The notes: generated from the letters alone by a model not told the origin. A stretch of 56,236 nucleotides of DNA from Acholeplasmatales bacterium (GCA_031284605.1 JAITXV010000130.1:1-56236), one strand, 5' to 3'. Numbered from the stretch's first letter, positions 1 through 56,236 are shown. Made by a program: numbers and translations.

Positions 1-95
1 TGGTGGCATTTTGGATAAAGTTGGTGGCATTTTGGATAAAGTTGGTGGCATTTTGGATAAAGTTGGTGGCATTTTGGATAAAGTTGGTGGCATTC
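1..95. repeat. 21-bp tandem repeat array at the left edge
   Basis: Four complete head-to-tail copies of a 21-bp unit (TGGTGGCATTTTGGATAAAGT) are followed by a truncated fifth copy (TGGTGGCATT). A near-inverted copy of the core (TCAAAATGCCAC, at 117-128) lies just inside. The array touches the window edge, so more copies may exist to the left. Multiple short direct repeats plus an inverted core are what the ends of IS21-like elements look like, but they would also fit operator iterons in front of a leftward gene outside the window. Neither can be settled here. Confidence 0.9.
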
Positions 96-206
96 TCCCC
101 CTCCCTTGTGCCTCCGTCAAAATGCCACATATGCTTTGCATATAATAAAAATATATTCACAAAATTAAATCATTAAAAGACATATATTTGAACTTAGGAT
201 TATTTT

Positions 207-973
207 TTAAATATTAGGATTAACGTTCCAGCCGCTTTCAATTTTTAACTCTAGTAATACGCTAGTAAAATTATAGGTATCTTCTACTAATTTTCCTTTA
301 ATGACTTTAAAATCAGGAGACATAATAAAAACAAACACATAAATATGGTCTTTTGTTTCTAAAGTATAAAATGTTAAATGTCTTTTGTAATCATCTTGAG
401 ATAGATAATATACCATCCCATTCCATTTTTCTTCTAATCCAATTTCATTAACAATTAATGATGATTCATTTTTAAGCTTGGTTTTCATATCATATATGTT
501 ATCAGGAATATCACGCTCATTAGTAATTTGTTTTCTTTCCACTTTTTTAAATCTATAGGTAAACCCCAGTCATTTATATTTTTTAGTTGCTTAGTTAGAG
601 TTCCTTCTAGCTCTTCTTTTGAATTCTTTCTAATAGAACTTATATTTGGATAGTAGTAGGTATATTTATCATCGTAGTTTTGACAAATAAATAAAGTAAT
701 CGAGCGTTGATATTTTATAGTGTCATCACTTATGAATGCGCTATCAAAACTAGCGATTAAATAAAAAAGAGTTCTACCATATTCGTCGTTTTCAATAATT
801 TCAATTTTGCTTGTGTCACATTGAAAAGCAGGAACTTCACTTGCAGCCTGTGCCCATAATTCTATATTTTTTCCATAATATTTATAAGTAAAATGGTTCC
901 AATCAAAACAGGAACTAATAAAACATAAACAAGAAATAATAATTAAAATAAAAATAGTTTTATTCTTATTCAT
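207..973 (-). pseudogene. lipoprotein gene split by a -1 frameshift
   Basis: Two overlapping reading frames (485-973 and 207-542) look like one gene of about 255 residues. The upstream part begins with a signal peptide ending in a lipobox (ISSC, Cys about residue 22), so the product should be a membrane-anchored lipoprotein. The frames join at TTA AAA AAG TGG: slipping back one base continues as VERKQITNERD. One A missing from a run of seven would explain it, so this may simply be a broken gene. However, the zero-frame heptamer is exactly A AAA AAG, a classical -1 slippery site, so programmed frameshifting is possible. The second frame has only a GTG at the junction as a possible start and no ribosome binding site. 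I do not recognise the family. The start codon overlaps the tail of the upstream relic by a few bases. Confidence 0.6.
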
Positions 974-1315
974 ACATATTCCAATAAAAGGTGTATAACA
1001 ATGACCAAAACCAATGAGATAACCTTTTATTGACCCATGCTAACGCATTTTTCTTACTATAATTAGATTTAATTAGATTTTTTGTATCAGGAAAAACTTC
1101 TTTTCTCATCATGCCACTTAGTTCTTTATCAAATATCATTTTTTTTCATTTGAAAGTCCTTTCCCTTTATTTTGTGAACTAATGAGCGTAAGACTACCAA
1201 ATGTATTTGAAAATAATGTTTTTTCTTCTTTCATCTTTTTTGCATGTATATTGTCTTTTCTAATATTGGTTGGGTGATGGTTTTGAGTACCACACTCTTT
1301 ACTAATTAAATTATA
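966..1315 (-). pseudogene. relic of a DUF1524 / GmrSD C-terminal type HNH nuclease
   Basis: Translating the minus strand gives an open segment with ECGTQNHHPTN and then GSLTLISSQNKGKGLSNEKK, a stop, and in the next frame MIFDKELSGMMRKEVF ending at 966. The GSLTLIS..N...SN..K pattern resembles the conserved end of DUF1524 (GmrSD C-terminal) nuclease domains, in which GNLTLL...N..LSN.....K follows the catalytic His region. A single A missing from an A8 run would restore the frame between the two parts. An in-frame TGA at 1316-1318 closes the upstream side, so only the last about 115 residues remain. The assignment is by motif memory only. Families of this type are restriction-like defence proteins, which fits the accessory genes nearby. 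Confidence 0.4.
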
Positions 1316-1493
1316 TCATAGGAAGAGAAGAGGTAATATTAATACTTTGTCTAAAATGCAAAATATTTTAGATAAATAAAAAATCTAATAACGTAAATAA
1401 CTATTAGAAGTTACTCTTAATTTTGATATATAATCTATTTTAATAAATCTTTGATAAGTATAATGATATAATAAAAGAAAAAGGGGTGTTTTT

Positions 1494-2465
1494 ATGGCTA
1501 ATATTGCTGGTAAAAAAATTAAATTATTTTCGTTAAATGCTAATAGAAAATTAGCTGATGATATAAGTTTAGCTTCAAAAATTCCATTGTCTGAGGTAAG
1601 AGTTGTTAAATTTTCAGATGGTGAAATTAATATTTCAATTACTGAAACAGTGAGGGGACATGATTGTTTTGTGGTACAATCTACAAGTAGACCAGCAAAC
1701 GATAATCTTATGGAATTATTAATTATGTGTGATGCCTTAAAAAGAGCTAGTGCTAAAAGTGTAACTCTTATAATGCCTTACTATGGTTACGCAAGACAAG
1801 ATAAGAAAGCAGAATCAAGACAACCAATAACTGCTAAATTAGTTGCTGATTTATTACAAACAGCAGGGGCTAATAGAGTTATCTCTATTGACTTACACGC
1901 TGCTCAAATCCAAGGGTTTTTTAATATTCCAATTGATAATTTCCCAGCTGGACCATTACTAGCTAAATGGTTTATAAGGAACAAAATAACTAAAGATATT
2001 ATTGTAGTCAGTCCTGACCATGGTGGAACTTCAAGAGCTAGAAGTTTTTCTAAAATCTTTGGTGATAACACACCAATAGCTATTATAGATAAAAGAAGAC
2101 CAAAACCTAATGAAGCTGAAGTTATGAATATAATAGGTGATGTAAGAGGTAAAACTGCTATTATTATCGATGATATGATAGATACAGCAGGAACTTTAGC
2201 TGCAGCAAGTAATGCTTTAGTTGATGCAGGCGCTACAAAAGTATATGCTGCTGCTACTCATGCTGTATTAAGCGGGGATGCTTTAACTAAAATTAATGAA
2301 TCTAAAGTTGATAAAGTTGTGATAACAAACACTATTAAATTAGAAGAAAATATGAAATCTGATAAAATAGTTGAACTATCTATAGGTAAAATATTAGGAG
2401 AAGCTATAGTACATATAGTAAATGATGAAGCAATAAGCCAGTTATTTGATAATCCTGCTGAATAA
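1494..2465 (+). CDS. prs: ribose-phosphate pyrophosphokinase
   Basis: Makes PRPP from ribose 5-phosphate and ATP in the cytoplasm, feeding purine, pyrimidine, NAD and histidine pathways. The 323-residue length is normal for class I enzymes. Visible motifs are the flexible catalytic loop RQDKKAESRQPITAK (about 101-115), DLHAAQIQGFF, the pyrophosphate-site stretch SPDHGGTSRA and the PRPP loop IIIDDMIDTAGTL (about 222-235). A good ribosome binding site (AAGGGGTG) precedes the ATG, and TATAAT-like hexamers lie 20-40 bases upstream. The following gene is packed directly behind the stop codon. No PurR-type operator was recognised. Confidence 0.97.
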   Translation: MANIAGKKIKLFSLNANRKLADDISLASKIPLSEVRVVKFSDGEINISITETVRGHDCFVVQSTSRPANDNLMELLIMCDALKRASAKSVTLIMPYYGYARQDKKAESRQPITAKLVADLLQTAGANRVISIDLHAAQIQGFFNIPIDNFPAGPLLAKWFIRNKITKDIIVVSPDHGGTSRARSFSKIFGDNTPIAIIDKRRPKPNEAEVMNIIGDVRGKTAIIIDDMIDTAGTLAAASNALVDAGATKVYAAATHAVLSGDALTKINESKVDKVVITNTIKLEENMKSDKIVELSIGKILGEAIVHIVNDEAISQLFDNPAE

Positions 2466-2469
2466 AAAA

Positions 2470-3390
2470 ATGGATAACTTAAATGAAACCTTTGAAAATA
2501 TTAGAATTGAAAAATATAAGCGATATAAAAAATATATTTTTCTTATGTTTTCTTTTTTAGGACTTACTGTTATTGGTTTCTTTATAACACTATTTACTAT
2601 AATATTTGGTAATAGACAAAATATATTCTTAATAATATTACCTTTCGTATCATTTACCTTACCTATAGTACCTACAATAGTTTTTGGTGCTATGGCGATA
2701 GTAACAAATTATAAGTTTTCAAAAAATGTAAAATCACAAGCACTTCCAGAGATGCTAAAAACTGTTTATAAAAATTCTTGTTATGAATTAAACGGAGGAA
2801 TTCCATTAAAAGATATTCTTATGACTAAGATGGTGTATGCACCATCTAACCATAAGAGTGAAGACTATATCAAAGGAATATATAATAATATATTTTTTGA
2901 ATCTTGTGATTTAACTCTTAAAACTACTTCTACAGATGGTCAAGGACATACAACTGAAACTGTATATTTTAATGGTTTATGGATAATATTAAAAAAAATA
3001 AGAAATGAAAACAATAGTGTTTTAGTTTTAGAAAGAGGATTTCCAAGTGGTAGTATGAAAGGGTTAGAGAAAGCAGAAGTTGAAGGTATCTTATTTAATA
3101 AGAAATTTAAAATATACGCAACAAGTAAGTTTGATGCTTTTTATGTATTAAAACCTGTATTATTAGAAAAGTTAGTTGCTCTTGAAGAAGAGCATAAAGG
3201 AACAATAGCTTTTGGATATGTTGGAAAAGATTTGCATATTGGAATTAATGATTTTAAAAATCATTTTGAATTTAGTATTAAAAAACCACTAACTTCAGAA
3301 AATGTTGCATTGTTTAGAACAAATATTGATATTTTCAAAGATTTAATTGATATTTTCAAACTTCGTAACGCAAATGATGAAAGCATATAA
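2470..3390 (+). CDS. DUF3137-like membrane protein
   Basis: The ORF track begins at a TTG inside prs, but the ATG at 2470 (MDNLNETFENIRIEKYKRYKK) is the more natural start, giving 306 residues; no strong ribosome binding site is seen, so translation is probably coupled to prs termination. Two hydrophobic segments lie at about residues 20-45 and 55-80, followed by a soluble domain with alternating beta-rich stretches. The layout and the LemA gene just downstream fit DUF3137 proteins, whose function is unknown. I recognise the family from architecture and neighbourhood rather than from a diagnostic motif. Confidence 0.55.
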   Translation: MDNLNETFENIRIEKYKRYKKYIFLMFSFLGLTVIGFFITLFTIIFGNRQNIFLIILPFVSFTLPIVPTIVFGAMAIVTNYKFSKNVKSQALPEMLKTVYKNSCYELNGGIPLKDILMTKMVYAPSNHKSEDYIKGIYNNIFFESCDLTLKTTSTDGQGHTTETVYFNGLWIILKKIRNENNSVLVLERGFPSGSMKGLEKAEVEGILFNKKFKIYATSKFDAFYVLKPVLLEKLVALEEEHKGTIAFGYVGKDLHIGINDFKNHFEFSIKKPLTSENVALFRTNIDIFKDLIDIFKLRNANDESI

Positions 3391-3476
3391 AAGATTTTTT
3401 GAAAAATAACAAAAACAATATCAAAAATAATTTATATTATGATATAATTTATATATAACAAAAGGAGGATTTAAGT

Positions 3477-4043
3477 ATGGGATGGTTAGTTGGAGGAATA
3501 ATACTTATAGCAATAGCACTTGTTTTATTAGCAGTTTTAATAACATATGTTACTATTAGTAATTCATTAAAAAAATGTACAGTAAAAATTGACGAGGCAT
3601 TGTCAGGAATTGACGTAATGCTAGTACAAAGGTATGATTTGCTCACTAAGTCAATAGAAGTATTGAAAGGTGCTAAAAACTATGAAAAAAGCACTATCGA
3701 GGATATAGTTAAACTTAGAAAACTTGATACTAACTCTACTTTAAAAGAAAGAGAAGAATATGATAAAGAAATAAGTTCTGGTTTTAGTAAAATAAATGTT
3801 TCATTAGAAGCATATCCTAATTTAAAAGCTGGTTCTAGTTATTTATTATTACAAAAACAAATATCCGAATGTGAAGATAACTTACAAGCATCAAGGAGAA
3901 CTTATAATTCTAACGTTAGCTACTATAACCAAAAGTTAGTTAGCTGGCCATCAAGTATTATAGGAAGATCATTAAAACTTGAAAGCAAATCATTTTTTGA
4001 AGCAGATGAAAATAAGAAAGGTGACGTAGCTATAAATTTATAG
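3477..4043 (+). CDS. lemA: LemA family protein
   Basis: A 188-residue protein with one N-terminal transmembrane helix (about residues 3-28) and a long helical domain after it. The segment IDEALSGIDVMLVQRYDLLTKSIEVLKGAKNYEKST matches the LemA pattern (V.EA.S.IDV.L..R.DL...L....KG...HE). LemA proteins are membrane-anchored helical bundles of unclear role, outside facing the N-terminus. A strong site AAAGGAGG precedes the ATG, and a TATGATATAATTTATA promoter region lies upstream, so it probably has its own transcript shared with the small membrane protein that follows. Confidence 0.85.
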   Translation: MGWLVGGIILIAIALVLLAVLITYVTISNSLKKCTVKIDEALSGIDVMLVQRYDLLTKSIEVLKGAKNYEKSTIEDIVKLRKLDTNSTLKEREEYDKEISSGFSKINVSLEAYPNLKAGSSYLLLQKQISECEDNLQASRRTYNSNVSYYNQKLVSWPSSIIGRSLKLESKSFFEADENKKGDVAINL

Positions 4044-4091
4044 TCTGTTACTACAGATATTATTATATGGTATTACGTTAGAAGGAGTTTT

Positions 4092-4388
4092 ATGGCAAAA
4101 GAAAAAAATACAAAAAGTAATTCAATAGGTATGGTATTAGGATTTTTATCTTTCTTTGGACTTCTTTTTTGGAGTATAATAACACTTTTAGGAGTCTTTG
4201 GAGTTAGTCTTCCTGGACCTTTACCTTTTATAAGTCTATTATTTTTGTTACTTACTTTGTTTTGGAGTGCTTGGCTATTTGTGAAACATAAATCAAAGGG
4301 TTGGAAAATATTATATGCAATAATAGTTGTAATTGCAATTCTAGCTTGGGTTTGGGGTTCTGGATGGTTAGTTTTCTGGAAAAAATAA
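4092..4388 (+). CDS. small membrane protein
   Basis: A 98-residue protein with a short charged N-terminus followed by three likely transmembrane helices (about 13-35, 43-63 and 71-90), rich in Trp, Leu and Phe and ending in a Trp-Lys-Lys tail. AGAAGGAG lies just ahead of the ATG. It follows lemA by 48 bases and ends at a strong shared terminator, so it probably belongs to the same transcript. No family recognised. Confidence 0.75.
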   Translation: MAKEKNTKSNSIGMVLGFLSFFGLLFWSIITLLGVFGVSLPGPLPFISLLFLLLTLFWSAWLFVKHKSKGWKILYAIIVVIAILAWVWGSGWLVFWKK

Positions 4389-4400
4389 AAAAAAAATCAT

Positions 4401-4437
4401 AAAATACACCTATTACATTATGTAACAGGTGTATTTT
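4401..4437. terminator. bidirectional intrinsic terminator
   Basis: AATACACCTATTAC and GTAACAGGTGTATT form a 14-bp stem with one mismatch around a 5-base loop, with T-runs on the right and A-runs on the left. It ends the lemA-side transcript and the convergent DUF4143 ATPase gene. A close copy lies behind the second DUF4143 gene (5973-6008), so gene and terminator appear to have duplicated together. Confidence 0.85.
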
Positions 4438-5781
4438 TTATAACAAACCAACCATATATATTGGTAAATGTATTATTTCATCTTTAACCATATAGTCACG
4501 ATCATAAATAATATAAGATTTCCCAATGTGTATAGAAAATTTCTTTCTTATTTTATCTAATGAAGAGTGTTCAGTATAAGCTGATGATTTTGTTTCAAGA
4601 GGCGAAAGTTTTGATCCAATTCTTAATAAAAAATCTATTTCAACTGGTCTTAGGTTTTCTTCTTTATCTAAATTATAATAAAATATCTGCTCATGATTGC
4701 TAGACGCTATTTGTTGTGCAACAACATTTTCTGCAATCATTCCTTCATTTATATGAAGTTTATCAAAAAGTAATTTGTTATAAATTTCATCTTCCATAAT
4801 TATTTTTTGACCTAATGCTAGAGTAACGAGTAATCCTGTATCATTTATAAATACTTTTCTTTTGTTATAATCAAGAGTAAATGCGAATGCGATGTTTGGA
4901 ACGCTAGTTGCGAAAAATTGATTAATTAGCTTCGCTTCTTCTAGCCATGTAAAAGTTGTATCAAAATTTCTAGTTTTAGCATTCTTGCCCATTGATGTAA
5001 TATTAAACTTTTTATTAGGGTTTGAAAGTTGAGAAGGAATTTGATTATATATATCTAGTACTTTTTCGCTAGATATTTTAGGTAGCTTACGCATATCGTC
5101 TTTGTATAAAGATATTATATTTTGTTTTATAGAATCTACTTTTCTAAAATCTTTACTACTAATGTATTCATTTACTGCTTGTGGCATACCACCAACTATC
5201 ATATATATTCTAAAATCTTTCATAAATTTATCATGATTCACACCAACACGTTTTTGTTTTGTGTAACATTCCCTAATAAAATTAAATTGTTGTTCCCCAT
5301 TATCATATAATGCCCACATAAATTCCTCGAAATCAAATGGATGTAAAGTAATTTTCTGTTCTTCTGAAGGTATAGTGATATCTTTAATATTCTTTTTTAT
5401 AGAAATAAGAGAACCTGTCTCAATATAATCATATCTTCCATCTTCAACGAAATGTTTTATTAGTTCTCTTGCGTGCGGATACTTTTGAACTTCATCAAAA
5501 ATAATTAAAGTATTTCTTATATAAAATGTAGTGTTAACTACGGCTGATAGTTCAGCAAAAAATAAATCTTTGTCATCGAATCCTTCTTCAAATAAACTAA
5601 TAATTCGTTTATTTTTCATTGAAAAATCAATAACAATATAACTTTTATACTCATTAGCACCGAATTCTCTAGTGATAGTAGACTTTCCAACTCTTCTAGC
5701 ACCTTCTATTAAAAGTGCTGTTTTTCCATTACTTTCTTTTTTCCAATTTACTAATTCCTGATATATTTTTCTCTTTAACAT
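4438..5781 (-). CDS. AAA+ ATPase with DUF4143-type C-terminus (copy 1)
   Basis: A 447-residue protein from the ATG at 5781; the track starts at a GTG nine bases earlier, but that GTG is part of the site AGAAGGTG, so the ATG is preferred. It has an N-terminal P-loop domain with Walker A GARRVGKS (27-34), Walker B LIIFDEVQ (about 90-97) and the sensor-like ETGSLIS. The C-terminal part contains FINDTGLLVTL and a D-x(n)-E-x-K arrangement (EIDFLLRIGS..PLETKSS) typical of the PD-(D/E)XK-like fold of DUF4143. The family is widespread, often in many copies per genome; its role is unknown, with toxin, defence or selfish-element functions suggested. It is a paralogue of the gene at 6009-7351 and shares the ending YMVGLL. 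Two 29-bp direct repeats lie just upstream. Confidence 0.88.
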   Translation of the reverse strand: MLKRKIYQELVNWKKESNGKTALLIEGARRVGKSTITREFGANEYKSYIVIDFSMKNKRIISLFEEGFDDKDLFFAELSAVVNTTFYIRNTLIIFDEVQKYPHARELIKHFVEDGRYDYIETGSLISIKKNIKDITIPSEEQKITLHPFDFEEFMWALYDNGEQQFNFIRECYTKQKRVGVNHDKFMKDFRIYMIVGGMPQAVNEYISSKDFRKVDSIKQNIISLYKDDMRKLPKISSEKVLDIYNQIPSQLSNPNKKFNITSMGKNAKTRNFDTTFTWLEEAKLINQFFATSVPNIAFAFTLDYNKRKVFINDTGLLVTLALGQKIIMEDEIYNKLLFDKLHINEGMIAENVVAQQIASSNHEQIFYYNLDKEENLRPVEIDFLLRIGSKLSPLETKSSAYTEHSSLDKIRKKFSIHIGKSYIIYDRDYMVKDEIIHLPIYMVGLL

Positions 5782-5833
5782 AAATATCACCTTCTATAGT
5801 TAAATTATATCATAACAAAAGAAAAACAATATA

Positions 5834-5895
5834 AAAAACGCACCAAATTGCATAATTCAAATTGAGAAAAACGCACCAAATTGCATAATTCAAAT
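5834..5895. repeat. pair of 29-bp direct repeats upstream of ATPase copy 1
   Basis: AAAAACGCACCAAATTGCAT and following bases occur identically at 5834-5862 and 5867-5895, a 33-bp period. They lie 50-115 bases upstream of the ATPase start, in the position expected for operator sites. A 33-bp period is near three helical turns, which would place two bound proteins on the same face. Confidence 0.95.
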
Positions 5896-5972
5896 AAAAT
5901 AAAGACTACAGTTCTTACTTAGGTTTTAGATTATAGATGGATAGTTTTTAAAAAATAAGAAAATTAATCATA

Positions 5973-6008
5973 AAATATACCTGTTACATTGTGCAATAGG
6001 TGTATTTT
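5973..6008 (-). terminator. intrinsic terminator of ATPase copy 2
   Basis: AATATACCTGTTAC pairs with GCAATAGGTGTATT through a stem containing G-U or mismatched positions, followed on the minus strand by A/T-rich sequence. It is clearly homologous to the terminator at 4401-4437 behind ATPase copy 1. Confidence 0.65.
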
Positions 6009-7351
6009 TTACAATAAACCAACCATATATACTGGTAAATAGATAGTATTTAATTCTTTTTTAAAATCTTTAGTATAAATAATATATGAATCACCAAGCA
6101 ATTTAGAAAACTTGTTTTTAATTGCATCAAGCGATGGATAGTTTTTATAACTTGATGATTTTATCTCAAGAAGTGATAATTTTTTATTATTTTGTATAAT
6201 AAAATCAGTATTGTGGTACTTCTTAGAACCTTTTATAGCATTCCCATAATAGTATACTAAACTATTGTTTGAAGCAACTAGTTGTTGAGCAACTATATTC
6301 TCAAAAAACATTCCTTCATTTATGTGTAGTTTATCTAATAGAATTGATTTAAAAATATCTTTATCAACCAATTCTTTATTCTCTAAAGCGAGTGTAATTA
6401 ACAACCCCGTATCTAAAAAATATATTTTTTTCTTAGAATAGTCAATATTCGACTTTAAATCTAAAGTTGGTAAATTTGTAGCTTTGCTTATATTAATCAT
6501 TTTAGATTGTTCTAACCACTTAAACGCAGTATCAAAATATCTATTTGTGGTATCTGGAGAAACTGCAGAAAATTGAAATTTTTTGTTTATTTTTGATAAT
6601 TGTGCAGGTATTGATTCAAATATTAGCTTTACTTTTTCAATAATTTTTCCATTTGCTTTACTTATATCGTTTCTATATAACTCCAAAATTGACTTTTTTA
6701 TTTGTTCGACTTTTTCATAGTCGTTGGTACATATATATTCTTTTACAACACCCGGCATCCCTCCAATAAGCATATAAAGTCTAAAATCTTTTAAAATAGT
6801 TCGGTGAATGGCTTCGCCTAATGGCATTTTGTTGATAAAATATTGTCTTATATTATTAAAAATAACATCTTTGTTTATTGCCCATAAAAATTCCTCAAAA
6901 TCCATTGGATTTAGAGTTATCTTATATTCTTCAGAAGGAATTAGTATATTTTTTATATTTTTCTTTATAGAAATAAGAGAACCTGTTTCAATAAAATCAT
7001 AACGCCCATCTTTTACAAGTGCTTTTAGGGCTTGTCTAGCTAGAGGAAACAACTGAATTTCATCAAATACTATTAACGTTTCTCTTTCATAGAATGTAAC
7101 ACCAAATACAGTAGACAAAGAAAAAAGAATTCATTTAGGTTACGTAAACCTTTTTTAAACACTTCCTTAAATAAATTAATATCAACAGAAAAATCAATAA
7201 TCAAAAAGCTCTTATATTCATTCCTTCCAAATTCCTTTACAAGCGTGGTTTTTCCAACACGTCTAGCACCTTCAATTAACAATGCAGTCTTGCCTTGTGA
7301 TTCGTTTTTCCATTTTAACAAATTACTATACAATTTTCTTTTAAATGCCAT
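6009..7351 (-). pseudogene. AAA+ ATPase with DUF4143-type C-terminus (copy 2), frameshifted
   Basis: The frames 7073-7351 and 6009-7118 are the two parts of one gene of about 447 residues, the same length as copy 1. Part one carries Walker A GARRVGKT; part two resumes with STVFGVTFYERETLIVFDEIQ, matching AVVNTTFYIRNTLIIFDEVQ in copy 1. The break is at AATGAATTCTTTTTTC, where one T missing from a run of seven restores LNEFFFSLSTVFG. Downstream are FLDTGLLITL and the nuclease-like TDFIIQ..LLEIKSS. The rest of the reading frame is clean, so the break is recent, phase-variable or a sequencing error. No ribosome binding site precedes the ATG; a TATAAT directly before it hints at a leaderless start. 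Two repeats lie just upstream. Confidence 0.85.
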
Positions 7352-7392
7352 TATAATAATCTACTTTTAAATATTATAATATGTTTTATAAA

Positions 7393-7445
7393 AAATTATA
7401 GGTTTTTACACCTTTAGAAATATAGTAAATTGCAGGTTTTTACAC
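7393..7445. repeat. pair of 19-bp direct repeats upstream of ATPase copy 2
   Basis: AAATTATAGGTTTTTACAC (7393-7411) and AAATTGCAGGTTTTTACAC (7427-7445) are two copies differing at two bases, with a 34-bp period. They sit 42-94 bases upstream of the ATPase start. The sequence differs from the repeats in front of copy 1, but spacing and position match. Confidence 0.9.
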
Positions 7446-7511
7446 GTTCTAATTTTTTTGTAAAATAAAAAATTAAACGTTAATATCATATTAAACAAAA
7501 TCAATATATGA

Positions 7512-7517
7512 TATACT
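7512..7517 (+). promoter_or_regulatory. probable -10 element (TATACT)
   Basis: TATGATATACTATAAG is a good extended -10 region about 135 bases ahead of the decayed gene at 7652. No convincing -35 was found. The stretch from here to 7635 holds no ORF; it contains a weak inverted repeat (CTGAAAGTCC and GGATTTTCAT) that could be part of a leader. Confidence 0.4.
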
Positions 7518-7651
7518 ATAAGAGAATGCTAGTGTTCATTTATTTGAGTGTAAAACCATACTGAAAGTCCTTAAATTGTTTTGTAAACTCTTGGATTTTC
7601 ATATGAAGTGATGATAAAATAATAATATATTAATTAAGGAGGGGACTAGTT

Positions 7652-8147
7652 ATTAGTATAATAAGAACTAAAAAAGAACTAAAAAATGAAAAAGATATTT
7701 TAGAACAACTATCTAAGGATATTTGTAAAAAACTTGAAGAAAAATTATATAAATTTAAGTGTGCCTTTTATAGTGGACATACATATAAAGATAGTTTAGG
7801 TAATTGGAAAGAGTTAGAATACCATATTCCAGTAATAACTGTTGAAAATATTTGTGATTTAGAAATTACTTTAGATACAATTAGTATCTCTACAAAGCTT
7901 ACTAATGAAGAAGCGTTGTTATATGATTGGGAAAATATTGAAGAATATTTTTTCGAAGTATACGAAAGTAGTTGACTATTTATCTGATTATTATAATGAA
8001 CTACATAATATTAAAAAGTTGTTAGAAAACATAAAAAATAGTGGTGAAAATGAAATAGGAATCTCTTTTACCGTAGATTTAACAAAATCTTTTGATTATA
8101 TAATCAAAATTATCAATATATTAAAAGATGGAAGTTGTTATTACTAA
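7652..8147 (+). pseudogene. unknown gene with lost start codon and a frameshift
   Basis: A strong site AAGGAGGGG is followed seven bases later by ATT AGT ATA ATA, an open frame continuing for about 107 codons. An ATG-to-ATT change would explain the lack of a start, although ATT can initiate weakly. The frame stops at a TGA at 7974, but the +1-shifted frame (FSKYTKVVDYLSDYYNELHNIKK) continues to 8147; the switch point is a T6 run. The combined product would be about 163 residues, soluble and charged, with a helical C-terminus. No family recognised. The ORF-track entry at 7905 is only the second half. Confidence 0.5.
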
Positions 8148-8206
8148 GTATGCTTGTATGTGGTTAAAAAGTTTGAAAAATTAATCTAAAATTATCAGAC
8201 ACAAGT

Positions 8207-8257
8207 ATTATTACTCGCCAAATGTAGTATATTTTATGAGGATTTGGCGAGTAATAA
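8207..8257. repeat. 51-bp palindromic repeat, copy A
   Basis: TTATTACTCGCCAAAT and ATTTGGCGAGTAATAA form a perfect 16-bp inverted repeat around the 18-base spacer GTAGTATATTTTATGAGG. The second copy lies 99 bases downstream with the same spacer. Confidence 0.93.
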
Positions 8258-8305
8258 ATTCAAAAATTCTTTTTTATGTGTTTATTAAGATAAAAACGTT
8301 ATAAC

Positions 8306-8356
8306 ATTATTACTAGCCAAATGTAGTATATTTTATGAGGATTTGGCTGGTAATAA
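8306..8356. repeat. 51-bp palindromic repeat, copy B
   Basis: TTATTACTAGCCAAAT pairs with ATTTGGCTGGTAATAA around the same 18-base spacer as copy A. Relative to copy A one C-G pair has become A-T on both arms and one pair has become a T-G wobble, so pairing is preserved while sequence changes. It ends just before the ribosome binding site of the ATPase gene. Confidence 0.93.
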
Positions 8357-8372
8357 TTTTTAGGAGAACAAA

Positions 8373-9761
8373 ATGAAAATAATAGGAAGAGAAGAAGAAA
8401 TAAATAAGTTAAAATTTTTACACAATTCTAATAAACCTGAATTAGCAGCAGTATATGGAAAGATAGGAGTTGGTAAAACTTTTTTAATTGAAAATTTCTT
8501 TAATAACAAATTCTTTTTTAATTATACTGGTTCAAAAAATATAACTAATAAACAGGAATTAGAAAGATTTTCTAAAGAATTAAACATTTTTATTAAATTA
8601 AACAATTGGGATCAAGCGTTTAATGAATTAAAAAAAATAATACAGGCTTCTAATAATAATAGTAAAAAGGTAATATTTATTGATGAAATATCTTTCTTAG
8701 ATAAACATAAGTCAGGCTTTTTAAATTCGCTTGAATATTTTTGGAATAGCTTTTGTATTTCTAGAAAAGATATACTACTAATAATATGCAGTTCTGCTAC
8801 TAGTTGGATAATTAATAAAGTATTTAATAAAACGTGCGGATTGTATGACAAAATAGCTTCTAGAATATGTATTAATGAATTTAATCTTAGTGAGTGTGAT
8901 GAATATTTAAAAAACATAGATATAAAATATGATATGTATTCTATAACAAAAGCATATATGGTGTTTGGAGGAATACCATATTATTATAGTTTATTTAATA
9001 AAGAAAAATTAGTAGAACAAAACATTGATAATCTTTTATTTAAAGAAGATGCTATATTAAAAAATGAATATTTAAAAATAACATCATCTTTGTTGGATAA
9101 TAAAGATGAGTATTTAAAAGTAATAAGAGCAATAGCTACTAAAAATTCTGGTTTGACTAGAAATGAAATAATTGAAATAATAAAATATAATAGTGGAGGA
9201 ACACTTACTAAAATATTGAGTGATTTAGAATTAAACGGATTCATAAGAAAATATAATAGTGTATCTTTTACTAAAAAAGAATCTGTATATCAAATAATTG
9301 ATAACTTTACTTTGTTTTATTACAACTTTTTAGAAACTAATGTTTTAAAGTCTAGGTCACCTTTTTTACTAGACAATAATGATTCATTTTTAAGCAGTTG
9401 GAAAAATTATGCTTACGAATTAATATGCTTAAAACATGTGCCTCAAATAAAAAAAGCTCTTGGAATAGGCGGAGTAAGTTCTTGTACGTATTCGTTTAAG
9501 AACGAAAATACACAAATAGATTTAATAATCGATAGAGCAGATAATGTTATAAATATTTTTGAAATAAAATTTTCACTATCACAGTATAACATAGATAAAT
9601 CTTACGATATTGAATTAAGAAATAAATTACAAACATTTATTGAAGCTACAAAAACTAGAAAATCTTTGTTTTTAGTATTTATTACTACTTTTGGATTAAA
9701 AAACAGCATATACAATGACCTTGTTACAAAAGAACTAACACTAGAGGATCTATTTGTTTGA
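8373..9761 (+). CDS. archaeal-type P-loop ATPase with DUF234-like nuclease-fold C-terminus
   Basis: A 462-residue protein starting at an ATG behind TTAGGAGAAC. Residues about 1-210 form an archaeal-ATPase (PF01637-like) domain: IIGREEEI at the start, Walker A YGKIGVGKT (about 28-36), Walker B VIFIDEIS (about 100-107), and VFGGIPYY. A winged-helix-like middle (GLTRNEIIEIIK...LSDLELNGFI) and a C-terminal DUF234-like part follow, with IDLII and FEIKFS giving the D...E-x-K signature of PD-(D/E)XK folds. It differs from the two DUF4143 genes but has the same overall plan. It ends 12 bases inside the convergent WYL-like gene. Function unknown; families of this type occur in multicopy sets in archaea and gut bacteria. 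Confidence 0.85.
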   Translation: MKIIGREEEINKLKFLHNSNKPELAAVYGKIGVGKTFLIENFFNNKFFFNYTGSKNITNKQELERFSKELNIFIKLNNWDQAFNELKKIIQASNNNSKKVIFIDEISFLDKHKSGFLNSLEYFWNSFCISRKDILLIICSSATSWIINKVFNKTCGLYDKIASRICINEFNLSECDEYLKNIDIKYDMYSITKAYMVFGGIPYYYSLFNKEKLVEQNIDNLLFKEDAILKNEYLKITSSLLDNKDEYLKVIRAIATKNSGLTRNEIIEIIKYNSGGTLTKILSDLELNGFIRKYNSVSFTKKESVYQIIDNFTLFYYNFLETNVLKSRSPFLLDNNDSFLSSWKNYAYELICLKHVPQIKKALGIGGVSSCTYSFKNENTQIDLIIDRADNVINIFEIKFSLSQYNIDKSYDIELRNKLQTFIEATKTRKSLFLVFITTFGLKNSIYNDLVTKELTLEDLFV

Positions 9762-10700
9762 TGTTTCTTCAGCTTCTGTATTTTCATATAACGCTAGAGC
9801 TTTTTGAAAATTTTCTTTAAATTCTTTACGCGATTTGGATGGTTCTAATATTTCTACATTATATGTAAATCTAGAAAAATAAACAAATGCTTGTTTTCTA
9901 CTGCAATAAAATGTATAAATATCGCCATCTTTGCTTTTTAAGAATGGTCTGTTGATTAACCTCATATAATAATCACTTATGCCTTGTTTTGTGAACCTTA
10001 CTTTTATATCATGAGATGGAAATGTAATAAATTGCGGACCGTTTCTATATATTTCTTTTATAATTTGTTCTTCTTTTTCTTTTATTTCTTTGGTTACTTT
10101 TATACCTTTTTTTGGTACGGATACTTCTAACATATTCATAATTTTGATAGAGTGAGAATCGTTTTTTTGATCGATTCCAACAAAGTAATGAAAGGTACTT
10201 TCCTTAGCAGGAAAAACTCCAACCTTATGAAGTGTAAGAAGTGCTTTCTCAATTGTTAATATACTTAGCGTGTCTGCTCTTTCAATTGCTATAAATTTAT
10301 CCATAAATAATAATTCTTGTCTATTAATATAAAGACTTCTAACATAAGACTCAATTATTAACTTCATTAGTTTGGCTACGTTATAGCCACACCTTAAAGC
10401 AACACTTTCATCGTTAACCTTCAAAGTGTTAGCATATTCAATCATATTTTGTGTATCAACATTGATTCTTCTCTTGCTATAAGAGTTAGCATCTTTTAAA
10501 TCTAAATACGAAAATTCTAATTTAATATTAACTCTATCAGAATATTTTAAGTAATTAGCTACGATAGTATTAATGATTCCATTATACGTAGCTTTCCCAT
10601 CTGCAAAAAATGTATTAATATCCTCTTCTATAGTGCTAGTAGCTAATTCTGTAAGATTTAAATTAATAATATCACTTGTAACTTCAAATTTTTGTGCCAT
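9750..10700 (-). CDS. WYL-domain-like transcriptional regulator
   Basis: A 316-residue soluble protein. The C-terminal third (FPSHDIKVRFTKQGISDYY... RP ... DGDIYTFYCSRKQAFVYFSRF...VEILEPSKSRKEF) resembles the end of WYL regulators, where a ligand-binding Sm-like fold is followed by a domain ending in VLEP..LR. The N-terminal 50 residues could be a ribbon-helix-helix-like DNA-binding part, but no standard helix-turn-helix is obvious. The gene is divergent from the five-gene RecQ/DprA operon, with 465 bp between them, the classical arrangement for a local repressor of a defence operon. GGAGG precedes the ATG, and a TATAAT lies about 35 bases upstream. Assignment is from pattern memory. Confidence 0.55.
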   Translation of the reverse strand: MAQKFEVTSDIINLNLTELATSTIEEDINTFFADGKATYNGIINTIVANYLKYSDRVNIKLEFSYLDLKDANSYSKRRINVDTQNMIEYANTLKVNDESVALRCGYNVAKLMKLIIESYVRSLYINRQELLFMDKFIAIERADTLSILTIEKALLTLHKVGVFPAKESTFHYFVGIDQKNDSHSIKIMNMLEVSVPKKGIKVTKEIKEKEEQIIKEIYRNGPQFITFPSHDIKVRFTKQGISDYYMRLINRPFLKSKDGDIYTFYCSRKQAFVYFSRFTYNVEILEPSKSRKEFKENFQKALALYENTEAEETSNK

Positions 10701-10726
10701 AACATACCTCCGTGTAACGCTATGTA

Positions 10727-10736
10727 TACATTATAC
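10727..10736 (-). promoter_or_regulatory. probable promoter of the WYL-like gene
   Basis: On the minus strand GGTATAATG lies 30-40 bases before the ATG, with a GGAGG site between them. A weak -35 (TTAAC-like) is seen further upstream. Confidence 0.5.
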
Positions 10737-10823
10737 CATATAAAATCATTAATATGTTAAAAAGTGTTAACAAAAAAATTATGCTTTTGCATTCTTCCAT
10801 TTTTGTTACTTTAATGTTATACT

Positions 10824-10852
10824 TTAAGTGGTGCTTGAAAAGCACCACTTAA
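10824..10852. repeat. perfect 13-bp inverted repeat between regulator and operon
   Basis: TTAAGTGGTGCTT-GAA-AAGCACCACTTAA is a perfect hairpin with a three-base loop, followed within a few bases by a T7 run on the plus strand. It may be a terminator of a short plus-strand RNA (a TATACT-like motif sits immediately before it) or an operator for the divergent regulator. Both its symmetry and its GC content stand out in this region. Confidence 0.9.
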
Positions 10853-10881
10853 TAGTCATTTTTTTAGTATAAAAAAGATTT

Positions 10882-10992
10882 GTATTATGGAATATTGATG
10901 TTGAAGGAAGAGTAATTATCACTAAAGTATTAAAATATGGTTTTGAAATAAAAAATATTTTTATTTATTCCTACATAATTAACAAAAAATAA
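10882..10992 (+). pseudogene. short coding relic, possibly DUF6922-like
   Basis: An open frame without start codon reads VLWNIDVEGRVIITKVLKYGFEIKNIF and ends at a TAA at 10990-10992. The WNID...II.KVL.YG pattern recalls small antitoxin-like proteins with a W-D-(6-12)-I-x-R-V-L-x-Y-G motif. Only about 36 codons remain. It may equally be a chance open frame. Confidence 0.25.
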
Positions 10993-11086
10993 CCAAAATA
11001 TTTAAGTTTAGTACAAAGTGTATACAAAATAGTAATAAATATGTGTGTTTTGATTAATATTGTTAACAAAAAATAAGTGTTATTGC

Positions 11087-11115
11087 TTGACAATGATTAT
11101 GTACTATGATATACT
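11087..11115 (+). promoter_or_regulatory. strong sigma-A type promoter of the RecQ/DprA operon
   Basis: TTGACA (11087-11092) and TATACT (11110-11115) are separated by exactly 17 bases. This is the best consensus promoter in the island, 50 bases ahead of the first gene. Two identical TTAACAAAAAATAA motifs (10979-10992 and 11063-11076) and a variant at 10767 lie between the divergent promoters and could be operator sites. Confidence 0.85.
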
Positions 11116-11165
11116 ATTGTTAGTTATAAAATAAAAAAGAGTTAAAACAAAAGGAGATTTAAAAA

Positions 11166-11630
11166 ATGGAACAAAAGTATTATAAAGTTAAAGCAAAATG
11201 TGGTCATGTTGGTAATGGTAAATACATTATAGTAGATTTTCCTGTTATTGCACAAAGTGCTAAGGAAGCTGCAGAAATATCTAAAAATATTCCTAGAGTT
11301 AAGCATCATTTAAAAGGTGCCGTTGTTGAAGTTATACAAATCTCTTATCAAGATTTTTATTCGCTTAGAATAAAAAACAATAGTAACTCCTATTTGTTGT
11401 GCCACAACAAAAGAGAACAAAAAGAGATGTGCCCAGACCTAAGTAGTAAAATTATGAAATTAAATCCAGAAGTAGAAAAGAAAGAATTATGTAAAACGTA
11501 TAAAATAAAGAAACAAAAAGAGATATGTGAATATCTTCCTAAACATTTATATGATGAAATATATGAAGAAGAAATAGAAGAACAAGTATATGAAGATATA
11601 GATTATAGTTACAGCTATGATGCTATATAA
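11166..11630 (+). CDS. small Cys-containing protein, first gene of the RecQ/DprA operon
   Basis: A 154-residue soluble protein with AAAAGGAG before the ATG. The N-terminal part (YYKVKAKCGHVGNGKYIIVDFPVIAQSAKEAAEISK) looks like a compact alpha/beta domain; the middle has scattered Cys residues and the C-terminus is strongly acidic (EEEIEEQVYEDIDYSYSY). No family recognised. It is 17 bases ahead of the next gene and shares its transcript, so it is probably an accessory part of the same system. The acidic tail could mimic DNA or contact a basic partner, which is speculation. Confidence 0.75.
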   Translation: MEQKYYKVKAKCGHVGNGKYIIVDFPVIAQSAKEAAEISKNIPRVKHHLKGAVVEVIQISYQDFYSLRIKNNSNSYLLCHNKREQKEMCPDLSSKIMKLNPEVEKKELCKTYKIKKQKEICEYLPKHLYDEIYEEEIEEQVYEDIDYSYSYDAI

Positions 11631-11647
11631 AAGGAGAAAAGAAAAAT

Positions 11648-12010
11648 ATGGAAATTAGACCAAAATTGATAGAAAGTTTAGAATTATATGTAAAACAACA
11701 ATTAAAAAGAAGTGTTAATGCTGACTTGTTATATAGCATAAAATTATCTAAAAGTACAAAGAGTTTTTATATAAAGATTTTTTATATTAGTAATAATAAT
11801 AAGCGAATATTTAAAACTACTAGAATATCTGATCACAAAGTTATAGTTAGAGAACCTAAGATATGCAAGGTTGTAACAGATAATACTAATTTTAAATCAT
11901 TATGCAAAGCAATAGATAATAATATAAAATCACTAAAATATAGAAAAATGGATATATTGTTAAAAGAAATAAGTATACCAAAAGCAAGTTGTTACAAAGT
12001 GGCTGCTTAA
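11648..12010 (+). CDS. small basic protein of the RecQ/DprA operon
   Basis: A 120-residue Lys-rich protein (AAAAGGAGA before the ATG), with no signal peptide or membrane segment. Sequence such as SFYIKIFYISNNNKRIFKTTRISDHK suggests beta strands followed by a helical C-terminal half. No family recognised. Its basic character next to the acidic-tailed first protein could mean they interact. Twenty-four bases separate it from the helicase gene. Confidence 0.7.
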   Translation: MEIRPKLIESLELYVKQQLKRSVNADLLYSIKLSKSTKSFYIKIFYISNNNKRIFKTTRISDHKVIVREPKICKVVTDNTNFKSLCKAIDNNIKSLKYRKMDILLKEISIPKASCYKVAA

Positions 12011-12034
12011 TTAAATTGAAAAGGAAAATAAAAG

Positions 12035-14122
12035 ATGAATGAAATTGAAAAATTATCAACAAAAATTTTAAAACAAGCACTTGGAAGTAGTGCAGAATTT
12101 AGAGAAGCACAATTAGAAGCTATTGAATCTGTTTTTTCAAAGAAAAAAACTTTAATTGTTAGGAAAACAGGGTGGGGTAAATCTCTAGTTTATTTTATAG
12201 CTACTAAAATAAATAGATACAGAAACAAAGGTGTTACTATAGTAATAACCCCGTTGCTTTCTTTAATGCAAAACCAAATATCACAAGCTAAAAAATATAA
12301 TCTTGAAATAGCGCATATGTGCTATAAAAATAAAATAAATCATGACACTATTATAAAAAGACTAATCAAGAATGAAATAGATGTATTATTTACTACACCC
12401 GAATCATTGTTTAGTGCATTAACTAAACACCTAAAAAATATTACTATAGGTATGTTCGTAATAGATGAGTGTCACTGTATAACTGATTGGGGCCACGATT
12501 TCAGACTTTCTTATACACAAATCAAAAACGTTATTAAGTTTTCAAGTTTACTTTCTTTTCCAATTCTTTGTACTACAGCTACAGCTAACACTAGAATCAT
12601 AGATGATTTAAAAACTCAAATAGGAGAAGATCTTTATATATCAAGAGGCCCGCTGTTTAGAGATAATATTTATATTCAACCTTTAGAAATAAACAAAAGA
12701 GAACAAAGATATGCTTGGATATTAGATTTTTGTACTAAGACTAAAAAACTTGGAATTATATTTTGCTTAACTACTGCAGAATGTGATTCTTTAGCTAAAT
12801 TTTTATCGACAAATAGAATAAACGCAGAAAGTTATCATTCACATAAAGGCTCAGAAGATATTGCTCAGAATATTTTAAACAAATTTATTAATAATAATAT
12901 TCAGGTTTTGGTCTCTACTATTAAGTTAGGCATGGGATTTGATATGCCTAATATATATTTTGTAATCCATTATAATCTACCAAAAAATTTACTAAATTAT
13001 TACCAACAAGTTGGTAGAGCTGCTAGAAATATAGAAAAAGGATATTCAATTATAATAAGAGGTAGTAATGATATTAGCACACTACAGTATTTTGTAAACA
13101 ATAAGTTTCCTAGTGAAGAAAATATGAAAAAAGTATATAACGCCATTGCAGATGAAGAAATTAGAACAATAGAATCTTTATTAAGTCGTAAAAACGAAAA
13201 AAAAGGGGAGGTTGAAAAATGCATAAAGTATTTGTACTATGAAGGTTTTATAACGAGTTCTTCAGAACATCCTCGTACATATTTTAGAAGAGTAGATAGA
13301 ACTTTTAAATATAATAAAGAGCATTATGATGAAATAACAAGATTATCAAATATGGAGTTAGCAGAATTAGACAAAATATATTCAGGTGAATGCATAAATA
13401 AAATAGTTTTGAATTCATTAGATGACTACAGCATTGAAAAATGTGGGGTGTGTTGTAATTGCAACGATAAACCTTATTTTACTGCTAATATTAAACCAGA
13501 ATATTTACTTTTAGCAAATAATTTTTTAAATACTGACTATATGCCACTAGAATGTAAATATGAATGTGACTATATACCAGGATGTGGTAATCAATATTCA
13601 CATTATAATACTACCGAAGGGATTATTCTCTCTAAATATGGAGACGAAGGTATAGGAGGCGAAGTAGCTTCTTGTAAACACAAAAATATTAACTTTCCAG
13701 CTGAAGTATTAGATAAAGCAGTTAATGTATTAAAAATATATTTTAAAAAAAATGATACTAGTGCTGATATAATAACTTGTATACCTTCATTAAACAATAC
13801 TTTGGTTGACAACTTTTGTGAAAGGTTGTCAAATGCATTAGGAATACCTTTTATAAAAACAATCAAAAAAATAAAAGATACACATCAAAAAAGTATGTAT
13901 AATAAATATTACCAAAAACAAAATGTCGTGGATTCTTATCAAACGATTAAAGATGAATCAAAATTATTGTATAATAAAAGGGTACTGTTAGTTGATGATA
14001 TGGTTGACTCAGGTTATACGTTAGCTATATTAGGACTAAGTTTGTTAGAAAATAATAAGGCAGATAAAGTTATACCACTAGCTTTAGCCGATAGTTCTAG
14101 AAAGGACGCAGAAGATGAATAA
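12035..14122 (+). CDS. RecQ-like helicase fused to a ComF-like phosphoribosyltransferase
   Basis: A 695-residue fusion. Residues about 15-350 form a superfamily-2 helicase of RecQ type: Walker A RKTGWGKS (about 43-50), ITPLLSLMQNQ, DECH box DECHCITDWGHDF (about 143), TTATAN, and the motif VI stretch QQVGRAAR. A RecQ zinc-type cluster CGVCCNC follows (about 468-474). The last 200 residues contain a ComFC-like PRTase with the PRPP motif VLLVDDMVDSGYTL (about 648-661). RecQ and ComF proteins are DNA-handling families; a PRTase on a helicase suggests nucleotide or PRPP-dependent control or chemistry, but this is unproven. The stop overlaps the start of the DprA-like gene by eight bases, so the two are translationally coupled. 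Confidence 0.88.
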   Translation: MNEIEKLSTKILKQALGSSAEFREAQLEAIESVFSKKKTLIVRKTGWGKSLVYFIATKINRYRNKGVTIVITPLLSLMQNQISQAKKYNLEIAHMCYKNKINHDTIIKRLIKNEIDVLFTTPESLFSALTKHLKNITIGMFVIDECHCITDWGHDFRLSYTQIKNVIKFSSLLSFPILCTTATANTRIIDDLKTQIGEDLYISRGPLFRDNIYIQPLEINKREQRYAWILDFCTKTKKLGIIFCLTTAECDSLAKFLSTNRINAESYHSHKGSEDIAQNILNKFINNNIQVLVSTIKLGMGFDMPNIYFVIHYNLPKNLLNYYQQVGRAARNIEKGYSIIIRGSNDISTLQYFVNNKFPSEENMKKVYNAIADEEIRTIESLLSRKNEKKGEVEKCIKYLYYEGFITSSSEHPRTYFRRVDRTFKYNKEHYDEITRLSNMELAELDKIYSGECINKIVLNSLDDYSIEKCGVCCNCNDKPYFTANIKPEYLLLANNFLNTDYMPLECKYECDYIPGCGNQYSHYNTTEGIILSKYGDEGIGGEVASCKHKNINFPAEVLDKAVNVLKIYFKKNDTSADIITCIPSLNNTLVDNFCERLSNALGIPFIKTIKKIKDTHQKSMYNKYYQKQNVVDSYQTIKDESKLLYNKRVLLVDDMVDSGYTLAILGLSLLENNKADKVIPLALADSSRKDAEDE

Positions 14123-15512
14123 ATCGGAAATAACAAAATTATTATGTTCAAATTTATGTGTTGGAAAATACAAACCTTTTACTACATTAGAATTTAATAA
14201 AATACTAATACAATTAGAAAAAACGAATACTCCTCTTGAGTTATTAATAGAAGTAGAGAAAAAAGACCTTCCTTTAGTGTTTTATAACCCTTCTTATATT
14301 TTAAAAGAAAAAGATTTATCCTTTATTGAGAGAATCTGGGGTTTATTACAAAGACAAGGTAGCATTATTTTTGATTATATGGATTTGGAAAAATGGGGTA
14401 TATCTATAGTAACTATATTTGATGAAGACTACCCTAAACAGTTAAAAGAAAAGTTAAAAGATAAAACTCCAGTTTTATTATATTACTGTGGAAAACTCTC
14501 TATTTTAGAAAACAATTTTATTGGTTTTGTAGGTTCAAGAAATATAAATAGTGATGATGAACGTTACACAAAAGAATGGATAAAACAAGTTAAAAATAAT
14601 AATTATGGTGTTGTATCTGGAGGCGCTAGTGGAATAGATAGTGTAGCCTCGTTTGAAGCTATAAAAAATGATTTATATGTGGTTGAATTTTTATGTGGTG
14701 CTATGATAGACAGAATAAAAAATAAATTAATTAATAAATCAATATATGAAGGTAAAACTTTACTGTTATCAGAAACACTTCCATATACTAAATTTGAGCC
14801 CGGTTTCGCTATGGCTAGGAATAAATATATATATTCTATATCTTCTAAAACAATTGTGGTTGTAGCTACCTATAAAAAAAATGAAAAAGGAATTAAAACT
14901 GGTGGAACTTGGAATGGTGCAATTGAAAATCTAAATAGTAAGTTTCCAAACACTTATGTTTGGAATAATCTAAAATACAGTGCTAATACTGAACTAATTA
15001 ATGATTTTGGTGGAATTCCAATTAATGAATCTAAAGACAAAAAATCAATAGATGATATATTCTCTTGTAAAGAGGAACACATATATACAGAAAATAATTT
15101 AGATATTGATTTGTCTAAAATGGATTTGTCTAAAATAGACAAAATTGATTTAGAACAAGCTTTAATGATCGAAGAAAATATAAATAATATAAAAACAGAT
15201 ATAGATTTAAAAAAAATAGACGGAATAAGTCATACTGTAAAAGAATTTATATTATCAAATAATAATAATGAAAAATATTTTCTTTCAAAAGATTTATTAA
15301 ATATAGAAACTAGATACATAATATTAAACAAATTTATTAACTTAGATATTCCTAGCAGTGTTAAAAATATAGGACACATAAATAAAATAGAAGATGCTAA
15401 AATTATAACAAAGAAAACAAATTCGATTTATCCTTTATTAATGCTAAATATCCCTGCAAAACTAAAAAAAGAAATACTTGATTTAGTGCTAACTATTTCA
15501 CTTTTTGACTAA
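14115..15512 (+). CDS. DprA/Smf-like protein
   Basis: A 465-residue protein. The central part (about 90-300) has the DprA Rossmann-fold motifs: DEDYPKQLK, VGSRNI (about 138), SGGASGIDSVASFEA (about 167-181), and the helix with ARNKYIYSISSKTIVVVA (about 234). The last 150 residues are Lys/Ile/Asn-rich with no recognised domain. Canonical DprA loads RecA on transforming ssDNA and is about 300-370 residues; this version is longer and lies in an operon with a RecQ-ComF fusion instead of in a competence locus. Related DprA-like or LOG-like proteins occur in defence islands. Its start is inside the end of the helicase gene. Confidence 0.85.
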   Translation: MNKSEITKLLCSNLCVGKYKPFTTLEFNKILIQLEKTNTPLELLIEVEKKDLPLVFYNPSYILKEKDLSFIERIWGLLQRQGSIIFDYMDLEKWGISIVTIFDEDYPKQLKEKLKDKTPVLLYYCGKLSILENNFIGFVGSRNINSDDERYTKEWIKQVKNNNYGVVSGGASGIDSVASFEAIKNDLYVVEFLCGAMIDRIKNKLINKSIYEGKTLLLSETLPYTKFEPGFAMARNKYIYSISSKTIVVVATYKKNEKGIKTGGTWNGAIENLNSKFPNTYVWNNLKYSANTELINDFGGIPINESKDKKSIDDIFSCKEEHIYTENNLDIDLSKMDLSKIDKIDLEQALMIEENINNIKTDIDLKKIDGISHTVKEFILSNNNNEKYFLSKDLLNIETRYIILNKFINLDIPSSVKNIGHINKIEDAKIITKKTNSIYPLLMLNIPAKLKKEILDLVLTISLFD

Positions 15513-15546
15513 ATAAAAAAAACAACTTAAATTAGGAGATAAAAAC

Positions 15547-15786
15547 ATGAAACTAAAAATACTAGATGATTTTGAGTACAGTACTAAACTAGTGTCCTTT
15601 TTGAAAGAAAAGCACACAGAAGAAGAAATTAGCAATTACTTTGATGAAATTAAAGAATATTATTCTTATTTTAAAGGTTCTTCTAGAAGTAAGGCAATAA
15701 TTAAAAATATAGAAGTTGTAAGAAAAACAATATTTAAGATGATAAAATATGCAACTAATGAATTAAAAACAGATAATATTAAATAA
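15547..15786 (+). CDS. small helical protein at the end of the RecQ/DprA operon
   Basis: A 79-residue charged protein preceded by TTAGGAGA, 34 bases after the DprA-like gene. It appears fully helical (HTEEEISNYFDEIKEYYSYFKG... IEVVRKTIFKMIKYATNEL) and soluble. No family recognised. Position suggests it belongs to the operon, perhaps as a regulator or partner. Confidence 0.65.
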   Translation: MKLKILDDFEYSTKLVSFLKEKHTEEEISNYFDEIKEYYSYFKGSSRSKAIIKNIEVVRKTIFKMIKYATNELKTDNIK

Positions 15787-15791
15787 CATTT

Positions 15792-15815
15792 AAGATCTTA
15801 TAATTATAAGTTCTT
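15792..15815 (+). terminator. probable terminator of the RecQ/DprA operon
   Basis: AAGATCTTATAA is followed directly by TTATAAGTTCTT, its inverted copy with one mismatch, and then by TGTTTT. The stem is AT-rich and the T-run is interrupted, so it would be weak. Confidence 0.4.
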
Positions 15816-15913
15816 TGTTTTATGCACTAGAGAATTTATGTTAATGTATTGTAGAGAAGAAGAAGTAATAATTCATATGTGCAATTTTTCAACACCACAC
15901 TCCTTAAGACTGG

Positions 15914-15972
15914 ATATTGTGTAATATTTGCACAATACGGGCGGAAAGTGGATAAAAAATGTGAATTCCGCC
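15914..15972. repeat. two adjacent inverted repeats in an ORF-poor gap
   Basis: ATTGTG-TAATATTTG-CACAAT is followed directly by GGCGGAA-(19 bases)-TTCCGCC. The second stem is GC-rich, unlike anything else nearby. They lie at the junction between the island and the core gene asnS. They could be part of a small RNA, an attachment site or operator sites; nothing in the sequence decides it. Confidence 0.7.
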
Positions 15973-15973
15973 T

Positions 15974-16138
15974 ATGTATTTAAAAATAAACAGAAAAATC
16001 AATTTGTTAAGAGAAAAAATAAATAAAAAATGTTCTATTAATCTAACTAATATTACTACATTTGAAGTATTAAATAAATATTGCTACAGTACTATAAGTT
16101 CTTTTGTTGAATTAGACGATTTATTTGTTAAATTATAA
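15974..16138 (+). CDS. possible 54-residue protein
   Basis: ATG at 15974 opens a 54-codon frame (MYLKINRKINLLREKINKKC...SSFVELDDLFVKL). The LLREKIN start and ELDDLFVKL end vaguely recall Spo0E-like phosphatases (LR..L...S.ELD.LI), but with extra residues between. No ribosome binding site precedes the ATG. It ends one base before the convergent asnS stop. It may be a chance ORF in AT-rich DNA. Confidence 0.3.
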   Translation: MYLKINRKINLLREKINKKCSINLTNITTFEVLNKYCYSTISSFVELDDLFVKL

Positions 16139-16139
16139 A

Positions 16140-17540
16140 TTAAAATTCAGCGTTTTTAGGAGTTCTAGGGAAAGGTAAAACATCTCTTATATTTTCAACA
16201 CCAGTTAAATACATAATTAATCTTTCAAAACCCATACCAAAACCACTATGTACACAACCACCATATTTTCTCAAATCTAAATACCATTCAAGACCTTTTT
16301 CACTCATATTAAGTTCTTTCATTCTAACAACTAATTTATCGTAGTCTTCTTCTCTTTGAGAACCACCACATAATTCACCACTTCCAGGAACTAATAAATC
16401 AACAGCAGCAACTGTACGATTATCTTTATTTAATTTCATATAAAACGCTTTTATCTCTTTAGGCCAATTAGTAACAAAAACAGGACCATTAAAATGCTTT
16501 TCTGTTAAAAACTTTTCATGTTCTTTTCCAATATCTTCACCATAAGCGGGAACATTTTCAAACTTAACTCCATTTTTTGAAGCTTCATGAATTAACTTAA
16601 TTGCATTATAATGAGTAATTCTAGCAAATGGTTTTTTAAGAATTGCTTCTAATTTTGTAATTAATCCTGGACTTACAAACTTATCAAAAAACTCTAATTC
16701 AGGTCTTAGTTCCTTTAATGAATACTTAACTAAATATTTAAGCATATTTTCCATAATTTTCATATCGCCTTTTAGATCACAAAATGCCATTTCAGGTTCT
16801 ATCATCCAAAATTCAGAAGCATGTGTTAGCGTATTAGAGTTTTCTGCTCTAAATGTAGGACCAAACGTATAAACATTACTAAAAGCTAGAGCGTAGCTTT
16901 CTGCTTCTAATTGACCAGTTACAGCCAAATTTGTTCTTTTTCCAAAGAAATCTTTTGAATAATCTACCTCTTTAGAATCATTATATGGGATTTTGTCTAA
17001 ATCAAATGTCGTAACATTAAACATTTGACCAGCTCCTTCCCCATCATTACTAGTGATTATAGGAGTATGCACATAAACGAAATTTTGTTCTTGAAAAAAT
17101 TTATGTATTGCATAAGCAACTTTACTTCTAACTCTAAAAACAGCGTTAAAAAGATTAGTTCTAACTCTTAAATGAGCAACTTCTCTTAAAAATTCTCTTG
17201 TGTGCCTTTTTGGTTGAATTGGATAGTTTTCAGGAGAATCACCAGCTATTGCTACATTTGTTGCTCTTAATTCATATTTTTGAGCATTCAAAGGAGTTAC
17301 TACTACATTGCCTTCTACTACAACTGCAGCACCAACTCTAATATGGCGTAAAGTTTCAAAATCTGAGTCTTCTTCTGCATATACTACTTGAACATTATCT
17401 AAAGTAGAACCATCATTGATAGTCAAAAATCCAAAAGATTTTTGATCTCTATTTGTTCTAACCCAACCAGATAATACAACTTGTTTATTTTCTAGTTTAA
17501 CGTATTTTGTTTGTAATTCTTTATTAGTTATTTTCATCAT
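16140..17540 (-). CDS. asnS: asparaginyl-tRNA synthetase
   Basis: Class II synthetase charging tRNA-Asn; 466 residues, the usual size. The N-terminal OB-fold anticodon-binding domain (VVLSGWVRTNRDQKSFGFLTINDGS) is followed by the catalytic domain with motif 2 (GPTFRAENSNTLTHASEFWMIEPE) and motif 3 (GFGMGFERLIMYLTG near the C-terminus). The start is one of two consecutive ATG codons lying inside the end of rmuC, so the two are coupled. No T-box leader is seen. Presence of asnS implies direct asparaginylation. Confidence 0.96.
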   Translation of the reverse strand: MMKITNKELQTKYVKLENKQVVLSGWVRTNRDQKSFGFLTINDGSTLDNVQVVYAEEDSDFETLRHIRVGAAVVVEGNVVVTPLNAQKYELRATNVAIAGDSPENYPIQPKRHTREFLREVAHLRVRTNLFNAVFRVRSKVAYAIHKFFQEQNFVYVHTPIITSNDGEGAGQMFNVTTFDLDKIPYNDSKEVDYSKDFFGKRTNLAVTGQLEAESYALAFSNVYTFGPTFRAENSNTLTHASEFWMIEPEMAFCDLKGDMKIMENMLKYLVKYSLKELRPELEFFDKFVSPGLITKLEAILKKPFARITHYNAIKLIHEASKNGVKFENVPAYGEDIGKEHEKFLTEKHFNGPVFVTNWPKEIKAFYMKLNKDNRTVAAVDLLVPGSGELCGGSQREEDYDKLVVRMKELNMSEKGLEWYLDLRKYGGCVHSGFGMGFERLIMYLTGVENIRDVLPFPRTPKNAEF

Positions 17541-18825
17541 CTATTTCCTCTTTATTTTCTAATTCTAATATATTAACATCTTTGATTTTATCAAATTGTT
17601 TTTGAATTTTTATGCTTGTGGTACTTATTTCTTTAGTAGTATCTGAAAGATTATTAACATTAGAAACTAATTTTTCCCATCTTTTACCAAATGCTTCAAA
17701 CTGTTTAGATAATTCATCTAAACTTGTTTTAACAATTTTAGTGTTCTTATTAAGTTCAATATTTCTAGCAGCAGTATTAATTAAGACAGTTACAGCTAAC
17801 AATGTAGTAGGAGATGTAAGCCATACTTTAGAATTATTAGCTTTTTCAACTAATTCAGGAAAATTAGCATTTATTTCCGCAAATATCCCTTCACTTGGTA
17901 TAAACATAAGTGCTAATTCAGCTGTCTTATCTTTTTTAATATATTTTTTAGAAATATCTTTAATATGTTTTTCAATATCTAATTTAAAAGCTTTTCTAAA
18001 ACCTTCTTTTTCTATGTCATTATAAGCGTTATTATACATATTTTGATAATTCTCAAGGGGAAATTTAGAATCAATACATAAATCATTTATAGGAGAAGGA
18101 CAATGAATAACTGCATCTGGAACAACATCACTTCCATCAACTTTATAATCTAATTTAAATTGTTTAGAATATAATTTGTCATTATCTCCATATACAGAAT
18201 TTAATATTTGGTATAAAGCGGTTTCTCCGTAAGTTCCACGTTGTTTTTTATTAGCTAATATGTCTTTTAATGAAACAACATCAGTCCCAAGCTTTTCAAT
18301 ATTTTTTTGTGCAGAATCAATTTTAGTTAACTGTTCAATAACTTTAGTAAAAGTTTCATTTGAATTTTTAAATCCTTCACTTAATTTATCGTCAACTTTT
18401 TTATCAATAGAATCAATTCTTAAATTTATATTTTGAATTAGATTTTCAGATAACTTATTATGCCTTAACGCATTATCTTCAATTATTTTAGAAATACTAT
18501 TATTTAAATAATTAGATATATTATTTTTTAAATCTCCAAATTCTTTTTGATTAAGTGTATTTGCATTATTTATTTTATCAATTAAATTATTAGATAAAAC
18601 AGAAAAATTACTATTGTTTTGAATGTTTGATTTATTGATATCATTAGTGATATCAAGTCTAAAATCAGCTAAGTTTTTACTTAACTTTTCGTTTAATAAA
18701 ACTATTTCTTTAGAATTATCAGAATTGTTTTCATTTTTATTTTTAGTTCTTTTTATAACTATTATTATTAATATAATTGCTGCTAAAAGAACAGCTATTA
18801 ATAGAACTATTATTATATAATCCAT
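17524..18825 (-). CDS. rmuC: DNA recombination protein RmuC family
   Basis: A 433-residue protein from the ATG at 18825; the track's GTG start lies in the ribosome binding site GGGAGG, so the ATG is preferred. An N-terminal membrane helix (about 3-24) is followed by a long coiled coil (about 30-190) and the RmuC nuclease-like core (about 195-395), with GTYGETALYQIL, PDAVIHCP, DSKFPLENY and FIPSEG as hallmark stretches. RmuC is linked to limiting inversions and rearrangements, and its core is related to restriction-nuclease folds. The start codon overlaps the previous stop (TAATG). Confidence 0.93.
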   Translation of the reverse strand: MDYIIIVLLIAVLLAAIILIIIVIKRTKNKNENNSDNSKEIVLLNEKLSKNLADFRLDITNDINKSNIQNNSNFSVLSNNLIDKINNANTLNQKEFGDLKNNISNYLNNSISKIIEDNALRHNKLSENLIQNINLRIDSIDKKVDDKLSEGFKNSNETFTKVIEQLTKIDSAQKNIEKLGTDVVSLKDILANKKQRGTYGETALYQILNSVYGDNDKLYSKQFKLDYKVDGSDVVPDAVIHCPSPINDLCIDSKFPLENYQNMYNNAYNDIEKEGFRKAFKLDIEKHIKDISKKYIKKDKTAELALMFIPSEGIFAEINANFPELVEKANNSKVWLTSPTTLLAVTVLINTAARNIELNKNTKIVKTSLDELSKQFEAFGKRWEKLVSNVNNLSDTTKEISTTSIKIQKQFDKIKDVNILELENKEEIDDENN

Positions 18826-19694
18826 TAAACCTCCCACTTGTCAATATTATTTTTTAAGTAATATACATTTTGTCTACCTGCATCATCAAGTTTAACATAC
18901 AAATACATATAAGTTTGATTTGATAACATCATATCAAACGATGATACAAAAAGACTTGTTTTAGCTATGTTAATTTTTCTATTTTCGTCTTTAGTACTAA
19001 ATATAGCACCCCAAGCTCTTGAAACTAAATCACCACAATAATATTTACTTTTTGTATTAAGAAATATTACAAAATTATATAATCCTTCGTCTTTACTATC
19101 AACAATTCTTTTAGCTTCCGCAGCTGCTGCGGCCTGAGTTTCTGCTGAAGAATTAGTGACTCTCAAACCAGCCCATTCATTAGTATAATACCCGTGATAT
19201 ATAGAAGTATCTCCATATCTTGGATTATTCCAATAATTTCCACTATCAGATGCACCAATATCTGAAAACTTATCATAACCACTGTTTGGGTATAAAATAA
19301 AATCAATAGGAGGTTCATCCTCACCTGAAAAACCAGTAGATTCATAAACAATATTATTTTGGCCTATTAAAGCAGTATGTCCTCCTACATAATAGGAAAA
19401 TATAGCATTCCAAGTTGGATTTTCAGGGTACGGACCATGAAAATTAACAAAAACATCACCAGGTAATCCTAAATATTCTTTATTTCTATTATTAAAAATA
19501 CTCATATCTGGATGCGGATTTTCTTTGTCAACTTCATAATATACTCTAGTATCACTTTCATATACTTTTTTAGCATCTTTAATAAACTCTCTAACATCAT
19601 TTTTTATTTTTAATTGTTCGTGTGTAACCACACCAGTATAAAAAATAAATAAGCTTAGAAAGAGTATTAAATAAACAAATAACACTTTTTTCAT
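18825..19694 (-). CDS. YiiX-like permuted papain-fold hydrolase
   Basis: A 289-residue exported or anchored protein with one N-terminal hydrophobic segment (about 4-22) and no lipobox. LPGDVFVNF, then VGGHTALIG, YEST and finally YYCGDLVSRAWG follow the order of the permuted NlpC/P60 superfamily (YiiX/YaeF, C92), where His comes before Cys. The Cys (about 230) and His (about 100) would be the catalytic pair. Substrates in this family are amides, thioesters or lipid esters; a peptidoglycan substrate is uncertain in a probably wall-poor organism. It lies between jag and rmuC with overlapping starts and stops, so it is in the same transcript. Confidence 0.65.
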   Translation of the reverse strand: MKKVLFVYLILFLSLFIFYTGVVTHEQLKIKNDVREFIKDAKKVYESDTRVYYEVDKENPHPDMSIFNNRNKEYLGLPGDVFVNFHGPYPENPTWNAIFSYYVGGHTALIGQNNIVYESTGFSGEDEPPIDFILYPNSGYDKFSDIGASDSGNYWNNPRYGDTSIYHGYYTNEWAGLRVTNSSAETQAAAAAEAKRIVDSKDEGLYNFVIFLNTKSKYYCGDLVSRAWGAIFSTKDENRKINIAKTSLFVSSFDMMLSNQTYMYLYVKLDDAGRQNVYYLKNNIDKWEV

Positions 19695-20311
19695 TATTTT
19701 TTATAACTTATTACGATTGCTCTATCTTCACCAGTACCAGTTGAATCACTAGAAATTCCTTCAAAATCTGAAAGTCTATTGTGAATAATTAGCCTATCGT
19801 AAGGACTCATAGGGTCTAGTTTAACTGATATCTTGCTTTTAATTACTTCTTTAGCAGTTCTAACAGCCAACATTTCTAATTGTTTCTTTCTATTTTCTTG
19901 ATATCCACCTATATCTAAATTAACTAATAAATTTTCATCACTTCCAGCAAATGTATTTAGATATTGTTTTAATAAATGCTGAATAGATAATAAGTTTTTA
20001 CCATCTTTACCAATTAATAACGGATTTTCTTTAGAAGTAACCCTAAACAATATTTCGTTATCACTAACCATTCTAAATTCCATTTGAACTTTTAAATTAA
20101 AAGCATCAAAAATACCATTAAGATAATTTTTACCTTCTAATGCTAAATTAATACTGCTTGTAGCTTCAAAATGAAGTAAAGATACTCCATTTTCAAGTTT
20201 TTTACCTAATTGACGTAAATTAATTTTATCTTCTGGTAAACCTAACAATTGTGCAGCTTTATCTAATGCTTTACTATCACTTTCCACATAAAATTCTACT
20301 TTTTTACCCAT
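19694..20311 (-). CDS. jag: Jag / SpoIIIJ-associated RNA-binding protein
   Basis: A 205-residue protein from the ATG at 20311; GGAGGTG lies six bases ahead and contains the track's GTG start. Domains in order are Jag-N (KKVEFYVESDSKALDKAAQLLG), a KH domain with NPLLIGKDGKNLLSIQHLL (GXXG loop is GKDG), and R3H (SPYDRLIIHNRLSDFEGI...GEDRAIVI). Jag binds RNA and is genetically linked to the YidC insertase and cell-envelope functions. The start overlaps the end of yidC by eight bases. Confidence 0.93.
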   Translation of the reverse strand: MGKKVEFYVESDSKALDKAAQLLGLPEDKINLRQLGKKLENGVSLLHFEATSSINLALEGKNYLNGIFDAFNLKVQMEFRMVSDNEILFRVTSKENPLLIGKDGKNLLSIQHLLKQYLNTFAGSDENLLVNLDIGGYQENRKKQLEMLAVRTAKEVIKSKISVKLDPMSPYDRLIIHNRLSDFEGISSDSTGTGEDRAIVISYKK

Positions 20312-22046
20312 TGACAACACCTCCACTAATTTTTTGTAATCTCTTTGTCTTAATTTTTCTTAATAAACCATCCCAATATATTCCAACATTACTTGTAAAT
20401 ATTTTAAACCAGCCAAACAATCCTTTTTTAATTTTTGCATTAGCTATAGTTTCTTTCAAATCATATATTTCATTATCTATTTCTTCTATTTCTTTAGATA
20501 AAGTAAATGCTTTATATTGCTCTTTAGTACTACCTTTTCCTAATACTTCTTCTGCTTTGATTTTGTGATATTTTCTATCATTTAAAAACTTCATAAGTAA
20601 ATTTTGAGCTATAGAATAAATATTACCTATTATCCAATAAAATCCTAACGCATTATTATTAGTAAATGACATATATATCATCATAATACTCATAACTACA
20701 ATCATAGTTTTACCCATATTAGCCATCGGATTAGGAGTACCACTCTTTTGAGTTTGTTGAGTTTTATGATGAGCTTGAGTTTTCTTAATATATCTAGGTT
20801 TTCTTTGACCAATAAGCATTAAAGCTATATAAGTAATAGCCATAATAGCTACTAAGAATATATGACCAAATGACCATTGAGAATTACCTATGTTTAAATC
20901 TATTCCAAATAGAAAATGATTTTTAACACCAGCACTAAATTGACCACCTGCAACACCTATTCTTCTTACTACTTGCCACATAGCACTAAATATTGGTAAT
21001 TGAACAAGCATTAACAAACAACCTGTCATCTTAATTCCGTGCTTTTTATACAATTGCATCATCTCTGCTTGTTTAGCTTGAGCAGCTTGAGGGTCTTTTC
21101 TATTTTGATATTTTAATTCTAATTTTTGAATATCTGGTTGAGCTAAGCTCATTTTAAAACTCATATTATTAGAATTAGCGTATACTGGCCAAGCTATTGT
21201 TCTAACTATTATTGTTAATAATATAATACCTAATGCAAATATATCACCTAAACTAAACACACTCATAAGAAACGCAAAAGGAGCGATTAATATAGTATCA
21301 AACCAAGGAGATCCATGACCAAAATATATAGGTTCTTCACCACCTGCATTATACACGCTAAGAGATACATTTTGGTTATTATCACTTTCTAATTCGTGTA
21401 AACTATATACATATGTAGAACTTCCACCTCTTAAAATTGTTTTTAGTGGGTCACTAGGGTTCGAATTTTTACTTATATCTTTATTTACACTCATTGTTTG
21501 TTTATTGTAAGGCATAGAAGGTACACTTAAATGTCCTTTATCGTCTTTAGTATAACCTTCAATAAAACCATTAGAATAAATTATATAAAAATTAAGGTCT
21601 TCTGCACTTAGTCCTTCAAAATCAAATTCAACGCCTCTTACTTGAGTATATTTATTTTTATTAAGAAGACCATTAAATATAACTGGTGTAGCATCTCCTT
21701 TGCTAGTGTCTGTGTATCCACCATCTATTTTTAAATATTTAATAGAAGTAGTTAATTTAGAATTAGAACTTGTTACATTTAATATCCATACATTGCCATG
21801 TAATAGTTCTGATGTTAGCTTGTAATCATTTACTATAGCTGGGGCTTGCGCATTATTATATAAATAATATACATCTATATCATTAGTAGATAAAGTTGAA
21901 CTACTATCTTTTACCAAAGAAGTAACCTCTTTAGGTCTTACTATAATAGAACTAGGCTCTACGGTTTTTGAACAACTTGTAAGTACTAAAAACCCACATA
22001 CCAATATAACAAACAATACTATATACTTAAAATTCTTTTTAATCAT
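20304..22046 (-). CDS. yidC: membrane protein insertase YidC/OxaA
   Basis: Inserts membrane proteins, alone or with SecYEG. The start is the ATG at 22046 behind AAAGGAG, giving 580 residues; the track's earlier TTG lies inside rnpA. The N-terminus is a lipoprotein signal (FLVLTSCS), followed by an about 220-residue extracytoplasmic domain rich in Ser, Asn and Thr, then the conserved core with five membrane helices (IILLTIIVRTIAWPVY, QLPIFSAMWQVVRR) and a charged C-terminal tail. Gram-positive YidC proteins are usually 250-300 residues, so the extracytoplasmic domain is unusual. The start overlaps the rnpA stop. Confidence 0.95.
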   Translation of the reverse strand: MIKKNFKYIVLFVILVCGFLVLTSCSKTVEPSSIIVRPKEVTSLVKDSSSTLSTNDIDVYYLYNNAQAPAIVNDYKLTSELLHGNVWILNVTSSNSKLTTSIKYLKIDGGYTDTSKGDATPVIFNGLLNKNKYTQVRGVEFDFEGLSAEDLNFYIIYSNGFIEGYTKDDKGHLSVPSMPYNKQTMSVNKDISKNSNPSDPLKTILRGGSSTYVYSLHELESDNNQNVSLSVYNAGGEEPIYFGHGSPWFDTILIAPFAFLMSVFSLGDIFALGIILLTIIVRTIAWPVYANSNNMSFKMSLAQPDIQKLELKYQNRKDPQAAQAKQAEMMQLYKKHGIKMTGCLLMLVQLPIFSAMWQVVRRIGVAGGQFSAGVKNHFLFGIDLNIGNSQWSFGHIFLVAIMAITYIALMLIGQRKPRYIKKTQAHHKTQQTQKSGTPNPMANMGKTMIVVMSIMMIYMSFTNNNALGFYWIIGNIYSIAQNLLMKFLNDRKYHKIKAEEVLGKGSTKEQYKAFTLSKEIEEIDNEIYDLKETIANAKIKKGLFGWFKIFTSNVGIYWDGLLRKIKTKRLQKISGGVVNG

Positions 22047-22392
22047 TATTTTCTCCTTTTTTGACAATAATTTTGGTTTTTTTAAACAAGGTAAACAGTT
22101 CTTGTTTCATTTCTTCATAAGTTAAATTTCTAGAATCAGGTTTTATTACTACCACAAAATCTTTTTTATCTAACTCTTCTTTATAAAAGTTAATTATTTC
22201 TCTAACTCTTCTTTTACAAAGATTTCTTTTAACTGCATTTCCATATTTTTTACCTATAGATAAACAAAACCTAAAATGCACTAAACAAGGTTCCCCAACG
22301 TATACTACGAAGTTAGAAGAACCTTTACTTACTCTTTTCTTAAAGATTTGATCTATTTCTTTTATTTTTTTTAAATGATAAGTTTTATTCAT
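22039..22392 (-). CDS. rnpA: ribonuclease P protein component
   Basis: A 117-residue basic protein that assists the RNase P RNA in maturing the 5' ends of tRNAs. The characteristic stretch KKYGNAVKRNLCKRRVREIINFY, equivalent to the RNR motif K.G.AV.RN..KR..R, is visible at about 48-70. It begins with LKKIKEIDQIFKK, normal for the family. It lies between rpmH and yidC in the conserved order. Confidence 0.95.
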   Translation of the reverse strand: MNKTYHLKKIKEIDQIFKKRVSKGSSNFVVYVGEPCLVHFRFCLSIGKKYGNAVKRNLCKRRVREIINFYKEELDKKDFVVVIKPDSRNLTYEEMKQELFTLFKKTKIIVKKGENND

Positions 22393-22403
22393 TTTTTTCT
22401 AAT

Positions 22404-22465
22404 AAAAAAACTACCCATACAAAAAATGAAGTTTGTTTCATTATAATATTTGTTCGGGTAGTTTC
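22404..22465 (-). terminator. terminator/attenuator between rpmH and rnpA
   Basis: On the minus strand GAAACTACCC pairs with GGGTAGTTT, followed by T7. It lies between rpmH and rnpA and probably reduces read-through so that L34 is made in excess over RnpA. A smaller nested hairpin (ATGAAACAAACTTCAT) sits in the loop. Confidence 0.8.
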
Positions 22466-22482
22466 AAGTATCAAATATTTAA

Positions 22483-22623
22483 TTATACAGTTAATTGAGC
22501 TCTTCCTTTAGCTCTTCTAGCTGCTAAGACTTTTCTTCCATTTGCAGTAGACATTCTTTCTCTAAAACCATGAGTTCTTACTCTTTTGATTTTACTTGGT
22601 TGATACGTTCTCTTCATTGCCAT
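22483..22623 (-). CDS. rpmH: 50S ribosomal protein L34
   Basis: A short ORF missing from the track. [22 protein letters not shown]...[18 protein letters not shown] is an unmistakable L34. Two ATGs (MAMKRTYQ) are possible; the first is eight bases from the site GGAAGGTG and is taken here, giving 46 residues, while starting at the second would give the common 44. L34 is part of the large ribosomal subunit. In many Bacilli it lies directly divergent from dnaA; here dnaA is about 17 kb away. Confidence 0.97.
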
Positions 22624-22757
22624 GTGGCGTTCACCTTCCTTTTATTTATTAAAATCTAAATTATTATATAATTTTTATGAGAATTTGTCAAATGATATTG
22701 TTTTTATTATCTATGTTTTGTTAAAATTAGATTTAAATGACTAAAAATTAATAAATT

Positions 22758-23744
22758 TTAGAATAATCCACCATAATTTAATAGTGTACTTAAATCAACA
22801 AATAGTAACATAATTTTAGGGTAATATTCAGAAGTTATCATTTGGGTAACTTCTTCAATTGTTTTTGTAGGATAATCAGAATCTTTATAGCTAACTTTTT
22901 GATTGTCATAATTAACCAAAAAAGATACTTCTGTATCTAAAGATAAACCTTGTGCAGTAAGAATACCTTCTAAGTCTATCCTTGAAAATTTATAATCTTT
23001 TAAAACATAAAAACTAACTTTACCATTTTCTAAAGTTGCTTCGTCAGAAGAAACATATTCTTCATTTACATTATAAGAATAAACCGATGAAGAACCATCT
23101 AAAGAACTTGTTTCATTAGTAAAATACTTATAAAATTCACTTAAAAATTCATCTTTGTTATCGTCTGTTACTACAGGCAACAAAAATTCACTATTAGTTA
23201 AAGAAACTAAATAATCATATAAACTTTCAGGTGCGTTTTCTTTTAGTGATTCATCTGAAAGTTTAAACTTATCTTCAAATTTAGCACTACTTTTTTCTTT
23301 AGAAACTACTAAGTTATAATCTAAATAATAAAGACCTTTTGAAAAATTAATAATTACATCAAATTTAATAATATCAATTGTGATTTCTGAGACAACTATA
23401 TTAGGAAGTAATGCAATTCCTGTAGGAACTTTTACACCTTTAATTTTTAATTGCCCTTTAGACTCTACTTTTATTGCATTTAACTTGTTATTTTCATAAC
23501 CTGCTGTTAAAGTAGCACTTATATCTTCTGTTACACTATCAAGACTAACAGTATCAACGCTGTATTCACCAGAAGTACCTTTTATAGATACATCTATTTT
23601 TTTAATATCTTTTAGCGAATCAAGATTCTTTAGAGTTTCAAATATAACGCTAGAAGGCTCTTCATTTTTATGTGGATCTTTTTTACAAGAAACTAATACT
23701 AATACTAATAATACACTAAACAATAATACAATAATTTTTTTCAT
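22758..23744 (-). CDS. lipoprotein of unknown function
   Basis: A 328-residue protein with a typical lipoprotein signal (VLVLVSCKK, Cys 20). The mature part is rich in Ser, Lys and Val and looks like repeated beta strands (DTVSLDSVTEDISATLTAGYENNK, FDVIINFSKGLYYLDYNLV). No family recognised. It is divergently transcribed from the surface protein gene at 23889, with 144 bp between them. It probably faces the outside of the membrane. Confidence 0.75.
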   Translation of the reverse strand: MKKIIVLLFSVLLVLVLVSCKKDPHKNEEPSSVIFETLKNLDSLKDIKKIDVSIKGTSGEYSVDTVSLDSVTEDISATLTAGYENNKLNAIKVESKGQLKIKGVKVPTGIALLPNIVVSEITIDIIKFDVIINFSKGLYYLDYNLVVSKEKSSAKFEDKFKLSDESLKENAPESLYDYLVSLTNSEFLLPVVTDDNKDEFLSEFYKYFTNETSSLDGSSSVYSYNVNEEYVSSDEATLENGKVSFYVLKDYKFSRIDLEGILTAQGLSLDTEVSFLVNYDNQKVSYKDSDYPTKTIEEVTQMITSEYYPKIMLLFVDLSTLLNYGGLF

Positions 23745-23888
23745 TCATTATTCTCCTTATTTACTATCTATATTTAATTATACCATACAATTATAATAAC
23801 CTTTTTACACTACTTAAATATTATAAAAAATAAAAAAAGTAATTTTTAGTCCATTTTACTATTATATATAATAGGAGGGATATAAAAT

Positions 23889-25484
23889 ATGAAAAAAATA
23901 ATGTTTATATTTGTTGTAGTTTTTTTAGGATTTTTAGTAGTTAATAATAAGAGTTATGTAAAAGGTAATACTCAAAACAATTATCCAATTGGAGTAAATT
24001 ACTTTGATATTAAAGATTTAGTACAAAACATAGGTGATCAAACTGCTTTAGTAAGCAAGGCTATTAAAGTTAAGCCAGAAATTGAATACACTTTTGTTAT
24101 GGGACAAAATGTATTAAATGAGGTTTGTTTTAGAGAGGATGAACCAGCGTATATAGTATATAGTGATAATAACATCACAAAAAGGTTGATTTTAGACCAT
24201 AGGGCACCCTATGAACAAGATCCAATAACTATGCAATATAGTTATATGTATTATAGAACTTTAGTATTTACTAGTAATCTAATAACTATTACAGAATTGC
24301 CAGTAGGCAATATGAAAAAGAATGAGATAATGTTGTATGAAGGAAGCATATCTTTATTTACTAAATTTGAGCCTTATGTTGGTGACAAAGGAATTACAAC
24401 CGACATAGTAATTGAAGCTTCTTGTGAGAAACTTTTAAGTGTTAATGAAATAGCTAATCACTTAAAAACTTATTATTTATCTAATCCTATTAGTAGTACC
24501 TACAAAGTAGCAAGAGATGAATACACTTCACACTACACTAATATAGGTGTACATAATATTTTATATTACATTTATACTAATTTAAAAACAATTAGTTTCA
24601 ATGTTAAAGTAAATGTAATAGATACTGTTTCACCAACAATATTTGGTCTTGATGAATTAACTTTTATGGATACAGACATAGTTGATGACAATAAAATATT
24701 AGAACAATTTGTAATAACTGACAATTATGATGAAAATGTTGATGTAATTGTAGAACACGTTAACACAAATAAAGTTAAAATAAAAGCAACAGATTCTAGT
24801 GGAAATAGCACTTTAAAAGATGTTGGTATTTCTTATATTAGTATACCTACTAATTCGCTTATTATAGGTCCTGCAGTTATCCATTTAACTACCGCAGATT
24901 ATCCATTAACATCTATGCAAATATTGTCTTTATATAGTAAAAATACATCACTAGGTATAAATATTTTTTCTATAAACAACAACTTTAACAATACTACCTA
25001 TGGATATAATCGTAATGAAGGTAGTTATAGTTATGGTATTGATGTTGGGTATAAAAGCGGAGTAAATAATCTTTATGAAACCTATGTTGTTTTAATAATA
25101 GTTTCGGATATTAAATATCCAACAGTAGTTGTTGATAACTTAACTATGCAAGTAAGCAATAAAAAAAGTAAATCACCTGAAGAAATAAGGGATTGGATAA
25201 TTAACAATTTAAAAGAGAAGACAGTTAATTTAAGAAACGTTAATATAGAACACAATGAATATATAGGAAATGAAAAGAAAGCAGGAGATTATAATGTCTT
25301 TTATTCTTATATGGATAATAATGAACTAAAAGTAGCTAAAGCTACTATTAGTGTAAGTGGAAATAGTGGTAATAATATTGTAACTATTATAGCAGTTGTA
25401 AGTGCGACTGTTTTAATAGGAGGATTAGCTACGTTTTTTATTCTAAAAACAGGAAGAAAGAAGAGAGTAATAATTAAAAAATAA
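23889..25484 (+). CDS. surface protein with Ig-like domain and C-terminal membrane anchor
   Basis: A 531-residue protein with a signal peptide (about 1-23), a large beta-rich extracellular part and a C-terminal membrane helix (about 497-520) ending in a basic tail GRKKRVIIKK. At about 235-320, DTVSPTIFGLDEL...FVITDNYDENVDV...VKIKATDSSGNS is a typical DUF5011/HYR-like Ig fold. No LPXTG is present, consistent with anchoring in the membrane instead of cell wall. Site TAGGAGGG precedes the ATG and a strong terminator follows. The remaining region is not recognised. Confidence 0.8.
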   Translation: MKKIMFIFVVVFLGFLVVNNKSYVKGNTQNNYPIGVNYFDIKDLVQNIGDQTALVSKAIKVKPEIEYTFVMGQNVLNEVCFREDEPAYIVYSDNNITKRLILDHRAPYEQDPITMQYSYMYYRTLVFTSNLITITELPVGNMKKNEIMLYEGSISLFTKFEPYVGDKGITTDIVIEASCEKLLSVNEIANHLKTYYLSNPISSTYKVARDEYTSHYTNIGVHNILYYIYTNLKTISFNVKVNVIDTVSPTIFGLDELTFMDTDIVDDNKILEQFVITDNYDENVDVIVEHVNTNKVKIKATDSSGNSTLKDVGISYISIPTNSLIIGPAVIHLTTADYPLTSMQILSLYSKNTSLGINIFSINNNFNNTTYGYNRNEGSYSYGIDVGYKSGVNNLYETYVVLIIVSDIKYPTVVVDNLTMQVSNKKSKSPEEIRDWIINNLKEKTVNLRNVNIEHNEYIGNEKKAGDYNVFYSYMDNNELKVAKATISVSGNSGNNIVTIIAVVSATVLIGGLATFFILKTGRKKRVIIKK

Positions 25485-25487
25485 AAC

Positions 25488-25533
25488 AAAAAGAGGCTAA
25501 AAACTTGTTATTAAGTTTTAGCCTCTTTTTTAA
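25488..25533 (+). terminator. intrinsic terminator
   Basis: AAAAAGAGGCTAAAA pairs with TTTTAGCCTCTTTTT around a short loop, ending in a T-run. It closes the surface protein gene at 23889. The next about 290 bases hold no supported gene, only a TATGATATAAT promoter-like motif around 25711. Confidence 0.9.
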
Positions 25534-25824
25534 TATAGTAAAAGAAAGGGTAACAAGGTCTTCATTATTAAGATAAAACAAATATATACAAAAATATAAA
25601 CTACAAAACAATATATAATTAAGGTAAAACAACAAGTATTTAAAATTAAATAACATTTTATAAATTCAATATTCAAATTAAGTATATCATAAACTCATAA
25701 AGCATATTTTATGATATAATAAAGTTGTTATTAAGTTGTCACATAATTTTTGATGTGTAACTTACAGCATATAATTAAGAAGAAAAAATATATTTAGTAA
25801 TATCTAAAAACAAGGGGATAATGA

Positions 25825-27243
25825 ATGAAAAAAATAATTATAATTCTATTTCAAATATTATTAATCTCTACTCTTGTATCATGCAAGACTAACAAGGTTA
25901 CAGTAACTTTTGATAGCAATGGTGGAAGTTTGGTAGAGAAACAAATAATTGAAGAAGGCAAGTTTGTTGTTAAACCCGCAGACCCAATTAAAGATGGAGA
26001 AACATTTAGTGGTTGGTATTTTGATAATGATGGAAATAATGAAGTAGTTTTTCCTTATTATCCAACAAAAAATGAAACTCTTTATGCATCTTGGGGAATT
26101 GTGAGCGGATTAGTAATATCAAAAGTATATACTGCATCTAGTATGGATAATAATTGTATAGAAATATACAATCCAACTAGCAATAATATTAACTTATCAC
26201 AGTATTCAATTAGATTTTATCAAAATGGTAGTACTACTGTTATGAAAGACTATACAGTAAACCTTAGTGGTACTTTAAGTAGCGAATCTAGTTTTCTCAT
26301 CTCTACAAATTCTGCTACAGTTGAATCAATTAATCAAAAAAGTGACTTCAAAATAGATAATTACTTACCATTTAATGGAAATGATGCAATTGGTTTATTT
26401 AAATCAAACAAACTTTTGGATGCAGTTGGTTTTATTGGACAAGATGTTGACTTTTCAAAGAATTTAACCCTAATTCGTGTAGGAGAACCTAATGATTTCC
26501 AACCTAGTAATATTTACACTAGTACTAAATTCATTTCTTACGTTCCTGAATGTTTTGAATATTTAAAAAATTTTGATTATGAAATAAAAACTATTGAAGA
26601 TATACTTAAAGGTCCTAGACTAGAAGACAAGTATCTTACAATGCCATATGTTGAAACTGGAAGCACTACAATTGGAGGAGGAGGAGCTGAAACTGCTACC
26701 CTTGGTGGTATAGCAGACGGAGATACCGCAACTTTCTCATTTCCTTCTAGAACTATAATTGGTGGAAGTTCAATGAGATATTATTACTTAAACACTCCTG
26801 AAGTTAATGGTGGAACAGTAGTACATCAACCTTGGGGTTATGTAGCTAGCAAATATAATAAAGAATATTTATTAAACAATGCTTCTTCAAAACTACTTCA
26901 AGTTCAATCACTAAAAGGTGTACAAACTACTGAAGGATACGGAAGATGCTTAGGTTTAGTATGGATAAATGGATATTTATCACAGTTTTTGATAGCTGCT
27001 GAAGGCTTATCAGTAGTATCAGGTAATTACGGAACTGCTGATATAGCTATGAATTATAAAAATATACCATATCTTACATTTTTAAGATTTGCGGAAAGTA
27101 ATGCAATAGAACATGGATGGGGAGTTCACGGATACCCTACAAAAACAGATGGTGAAAAATCACCTGATTGGAACTATGTAACTAATAAGACTGCAACTCA
27201 AAGCCCTGTATGGGTACCACACAATAAATTGCCTTGGCAATAA
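25825..27243 (+). CDS. lipoprotein with InlB-type repeat, lamin-tail domain and staphylococcal-nuclease fold
   Basis: A 472-residue lipoprotein (lipobox LVSCK, Cys 20). A Listeria-Bacteroides repeat (VTVTFDSNGGSL...FSGWYFD...YASW, about 24-92) precedes a lamin-tail-like domain (LVISKVYTASSMDNNCIEIYNP...DAVGFIG, about 95-205). The last 190 residues match a thermonuclease fold: ADGDTATF (about 297), MRYYYLNTPE (about 316-325), PWGYVASKY, and TEGYGRCLGLVW (about 369). The catalytic Arg-Glu-Arg set of staphylococcal nuclease (R35, E43, R87) appears present, but the D40 position is Asn. It is probably a surface nuclease and is the first gene of the transporter operon. Confidence 0.8.
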   Translation: MKKIIIILFQILLISTLVSCKTNKVTVTFDSNGGSLVEKQIIEEGKFVVKPADPIKDGETFSGWYFDNDGNNEVVFPYYPTKNETLYASWGIVSGLVISKVYTASSMDNNCIEIYNPTSNNINLSQYSIRFYQNGSTTVMKDYTVNLSGTLSSESSFLISTNSATVESINQKSDFKIDNYLPFNGNDAIGLFKSNKLLDAVGFIGQDVDFSKNLTLIRVGEPNDFQPSNIYTSTKFISYVPECFEYLKNFDYEIKTIEDILKGPRLEDKYLTMPYVETGSTTIGGGGAETATLGGIADGDTATFSFPSRTIIGGSSMRYYYLNTPEVNGGTVVHQPWGYVASKYNKEYLLNNASSKLLQVQSLKGVQTTEGYGRCLGLVWINGYLSQFLIAAEGLSVVSGNYGTADIAMNYKNIPYLTFLRFAESNAIEHGWGVHGYPTKTDGEKSPDWNYVTNKTATQSPVWVPHNKLPWQ

Positions 27244-27267
27244 AAATAAATAAGGAGTATTATATCA

Positions 27268-28821
27268 ATGGATGTAAAACAAGAAACAAAAGGATTAGAA
27301 ATTAGGTTAGAAGGTGTTTCAAAACACTTTCTAGATAAAAAGACAGGAAAAATAACAAAAGCTGTTAATGAATTTGACTGTGTGATACCAGCTGGTAAAT
27401 TAATAGGTTTGTTAGGGCCTTCAGGATGTGGTAAATCTACAACTTTATATATGATTGCAGGATTATATGCTCCTACTACTGGTAAAATATTTTTTGGTTC
27501 AGAAGATGTAACTGAATTATCACCAGAAAGAAGAGGTATAGGACTAGTTTTCCAAAACTATGCTTTATATCCTCATTTAACTGTTAGAAAAAATATACTT
27601 TTTCCTTTAGAAAACATTAATATTAGAAAACAATCTTTAAATGAAGCTTATAAGAAAGCTTATATTTTAGAAGGCGGAGAAAATGTTGCTAGATATTATA
27701 ATTATTTATTTGAATTAGAAGAATTAAAAAATATATATAGAGCAAAAGAACAAGACTTAGTTAAAAACTATAAATATGATTTAATGTTATTAACTTCTAA
27801 ATCAAAAAGTAAAGAAATAACTCAAGAAGAATTCAAAGCACAAAAAACAGAACTTACTTCAAAACAAAAAGCTCTATTAGAAGAACAGTCTAATGAATAT
27901 AGTGCTAGGAAAGAAGCTTTAACACCATCAGATATCCAAGAATTAAAAGAAACTTACAAAGACGCTTATAACAACAGAGTAAGTTCTTACAAAGAAGAAT
28001 TAAAAACTAATCCTGAAGCATCTAAACCAGAAAGTATAGCAATTGTAGAAAAAGCTAAAAAAACTAACTATAGATTAGTAATGGAAAACGATATGTTAGA
28101 AATGGCTAAACTTGTAGGTATTGAAGACCAGTTAGATAAAAAACCTTCTCAATTGTCAGGTGGACAACAACAAAGAGTAGCTATAGCTAGAGCTTTAATT
28201 AAAAAACCAAAAGTATTACTTCTTGATGAACCATTATCAAATCTTGATGCAAGATTAAGATTACAAACAAGAGAAGAAATAAGAAGAATTCAAAAAGAAA
28301 CTGGTGTTACAACTATATTTGTGACCCATGACCAAGAAGAAGCTATGTCAATTAGTGATGAAATAGTACTAATGAATTTTGGTGAAGAACAACAAAAAGG
28401 TGTTCCACAAGAAGTTTATGATAATCCAGATAACTTATTCGTTGCTAAGTTTTTAGGAACTCCTCCTATTGCTTTATATAACGGAAATATTTCCGCTTCA
28501 AACTTAAAAATAAATGGTAGAGTAATTCTTAAAAATACTAAACTTTCTCACTTAGGTGACCAAGAAGTAACAGTAGGAATAAGACCAGAAGGCTACACTG
28601 TAGACCCTAATGGACCATTAAAAGTTCAAGTTAATTTTATAGAAACTATAGGTAGAGATTTATCAGTAGTATCTACTAATGAAGCAGCAGTAACTTCTCC
28701 TTTTAGAATAATAATATCTGATAGAAATTTAGTAAAAGATGAATCAGGTAGTGCTAAGTTTAGTGTTAAAGAAGAAAAAGTTTTCGTATTTTCTAAAGAA
28801 GATGGAAGGAGACTATTATAA
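27268..28821 (+). CDS. CUT-type ABC transporter ATPase with a long insertion
   Basis: A 517-residue MalK/UgpC-like ATPase energising the two permeases that follow. Walker [10 protein letters not shown] (about 50-58), Q-loop [13 protein letters not shown], signature LSGGQQQR (about 297), Walker [14 protein letters not shown] and the H-loop THDQEEAMS are intact, and a TOBE/MalK-like regulatory domain fills the last 120 residues. Between Q-loop and signature about 150 residues are inserted (from about 113 to 275), Lys/Glu-rich and helical, where ordinary members have none. Insertions like this are known from mycoplasma sugar-type ABC ATPases. SD AAGGAG is found before the ATG. Confidence 0.93.
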
Positions 28822-28824
28822 AAA

Positions 28825-29745
28825 ATGCTAGAGAACAAAAAAGATTATAAAGCTTGGTTATATCTGGCAATCCCATTGCTTTTACTAGGAGTATTTACAT
28901 TCTTTCCTTTAATAAAAACAATATTAATTTCTTTTGTGCCAGAATATGAACCTACAATGGATAGTTTTGGGAACTTTGGATTGAGCTTATACTCGTATAC
29001 ACATTTATTCGATCCTGGTTCACAATTTGTTACTAATTTAGGAAATACACTACTAATTGTATTCATTTCAGTTCCTGTATCTACTATTTTAGCATTATTA
29101 ATAGCTGTAGGATTAAATTCAATTAAATGGTTTCAAAAAATATTCCAAACTATATTTTTTATTCCTTATGTAACAAACACTTTAGCTATCGGTATGGTAT
29201 TTGCTACACTATTTGCTGCACCAAATACACTCTCTGCCTCAAATGGTTTAATTAATTATATATTCCATTTAGATGTGGATTGGGTAGGACCAAATGCAGA
29301 TAGATTGCATTGGATGACGGTTGTATTAATATATACTGTATGGAATGGCTTACCATTTAAAATATTAGTATTTATTGGTGGTTTACAAAACATAAGTAAA
29401 CAATACTATGATGCAGCTAAAATAGATTCTACTCCAAGTTGGAGAGTATTATCAAAAATAACAGTACCTTTGTTATCTCCAATGATAAGTTATATATTAA
29501 TTACATCTTTTATAGGGGCGTTTAAATCTTATGAATCGGTAATAGGTGTATTTACAAATATCAACTTAACAACTGCAGCCTATGCAAATAGAAATACCGT
29601 TGTTGGATTTACGTATAGTGTTATTGAAAGAACTGGTCCTGGGTACTATAGTTATGGTGCTGCAGCAGCAGTAATATTATTTGTAATAATTTTGGCTTTT
29701 ACACTTATCAACATGCTTGTAAGTAAGAAAAGCGTTCATTACTAG
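28825..29745 (+). CDS. ABC transporter permease, MalF/UgpA type
   Basis: A 306-residue membrane protein with six likely helices. The cytoplasmic EAA loop (YYDAAKIDSTPSWRVLSKITVPLLSP, about 192-217) is the contact site for the ATPase. It forms the heterodimeric channel with the next gene. The start lies three bases behind the ATPase stop, with the ribosome binding site GGAAGGAG inside the ATPase end, so expression is coupled. Confidence 0.93.
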   Translation: MLENKKDYKAWLYLAIPLLLLGVFTFFPLIKTILISFVPEYEPTMDSFGNFGLSLYSYTHLFDPGSQFVTNLGNTLLIVFISVPVSTILALLIAVGLNSIKWFQKIFQTIFFIPYVTNTLAIGMVFATLFAAPNTLSASNGLINYIFHLDVDWVGPNADRLHWMTVVLIYTVWNGLPFKILVFIGGLQNISKQYYDAAKIDSTPSWRVLSKITVPLLSPMISYILITSFIGAFKSYESVIGVFTNINLTTAAYANRNTVVGFTYSVIERTGPGYYSYGAAAAVILFVIILAFTLINMLVSKKSVHY

Positions 29746-29757
29746 GCGGTGAAAAAA

Positions 29758-30705
29758 ATGACAAGAGAATATAGTATTCAATCAAAATTAAAAGTACAAA
29801 AAACTACTAAAATTGGAAAAAATGTCATTTTATATATCTTTTTAGCTATAATGGCTATTATAGTTATAGTTCCGTTTTATTGGATGTTTAATGTTTCTTT
29901 ACAGTCAAGAGATGAAGTCTTAAAATTAGGACCTTTCGCTAATGATTTTAATCCTTCACTTTTCCCTCATGAATTAACTTTTAAAAATTATCCTGATGCA
30001 TTTGTATTCACAGAAACTACAACTGGTTCTATTAGTTTTCTTCCTGCTTTGCGTAATACACTAATAGTTGCAGTATTTTCTACAGTAATAGGAACAATAT
30101 TTAGTATACTAGTTGCATTTGCATTATCAAGACTTAATTTTAAAGGTAGAGAATTAATATTTACTGTTTTATTAGCTACTATGATGATACCTGGCGAAAT
30201 GATGGTATTATCTAATTATAAAACTGTAGCAGCTTTAGGATGGGTCGGATTAGGTGACACGGGGTACGGCAGTTTTTATGCAATGATTATTCCATTTTTA
30301 ATATCTATATTTCATATATATATGTTAAGACAAAACTTCAAACAAATACCTAATGAATTATATTATGCTGCTAAAGTAGATGGAACAAGTGATTTCAAAT
30401 ATTTAGTCAAAGTAATGGTTCCTATGGCTAAATCAAGTATAGTAACAATTGTCATCTTAAAATTAATGGGAACTTGGAATGCTTATGTTTGGCCTAATTT
30501 AGTAGCTAAACCTGAATATAAATTAGTAACTGCATGGTTAAGAATGGGTTTTAAAGATCCAGCGGGTGTTGGAGATTTAGCTAAAGTATTAGTTAACTTA
30601 CAAATGGCAGCTACTATTATAGTTACAGTTCCATTATTATTATTATTTATTTTCTTTAGAAAGTATATAATGAGTGGTGTATCAAGAAGCGGTATCAAAG
30701 GATAG
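29758..30705 (+). CDS. ABC transporter permease, MalG/UgpE type
   Basis: The ATG at 29758 is chosen because the track's GTG is part of the site GGCGGTG; this gives 315 residues. Six membrane helices and the EAA loop YYAAKVDGTSDFKYLVKVMVPMAKS (about 200-225) mark it as the second CUT-family permease. It starts 12 bases after its partner. Substrate specificity cannot be read from the sequence, but neighbours suggest nucleosides or nucleic-acid fragments as well as sugars. Confidence 0.93.
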   Translation: MTREYSIQSKLKVQKTTKIGKNVILYIFLAIMAIIVIVPFYWMFNVSLQSRDEVLKLGPFANDFNPSLFPHELTFKNYPDAFVFTETTTGSISFLPALRNTLIVAVFSTVIGTIFSILVAFALSRLNFKGRELIFTVLLATMMIPGEMMVLSNYKTVAALGWVGLGDTGYGSFYAMIIPFLISIFHIYMLRQNFKQIPNELYYAAKVDGTSDFKYLVKVMVPMAKSSIVTIVILKLMGTWNAYVWPNLVAKPEYKLVTAWLRMGFKDPAGVGDLAKVLVNLQMAATIIVTVPLLLLFIFFRKYIMSGVSRSGIKG

Positions 30706-30752
30706 TCAATGTATTTAATACATTTGATATAAAAAAAGAAAAGGAGTAAATT

Positions 30753-32432
30753 ATGAAAAAATTATTATTATTAATGGTATTGTTTATATTCTCATTTGGA
30801 ATATTTGCAGCATGTTCAAGGGAGGTTAAAGTTATTTTCGACTTTAATTACGAAGGTGGACCTGAAAATCAAGAATTTATCTTGAAAAAAGGTCAAAAAG
30901 TTGCCGAATTAGAAGTTCCAGAAAGAGAAGGTGCAACTTTCTTTGGATGGTATAATGGCCAAGAAAGATGGTCTTTTGACAAACCAGTTAAAAAAAGTAT
31001 GACTTTAAAAGCTAACTGGGATGGCGATAAAATAGTTGAATGGTATAATTTGAGCCAAGATGCTACATATTTAGGTGGATCAGTAAAAATATATTTCTGG
31101 CACAGGATGGGAGCAGTTAATGAACAAATATTACAAACTTTTATTAATGGTGGAACTATCGATTTAGGTAATAACAACATTGCAACTGAAAAAGTAACTG
31201 TAGAAGGCTTCAATGAGTGGGTTAAAAAAGAATTAGGTATTGAACAATCAAATATTGAAATAGTAGCTGAAAAGAAACCTGGATCTTATCCTGAATTAAC
31301 TCAAGCTGTTAAAATGGCATTACCAGTAAACGGAGAACCTCATTTAGTTGAATCTTATGGTGACCACGTAGCTGCTTATGCGCAAAGTAAAAAACCTCTT
31401 GCATTAAATAATTTTATTAGTAATCCTAATATAGGTTACAGTGCAGAAGAAATAGCTGACTTTGTACCTGGATATTGGAATGAAGGACAATTATACGATG
31501 GAGCTGGTACATTTTTAAATTTACCTGGTGAAGGTAAATCTACAGAAGCTTTATTTTATAACAAAACTTTCTTTGATCTTCACGGTTTAACTGTTCCAAG
31601 AACTTGGGAAGAAATAGAAGTTGTTGCTAGAACTATTAAACAAAATGCTGCAGCATGGGGTGTTCCTGCAGATAGCGTTCCACTAGGATATGATTCTGAA
31701 GATAACTTATTTATCACAGCTAGTGAACAAAAGAAAATACCTTACACAGGTTTTGATGATATAGGAAAAGGTAAAGTTTTATTTAATAACCAAGCAAGTA
31801 AAGATATGGTTAGTTATTTTAAGGGTTTAGTAGATGAAGGGTTATTAACTTCTAAACAATTACAAGGCGGTCAATATACTTCTGACTTATTCAAAGCTCA
31901 AAAATTATTTATGTCAGTTGGTTCAACTGGTGGAACTAGTTACAACGTTAGTCCTGATTTCGTAACTGCAGTAGCTCCAGCACCACAATTTGATTTAAGC
32001 AACAAAAAAATAATTCAACAAGGTCCAAATATTAATCTTTTCAAAAAAGATAATGAACAAGAAATGATAGCATCATTCTTATTCTTAAAATATTTATGCG
32101 ACCCAACAATTAGTTCAATTTGGGGTTCTAAAACTGGTTATTCACCTGTTAGATATTCTTCTTACGAAACTGATGCATGGGCAACATATACTGCAGCTTC
32201 ACAAAAAGCAGGTGCAAGCGCAGCTACTAAACTTATATATGACGTATTAGCTATGGCTAAAGAAGAAGCACCTAATTTCTTCACAAGCCCTTGTTTTGAT
32301 AGATCTAGTAAAACAAGAGATGAAGTTGGTTCTTTACTTGGTACTGTATTCCTAGCTAAAGAAACTGGTCAAGCGTTATTAACTTTAATTAATAATAAGT
32401 TTACAACTGCTTATAACGCTATTATGTGGTAA
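30753..32432 (+). CDS. ABC transporter substrate-binding lipoprotein with InlB-type repeat
   Basis: A 559-residue lipoprotein (lipobox FAACS, Cys 20). The N-terminal 90 residues hold a Listeria-Bacteroides repeat (VKVIFDFNYEGG...ATFFGWYNG...LKANW), absent from ordinary binding proteins. The rest is a family-1 type solute-binding protein with EGKSTEALFYNKTFFDLHGL...PRTWEEIEVVART and VGSTGGTSY, features of sugar/glycerol-phosphate class binders. It should capture the substrate outside the membrane for the preceding ATPase and permeases. AAAAGGAG precedes the ATG, 48 bases behind the permease. Confidence 0.9.
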   Translation: MKKLLLLMVLFIFSFGIFAACSREVKVIFDFNYEGGPENQEFILKKGQKVAELEVPEREGATFFGWYNGQERWSFDKPVKKSMTLKANWDGDKIVEWYNLSQDATYLGGSVKIYFWHRMGAVNEQILQTFINGGTIDLGNNNIATEKVTVEGFNEWVKKELGIEQSNIEIVAEKKPGSYPELTQAVKMALPVNGEPHLVESYGDHVAAYAQSKKPLALNNFISNPNIGYSAEEIADFVPGYWNEGQLYDGAGTFLNLPGEGKSTEALFYNKTFFDLHGLTVPRTWEEIEVVARTIKQNAAAWGVPADSVPLGYDSEDNLFITASEQKKIPYTGFDDIGKGKVLFNNQASKDMVSYFKGLVDEGLLTSKQLQGGQYTSDLFKAQKLFMSVGSTGGTSYNVSPDFVTAVAPAPQFDLSNKKIIQQGPNINLFKKDNEQEMIASFLFLKYLCDPTISSIWGSKTGYSPVRYSSYETDAWATYTAASQKAGASAATKLIYDVLAMAKEEAPNFFTSPCFDRSSKTRDEVGSLLGTVFLAKETGQALLTLINNKFTTAYNAIMW

Positions 32433-32472
32433 TTTGGTTTATAATAAAATAAAATAAAAAAAAGGAGAAAAC

Positions 32473-35448
32473 ATGAAAAAAATTTTATTTATGATATTTG
32501 TATTTATTGGTTTTGCATTTCTAGTTAGTTGTAACAAGACGGATTATGCTAAATTAGGTATTGAAGAGGTGGCTATTACGTATGCTACTGGGGATAACTC
32601 CTCTAGTGTAACTAAAGATTTAAAGTTACCTACAAACGTAACTGTTGAAGGAAAAGAAGTTAGTATAGCTTGGAAATCTTCAAACACAGCTGTAGTAAGT
32701 AATTCTGGTAAAGTTACTAGGGCTACAGAAAACAAAAATGTTACATTAGAAGCTGTAGCTACTTATGGCAAAAAAGAAAGTCAACCTAGAAATTTTGCGG
32801 TTGTAGTTCTAGCTTTAGATCCAAGCGCAGGTTTATTACAAGATGCGAAAAACTCATTAATATTGAGCGTTGCAGACCCTGGAAATGTAGTATCTGACTT
32901 TACTGTATATACTCAACTTCCAAATAATATTAGTGTTAGTTGGAGTTCTAGTGAACCAGGTAGTGCAAATGTTGGAGAACCTAATGCTTCAAATATAGCT
33001 ACTGTTGCAATCAACAGAAGTGACGCTGATGTTACTGTAGTTTTAACTGCTACACTTACTTTAGGTAATCTTACTGAGACTAAAACATTTACTATTTTAA
33101 TTCCTGCAACTACTGTATTATTCCCTGCTATTTCTACAATTGCTGAAATATTAGCTATTACAGATGTAGCTTTAGATGGTAAAGTAGTTTCTACAACTAT
33201 TAAAAACGCTACTGTATTTGCTAAAGGAGACGATGCTGCATTCATTTATGATGGAACAGGCGTAACTGAAGTTTATGGTGGACAATTTACAAATTTAGCT
33301 GTTGGTAAGGTTTATGATGTTAAAGGTACTTTAGAATGGTACTTTGGTTTATGGGAAATATGTGATAGTATCGTTACAGAAGTAGTTGGTGCTGCTCCTG
33401 CATATCCTACAAAAGAAGTAGTAACAAGTGTTGAAGCTAAAATTGATGCATTAAATGCAGCTAATGAACATAAACATGCTGATATTATAAATGGTAGTTT
33501 ACAACCACAAATAATAACTGTTACTGGTAAAGTATATTTAATTCCTGCAGATGCAACTAATTATAACACTTGGATTATTGATTCAACTGCTACAGCATTA
33601 GTACAAGGTGCTGCTGAAGTTCCTGCAAGAGGATTTATGATTTATTATCATACTTTAGATTTTGCATATATTAAAACATTTGCTGGTAAACAAGTTACAT
33701 TAGATTTAGTAGTTTATACTTATAGAACTAACAATTTTGGTTATGCTGCTTATTATGTTGGAGGACCTAGCGGAATCACTGCAATCTTAACTGATCAAGA
33801 TATAGTTGAAATTGAAGCTGCTAAATTATCTCAACCTAGAACAGTATTAGAAAGTGGAACTCTTGCTTTCCCTACTACTGGTGCTGATGGAACTTCAATT
33901 GCTTGGTCAAGTGATAAAGAAGGCACTATTAGCGTTGCTACTGGAGCAGTTACTGTTGCTCCTGGCGAAAGTACAGAAGTTATATTAACTGCAGTTGTTA
34001 CATTAAATGGTGCTACATTTACTAGAACATTCCATGTTGTAGTTGGTGAACCTGATGCTACACCATTAAACGCAGTTACAACTACTAGTAAATATTATTG
34101 GGTAGAAGGTATTGTTACTGGTCATAATGGTTTGGACACAATATTTGTAGAAGATGCTACTGGTGCTATAGCAGTATATGGTGCTTCATTCTTAGCTCCA
34201 TTTGTTGCTCTTCTTGGTCATAATGTTAAATTTGAAGGTAAATATTCTCCGTACGGTGGATTACCTGAATTAGTAGATATTACTTTATCACAAGTTTTAG
34301 ATAAAGGCGAAGCAAGTATTCCTGCATACTTAGCAATTGTTAGTAGTACTGTTTGGGATGTTGCTGGATTAGTAGATCATATTGGAAGACTAGTTCAAGT
34401 TGAAGGTATTGTAACAGCTGTTGATGTTAATGCAACTTATGGTAACATTACAGTTACAATCATAGATCCTGTTTCTGGTCAAAGTATTAATTTATATTGG
34501 GATGCAAGAGCATTATTTGGAGGAACTGCTGAAACTCCTGCAAGTATAGTTACAGCTCTTAAAGGTTTAGCTGCTGGTGATTATGTTACTGTTACTTCAC
34601 ATTTAGCTGCTAGCGGAAACAAACCTAGATTAGTATTATCAAATGCTGCTGTAATAGTTGAAAGAGCTGCTACAGATGCTGAAAAAGCACAAGCTGCTAA
34701 AGCTGCTTTAGTATTATCTTCATCTAAATTCTCTGCTGCTGGAACTATTGCTTTACCTACTACTGGTTTATTTGGTGCTACAGTTGTTTGGTCAAGTGAT
34801 AATGCTTTAATTGATGCTGCTACAGGCGCTGTTGTTTTACCTGTTGAAAATGTTATTATAGTTGTTATTTTAAGCGCTTCAATTACTGTTGGTGAAGAAA
34901 CAATTATTAAGACATTTGAAATTAGAGTTGGTCAAGATGGTGCTAGTCAAACTGTTGTAGCTAAATGGCCTGGTGGAAGTGGTAATACTACTAATATGCA
35001 TACAAATGGCGATGCAAATGCTGCAAGTTTAATTGGTTTAGATCCTGCTGTATTCACTGTTGTATCTGATAAAGGTGGTGGTGGAAACCATGTTGGATTA
35101 AACCAAAAAGGTCATATGGCTTTATATTATTTAAGTGGTGGAAAAGGCGTAATCTTATCTATAACAATAGCTGAAGGTTATGAAATTGATAGTATCACTT
35201 TATTAGCTGCTAGAAATAATACTACAGCTCCAAATGCTATATTTACTCTTACTATTGATGGAAATGAAGAAACTAAAGAAGAAAGCGAAATAACTGTTGC
35301 TGCTTCTACTACTTCACTTGCTGACCCTTACGTTACACAAGAATTTAGTTTTGTTATAGGTGGAAAATCTTTTGCTCTTCAAAATACTTGTTTAGCTAAT
35401 ACTCAAATTTGGTTTACTCAAATATCTATAGTATTCCATGCTTTATAA
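32473..35448 (+). CDS. large lipoprotein of Ig-like and OB-like domains
   Basis: A 991-residue lipoprotein (LVSCN, Cys 20). Several atrophied bacterial Ig-like domains alternate with OB-like beta barrels: Ig-like at about 25-115, 115-210, 445-530 and 740-825 (hallmark W-S-S-(D/N) as in VSIAWKSSN, SIAWSSDKE, TVVWSSDNA), OB-like at about 220-310, 340-440, 545-615 and 630-735 (YYWVEGIVTGHNGLDTIFVEDATGAIAVYG). OB domains of this kind occur in secreted nucleases such as YhcR and bind nucleic acids. No catalytic nuclease motif was found. The C-terminal 160 residues look like a jelly roll. It follows the binding-protein gene by 40 bases and ends at a strong terminator, so it closes the operon. Domain borders are approximate. 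Confidence 0.75.
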   Translation: MKKILFMIFVFIGFAFLVSCNKTDYAKLGIEEVAITYATGDNSSSVTKDLKLPTNVTVEGKEVSIAWKSSNTAVVSNSGKVTRATENKNVTLEAVATYGKKESQPRNFAVVVLALDPSAGLLQDAKNSLILSVADPGNVVSDFTVYTQLPNNISVSWSSSEPGSANVGEPNASNIATVAINRSDADVTVVLTATLTLGNLTETKTFTILIPATTVLFPAISTIAEILAITDVALDGKVVSTTIKNATVFAKGDDAAFIYDGTGVTEVYGGQFTNLAVGKVYDVKGTLEWYFGLWEICDSIVTEVVGAAPAYPTKEVVTSVEAKIDALNAANEHKHADIINGSLQPQIITVTGKVYLIPADATNYNTWIIDSTATALVQGAAEVPARGFMIYYHTLDFAYIKTFAGKQVTLDLVVYTYRTNNFGYAAYYVGGPSGITAILTDQDIVEIEAAKLSQPRTVLESGTLAFPTTGADGTSIAWSSDKEGTISVATGAVTVAPGESTEVILTAVVTLNGATFTRTFHVVVGEPDATPLNAVTTTSKYYWVEGIVTGHNGLDTIFVEDATGAIAVYGASFLAPFVALLGHNVKFEGKYSPYGGLPELVDITLSQVLDKGEASIPAYLAIVSSTVWDVAGLVDHIGRLVQVEGIVTAVDVNATYGNITVTIIDPVSGQSINLYWDARALFGGTAETPASIVTALKGLAAGDYVTVTSHLAASGNKPRLVLSNAAVIVERAATDAEKAQAAKAALVLSSSKFSAAGTIALPTTGLFGATVVWSSDNALIDAATGAVVLPVENVIIVVILSASITVGEETIIKTFEIRVGQDGASQTVVAKWPGGSGNTTNMHTNGDANAASLIGLDPAVFTVVSDKGGGGNHVGLNQKGHMALYYLSGGKGVILSITIAEGYEIDSITLLAARNNTTAPNAIFTLTIDGNEETKEESEITVAASTTSLADPYVTQEFSFVIGGKSFALQNTCLANTQIWFTQISIVFHAL

Positions 35449-35486
35449 TTTTTAAAATATAGAATAAGTATTAAATAATAATAATA

Positions 35487-35522
35487 AAAAGCTGTAAGTC
35501 TCCACGGACTTACAGCTTTTTT
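35487..35522 (+). terminator. intrinsic terminator of the transporter operon
   Basis: AAAAAGCTGTAAGTC and GACTTACAGCTTTTTT form a perfect stem around a short loop, ending in T6. It closes the operon that begins at 25825. Confidence 0.93.
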
Positions 35523-35556
35523 ACAACTAAATATTAAATTTTGGTATAATTATTAT

Positions 35557-36024
35557 ATGGAAAAAAATGAAAGAAAGAAGAAAGTATTAGAATTTATTAA
35601 ATTTATGCTGTTTATGGCTGGTGCTGGTATCATCCAAATAGTAACTTTTACTATAATGAATGAATTATTACATTTTAGAGTTTGGTTATCTATATTTTTA
35701 TCTGTACTTTTTAGTGTCATATTTAGTTTTACTTTAAACCGTAAATTTACCTTTAAAGAAGCTAATAACGTAATAATAGCTATGATTGAAGTAGCACTTT
35801 ATTACGTAGTATTTACACCATTATCCACTATCTTTTCTGACTATATGGAAACAAAAATGAATGAGTATTTAATTTTAGCTATAGTAATGTTTACTAACTT
35901 AGTAACTGAGTATTTATATAATAAATTCTTTGTTTACCGAAAAAGAAAAAAGCCTGAAATTGAGTGTAAACCAAATACAGAAATTGATGAAGAAACAATA
36001 AAAAGCGAAAATATAGGAAATTAA
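35557..36024 (+). CDS. GtrA-like membrane protein
   Basis: A 155-residue protein with four membrane helices and the two repeated GtrA features SFTLNRKFTF (about 60-69) and LYNKFFVYRKRK (about 123-134). GtrA-like proteins are thought to help move polyprenyl-linked sugars across the membrane. A TATAAT-like promoter lies just before the ATG and no ribosome binding site is visible, so translation may be leaderless. Partner glycosyltransferases are not in the window. Confidence 0.8.
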   Translation: MEKNERKKKVLEFIKFMLFMAGAGIIQIVTFTIMNELLHFRVWLSIFLSVLFSVIFSFTLNRKFTFKEANNVIIAMIEVALYYVVFTPLSTIFSDYMETKMNEYLILAIVMFTNLVTEYLYNKFFVYRKRKKPEIECKPNTEIDEETIKSENIGN

Positions 36025-36087
36025 TAGTTCAAACATTTACTTATCTTAGTGTTACTATGATATAATATAAAAATAAAGGAGATAATT

Positions 36088-36558
36088 ATGAAAAAAATTA
36101 CGAAATTATTAGTTACTGGATTATTATTAATTGTATTAAGCTTTAGTTTATTATCCTGCCAAGGAAAAGATAAATATAAAGAATATGCTGGGGTGTATGC
36201 TGTTAGTGAATACTTATATTACACATACAACAACACAACAGGAGCTGCTCTTGTACCAAAGACAGCTGCAGAGTTGGCTGCTACTGACGAATGGATTGAA
36301 CTAAAAGCAGATGGAACTTTTCTTTATCACGAAAATGAAGAAGATTTTATAGGCGGAGAAACTCACGTTGTTAACGATAGTGGAACTTACACTGTTAGTG
36401 TAAATGATGGTGTAACAGAATTAACTTTAGAACAAAGCCATGACGGAATGGTAACTGTATATAAATATACTTATTCTAATAACACTTTGGTTTATACAGT
36501 ATATGCTGAACTTGGAGTTAACGGAGTTCAAACTAAAGTAACTTATACAAAAAAATAA
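36088..36558 (+). CDS. small lipoprotein, lipocalin-like
   Basis: A 156-residue protein with a lipoprotein signal (SLLSCQGK, Cys about 24). The mature part reads as an eight-stranded small barrel (YAGVYAVSEY..., WIELKADGTFLYHENEE, GTYTVSV...LTLEQS, KYTYSNNTLVYTV), reminiscent of lipocalin-like or DUF5640-type domains. Exact function unknown. AAAGGAG precedes the ATG. Confidence 0.75.
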   Translation: MKKITKLLVTGLLLIVLSFSLLSCQGKDKYKEYAGVYAVSEYLYYTYNNTTGAALVPKTAAELAATDEWIELKADGTFLYHENEEDFIGGETHVVNDSGTYTVSVNDGVTELTLEQSHDGMVTVYKYTYSNNTLVYTVYAELGVNGVQTKVTYTKK

Positions 36559-36576
36559 ATTAAATTGTACATCTAA

Positions 36577-36613
36577 ATAAAAACCCAAGAATTAAAAATT
36601 CTCGGGCTTTTTA
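36577..36613. terminator. bidirectional terminator
   Basis: AAAAACCCAAGAATT and AATTCTCGGGCTTTTT form a stem with one mismatch around a short loop. It lies across the end of the Nudix gene (minus) and behind the lipoprotein (plus), serving both. Confidence 0.8.
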
Positions 36614-37191
36614 TTTATGTTTTTATAATAAAATGCTTCTAACAACAATTTAGATTGATAGCCAATATTAGGAGAACTATTAATTATATCCAAAATCTCA
36701 TTATATTTAATAACTCTAACATTAATACGTTCAGAAGGATCTAAATGTTGGCTAACAGGTGTTACTTCAACTTCTGCTTCAACTGTGATAATACTTTCAT
36801 CACTTAATCCAGGACTAGTAAAAAATGGTCCATCTTTTTTAATAACTCTCTTTATAATATATCCAGTTTCTTCCTCTAATTCTCTTTTAGCAGAAAAACT
36901 AACATCTTCATTTTCTTCAATTAACCCAGCAGGAAGACCAAGCAAATACTTATCTACCGCTATTCTATATTCCTCAATTAATACTACATAGATTTCATTA
37001 TCTTTTATAAACCATGGTAATATTCTTACTGCATCACTTTTAATATTTTTGAAGTTAAGCGCTAAATCTTCTATTTTAGGTTTTCTTGAAGCGAATTGAT
37101 AATATTTTTCCATATCTTTATCTTTTACCAAATACATATTAAGATGACTATTTTGTGTTTGTTTTATTATTTCTAAATTTTTCTTTTTCAT
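36592..37191 (-). CDS. Nudix hydrolase, ADP-ribose pyrophosphatase-like
   Basis: A 199-residue protein with a complete Nudix box GLIEENEDVSFSAKRELEEETGY (about 93-115, the G-x5-E-x7-R-E-U-x-E-E pattern), preceded by LLGLPAG as in ADP-ribose pyrophosphatases. It probably cleaves ADP-ribose or related nucleoside diphosphate sugars. It is the last gene of a minus-strand group with the NatAB-type exporter, six bases behind. Confidence 0.88.
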   Translation of the reverse strand: MKKKNLEIIKQTQNSHLNMYLVKDKDMEKYYQFASRKPKIEDLALNFKNIKSDAVRILPWFIKDNEIYVVLIEEYRIAVDKYLLGLPAGLIEENEDVSFSAKRELEEETGYIIKRVIKKDGPFFTSPGLSDESIITVEAEVEVTPVSQHLDPSERINVRVIKYNEILDIINSSPNIGYQSKLLLEAFYYKNINKKPENF

Positions 37192-37197
37192 ATCTTT

Positions 37198-38352
37198 TTA
37201 CTTTCTAAACATTATCCTTTCGCTGTTATACATTTTAGTTAAAATAAAAGTAATAAGTACTACATAAACAACATTAGAAACAATTGTTATAATAAACTGA
37301 GTTATATTGACGTTTATAGTAAATATTTGATAAAGTATTTGACTAGAATTATATAAAGGAATTAGATATAATAAACTATTTCCAGCTGACCCTGATGTAA
37401 TAAGAGTAGATAACCCTAAAACCATAGATAAAAACATAATTGGTAAACTCATAGTAGAAGCTTGTTGGATAGTTTTAGCATAAGCACTAATAATTGATAC
37501 AATCCCCACTATCAAACTAACTGTAAATAAAAGAGTAACTAATACTAAAATATATTCTTTAGCACCATAAACGTTAGATAAGGTCACCCCAGAACCAATT
37601 AATTTAGGTAAAGATAAAACTACTCCTATAAATGAAGATAATGAAGAAATACTAGCTAAGACTGTTAAAGACATTATTTTACCTAATGCTATATGAGTTC
37701 TAGATACAGGAGTAGCTAAAAGAGTATTGATAGTTCCTCTTTCTTTTTCACCTGCTATTGATTCAGGAGCGAATGCCATGCATCCTTGAAATAAGAAAGT
37801 CATAAGAAGCATAGGTAACATACTAGACATTACTAGAAGACTCATATTTTTAGAAGTATCTCCAGTACTAACATCCTCGTCTAAAACATTAAATCCAATT
37901 AAATCAGCACCATATTTAATTTGTAATAATTGTTCTCTATAAATACTAAGATAAGAAGTAATTTGAGCCGATAATTCAACAGAACTAATTTGTTCGCTAT
38001 TATAATAATATTTTACTGTTGGGGAACCACTATCTAATACTTTAGTTTCAAAATCTTCTTCAAAACTAATTACTATATCCCATCCCTTAGGATTTTTAAT
38101 TTTATCTTCTAATTCAGAATTTTTTATAACCACTATATTATATTCATTAGAGCTTTCTAATATACTAATAAATGTACTTGGAGCACTTTCTACTACTATA
38201 GTTTTTTTACCAGTATTTGTAAGACCACTACCAATAATAGTATATAACAAAAATATAAGTAATCCTGGAATAATAAATGCTGTTAGTATTAAAGTTTTAT
38301 TTTTAAAAACTCTCGCAAATTCTTTTCTCATTATTGTCCATATAATTTTCAT
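37198..38352 (-). CDS. ABC-2 type exporter permease, NatB-like
   Basis: A 384-residue membrane protein: one N-terminal helix (about 20-42), an extracytoplasmic domain (about 45-165) and five or six helices in the C-terminal half, with GEKERGTINTLLATPVSR (about 201-218) as the typical ABC-2 loop. It matches NatB-type permeases of sodium or drug exporters. It pairs with the ATPase two bases upstream. Confidence 0.88.
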   Translation of the reverse strand: MKIIWTIMRKEFARVFKNKTLILTAFIIPGLLIFLLYTIIGSGLTNTGKKTIVVESAPSTFISILESSNEYNIVVIKNSELEDKIKNPKGWDIVISFEEDFETKVLDSGSPTVKYYYNSEQISSVELSAQITSYLSIYREQLLQIKYGADLIGFNVLDEDVSTGDTSKNMSLLVMSSMLPMLLMTFLFQGCMAFAPESIAGEKERGTINTLLATPVSRTHIALGKIMSLTVLASISSLSSFIGVVLSLPKLIGSGVTLSNVYGAKEYILVLVTLLFTVSLIVGIVSIISAYAKTIQQASTMSLPIMFLSMVLGLSTLITSGSAGNSLLYLIPLYNSSQILYQIFTINVNITQFIITIVSNVVYVVLITFILTKMYNSERIMFRK

Positions 38353-38354
38353 GT

Positions 38355-39128
38355 TTACACCTCACGTACGTTTTCTTTGTATAAATCAAAAAAAACATCT
38401 TCTAAATTTTTTTCTTTAGTAATATTTGTAATAAGACCATCTTTTACCATATGTCCATTAATTATAATTCCAACTTTATTACATACTTTTTCAATTAAAG
38501 AAAAAATATGGGTAGACAAAATAATTGTTTTATTTTTAGCTTTTAATTCTAATATATAATCAGTTACAACTTTAGCAGTTAATACATCTAAACCATTAGT
38601 TGGTTCATCAAATATAATAATATCGGGGTCGTGAAGAAGAGAAATCGCAAGAGCGGCTTTTTGTTGCATACCTGTACTAAGTTCGCTTATCTTAACTTCA
38701 CTAAACTCATTAATCCCAAACTTATTAAAAAGTTCTTTTTTTCTCTCATCTTTAAATTCTTTAGTAAGTTTTCTTAAATCTGCATAAAAATCAAATAAAT
38801 AAGACGGAGTAAAAAATGGATCTAATTTTAAATCAGTAGTAAGAAAAGCTATATTTTCTTTGATTTTATTAGGTTCTTTATTTATATCTATATCATTTAT
38901 TAATATACTACCACTTTCGCTTTTAATAAGACCTGCTAACATTCTTAAAGTAGTGGTTTTACCTGCACCATTTGAACCTAGAAGACCATAAATATCTCCT
39001 TTTTCAACTTCAAAAGATAATTCATTCACTGCAATTTTTATTTTGTCTTTTGAATTATTTATTTTCATTTGTTTACTTGACAATATAAATGTTTTTTTAA
39101 TATTATCAACTTTGACTATAGCACCCAT
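38355..39128 (-). CDS. ABC-2 type exporter ATPase, NatA-like
   Basis: A 257-residue ATPase with Walker A GSNGAGKTT (about 50-58), signature LSTGMQQKAALA (a NatA-type LSTGM variant), Walker B IIFDEPTNGLD and H-loop STHIF. It powers the NatB-like permease that follows. GGAGAAAA is found ahead of the ATG. It is divergent from dnaA and its promoter is probably in the oriC region. Confidence 0.92.
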   Translation of the reverse strand: MGAIVKVDNIKKTFILSSKQMKINNSKDKIKIAVNELSFEVEKGDIYGLLGSNGAGKTTTLRMLAGLIKSESGSILINDIDINKEPNKIKENIAFLTTDLKLDPFFTPSYLFDFYADLRKLTKEFKDERKKELFNKFGINEFSEVKISELSTGMQQKAALAISLLHDPDIIIFDEPTNGLDVLTAKVVTDYILELKAKNKTIILSTHIFSLIEKVCNKVGIIINGHMVKDGLITNITKEKNLEDVFFDLYKENVREV

Positions 39129-39229
39129 TGTATTTTCTCCTTTTAATAAAAATATTTTAAAATACTATCTATATTATACCTAAAACAATAATAAATGAAT
39201 CGTTTTATTACTTTTTGTTACTAATGTTA

Positions 39230-39375
39230 ATAACTTATCCACAAGATATCCATATTAGTGGATAAGTGGAAAACTTTATATTATGATAAGTGCCATAAAA
39301 ATGAAAAAAGTTATTCACTTGTCAAATATTTTTAATAAAAGTTATCCACATTTTTCGTGGATAACTTTTAGACAT
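39230..39375. other. origin of replication, dnaA-upstream part (oriC)
   Basis: DnaA-box matches are TTATCCACA at 39235-39243 and 39342-39350 (plus), and on the minus strand TTATCCACT at 39257-39265 and TTATCCACG at 39356-39364; a weaker TTATTCACT lies at 39311-39319. Boxes four and five form a perfect 13-bp inverted repeat, AAAAGTTATCCAC-ATTTTTC-GTGGATAACTTTT. The surrounding DNA is extremely AT-rich. It lies directly before dnaA and very likely also controls dnaA expression. Confidence 0.85.
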
Positions 39376-39436
39376 TTTTTAGATATTTGGATGTAATATA
39401 TGATAACATATAAGTATATCAAAAAAAGGAATAAGC

Positions 39437-40798
39437 ATGCAAAACATTAATGATTTATGGAATAAAATTTTATCAAATTTGAAAGAATATACTAATGAAG
39501 AAGTTTTTGAAGAAGTTTTTGGAAATATTAAAGATATTTATTCAGTAAAAGATAACATAGTTAAAGTTATTGTTGAAAATGCATTTTCTAAAAATAGAAT
39601 AGAGAGGCTTTATATTAACAAAATTAATGAATTAGCTAGTGGATTTGCGAAAGAGGAAATAGAATTTAAATTTATAACTAGAGAAGAAGCTTTAAAAGAA
39701 AAGCAAACAAATGATTCTAATCCTACTAATATTAATAAATTCATTGATACTAATTTAAATAAAACTTACACATTCAATAACTTTATAGTTGGAGAACCTA
39801 ACTTCTTCGCAAGTAGAATGGCATTAAAAGTAGCTGAACAACTAGGATGTGATAACCCTCTATATATATTTGGTGATGTCGGATTAGGAAAAACCCATTT
39901 GATGCAAGCAGTAGGCAACTACGTAGCAGATAAAAATGAAGTAAAAAAAGAAAAATTAAACATTTTATATGTTAAATCAGATGTATTTAGAGAAGATTTT
40001 ACTAAATCTTTAGGTTCTAAAAATATGGAAGATTTTTATAAAAAATATAGAAATTGCGATTTATTACTTGTTGATGATATTCAAATATTATCAGGTTCTA
40101 AACAAACTCAGTCAGAATTCTTTAAATTATTTGATTTTTTATATAATAATAATAAACAAATAGTAATAACAAGTGATAAACCAGCAACAGAACTAAAAGA
40201 TATAATGCCAAGACTAACTAGTCGTTTCTCTCAAGGATTAAGTGTCGATATAGGTACACCCGACAAAGAAATGAGAAAGAAAATATTAAGAAAGAAATTA
40301 GAATTAGAATATCCTTCTGAAGTGACACTTAATGATGATATTTTAGAATATATTGCTAGACTTTTTGATAGCAATATTAGAGAATTAGAAGGGGCTTTAA
40401 AAAGGGTAATATATTACTCTATGATTAATAACCATAGCTTTACTTTAGAGAACGCAAAAGAAAGCTTAGAAAGTTTAGTAAAATCTAAAAAGAAAATAAA
40501 TAATCTAACTCAAAGTAATTACTATAAAATTCAAAGCATTGTATCTGATTATTTTGGAATTACTATTGAAGAACTAATATCTAAACAAAGAAGCGCTAAA
40601 TATATTTTACCCCGCCACATTTCAATGTACCTAATAAAAAAGAATAATGATGTTTCTTTTAAACAAATAGGTGAAATGTTTGGAGGTAAAGATCATTCTA
40701 CAGTTTTAAGTGCTTATGAAAAAATAGAAAAAGATATTAAAAATAATGACCAAACTAAAAAAATAGTGGAAATGCTCACTAAAAAAATAAATATTTAG
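39437..40798 (+). CDS. dnaA: chromosomal replication initiator DnaA
   Basis: A 453-residue initiator that opens the origin. Domain I (about 1-80) and a short linker (about 85-110) precede the AAA+ domain with Walker A GDVGLGKTH (about 145-153), Walker B LLLVDDIQ (about 211-218) and sensor ITSDKP. Domain IV has LPRHISMYLIKK and the DNA-binding signature GGKDHSTVLSAYEKI (about 415-429). Start ATG follows AAAAAAGGAATAAGC. Linker domain II is short, as in small genomes. dnaN follows after 115 bases that carry more DnaA boxes. Confidence 0.97.
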   Translation: MQNINDLWNKILSNLKEYTNEEVFEEVFGNIKDIYSVKDNIVKVIVENAFSKNRIERLYINKINELASGFAKEEIEFKFITREEALKEKQTNDSNPTNINKFIDTNLNKTYTFNNFIVGEPNFFASRMALKVAEQLGCDNPLYIFGDVGLGKTHLMQAVGNYVADKNEVKKEKLNILYVKSDVFREDFTKSLGSKNMEDFYKKYRNCDLLLVDDIQILSGSKQTQSEFFKLFDFLYNNNKQIVITSDKPATELKDIMPRLTSRFSQGLSVDIGTPDKEMRKKILRKKLELEYPSEVTLNDDILEYIARLFDSNIRELEGALKRVIYYSMINNHSFTLENAKESLESLVKSKKKINNLTQSNYYKIQSIVSDYFGITIEELISKQRSAKYILPRHISMYLIKKNNDVSFKQIGEMFGGKDHSTVLSAYEKIEKDIKNNDQTKKIVEMLTKKINI

Positions 40799-40805
40799 CA
40801 TAACT

Positions 40806-40869
40806 TGTGGATAATTTGGTATAATAATAGTGTAGTTAAGCAAAAATTAGAGTTTTCCACTTATCCACC
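40806..40869. other. DnaA-box cluster between dnaA and dnaN
   Basis: TGTGGATAA (40806-40814, minus), TTTTCCACT (40853-40861) and TTATCCACC (40861-40869) match the DnaA box TTATCCACA with zero to two differences. With the cluster upstream of dnaA this gives the two-part origin seen in B. subtilis. GGTATAATAATAG at 40818 is a likely dnaN promoter. Confidence 0.7.
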
Positions 40870-40913
40870 GATACTAATAATAATAACTATAATAAATAAG
40901 GAGAAATAACAAA

Positions 40914-42044
40914 ATGAATTTTAGTATAAATAAAGATGTATTATTAACAAATCTATTAATAGTTTCAAAAGCATTAGCTTCTAAAACAGTTAATCAATTG
41001 TTACAAAGTATAAAACTAGATATAAATGAAGATACAATTACCTTAACTGCTAGTAATGGTGAAATATCTATTAAAAATAGTTTTAAAGATAAAAGTTTAA
41101 AAGTAATTGAAGGAGGAAGTGTTTTAATTCCTGGTAAATACTTTTTAGAAAGTGTAAGGATGATATCTTCTTATACTGTTGAATTTAATTTAATAGATGA
41201 AAACATCATTTCAATTAAATCAGGAACCTTAGAATACAAACTTAACTTATGGAATGTAGAAGACTATCCTAATGTAGACTTTTTAGACTTATTAGATAGT
41301 CTAAAAATAGGAAGCTCTACTTTAAGAACTATAATTAGAGAAGTAGCATTCAATGCTGCTATAAATGATAAGAAACCTATATTAACAGGTATTAATTTTA
41401 AATACTCTAACCATTTATTAACAGTAGTAGCTACTGACTCTTTTAGATTAGCTCGTAAAGAATTAGCACTTGAATTAAATTATAAAGATTTTGAAATAAC
41501 TATTCCTAATAAAAGTTTAGATGAATTATTAAAAATTCTTGAATCGTACGAAGAAGATGTTAATATTTATATAACTTCTAATAAAGTATTATTTAAAATT
41601 AATGATTTATATTTTCAAACTCGTCTTTTAGATGGTCAATATCCTGAAACATCTAGAATTATTCCTTCTTCATTTGATTGTATTTTATGTTTTAATAAAG
41701 TAGACTTATTAACTAGTGTTGAATCTGTTGCTTTATTAGCTACTAGAGAATCAGGAACTAATTTAGGATTTATTAATTTTAGTTTAAGAAGTGATAAAGT
41801 TCTTGAAATAAGAGCTAATAATTCAGAAGTAGGTAATGCTGTTAGAGAACTAATTCCATCAAATGATGTAATTGGTAATAATTTAAAAATATCTTTTAGT
41901 TCAAAATATTTAGTTGATGTATTAAGGAGTTTACAAACTAACGAAATAGTTATGTCTTTTGTGGGTAGTTTTAAACCAATTGTTATAAGAGAATTAAATA
42001 ATAATGAGTTAACTCACTTAATAATCCCAGTGAGAGTTGATTAA
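40914..42044 (+). CDS. dnaN: DNA polymerase III subunit beta (sliding clamp)
   Basis: A 376-residue protein with the three-domain clamp layout, from MNFSINKDVLLTNLLIVSKAL to the terminal HLIIPVRVD. GINFKYSNHLLTVVATDSFRLARKEL in domain 2 is diagnostic. It forms the ring that tethers polymerase to DNA. TAAGGAGA precedes the ATG. The stop shares one base with the start of the DegV gene. Confidence 0.97.
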   Translation: MNFSINKDVLLTNLLIVSKALASKTVNQLLQSIKLDINEDTITLTASNGEISIKNSFKDKSLKVIEGGSVLIPGKYFLESVRMISSYTVEFNLIDENIISIKSGTLEYKLNLWNVEDYPNVDFLDLLDSLKIGSSTLRTIIREVAFNAAINDKKPILTGINFKYSNHLLTVVATDSFRLARKELALELNYKDFEITIPNKSLDELLKILESYEEDVNIYITSNKVLFKINDLYFQTRLLDGQYPETSRIIPSSFDCILCFNKVDLLTSVESVALLATRESGTNLGFINFSLRSDKVLEIRANNSEVGNAVRELIPSNDVIGNNLKISFSSKYLVDVLRSLQTNEIVMSFVGSFKPIVIRELNNNELTHLIIPVRVD

Positions 42045-42946
42045 TGAGAAAAGTACAAATAATTGCAGACTCAACAAGTGATATAAAAAATGTAAAAAGA
42101 ATCATAGATGATTCTAATGTTAATTATTTTTCTTTATATACTAAAAGAAATGTTAAAACACTTCCATTAGGTGTTGATATAGCAGGTATATACTACGCTG
42201 ATGGGGTAGACTTGTCAGTACCAAGTATGTTTGATAAAATTGAAAGTTCTAAAACTATGCCTAAAACAAGTGCTATAAGTCCTCAAAAATTTATAGATTG
42301 TTTTAAAGAATTTATTGATAAAGATATGGATATAGTTTATATATCACTTAGTAGTAAAATCTCAAGTACATATAACAGTGCAGTTATAGCGCTAGAAAGT
42401 TTTGATAAAGATAGAATTTTTGTAATAGATAGTGAATCTTTATCTGCTGGTATTGGCTTGTCAGTTATGAAAGCTTGTGACTTAAGAGATAATGGTTTAA
42501 GTGCTGAAGAAATATGTAATTATATTAATAAATATAAAAAAGGTGTTACAGCTCAATTTGGAATTAATTCATTAGAATTTTTATATAAAGGTGGTAGAGC
42601 TAGTGGTTTAACTTTCTTTATTTCTAAAATAGTTAGAATAAAACCATTGTTAGTTATGAAAGACGGTTCTTTAGTTATAAAAGATAAAATAATGGGTAAA
42701 ACTAAAAAAGTAATAGAAAAGCAATTTGAATATTTTTTAGAAGATTATAAAAATGGGAAAGTAGATACTAGTTATATTTTTGTTACTCATTGTTATGCAT
42801 ATGATTTAAAAGATTGTGTCAAAGAAATGTTTGTTAATGCTAATATCCCACTTGATAACGTATATGAATCTTTATCAGGATGTGTTATATCAAGCCATTG
42901 TGGAAAAGGTACATTAGGAATATTATACGGATTGTTAACTAAATAA
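42044..42946 (+). CDS. DegV family fatty-acid-binding protein
   Basis: A 300-residue protein with the DegV opening VQIIADSTSDI, the conserved PKTSAISPQKF (about 75-85), ISLSSKISSTYNSA, and the second-half motif LEFLYKGGRASG. Proteins of this family bind fatty acids for FakA kinase, supplying exogenous fatty acids to phospholipid synthesis. Start and dnaN stop overlap as TAATG, so translation is coupled. A DegV gene directly behind dnaN is an unusual neighbour; no fakA is in the window. Confidence 0.92.
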   Translation: MRKVQIIADSTSDIKNVKRIIDDSNVNYFSLYTKRNVKTLPLGVDIAGIYYADGVDLSVPSMFDKIESSKTMPKTSAISPQKFIDCFKEFIDKDMDIVYISLSSKISSTYNSAVIALESFDKDRIFVIDSESLSAGIGLSVMKACDLRDNGLSAEEICNYINKYKKGVTAQFGINSLEFLYKGGRASGLTFFISKIVRIKPLLVMKDGSLVIKDKIMGKTKKVIEKQFEYFLEDYKNGKVDTSYIFVTHCYAYDLKDCVKEMFVNANIPLDNVYESLSGCVISSHCGKGTLGILYGLLTK

Positions 42947-42956
42947 AAATAATAAA

Positions 42957-42987
42957 AAAATGCCCTAAATAACTTAGGGCATTTTTT
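42957..42987 (+). terminator. intrinsic terminator
   Basis: AAAATGCCCTAA and TTAGGGCATTTT form a perfect stem with a T-run, ending the dnaN-degV transcript. A (TAA)n-type microsatellite (about 42994-43012) follows. Confidence 0.93.
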
Positions 42988-43074
42988 AATAAAATAATAA
43001 TAATAATAATAATATAATATTAAAGAGTTTCAAGAAAAACATACTAGAAAATAAAAAAGTTTATTATTCTATTT

Positions 43075-43728
43075 TTAATAATAGATAAATTCAAATTTTT
43101 TTAGTTTACAGTAATCATTTTTGCTAAAAGCTATATAAGGTCTAAAACCTACCCAACAGCACCACATAATACCAACAGTTTCTCCACTTGTAGTAATTAG
43201 ATTTCCATACATTACATTTGTATCAAAGTCCCTAGTAACTACAGAATGATCACAACTATAATTATAGTTTGTTTCTTCTACTAATTTTCTATTTCTAATA
43301 TCTAAACTACTACTTTCATGTATTGATATTAGTGACACCTTATCTTTGCAATATACAGTCTTATTCTCTCTAAAGCCAGTTTTTACTGTACAACCACGCA
43401 TAACAGGTTCAATTAAATTTCTTTCTTCTTCATTAAACGCATAATCTAAAAATTCAATATTTAAATATGCTCTAGCGTTGCTATCATAAAAAGAAGTGTA
43501 TTTAGAATTCATATCATTACAAAAAATTTTACAACCACTACCAACAGGTTTCAAAATAATATCACTGATAAAATAATAATACTCATCGTCACTATATAAC
43601 AATGTCCATTTTAATGGTTGTATTAAGTATTTCTTCCCATCATTAACAAATATATCCTCTCCATCTTCAGTACACTCTTTCTGTGGATACTTCCCAAATT
43701 TAATCCTAATGTGCGTATGTTCATCCAT
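43075..43728 (-). CDS. DUF6273-like protein
   Basis: A 217-residue soluble protein. The pattern IKFGKYPQ near the N-terminus, QPLKWTLLYSDDEYYYFISDIIL, ARAYLNIEFLDYAFNEEERNLI, DKVSLIS and a final WVGFRPYIAFSK follows the DUF6273 domain (FG.YPQ..I.W.VL...., LN..F...AF...E...I, D..FLLS, RP). Function unknown; many members are surface or phage-linked. No signal peptide is visible here. It has about 440 bases of non-coding DNA on its 5' side. Confidence 0.7.
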   Translation of the reverse strand: MDEHTHIRIKFGKYPQKECTEDGEDIFVNDGKKYLIQPLKWTLLYSDDEYYYFISDIILKPVGSGCKIFCNDMNSKYTSFYDSNARAYLNIEFLDYAFNEEERNLIEPVMRGCTVKTGFRENKTVYCKDKVSLISIHESSSLDIRNRKLVEETNYNYSCDHSVVTRDFDTNVMYGNLITTSGETVGIMWCCWVGFRPYIAFSKNDYCKLKKFEFIYY

Positions 43729-43996
43729 ATCTCTATCTCTCCTTTTCTTCTACTTATAATAACTGTTTTTTAACTAAATATAAAGAGATTTATTTAATAT
43801 TAATATGACAGTTAAGTAATTTATAAAACTATACTTAAATTATACCAATTTTATTTATAAAACTATAAAATTAATACATTTGTCAATTAACAACAATAAT
43901 ATATAAGTTTTTTATATCCAAAAAGTTCTCTATATATTAATATATAATAGGGAATCATAAACAAAAAACTTAGTTATTTTTAGTTGTGCATTTCCT

Positions 43997-44026
43997 TTGA
44001 CAAAGTATCACAATTTAGTGTATACT
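43997..44026 (+). promoter_or_regulatory. promoter of the phn-type operon
   Basis: TTGACA (43997-44002) and TATACT (44021-44026) are 18 bases apart. A transcript starting around 44033 would begin with the riboswitch. The stretch from 43745 to 43990 holds no gene that I can support. Confidence 0.85.
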
Positions 44027-44035
44027 AGATATTAG

Positions 44036-44117
44036 TAACAATCATATATGTTTGAATTGATGGCTCAAACGTCTCTACCTCGTTGCCTAAAACGAGACTA
44101 TGATAACTATTTTTTTT
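44036..44117 (+). promoter_or_regulatory. purine-class riboswitch (guanine-like) with P1 abutting a U8 tract
   Basis: P1 is ATCATA (44041-44046) with TATGAT (44099-44104); P2 is GTTTGA with TCAAAC around an AUGG-containing loop; J2/3 is GTCTCTACC, close to the consensus GUUUCUACC; P3 is CTCGT with ACGAG around GCCTAAA, whose CC can pair with the GG of L2. J3/1 reads GAC-TATG with C at the position equal to C74 of xpt, the base that selects guanine over adenine. One J2/3 position (U48) is C and J1/2 ends in U where A is usual. A T8 run (44110-44117) follows P1 by a few bases and P1 may extend (TAGT with ACTA), so the aptamer itself could be the terminator. No other expression platform is seen. 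Confidence 0.82.
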
Positions 44118-44166
44118 AAGATTTATTTTGATTGCGTACTAAAAAAAACAAAGAAAGAGGAAAAAG

Positions 44167-45180
44167 ATGAAAAAAGTATTTTTATTAATTTGTTGTATTT
44201 TTGTATTATTTTTTGGTGTTGCATGTAGTGGAGGTGGCGATGATCCAGATACGATTAATATTTGGTTTGTTCCTTCAAGAAGTGCACAAATTATTAGTGA
44301 CAACAAAGTTTTTATTGAAGAAGCGCTTGCTGCTAAACTAAATAAAAAAGTTGTAGTAGATACAGGTACTAGCTACAATGCAGTATTAGAAGGTATGTTA
44401 TCTGATCAAATCGATGTTGGTTTTTTAACTGCTCAACAGTACGCTGCAGCTTCTATTGATGAAGCGGGTAAAGTTGAAGCTATTTTGACAAGTGTAAGAG
44501 ATGCTTACCAAGTTCAGATCGATCACCCTAATGATTTTCCAGCTCAAATTGCTGCTATGAATTTACCTTCATATCACGGAGAACAAGCAGTTGAAAAAGC
44601 TTCTTCTTATAGTTCAATTTGTATCGTAAAAACAGAAAACTATGGTGCAGGTAAAATAGCTACTATAGCTGACTTGGCTGGTAAAACAGTAGCTGTTCAA
44701 GCTTCTACAAGCGGTGCAGGTTATGTTTATCCAAGTGTTGCTTTACATAATGCTGGTTTAAAATTTACTACTAATGAAGTTCCTGGTCCTAATGAAGTTA
44801 AAGCTATTACAATTGCACCTTATGCATCTGCAGTAACTGCTTTATTACAAGGTCAAGTTGACGCTGCATGGATATTCTTAGATGTTAGATATGCTAATTT
44901 TTATGTAACAGGAGATGACTTAGAAATATTCAACAAAACTAAAGTAGTTGCTATGACACCTGGTATCTATAACGACACAGTTAGTGTAAGAAGTAATCTA
45001 AAAGCTTCTTTAAAACAAAAAATTGCAGATGCTTTTATTGAAATAGCTGAAAGTGGTTCTAAAGAAGTTAAAGACGCTTTATACAATATTTATTCACATA
45101 CTGGTTATTTAAAAGCAAATGATAAAGATTATGATGGAGAAAGACAAGTTTGTCTTTTCAAAAGAGAACAAGAAGCTTAG
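44167..45180 (+). CDS. PhnD-type substrate-binding lipoprotein
   Basis: A 337-residue lipoprotein (lipobox FGVACSG, Cys 20). The fold pattern WFVPSRSAQ...LEEALAAKLNKKVVVDTGTSY, LSDQIDVGFLTAQQY, LAGKTVAVQASTSGAGYVYPS and LQGQVDAAWIFLDVRYA belongs to phosphate/phosphonate/phosphite binders (PhnD). Members in Mollicutes, for example the p37 protein of Mycoplasma hyorhinis, bind thiamine pyrophosphate, so the ligand need not be phosphonate. The purine riboswitch in front suggests a purine-linked cargo. AAAGAGG precedes the ATG. Confidence 0.88.
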   Translation: MKKVFLLICCIFVLFFGVACSGGGDDPDTINIWFVPSRSAQIISDNKVFIEEALAAKLNKKVVVDTGTSYNAVLEGMLSDQIDVGFLTAQQYAAASIDEAGKVEAILTSVRDAYQVQIDHPNDFPAQIAAMNLPSYHGEQAVEKASSYSSICIVKTENYGAGKIATIADLAGKTVAVQASTSGAGYVYPSVALHNAGLKFTTNEVPGPNEVKAITIAPYASAVTALLQGQVDAAWIFLDVRYANFYVTGDDLEIFNKTKVVAMTPGIYNDTVSVRSNLKASLKQKIADAFIEIAESGSKEVKDALYNIYSHTGYLKANDKDYDGERQVCLFKREQEA

Positions 45181-45186
45181 TAGAAA

Positions 45187-45996
45187 TTGGAAACTTCTAA
45201 AACAGTCGTAATACAATTTAAAAATGTTAACAAAACTTATCCTAATGGTTTCCAAGCGTTAAAAAACGTTAACTTAGAAATATATAGTGGTGAATTTATT
45301 GCGATTATTGGTCTTAGTGGTGCTGGTAAATCAACACTACTAAGGTCAATAAATAAAATGCACCCCATCACAAGTGGTGAACTTTTCGTTGGTCAGTCTG
45401 ATGTAAGCAAGCTTCAAGGCAAGGAGCTTCGCTTACTTAGACGAAACATAGGAATGGTTTTTCAGTCTTTTAATCTTGTTAAACGTTCTACTGTATTAGC
45501 TAACGTATTAAACGGAAGAGTTGCTTATAACAACAAGTTTTTAATGTTTTTAGGCATCTTTTCACAAAAAGATAAAATAAGAGCTTTAGAATCTTTAGAT
45601 GACTTAGGAATTTTAGATAAAGCTTATGAAAGAGCAGATAGATTGTCAGGTGGTCAACAACAAAGAGTTGCTTTATCTAGAGCACTAACTCAGGAAAGTA
45701 CGATAATCTTAGCAGATGAACCAGTAGCTTCTCTTGATCCTATTACAACTATAAGTGTAATGGATGATTTTTCTAAGATAAACAAAAAATTAGGCATAAC
45801 TATTATAGCCAATATGCATCACGTGGATTTAGCTTTGAAATACGCAACTAGAATAATAGGGCTTAAAGATGGTCAGGTAGTATACGATGGACCTTGTTCT
45901 AATGTTACAGATGAAGTAATAACTTCTATATACGGGAGAAGCTTAACATCTAATGAAAAATTAGGAGAAGCAGTTAATGAAGAAACCACTTCTTAA
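45187..45996 (+). CDS. phnC: PhnC-type ABC transporter ATPase
   Basis: A 269-residue ATPase with Walker A GLSGAGKST (about 39-47), Q-loop VFQSFNLV, signature LSGGQQQR, Walker B ILADEPVASLDP and H-loop MHHVD, closest to PhnC. The start is a TTG five bases after the binding-protein stop with no clear ribosome binding site, so it probably relies on translational coupling. No ATG alternative upstream of the conserved part was found. The phnE1 start lies inside its end. Confidence 0.9.
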   Translation: METSKTVVIQFKNVNKTYPNGFQALKNVNLEIYSGEFIAIIGLSGAGKSTLLRSINKMHPITSGELFVGQSDVSKLQGKELRLLRRNIGMVFQSFNLVKRSTVLANVLNGRVAYNNKFLMFLGIFSQKDKIRALESLDDLGILDKAYERADRLSGGQQQRVALSRALTQESTIILADEPVASLDPITTISVMDDFSKINKKLGITIIANMHHVDLALKYATRIIGLKDGQVVYDGPCSNVTDEVITSIYGRSLTSNEKLGEAVNEETTS

Positions 45997-46819
45997 GAAA
46001 CCAAGCAAAAAGTTGTTAATTCACGGAAAAGTAATAAGACAACCAATGAATATTTTATTATATGTAGTAATTGGAATATTCATTATTTTTTTTATTGCTT
46101 GTTGGTTTTTTATCAAGTTTCCTAAACGTATCCGTATAGACCAAGTTTTTGAGATTTTTATTGGAATGTTATCTCCAAGAAAAGGAAAAACTTGGGCTGA
46201 TTATTTCAAATATTTTGCAAATAAGGAGATGTGGAACAATATACGAACTACTTTAGAGATGTGTTTTATTGGTACTTTAGTTGGTTCATTGTTTAGTTTA
46301 CCGGTAGCTATTTTAACTTCTAGGAATATAGTAAAAAATAAATTTGTTGTTTATTTTATTAGAGTATTTCTAACATTTGTTAGATCAATTCCAATAAACA
46401 TAATAGCCTTGATAGCTTTATTTCTTGCAGGAATAGGAATATTTTCAGGAACAGTAGCTATATCAGTATTTACGTTTGGAATTATGTCTAAAATGTTATA
46501 TGAATCAATTGAGACTTTAGATATGGGTTCGTATGAAGCAGTAATAAGCACTGGTACTTCTAGTTTTTTTGCGGTAAGAAGAGCTACAATTCCACAAATA
46601 CTGCCTCTTTACATAGGATATACAGTATATGCTTTTGAGATGAATTTTAGAGCTTCAATTATATTAGGTTTAGTTGGAGCTGGTGGTATAGGTTTGTTAT
46701 TAGATAACAATATAAAAGAAAGATATTATGACAGAGTTGGAGTTATTGTATTTATCTTTATGGTAATTGTATTATTATTACAATTATTAACAAGATTAAT
46801 AAATAAGAAATTAAGATGA
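45977..46819 (+). CDS. phnE: PhnE-type permease 1
   Basis: A 280-residue membrane protein. The EAA loop YEAVISTGTSSFFAVRRATIPQILP (about 180-204) and LGLVGAGGIGLLLDNN near the C-terminus are PhnE hallmarks. It forms the channel with phnE2. Its start lies 20 bases inside phnC. The stop is TGA in an ATGA overlap with phnE2, direct evidence that TGA is read as stop in this organism. Confidence 0.9.
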   Translation: MKKPLLKKPSKKLLIHGKVIRQPMNILLYVVIGIFIIFFIACWFFIKFPKRIRIDQVFEIFIGMLSPRKGKTWADYFKYFANKEMWNNIRTTLEMCFIGTLVGSLFSLPVAILTSRNIVKNKFVVYFIRVFLTFVRSIPINIIALIALFLAGIGIFSGTVAISVFTFGIMSKMLYESIETLDMGSYEAVISTGTSSFFAVRRATIPQILPLYIGYTVYAFEMNFRASIILGLVGAGGIGLLLDNNIKERYYDRVGVIVFIFMVIVLLLQLLTRLINKKLR

Positions 46820-47628
46820 ACGATAAAATTCAAGCAGCGTATAATAAAAAACCAAAAAAATGGATTTATAACCTATTGATTGTATTAATGATTATAGGTA
46901 TTTTTATCTTTTCAATTATTAATTCTAAAATGAAAATTAAACAAATGGATGTATTAGGAAGTTTTAAAAAAATGCTTTATGGGTTTACTCATCCTGATAT
47001 AGAACTACTATTTGGATATGGAAAATATAAAGGAGAATATGGTTTACCATATTTAGCTATGCAAACAGTAGCTATCGCCTTTATAGGTACAACTATTGCT
47101 TCAATTCTTAGTTTACCATTTAGTTTTCTAGCTAGTAAAAAATTATTAGGAAAATATAGTATAATTGGAGAAATAATAATTATATTAATAAGAACTTTTC
47201 CTGAAATACTTTTAGCTCTCATACTTTTAAAAATAGTAGGATTAGGCTCATTTACTGGGGTATTAGTAATATCCATCCATTCAATTGGAATGATATCTAA
47301 ATTATACGCTGAAAGCATTGATAATATGGATTCTGAAACCCTAGAAGCTCTTGATGCAGTAGGTTCTACTAAAATGTCAAAAATAAGGCATTCAGTTATG
47401 CCTCAACAATTACCTGATTTTTTATCAGTAGCACTATATAGATTTGATATTAATATAAGAACAGCTACAATATTAGGTGTAGTATCAGCTGGTGGTTTAG
47501 GGTATCCTATTTGGGTAGCTACTAGTGAATGGAAATGGTCTCAATTATCTTCAATTATTATTGTTACTATAGTAATGGTTACGATAGTTGATTTAATATC
47601 TAACTGGCTAAGAAAAAAACTGGTATAA
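46816..47628 (+). CDS. phnE: PhnE-type permease 2
   Basis: A 270-residue paralogue of phnE1 with the EAA loop LEALDAVGSTKMSKIRHSVMPQQLP (about 177-201) and LGVVSAGGLGYPIW. Two different PhnE proteins in one operon are typical of this transporter group. The first helix is preceded by a basic N-terminus. Start overlaps the phnE1 stop by four bases. The terminator hairpin begins within the last codons. Confidence 0.9.
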   Translation: MNDKIQAAYNKKPKKWIYNLLIVLMIIGIFIFSIINSKMKIKQMDVLGSFKKMLYGFTHPDIELLFGYGKYKGEYGLPYLAMQTVAIAFIGTTIASILSLPFSFLASKKLLGKYSIIGEIIIILIRTFPEILLALILLKIVGLGSFTGVLVISIHSIGMISKLYAESIDNMDSETLEALDAVGSTKMSKIRHSVMPQQLPDFLSVALYRFDINIRTATILGVVSAGGLGYPIWVATSEWKWSQLSSIIIVTIVMVTIVDLISNWLRKKLV

Positions 47629-47640
47629 ACCAGTTTTTTT
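47613..47640. terminator. terminator behind phnE2
   Basis: AAAAAAACTGGT-ATAA-ACCAGTTTTTTT is a perfect hairpin overlapping the phnE2 stop. It can also serve the convergent ClC gene. Confidence 0.93.
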
Positions 47641-47642
47641 TA

Positions 47643-48923
47643 TTATTCTTTTAAATATTTATAAGCACTAAAATAATCTTTAAATATTATTTTTTTATTC
47701 AATTGAGAAGGCCAAATGCTACACCACAAACAAGCATAATGCGTCATAAAACAAGTACTAGCTATTAACAATGATAAACTTGGATTTTTAAATATTTCTA
47801 AACTAACTATAGCACATGCTAATGGGGTATGCGTTGCTCCTGCTAATACACTTAGAAATCCAATACTAGCCCATAAGCTTGTATCTAATCCTAAAAAAGC
47901 TCCAAATGCATAACCTGCAGTTGTTCCTATGAAAACAAGAGGTGCTACCATACCTCCACCACCACCAAAACTAAGTGTAATACAAGTAAACAAAATTTTT
48001 AATAAAAAATCATAGTATAATCCATTACCACCGTTTATTAAAGAAGAATAATAATTACCACCAAATCCTAAATAATTAGTACCAAAAGACAATGTTAATA
48101 CAATTAATACCACCCCTCCAATAATACCTTTTAAAGGTTTATATATATTGATACTATTACTAGTTTTTTTACAATATTCCAAACATACTATAACAAAAAC
48201 TATAATAATAGAAAAGAAAGCCGAAGCTAATATAGAGAAAGAAAAATTGCTAAGAATAAAACTAATATCTTGGTTCACTAAACTAAATTTTATCAAATTA
48301 ATATCAAATCCATATGTGTTAAATTTAAACAACGAAAACAAAAAATAACTAACAGCTGCAGTACATAAATATTGTAAGAAGTGCTTAAAATCAATTTTAT
48401 TATTTTTAAGTACTTCGCTTGCAAATATTGCTCCTCCAAATATTCCTCCTAAAATACAACTAAAAACTCCAGCTAAGGCACAAGTAACAAGAGTTTTAGT
48501 TTCTTTTGCATTAAGTTTAAATAACTTTGCTAGATAAAAAGAACCTATACTTCCCATTTGTGAAGATGGACCCGCTTTACCTATACTCCCTCCTGCTGCT
48601 ATTGTTATACTAGTACTTATGAAAGTAATAGGAATCCCAAGAATATTAAATGTACTTTTACTTTTTTTCAACTCTTTAATAATACCATTTGTTCCACTTG
48701 AATTAGGATGAAGCTCAATAACAAAAGATGAAAGAAAAAGAGCTAAAGGAAGAAACAAAAAATAATACTTAAATTTGGTTGTATTTGTGCTTATTTTATC
48801 AAGTGTGAATACAAATAGTCCTACTATACCAGAAACTAAAATTCCAACGCTTATACACATTATTATCCATTTAAATAAATATAAAATATTTTCTTTTATT
48901 TTTTTATATTTTTTATCTTTCAT
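47643..48923 (-). CDS. ClC-family chloride channel-like protein
   Basis: A 426-residue membrane protein with about ten helices. The ClC selectivity sites are visible in altered form: NSSGTNGIIKEL for GSGIP, GKAGPSSQMG (about 115-124) for GREGPxVQ, and GGGGGMVAPLVFIG for GxFxP. The external gating glutamate of coupled antiporters (E148 of E. coli ClC) is replaced by Ala in GKAGP. That would remove proton coupling, giving passive anion flow, if the family comparison holds. It is monocistronic and divergent from the yaaA-gyrA operon. Confidence 0.88.
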   Translation of the reverse strand: MKDKKYKKIKENILYLFKWIIMCISVGILVSGIVGLFVFTLDKISTNTTKFKYYFLFLPLALFLSSFVIELHPNSSGTNGIIKELKKSKSTFNILGIPITFISTSITIAAGGSIGKAGPSSQMGSIGSFYLAKLFKLNAKETKTLVTCALAGVFSCILGGIFGGAIFASEVLKNNKIDFKHFLQYLCTAAVSYFLFSLFKFNTYGFDINLIKFSLVNQDISFILSNFSFSILASAFFSIIIVFVIVCLEYCKKTSNSINIYKPLKGIIGGVVLIVLTLSFGTNYLGFGGNYYSSLINGGNGLYYDFLLKILFTCITLSFGGGGGMVAPLVFIGTTAGYAFGAFLGLDTSLWASIGFLSVLAGATHTPLACAIVSLEIFKNPSLSLLIASTCFMTHYACLWCSIWPSQLNKKIIFKDYFSAYKYLKE

Positions 48924-48990
48924 AATTTTATATTATACTCTTTTTTTGTCTGCTTATTGCTTGTATTATCTATTTTATACCAAATAACTA

Positions 48991-49043
48991 CCATAAATTA
49001 CTAATTTATGGTATAATTAATATATATATAATATATATATTAA
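48991..49043. promoter_or_regulatory. promoter with inverted repeats in front of yaaA-recF-gyrB-gyrA
   Basis: CCATAAAT-TACTA-ATTTATGG (48991-49011) abuts a TATAAT -10 (49012-49017), and a 27-bp AT palindrome TTAATATATATAT-A-ATATATATATTAA (49017-49043) follows before the ribosome binding site. The first repeat lies in the -35 to -10 space, where a repressor or supercoiling could act. Confidence 0.65.
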
Positions 49044-49058
49044 GAAGAAAGGAGAAAA

Positions 49059-49277
49059 ATGCCTACCTTTAACTTGGAAACTGAATACATAACCTTAGGT
49101 CAACTTTTGAAAAGTATAGGTATTATTTCGACAGGGGGAGAGGCCAAATATTTTTTGTGTAATAACAAAGTATACGTAGATGATATGTTAGAAACATCAA
49201 GAAATAAAAAAATATACCCCAATCAGAAAGTAAAATTTAATAAAGAAACGTATTTCATAAAAGCTTCCGATGAATAA
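49059..49277 (+). CDS. yaaA: S4-domain protein YaaA (RlbA)
   Basis: A 72-residue S4-type RNA-binding protein: YITLGQLLKSIGIISTGGEAKYFLCNNKVYVDD contains the LGQLLK and GGEAK features. It is the usual small gene before recF and has been linked to ribosome large-subunit assembly. A strong site AAAGGAG precedes the ATG. The last eight bases overlap recF. Confidence 0.93.
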   Translation: MPTFNLETEYITLGQLLKSIGIISTGGEAKYFLCNNKVYVDDMLETSRNKKIYPNQKVKFNKETYFIKASDE

Positions 49278-50310
49278 TACTCTAGAATTAATAAATTTTA
49301 GGATTCATGAAAACATTAAGCTTAGTTTTAATAAGAACATAATATTTATTTATGGTAATAATGGAGTTGGTAAAACTACTATATTAGAAAGTATCTATTT
49401 CTTGTCTACAACTAAATCATTTAAAACTTCTACTGAAACTGATATGATTATGAAAGATAAAGAATACGCTAAAATAATATTTCATTTTAACAACAACATC
49501 TATGAAATAGTTATTTCTAAAAAAGGTAAATATATTTTAGTTAATAACAAAGAAGTTAACAAAATAAGTGATTATATCGGTTTATTTAATACAGTTGTAT
49601 TTTCTCCTGATGATATGGAATTAATAAAAGGAGAACCTAAAACAAGAAGAAAGTTTATTGATACAATGTATTCACAAATTGATAAAGAATATTTAGAATT
49701 ATTGATTAGATATAAAAAAATGATTTCCCAAAGAAATAAACTATTAAAAGAATTATCTTTATCATCTTATGAAAATAGGGATTTTAAGGTGCTTGATATA
49801 ATTGATTATGAATTATCAGTATGTGGTATAAAAATAATGGAAAAAAGACAATATTTTTTAGATTTATTAAACACCCATATTAAGAACTATGTTAATAAAT
49901 ATAGCGTTCTTATAACTTACGTTAAATCAATTAAAAACGAAAATAATTATTTAGAAGTATTAAAAAATAGCCGCGTGTTAGATATAAATAATTTAACTAC
50001 TATGTATGGAATTCATAAAGATGATTTTATTATCAAAATGAATGATATACCCGCTAAAAACTATAGTTCACAAGGCGAACAAAGATTACTACTAATTAAT
50101 ATAAAATTAGCATTATTTCAAATAATAAAGGATAAAACAAGTAATCCAACTATCCTATTACTAGATGACATAATGTCAGAATTAGATAAAGACAATCAAA
50201 ACCTGATACTCTCTAATATCCCAGTATCAGATATGGTATTAATATCTAATAGCATTAAGATCTTGAATATGAAAAATATTCAAGAAATAGAATTAAAAAG
50301 AGGTATATAA
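49270..50310 (+). CDS. recF: DNA replication and repair protein RecF
   Basis: A 346-residue SMC-like ATPase acting at gapped DNA with RecO/RecR. Walker A GNNGVGKTT (about 30-38), FSPDDMELIKGEP (about 110-122), signature YSSQGEQRLLLINIKLA and Walker B ILLLDDIMSELD are intact. It starts inside yaaA and is followed by gyrB after two bases, the standard order. Confidence 0.95.
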   Translation: MNNTLELINFRIHENIKLSFNKNIIFIYGNNGVGKTTILESIYFLSTTKSFKTSTETDMIMKDKEYAKIIFHFNNNIYEIVISKKGKYILVNNKEVNKISDYIGLFNTVVFSPDDMELIKGEPKTRRKFIDTMYSQIDKEYLELLIRYKKMISQRNKLLKELSLSSYENRDFKVLDIIDYELSVCGIKIMEKRQYFLDLLNTHIKNYVNKYSVLITYVKSIKNENNYLEVLKNSRVLDINNLTTMYGIHKDDFIIKMNDIPAKNYSSQGEQRLLLINIKLALFQIIKDKTSNPTILLLDDIMSELDKDNQNLILSNIPVSDMVLISNSIKILNMKNIQEIELKRGI

Positions 50311-50312
50311 AA

Positions 50313-52370
50313 ATGGACAACACAAAAACAAATAGTTACACTGCAGATAATATAAAAGCTGTAGAAGGAATAGATCATATCAAACTTAGACCAAGTATGT
50401 ATATTGGTTCTACAGATTTAAAAGGTATGCATCATTTAGTATGGGAAATTGTTGATAATTCAATTGATGAAGTATTAGCGGGTTACGCTGATAAAGTTAT
50501 TGTTGAGTTATTAGATAATAACTATATTAAGATTTCTGATAATGGAAGAGGCATTCCTGTTTCTATTAATTCAGAAAAAGGCATATCTGCTTTACAGATG
50601 GTTTTCACCATCCCTAATGCAGGTGGTAAATTTGATTCAGATTCTTACAAAGTAAGTGGTGGTTTACACGGAGTTGGGGCTACTGTTACTAATGCTTTAT
50701 CAGTGCATTTAAAAGCTGAAGTATATAGAGATGGTAAATCATATATCCAAGAGTACAACAAGGGTATTCCTTTGTATGATACAAAGGAAACAGGAGATTC
50801 TAACTTAAACGGTACAGTAGTTACTTTTAAACCCGATAAAGATATATTTAGTGATGATCCACAATTTGATTATAACTTGATCAAAGAAAGATTAAGACAA
50901 TCGTCTTTTTTAAATAAAAAAACTCATATTATATTAATAGACTCAAGAAACAATCAAAGTATAAGTGAAGAGTTTTATTCAGAAAATGGATTAGTAGATT
51001 ATATTAAGTTTTTAAACGAAGGTAAGAATATTAAATTTCCTTTATCTAATACTGATAAAAAACAATCTAAAAAAGCCAAAAAACCTTTAAATACTGACTC
51101 AGATGATGAAAATATCGAAGAAAGCGAAAATTCAAGTAAAAACAATACTGATGGCATTGATTCACCTATATTTTTTGTAAATGAAACTGCTAATAATGTA
51201 AAAGTAAGTAGAAAAACTGAAAATATAGAAGTTGAAGCAGCTTTTCAATATTCACCAACTTCTTATGACACTATAATAGTAGGTTTCGCTAATAACGTAA
51301 GAACTTCTGATGGTGGAACCCATATTGATGGTTTAAAAGATGCTATTTCTAGTACTTTAAAAAACTATATTAAAGAAATTCAAAAGAAAGACTTGCCAGT
51401 ATCTACATCCGATACCCAAGAAGGACTAACTGCAGTAATATCTGTAAAACTATATGAACCAGAATTTGAAGGACAAACTAAAACTAAATTAGGTACTAAA
51501 GAAGTAAGAGGTGTTGTTAAAGATTTCGTTTCTAATAATTTTAATAAATTTCTTGTTGAAAACCCTGAGATAGGTAGAGTTTTAACAGAAAAAACATTAA
51601 CAGCTTTAAGTGCTAGAGAAGCAGCAGAAAAAGCAAGAGAAAAAATAAGAAGGAAAAATCCTTTAGATAATATAGGTTTCGCTAGTAAATTAGCAGATTG
51701 TAGAAGTAAAGACCCTAATGTTTCTGAATTATACATAGTAGAAGGTAACAGTGCGGGCGGAAGTGCTAAACAAGGTCGTGATTCCGAATATCAAGCAATC
51801 TTGCCACTAAGAGGTAAAGTATTAAATGTTGAAAAAGCTTTAGAAAGTAAAGCTTTAGACAATAATGAAATAGTTTCTTTAATTAAAGCTATTGGTACTG
51901 ATTTTGGTAATAATTTTGATATAACTAAAGCTAGATACAAAAAAATAGTAATAATGACAGATGCCGATGTTGATGGTAGTCATATTAGAACTTTATTACT
52001 TACTTTCTTTTTTAGGATGATGAGAGATTTAATTAATGAAGGATATATATATTTTGCACAGCCACCACTATATAAATTACAAGCAGGTAATAAAATTGAA
52101 TATGTATATAGTGAAAATGAAATAGATAAAGCTAAAGAAAATTTTGGTTCAAGATATTCAATTCAAAGATATAAAGGACTTGGAGAAATGGATCCTAGTC
52201 AATTATGGGAAACGACAATGGATCCAAAAGAAAGAATATTATTACAAGTGACTATGGATGAAGCAGAAATAGCGGATAAAGTGTTTAGTGAATTAATGGG
52301 TGATGATGTATTACCTAGAAAAATATTCATCCAAGCAAATGCTCAATATGCAAAAAATATTGATTTATAA
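50313..52370 (+). CDS. gyrB: DNA gyrase subunit B
   Basis: A 685-residue protein. GHKL ATPase motifs are EIVDNSIDE (about 50-58), DNGRGIP and GGLHGVG; the Toprim domain has [14 protein letters not shown] and DADVDGSHI, and the C-terminus has [21 protein letters not shown] Lys/Asp/Glu/Ser-rich insertion at about 245-285 in the transducer domain makes it about 45 residues longer than Bacillus GyrB. It supplies ATP-driven negative supercoiling with GyrA, coded 11 bases downstream. Confidence 0.96.
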
Positions 52371-52381
52371 GGTGGTATATA

Positions 52382-54889
52382 ATGAGTGAAGATATTAATA
52401 AAGAATTAACATTAGAAGAAAAATTAAGTAATAGTCGGGTTAAAGAAGTAGAAATTACTACAGAAATGAAAAAAAGCTTTTTAGAATACTCAATGAGTGT
52501 TATAGTTTCTAGAGCATTGCCTGATATAAGAGATGGTTTAAAACCAGTTCAAAGAAGAATAATATATGGTATGAATGAACTAAATATAACTAGTGACAAG
52601 CCACATAAAAAATGTGCTAGAATTGTCGGTGATGTTATGGGTAAATACCATCCCCATGGGGATTCTAGTATATATGAAGCTTTAGTTAGAATGGCTCAGG
52701 ATTTTAGTTATAATGAAACTCTAATTGATGGACATGGTAATTTTGGTAGTATTGATGGTGATGAAGCAGCAGCTATGCGTTATACTGAAGCTAGGCTTTC
52801 AAAAGTATCTAATGAAATGATTCGTGATATAGATTCTAACACAGTTGATTTTATGGAAAATTATGATGCTAGTGAAAAAGAACCTGTTGTATTGCCTTCT
52901 AGATTCCCTAATTTATTAGTAAACGGGTCTATGGGAATAGCAGTTGGTATGGCTACTAACATTCCTCCTCATAATTTAGGAGAAACTATAAATGGATTTT
53001 TAGCTTATATGGATAACCCAGATATAACTACTTTAGAATTAATGGAATATATTAAAGGTCCCGATTTTCCTACAGGAGCCCAAATAATAGGATTGTCAGG
53101 ATTAAGGAATGCTTATGAAAATGGAAGAGGAAGCATTTTAATAAAATCTAAAGCTGAGATTGTTGAAAAGAACGGTAAAAGCAGCATTATAATTACAGAA
53201 ATACCATATCAAGTTAATAAAACTCGTCTTTTAGATAGAATAGCTGAAGTAGCTAAAAATAAAATAATTGAAGGTATAACGGATTTAAACGATGAATCAA
53301 GTATGAAAGGTATGAGAATAGTTGTAGACCTTAAAAAAGATAGAACTATTGAGCCCGAGGTTATCTTAAATCAATTATATAAGCATACTCAATTACAAGT
53401 TTCTTATGGTATTAATATGGTTTGTATAGTAAATGGTGAACCAAAAACAGTTTCATTAATAGATATTTTTAAAAATTATTTAGAATTCCAAATTCAAATA
53501 ATAAATAGAAGAACTAAATTTTATTTAGAAAAAGCATTAGCTAGAATCCATATATTAGAAGCTTTAGTAACTGTATTAAATGATATAGACAATGTTATTA
53601 GAATTATTAAAGAAAATAAAACTCAAGATGCTGCTGGTGCAGAACTAAAAGTAGTTTATAGTTTTGATGATATCCAAGTTAAAGCTATTTTAGCTTATAG
53701 GCTTGGAGGGTTAGCTGGTTTAGAAATAGAAAAGATAGTAAAAGAATATAACGAAATATTATTAGAAATTGAAGAATATAGAGCTATTATTGTATCTGAT
53801 GATTTAAAGAAAGAGATAATAAGAAAAGAAATAACTGAAATATCTTTAAAATACTCTAATCCTAGAAAAACAATTATTACTTTATCTGATGATTTAGATA
53901 TAGAAGATGAAGATTTAATTCCAGTTCAAGATATAGTTGTTACCGTTACACACAATGGATATGCAAAAAGAATGAATGTTGATGATTATAAAGTTCAAGG
54001 AAGAGGTGGAAAAGGAGTTAAAGGAATAAATATTTATGAAGATGATTTTGTAGAGCATCTATTATTTTCTAATACTCACACAGACCATTTATTTTTTACT
54101 ACTGATGGTCAAGTTTATAAAACTAGAGGATATAAAATACCTTCAGGAGTTAGAGCATCAAAAGGCATACCTTTACAAAACCTTCTTTCATTTGATAAAG
54201 AACAAAAACTTGCATCTATTGTTACTATTTCTGATTATTCAGATATAACTCATACTTTAATATTTGTTACTAAAAAAGGTATAATCAAAAAATCTTCTTT
54301 AAGTGAATACGAACGTATTGCGAAAACAGGTAAAATAGCTATAAATATTAAAGAAGGAGATGAATTATTAACAGTATTAGTTTCTGATGGCACAAAAGAT
54401 GTAATATTAGCTTCAACTGACAATTTAATCAACAGATTTACAGAGGATAGCTTAAAAGTACAAGGAAGAAACACAGCTGGAGTTATAGGAAAAAGATTTA
54501 AAAACAAAGAAAACAGTGTTATAGATGCTACTTTAGTTGGAGAATATGATAAATTAATTAGTATTAGTGAAAATGGTTTTGGTAAAATATCATTATCTAG
54601 TGATTATAGAACATCAGCAAGAGGTTCTTTAGGTGTTAAAGCACTTCCTGGAAACCAAAAGAGTGGAAATTTAGCAGGTGTTAAATTAGTTAAAGAAAAT
54701 AGTGATATTATAATTATTACCGATAAAGGTGTAGTTATTAGAACCCCATTAGAAAAAATTAGTAGCTCAGGTAGAGCTGCATTAGGTGTTAAGATAATTA
54801 GAATGTCAGAAGACCAAAAAGTTTCTAATATTATAGTTGTTCCTTCTTATGAAACTGAAGAAATAGCAGTTGATGAAGCGAATGTTTAA
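52382..54889 (+). CDS. gyrA: DNA gyrase subunit A
   Basis: An 835-residue protein. The quinolone-determining region [18 protein letters not shown] is followed by [10 protein letters not shown] with the catalytic Tyr. The GyrA box [10 protein letters not shown] (about residue 540) identifies gyrase rather than topoisomerase IV. The C-terminal beta-pinwheel repeats ([27 protein letters not shown]) are complete. GGTGGTATATA is ahead of the ATG. The Ser and Glu at the usual quinolone positions are the sensitive-type residues. Confidence 0.96.
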
Positions 54890-54908
54890 TTTATAAATTA
54901 AATTAATT

Positions 54909-54944
54909 AAAACCACACAAGTATTAACTTGTGTGGTTTTTTTA
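54909..54944 (+). terminator. intrinsic terminator behind gyrA
   Basis: AAACCACACAAGT-ATTA-ACTTGTGTGGTTT is a perfect 13-bp stem followed by T-rich sequence. It ends the yaaA-recF-gyrB-gyrA operon. Confidence 0.95.
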
Positions 54945-55001
54945 TGTTATAGATTTTAGAATGTAAATTATTTAATTAATATTGAGTCTAGTAAGAATCA
55001 A

Positions 55002-55546
55002 CTAATCAGAACCTAGTCTTGATATTTCTTTTCGAATAGTCTCGTTCGTACAATATTTTATAAAAGCATTTTTGATTTTTTTGCTTGGTACAAATGAACA
55101 ATATTTTTCACCAGTTTTTACAAGATTTGTTAATTCCTTTTTTTAAGATATGTAGTATCAATTGTAGATAATGACCACACTTTCAGCTTTACTCCGCGAG
55201 CGTTTAATATCATGTGGGATTTAACAAATTTAATGTCGTCCCACAGTATTTTTTGCAATGTGATTTTTCTAGATACTATTTTTATACCATCGTTTCCAAT
55301 AATTATTTTAGAAAAACGTGGTTTTGGCAATATAAGAAAAGGAATAAGAAAGACTGGTATAATTGTGAAACTAAAAAAAATATATATAAAAACTAAATCT
55401 GGGTGTTTTCCATTATCTTTTATAAAAAATACTGTAAATATTACAATAACCAAACCAAAAGTAGATAGCCATACTATTATGGTATTTTTTATGAAACTTC
55501 CGTATCTATAAAATTCTACACTATCTTCTAAAACGTCTTTTTTCAT
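55002..55546 (-). pseudogene. PH-like membrane protein with a late frameshift, possible RHS immunity protein
   Basis: The track shows 138 residues (55130-55546). Two membrane helices (about 19-42 and 50-72) are followed by a PH/DUF304-like beta domain (FSKIIIGNDGIKIVSRKITLQKILWDDIKFVK). The frame stops soon after TTYLKKRN, but the next frame continues clean as ELTNLVKTGEKYCSFVPSKKIKNAF down to a TAG at 55002, giving about 181 residues if one A is added to the A7 run. AAAGGAG precedes the ATG, 18 bases behind the RHS gene, so it is cotranscribed. Its position fits an immunity protein, but that is inference. Confidence 0.55.
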
Positions 55547-55564
55547 TCGTTTCTCCTTTTTTTG

Positions 55565-56236
55565 TTACGCAAAACTGTTTGTTAATGAATTATATAAATT
55601 CTGTTTCTTTTTGTTGTCATTATTCTTTTCTTCTAAATAATATCTTATTAAATCTATTATAAATGTAATTCCCTCAAAAACAACTGTAAACCCATATTCA
55701 ATAAACTTTCCTATTGCTCCATCTACGAAATTAGCAAATGCACCTATAGGCAGCATTATAAAACTTTTTATACCACCTATTGCTCCGCTTATTATAGCAT
55801 TATCCCATTTTAAATCATCTTCATAATATATTTGATTCATACTATATTGAATTAAGTTTCCAGCAAATCCACCCGCAAACGCAATTCCAAAAGCTAGTAA
55901 TACAAACCACCCGCCCATTTCAAATAAAACTCCAGCTGCGACTAATGTTACTCCTGATATTAAGCCACCAATTGCGCCAAACAATGCCCCCATCCAGATA
56001 TTTGTCCCGCTTGCTGCAGCATATAGACCTCCCATCGCTGCTCCAATAACTACGCTAATTAATACTGCTACTAATATACCAACTATAAAACTTGTTATTG
56101 CAAACCGTCCGCTATAGTCCACATACATTACAGGATTGTTCTTACAATACATATATAAGTTAAGACCATTAATATCACTTAAAGTCTCATCTAATATACT
56201 TAGACTGTCGCTACTAATAAATCTACCTATCTTTGG
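55565..56236 (-). CDS. C-terminal end of an RHS-repeat polymorphic toxin (partial)
   Basis: Reading on beyond the track ORF to the window edge gives RFISSDSLSILDETLSDINGLNLYMYCKNNPVMYVDYSG, the RHS-associated core signature (RWISPDS...LNLYAYCNNNPV.YVDPSG). The gene continues to the right. After YSG comes about 180 residues of very hydrophobic Gly/Ala/Ile-rich sequence with GAxGG-type motifs, then a charged tail. No nuclease or deaminase motif is visible; the tip may be membrane-acting or only a pretoxin spacer. RHS shells carry toxins between cells or into the medium. Confidence 0.85.
   Translation of the reverse strand, partial: PKIGRFISSDSLSILDETLSDINGLNLYMYCKNNPVMYVDYSGRFAITSFIVGILVAVLISVVIGAAMGGLYAAASGTNIWMGALFGAIGGLISGVTLVAAGVLFEMGGWFVLLAFGIAFAGGFAGNLIQYSMNQIYYEDDLKWDNAIISGAIGGIKSFIMLPIGAFANFVDGAIGKFIEYGFTVVFEGITFIIDLIRYYLEEKNNDNKKKQNLYNSLTNSFA

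Follow-up and report, generated by a model that had tools for sequence, protein, structure and literature searches.

Gene-private upstream repeats of DUF4143 and ATPase_2 ATPase-nuclease genes: period, residue-base covariation and a proposed autorepression

Repeats directly upstream of the gene are a real and general feature of two families of P-loop ATPases, the DUF4143/AAA_14 family and the ATPase_2 family. The repeat sequence is private to each gene. Among DUF4143 genes the repeat period tracks the protein subfamily, and in the largest subfamily a base of the repeat co-varies with one residue of the protein. The most probable explanation, in which we have reasonable confidence, is that these are single-gene ATPase-nucleases that autorepress via private operators and reside in horizontally moving cassettes. 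The starting point was a stretch of 56,236 nucleotides from an Acholeplasmatales bacterium (GCA_031284605.1 JAITXV010000130.1:1-56236, here called the window), which contains three such ATPase genes.

Upstream repeats in the window and among relatives

Copy 1 (4438-5781, minus strand) encodes an AAA_14-winged helix-DUF4143 (PD-(D/E)XK) protein, identified by Pfam, by PADLOC and from an AlphaFold model (pLDDT 88). Sequence comparison placed its two direct repeats, also on the minus strand, at 5834-5862 (gene-proximal) and 5867-5895 (gene-distal). The units are identical at 29 of 29 positions with a period of 33 bp, exactly as the preliminary description of this DNA had it, and the chance of a 29-bp identical run here is ~4e-11. 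A search of the 1.32-Mb genome that allowed up to 3 mismatches recovered the site just two times, both at its own gene, and a regulon was rejected on that ground.

Copy 2 (6009-7351, minus strand; ORFs and Pfam) is a DUF4143 gene of the same subfamily with an interrupted frame, as 6009-7118 and 7073-7351 lie in different frames. Its repeats (7387-7414, gene-proximal, and 7421-7448, gene-distal, minus strand, from sequence comparison) are degenerate 28-nt units, 82% identical, with a period of 34 bp. The 19-bp repeats at this period noted earlier correspond to the best core of these units (19 nt, score 13). Taken in isolation the pair is weak; its 34-bp period matches the expectation for its subfamily. 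The frame break at 7073-7118 (~7.1 kb) is either real decay or an assembly error. Other DUF4143 copies in the source genome (on contigs C114, C58 at 2.3 kb, and C11) contain stop codons and retain their repeats. Between copy 2 and the palindromes of the third gene, at 7655-8147, a small reading frame is apparently broken, with only an 80-aa ORF open.

The third gene (8373-9761, plus strand) had been called DUF234-type. This assignment does not hold: DUF234 (Pfam PF03008) is absent, and the only models to reach E ≤ 0.001 are ATPase_2 and others of the P-loop/AAA kind. Pfam, PADLOC, AlphaFold and a fold search together give an AAA+-winged helix-PD-(D/E)XK protein. The two palindromes described in front of it are present on the plus strand by sequence comparison, the first at 8208-8257, with 16-bp perfect arms (8208-8223 and 8242-8257) around an 18-bp centre and arm centres 34 bp apart, and the second at 8307-8356 (arms 8307-8322 and 8341-8356). 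They are 93% alike and lie 99 bp apart, and their half-site occurs four times at this gene and once elsewhere in the source genome. On the opposite strand, a WYL-like protein (9750-10700; PADLOC WYL, E 3.9e-8) overlaps the 3′ end of the gene.

For a wider comparison we used 80 named relatives of copy 1 (40-51% identical) from Bacteroidales, Clostridia, Bacilli, Spirochaetes, Opitutales and one Thermoplasmatales archaeon, 77 of which had sufficient upstream DNA; all genomes are assemblies, many of them metagenomic, with start codons set by rule. Direct repeats with a score of at least 12 occur upstream of 87% of the 77; among 650 control ORFs taken from these loci the share is 6.6%, and in dinucleotide shuffles it is 0.9%. 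For periods of 32-35 bp the corresponding values are 77%, 1.8% and 0.2%. Some of the control matches come from antisense ORFs called spuriously across these very repeats, or from further DUF4143 genes. The repeats comprise 2-5 units in the orientation of the gene, at most ~200 bp from its start, and similar sites occur downstream or far upstream in just 4 loci. The preliminary description had staked its proposal that each ATPase has its own cognate site on an enrichment over control genes; this enrichment, the gene-specific sequences and the subfamily-specific period strongly support it. That the repeats arise by chance, or as low-complexity sequence in AT-rich intergenic DNA, is hardly conceivable: the genome is AT-rich and the copy 2 pair is modest in isolation, but neither accounts for the difference from controls and shuffles or for one dominant period per subfamily.

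The same arrangement is found in the cultured isolates Segatella copri, S. hominis, Agathobacter rectalis, Vescimonas fastidiosa and Prevotella sp. E2-28, and a Bacteroides plasmid has it at double spacing (66 bp). In A. rectalis DFI.5.28 the gene lies on a plasmid (NZ_CP143948) behind four 33-bp repeats, and in S. copri DSM 18205 (NZ_CP085933) there are three. Viral contigs yielded one distant relative of copy 1 and no relative of the ATPase_2 gene, and 395 genomes from the class of locus L095 added few relatives. Contigs at five loci (L081, L104, L114, L139 and L146) and source-genome contigs C98, C43 and C27 terminate upstream of the gene, at distances between a few and a few hundred bases, as if the arrays break assemblies, so surveys would undercount the repeats. 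No description of these repeats was found in the literature outside subscription papers, where an earlier description is possible.

The period was compared across DUF4143 genes pooled from the window's relatives and order, one archaeal genome and the named set, with genes classed by their Walker-A sequence. In class A (G-x-K-W-C-G-K), 20 of 23 genes have a period of 23 bp or a multiple and 3 are unclear, so that all 20 genes with repeats conform. Class B (G[APLCVQ]R[RQ]xGK), to which copies 1 and 2 belong, shows 33-34 bp or a multiple in 95 of 116 genes (95 of the 101 with repeats), another period in 6 and no repeat in 15. Class C ([IV]K[IV]xTGxRRxGK) has ~40 bp in 11 of 26 genes, or 11 of 13 with repeats, the remainder being 2 with another period and 13 with none. 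None of the 6 class D genes (TGPRQVGK) has a direct repeat; by eye, they appear to have a single dyad. The repeat sequence thus varies gene by gene while the period tracks the protein subfamily, with almost no crossing, in Bacteria and Archaea. The 1.4-Mb archaeal genome (G815, loci L309-L337) can be viewed as a natural experiment in orthogonality: it contains 29 DUF4143 genes, most with their own repeats and nearly all with different sites, and these paralogues follow the same period rule.

Within the source genome, among genes with upstream DNA, the period is 33 in three genes including copy 1, 34 in copy 2, 41 for L032 and 23 for L033 and L037, the last of these falling under the score threshold. 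At L036 a ACATAGTGC pair ~32 bp apart is visible by eye and was missed by the scan. The scan returned no upstream repeat at L038, and L035 starts at a contig edge.

Relatives of the ATPase_2 gene (36-44% identity) have 45-51-bp palindromes directly upstream, mostly paired and some single, and the palindrome sequence differs for each gene. Start-to-start distances of the pairs are 62-63 bp (six or seven cases), 72-73 bp (two) and 131 bp (one). Distances of 62-63 and 72-73 bp approximate 6 and 7 turns of B-DNA; the 99 bp of the window is a non-integral number of turns.

Protein architecture and the region that may read the site

The proteins are predicted to combine a STAND/ORC-like AAA+ ATPase, a winged helix and an intact PD-(D/E)XK nuclease domain. 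Structurally, the AAA+ and winged-helix portion of copy 1 is closest to the archaeal STAND-type ATPases PABY2304 (2qen, Z 16.3) and SSO1545 (2fna, Z 15.2), over residues 1-322. Both are known as structures, and we found no paper assigning them DNA sites. Fold searches also match Orc1/Cdc6 on origin DNA, RuvB and NB-ARC proteins. Archaeal Orc1/Cdc6 initiators likewise consist of AAA+ and winged-helix domains and recognise repeats, and their structures with DNA are among the best fold matches. Orc1/Cdc6 origin repeats adjoin the initiator's own gene. Unlike Orc1/Cdc6, the proteins studied here add a nuclease domain, and a single genome may hold up to 29 of them, their sites differing. The Orc1/Cdc6 family model TIGR02928 scores 20.9 bits against a cut-off of 181.3. 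No origin function is suggested.

In copy 1 (residue 1 being the codon at 5776-5778), the P-loop and Walker B residues G26, G31, K32, D95 and E96 are invariant among relatives. The PD-(D/E)XK core (4588-4731, minus strand) comprises E350, D382, E395 and K397, each kept in 65 of the 65 relatives that reach it, and the site therefore looks functional, judging from sequence. E349, D383, E397 and K399 are invariant in the ATPase_2 set.

Copy 1 matches PDC-S01, one of PADLOC's categories of phage defence candidates (PDC), over its full length (E 2.8e-99, residues 1-446), and the ATPase_2 gene matches PDC-S27 (8373-9758, E 1.3e-159, residues 1-461). The two categories have the same build, in both cases an ATPase fused to PD-(D/E)XK (PMC12988326). 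PDC-S01 is the fourth most common prokaryotic defence category, with 29,494 bacterial and 9,986 archaeal detections, PDC-S27 has 4,562 and 3,503, respectively, and validation of the antiviral activity of most PDCs is pending (PMC12988326). In rumen genomes, PDC-S01 is the most frequent individual locus (PMC13356809). The accessible parts of these descriptions (PMC12988326; PMC13356809) mention neither cognate repeats in front of the genes, nor reading by a winged helix, nor any rule for the period. Since most nearest neighbours in our set are housekeeping genes, it is PADLOC that supplies the defence label. The commonest recurring families are PDC-S01 (~7 of 98) and PDC-S27 (2 of 98), and a methylase, AbiLi, DRT and PDC-S02 each appear as a neighbour once.

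Secondary structure in the model and the fold matches place a predicted winged helix at residues 234-311 of copy 1 (4846-5079, minus strand). In the AlphaFold model, residues 262-276 lead into a helix (273-281), followed by a two-stranded hairpin (285-291 and 302-311); helix and hairpin are read as the predicted recognition helix and wing. The model of the ATPase_2 protein (pLDDT 90) has the same layout in its predicted winged helix (residues 244-308; 9102-9296, plus strand), with helices at 263-270 and 275-287 and strands at 291-295 and 304-308.

Class B repeat units were aligned without gaps and searched for residue-base covariation. R270 (4969-4971) paired with the G of the NGTG half ranks top of ~8,800 residue-base pairs (z 6.9), and that G is present in 101 of 102 sites of R270 proteins. 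Among representatives left after redundancy filtering, GTG accompanies R270 in 25 of 26 cases and occurs in 4 of 23 where R270 is lacking (p 1.6e-8 at 70%). At each redundancy cut-off (49, 37, 20 and 13 representatives), R270 outranks all other residues, of 290-405 compared, in its association with GTG. More broadly, variation in windows at residues 262-276 (4951-4995, minus strand) tracks the NGTG half-site, the well-conserved half of the unit, with a partial r of 0.52 after control for overall protein distance. Parsimony on the tree points the same way, but on few independent changes: 3 of 7 motif changes coincide with changes at R270, which fails correction for the 331 residues tested. R270 is likely a specificity residue on the basis of these alignments.

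For the left half-site the strongest correlation, itself weak (0.28), is with the nuclease domain (residues 368-395). More than one domain may thus take part in reading, or the DNA may serve as a substrate. The covariation windows argue against the nuclease domain as the main or sole reader and leave it as a possible partner for the left half-site. The preliminary description had proposed autoregulation by the nuclease-fold C-terminus. Autoregulation stands as the best explanation; the reader is probably mainly the winged helix, where the covariation peaks.

These results also bear on whether an unrelated host regulator binds the repeats, with the ATPase as a passenger. Promoter-proximal operators are generally common, but a host regulator would leave three observations unexplained, namely that the period tracks the ATPase subfamily across phyla and domains, that a specific ATPase residue co-varies with bases, and that co-resident paralogues all have different sites. 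We regard this as very improbable.

Selection, mobility and a proposed autorepression

Across 87 pairs of relatives with proteins 60-97% identical, which share members and are hence non-independent, the repeats are 79% identical, the spacers within arrays 58% and other upstream DNA 45%. The repeats are under purifying selection. In Bacteroidales, a TAnnTTTG promoter (−7) box lies ~8 bp past the last repeat, or overlaps the array, or precedes it by 20-50 bp, and this variable position suits a blocking repressor better than an activator. A sigma-70 scan of the window, with 27 matches against 22 expected, does not discriminate in such AT-rich DNA.

A role for the repeats in RNA, as 5′UTR hairpins or attenuators, is very improbable. 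While the ATPase_2-family palindromes could fold as hairpins, direct-repeat units mostly have no self-complementarity, the predicted −7 box may come before the repeats, among them or after them, and searches for an Rfam family or a terminator-like site found none.

Relatives in different surroundings often have a block in common, bounded by the first repeat on one side and the stop codon on the other (L095/L103, −129 to 1345; L113/L116, −125 to 1345; L130/L133, −96 to 1346). In such diverged pairs, the sharing may be just what selection maintains. The pairs L096/L101 and L134/L137 are 98-99% identical with different flanks, which points to real transfer of little beyond the repeats and the gene. 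No integrase or transposase was found in the shared blocks, and repeats at both ends occur in L103 only, so we rejected the idea that the repeats are the ends of a mobile element.

We propose that the cassette comprises a private tandem operator followed by one ATPase-nuclease gene. Several subunits would bind the operator copies side by side, with winged-helix residues of the R270 region reading the GTG half of each unit. A subunit geometry fixed per subfamily would set the period of 23, 33-34 or ~40 bp, or the paired palindromes. Because the operator overlaps or adjoins the promoter of its gene, a bound protein would repress transcription and keep a potentially toxic nuclease scarce, and the different sites of co-resident paralogues would confine each protein's control to the gene that encodes it. 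On a trigger, most likely infection, the protein would be released, its level would rise and the nuclease would be set free. That the nuclease is held back for use in defence is suggested by the nuclease motif and the PADLOC label.

It is conceivable, if improbable, that the repeats are instead a substrate or docking site for the nuclease, on which an AAA+ ring assembles and PD-(D/E)XK nicks or guards the DNA, for example as a self-tag or for cassette movement. The conserved nuclease residues, the weak covariation of the left half-site with the nuclease domain, the shared blocks that often span first repeat to stop codon, and the repeats on both sides of the gene in L103 would all suit such a role. 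The repeats are nevertheless nearly always upstream only, in one orientation and close to the start; similar downstream sites occur in just ~3 of ~70 loci, and the block travels with no integrase or transposase.

A bolder alternative, unlikely but worth entertaining, is that a ring parked on the private repeats serves as an inactive sensor platform. Disturbance of this DNA by phage takeover, degradation or replication would free and arm the nuclease. Site and protein would then co-evolve as a mobile lock-and-key cassette, and the principle would perhaps extend beyond AAA_14/ATPase_2, for example to the AlbA_2-HATPase_c_4 family.

The autorepression that we favour resembles known systems. Toxin-antitoxin and restriction controller genes are autorepressed through tandem or palindromic operators that overlap the promoter and are private to the locus, and thereby restrain a dangerous activity. 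Unlike those systems, putative repressor, ATPase and nuclease are here in one polypeptide. A two-gene toxin-antitoxin module is not apparent, as there is no accompanying partner gene and the shared blocks usually consist of the repeats and one gene.

The findings point to the DNA that many PDC-S01 and PDC-S27 proteins probably bind, and the Walker-A class, through the period, predicts where the site is located. Private sites could explain how up to 29 paralogues persist in one 1.4-Mb genome without cross-talk. Binding, regulation and function become testable in cultured gut bacteria, and the loci may constitute a natural library of putative private operator-repressor pairs for synthetic biology.

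Three loci have unusual flanks. In L103, the same repeats, with a 33-bp period, lie on both sides of the gene (6001-7347), three upstream and two downstream (7440-7495) in the same orientation, perhaps left over from a second copy or from movement of the cassette. The L096/L101 block (98.8%) is flanked by direct repeats of 76-77% identity, at approximately −377 to −315 and +1406 to +1475 relative to the gene. They resemble coding sequence for the C-terminus of a larger protein (EIDRLVYDLYGL...), presumably a methylase.

The edge array and the AlbA_2 family

A 21-bp tandem array of four full units and a partial one occupies positions 1-95 (minus strand) at the contig edge. Sequence comparison shows that the same array opens contig C27 of the source genome and ends ~35 bp before a SLFN_AlbA_2-HATPase_c_4-wHTH gene. 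From the shared array we infer that the window contig and C27 join there, which would put positions 1-95 on the upstream side of that gene. Since it stands directly before the AlbA_2 gene on C27, the array is probably that gene's putative operator. The suspicion that it is a fourth case, in front of a gene outside the window, is thus probably correct, but the gene is of another family. IS21 ends, considered for this array, were set aside once it was found directly before the AlbA_2 gene.

AlbA_2-HATPase_c_4 may be a third, unrelated family with private operators, but the upstream repeats make a much weaker case here, with 6 of 28 relatives at or above the score threshold. Upstream of five of these genes (L273, L295, L296, L300 and L301) are tandem repeats of 10-11 bp, or one helical turn, and four others (L280, L282, L284 and L287) have palindromes that straddle a −10-like box.
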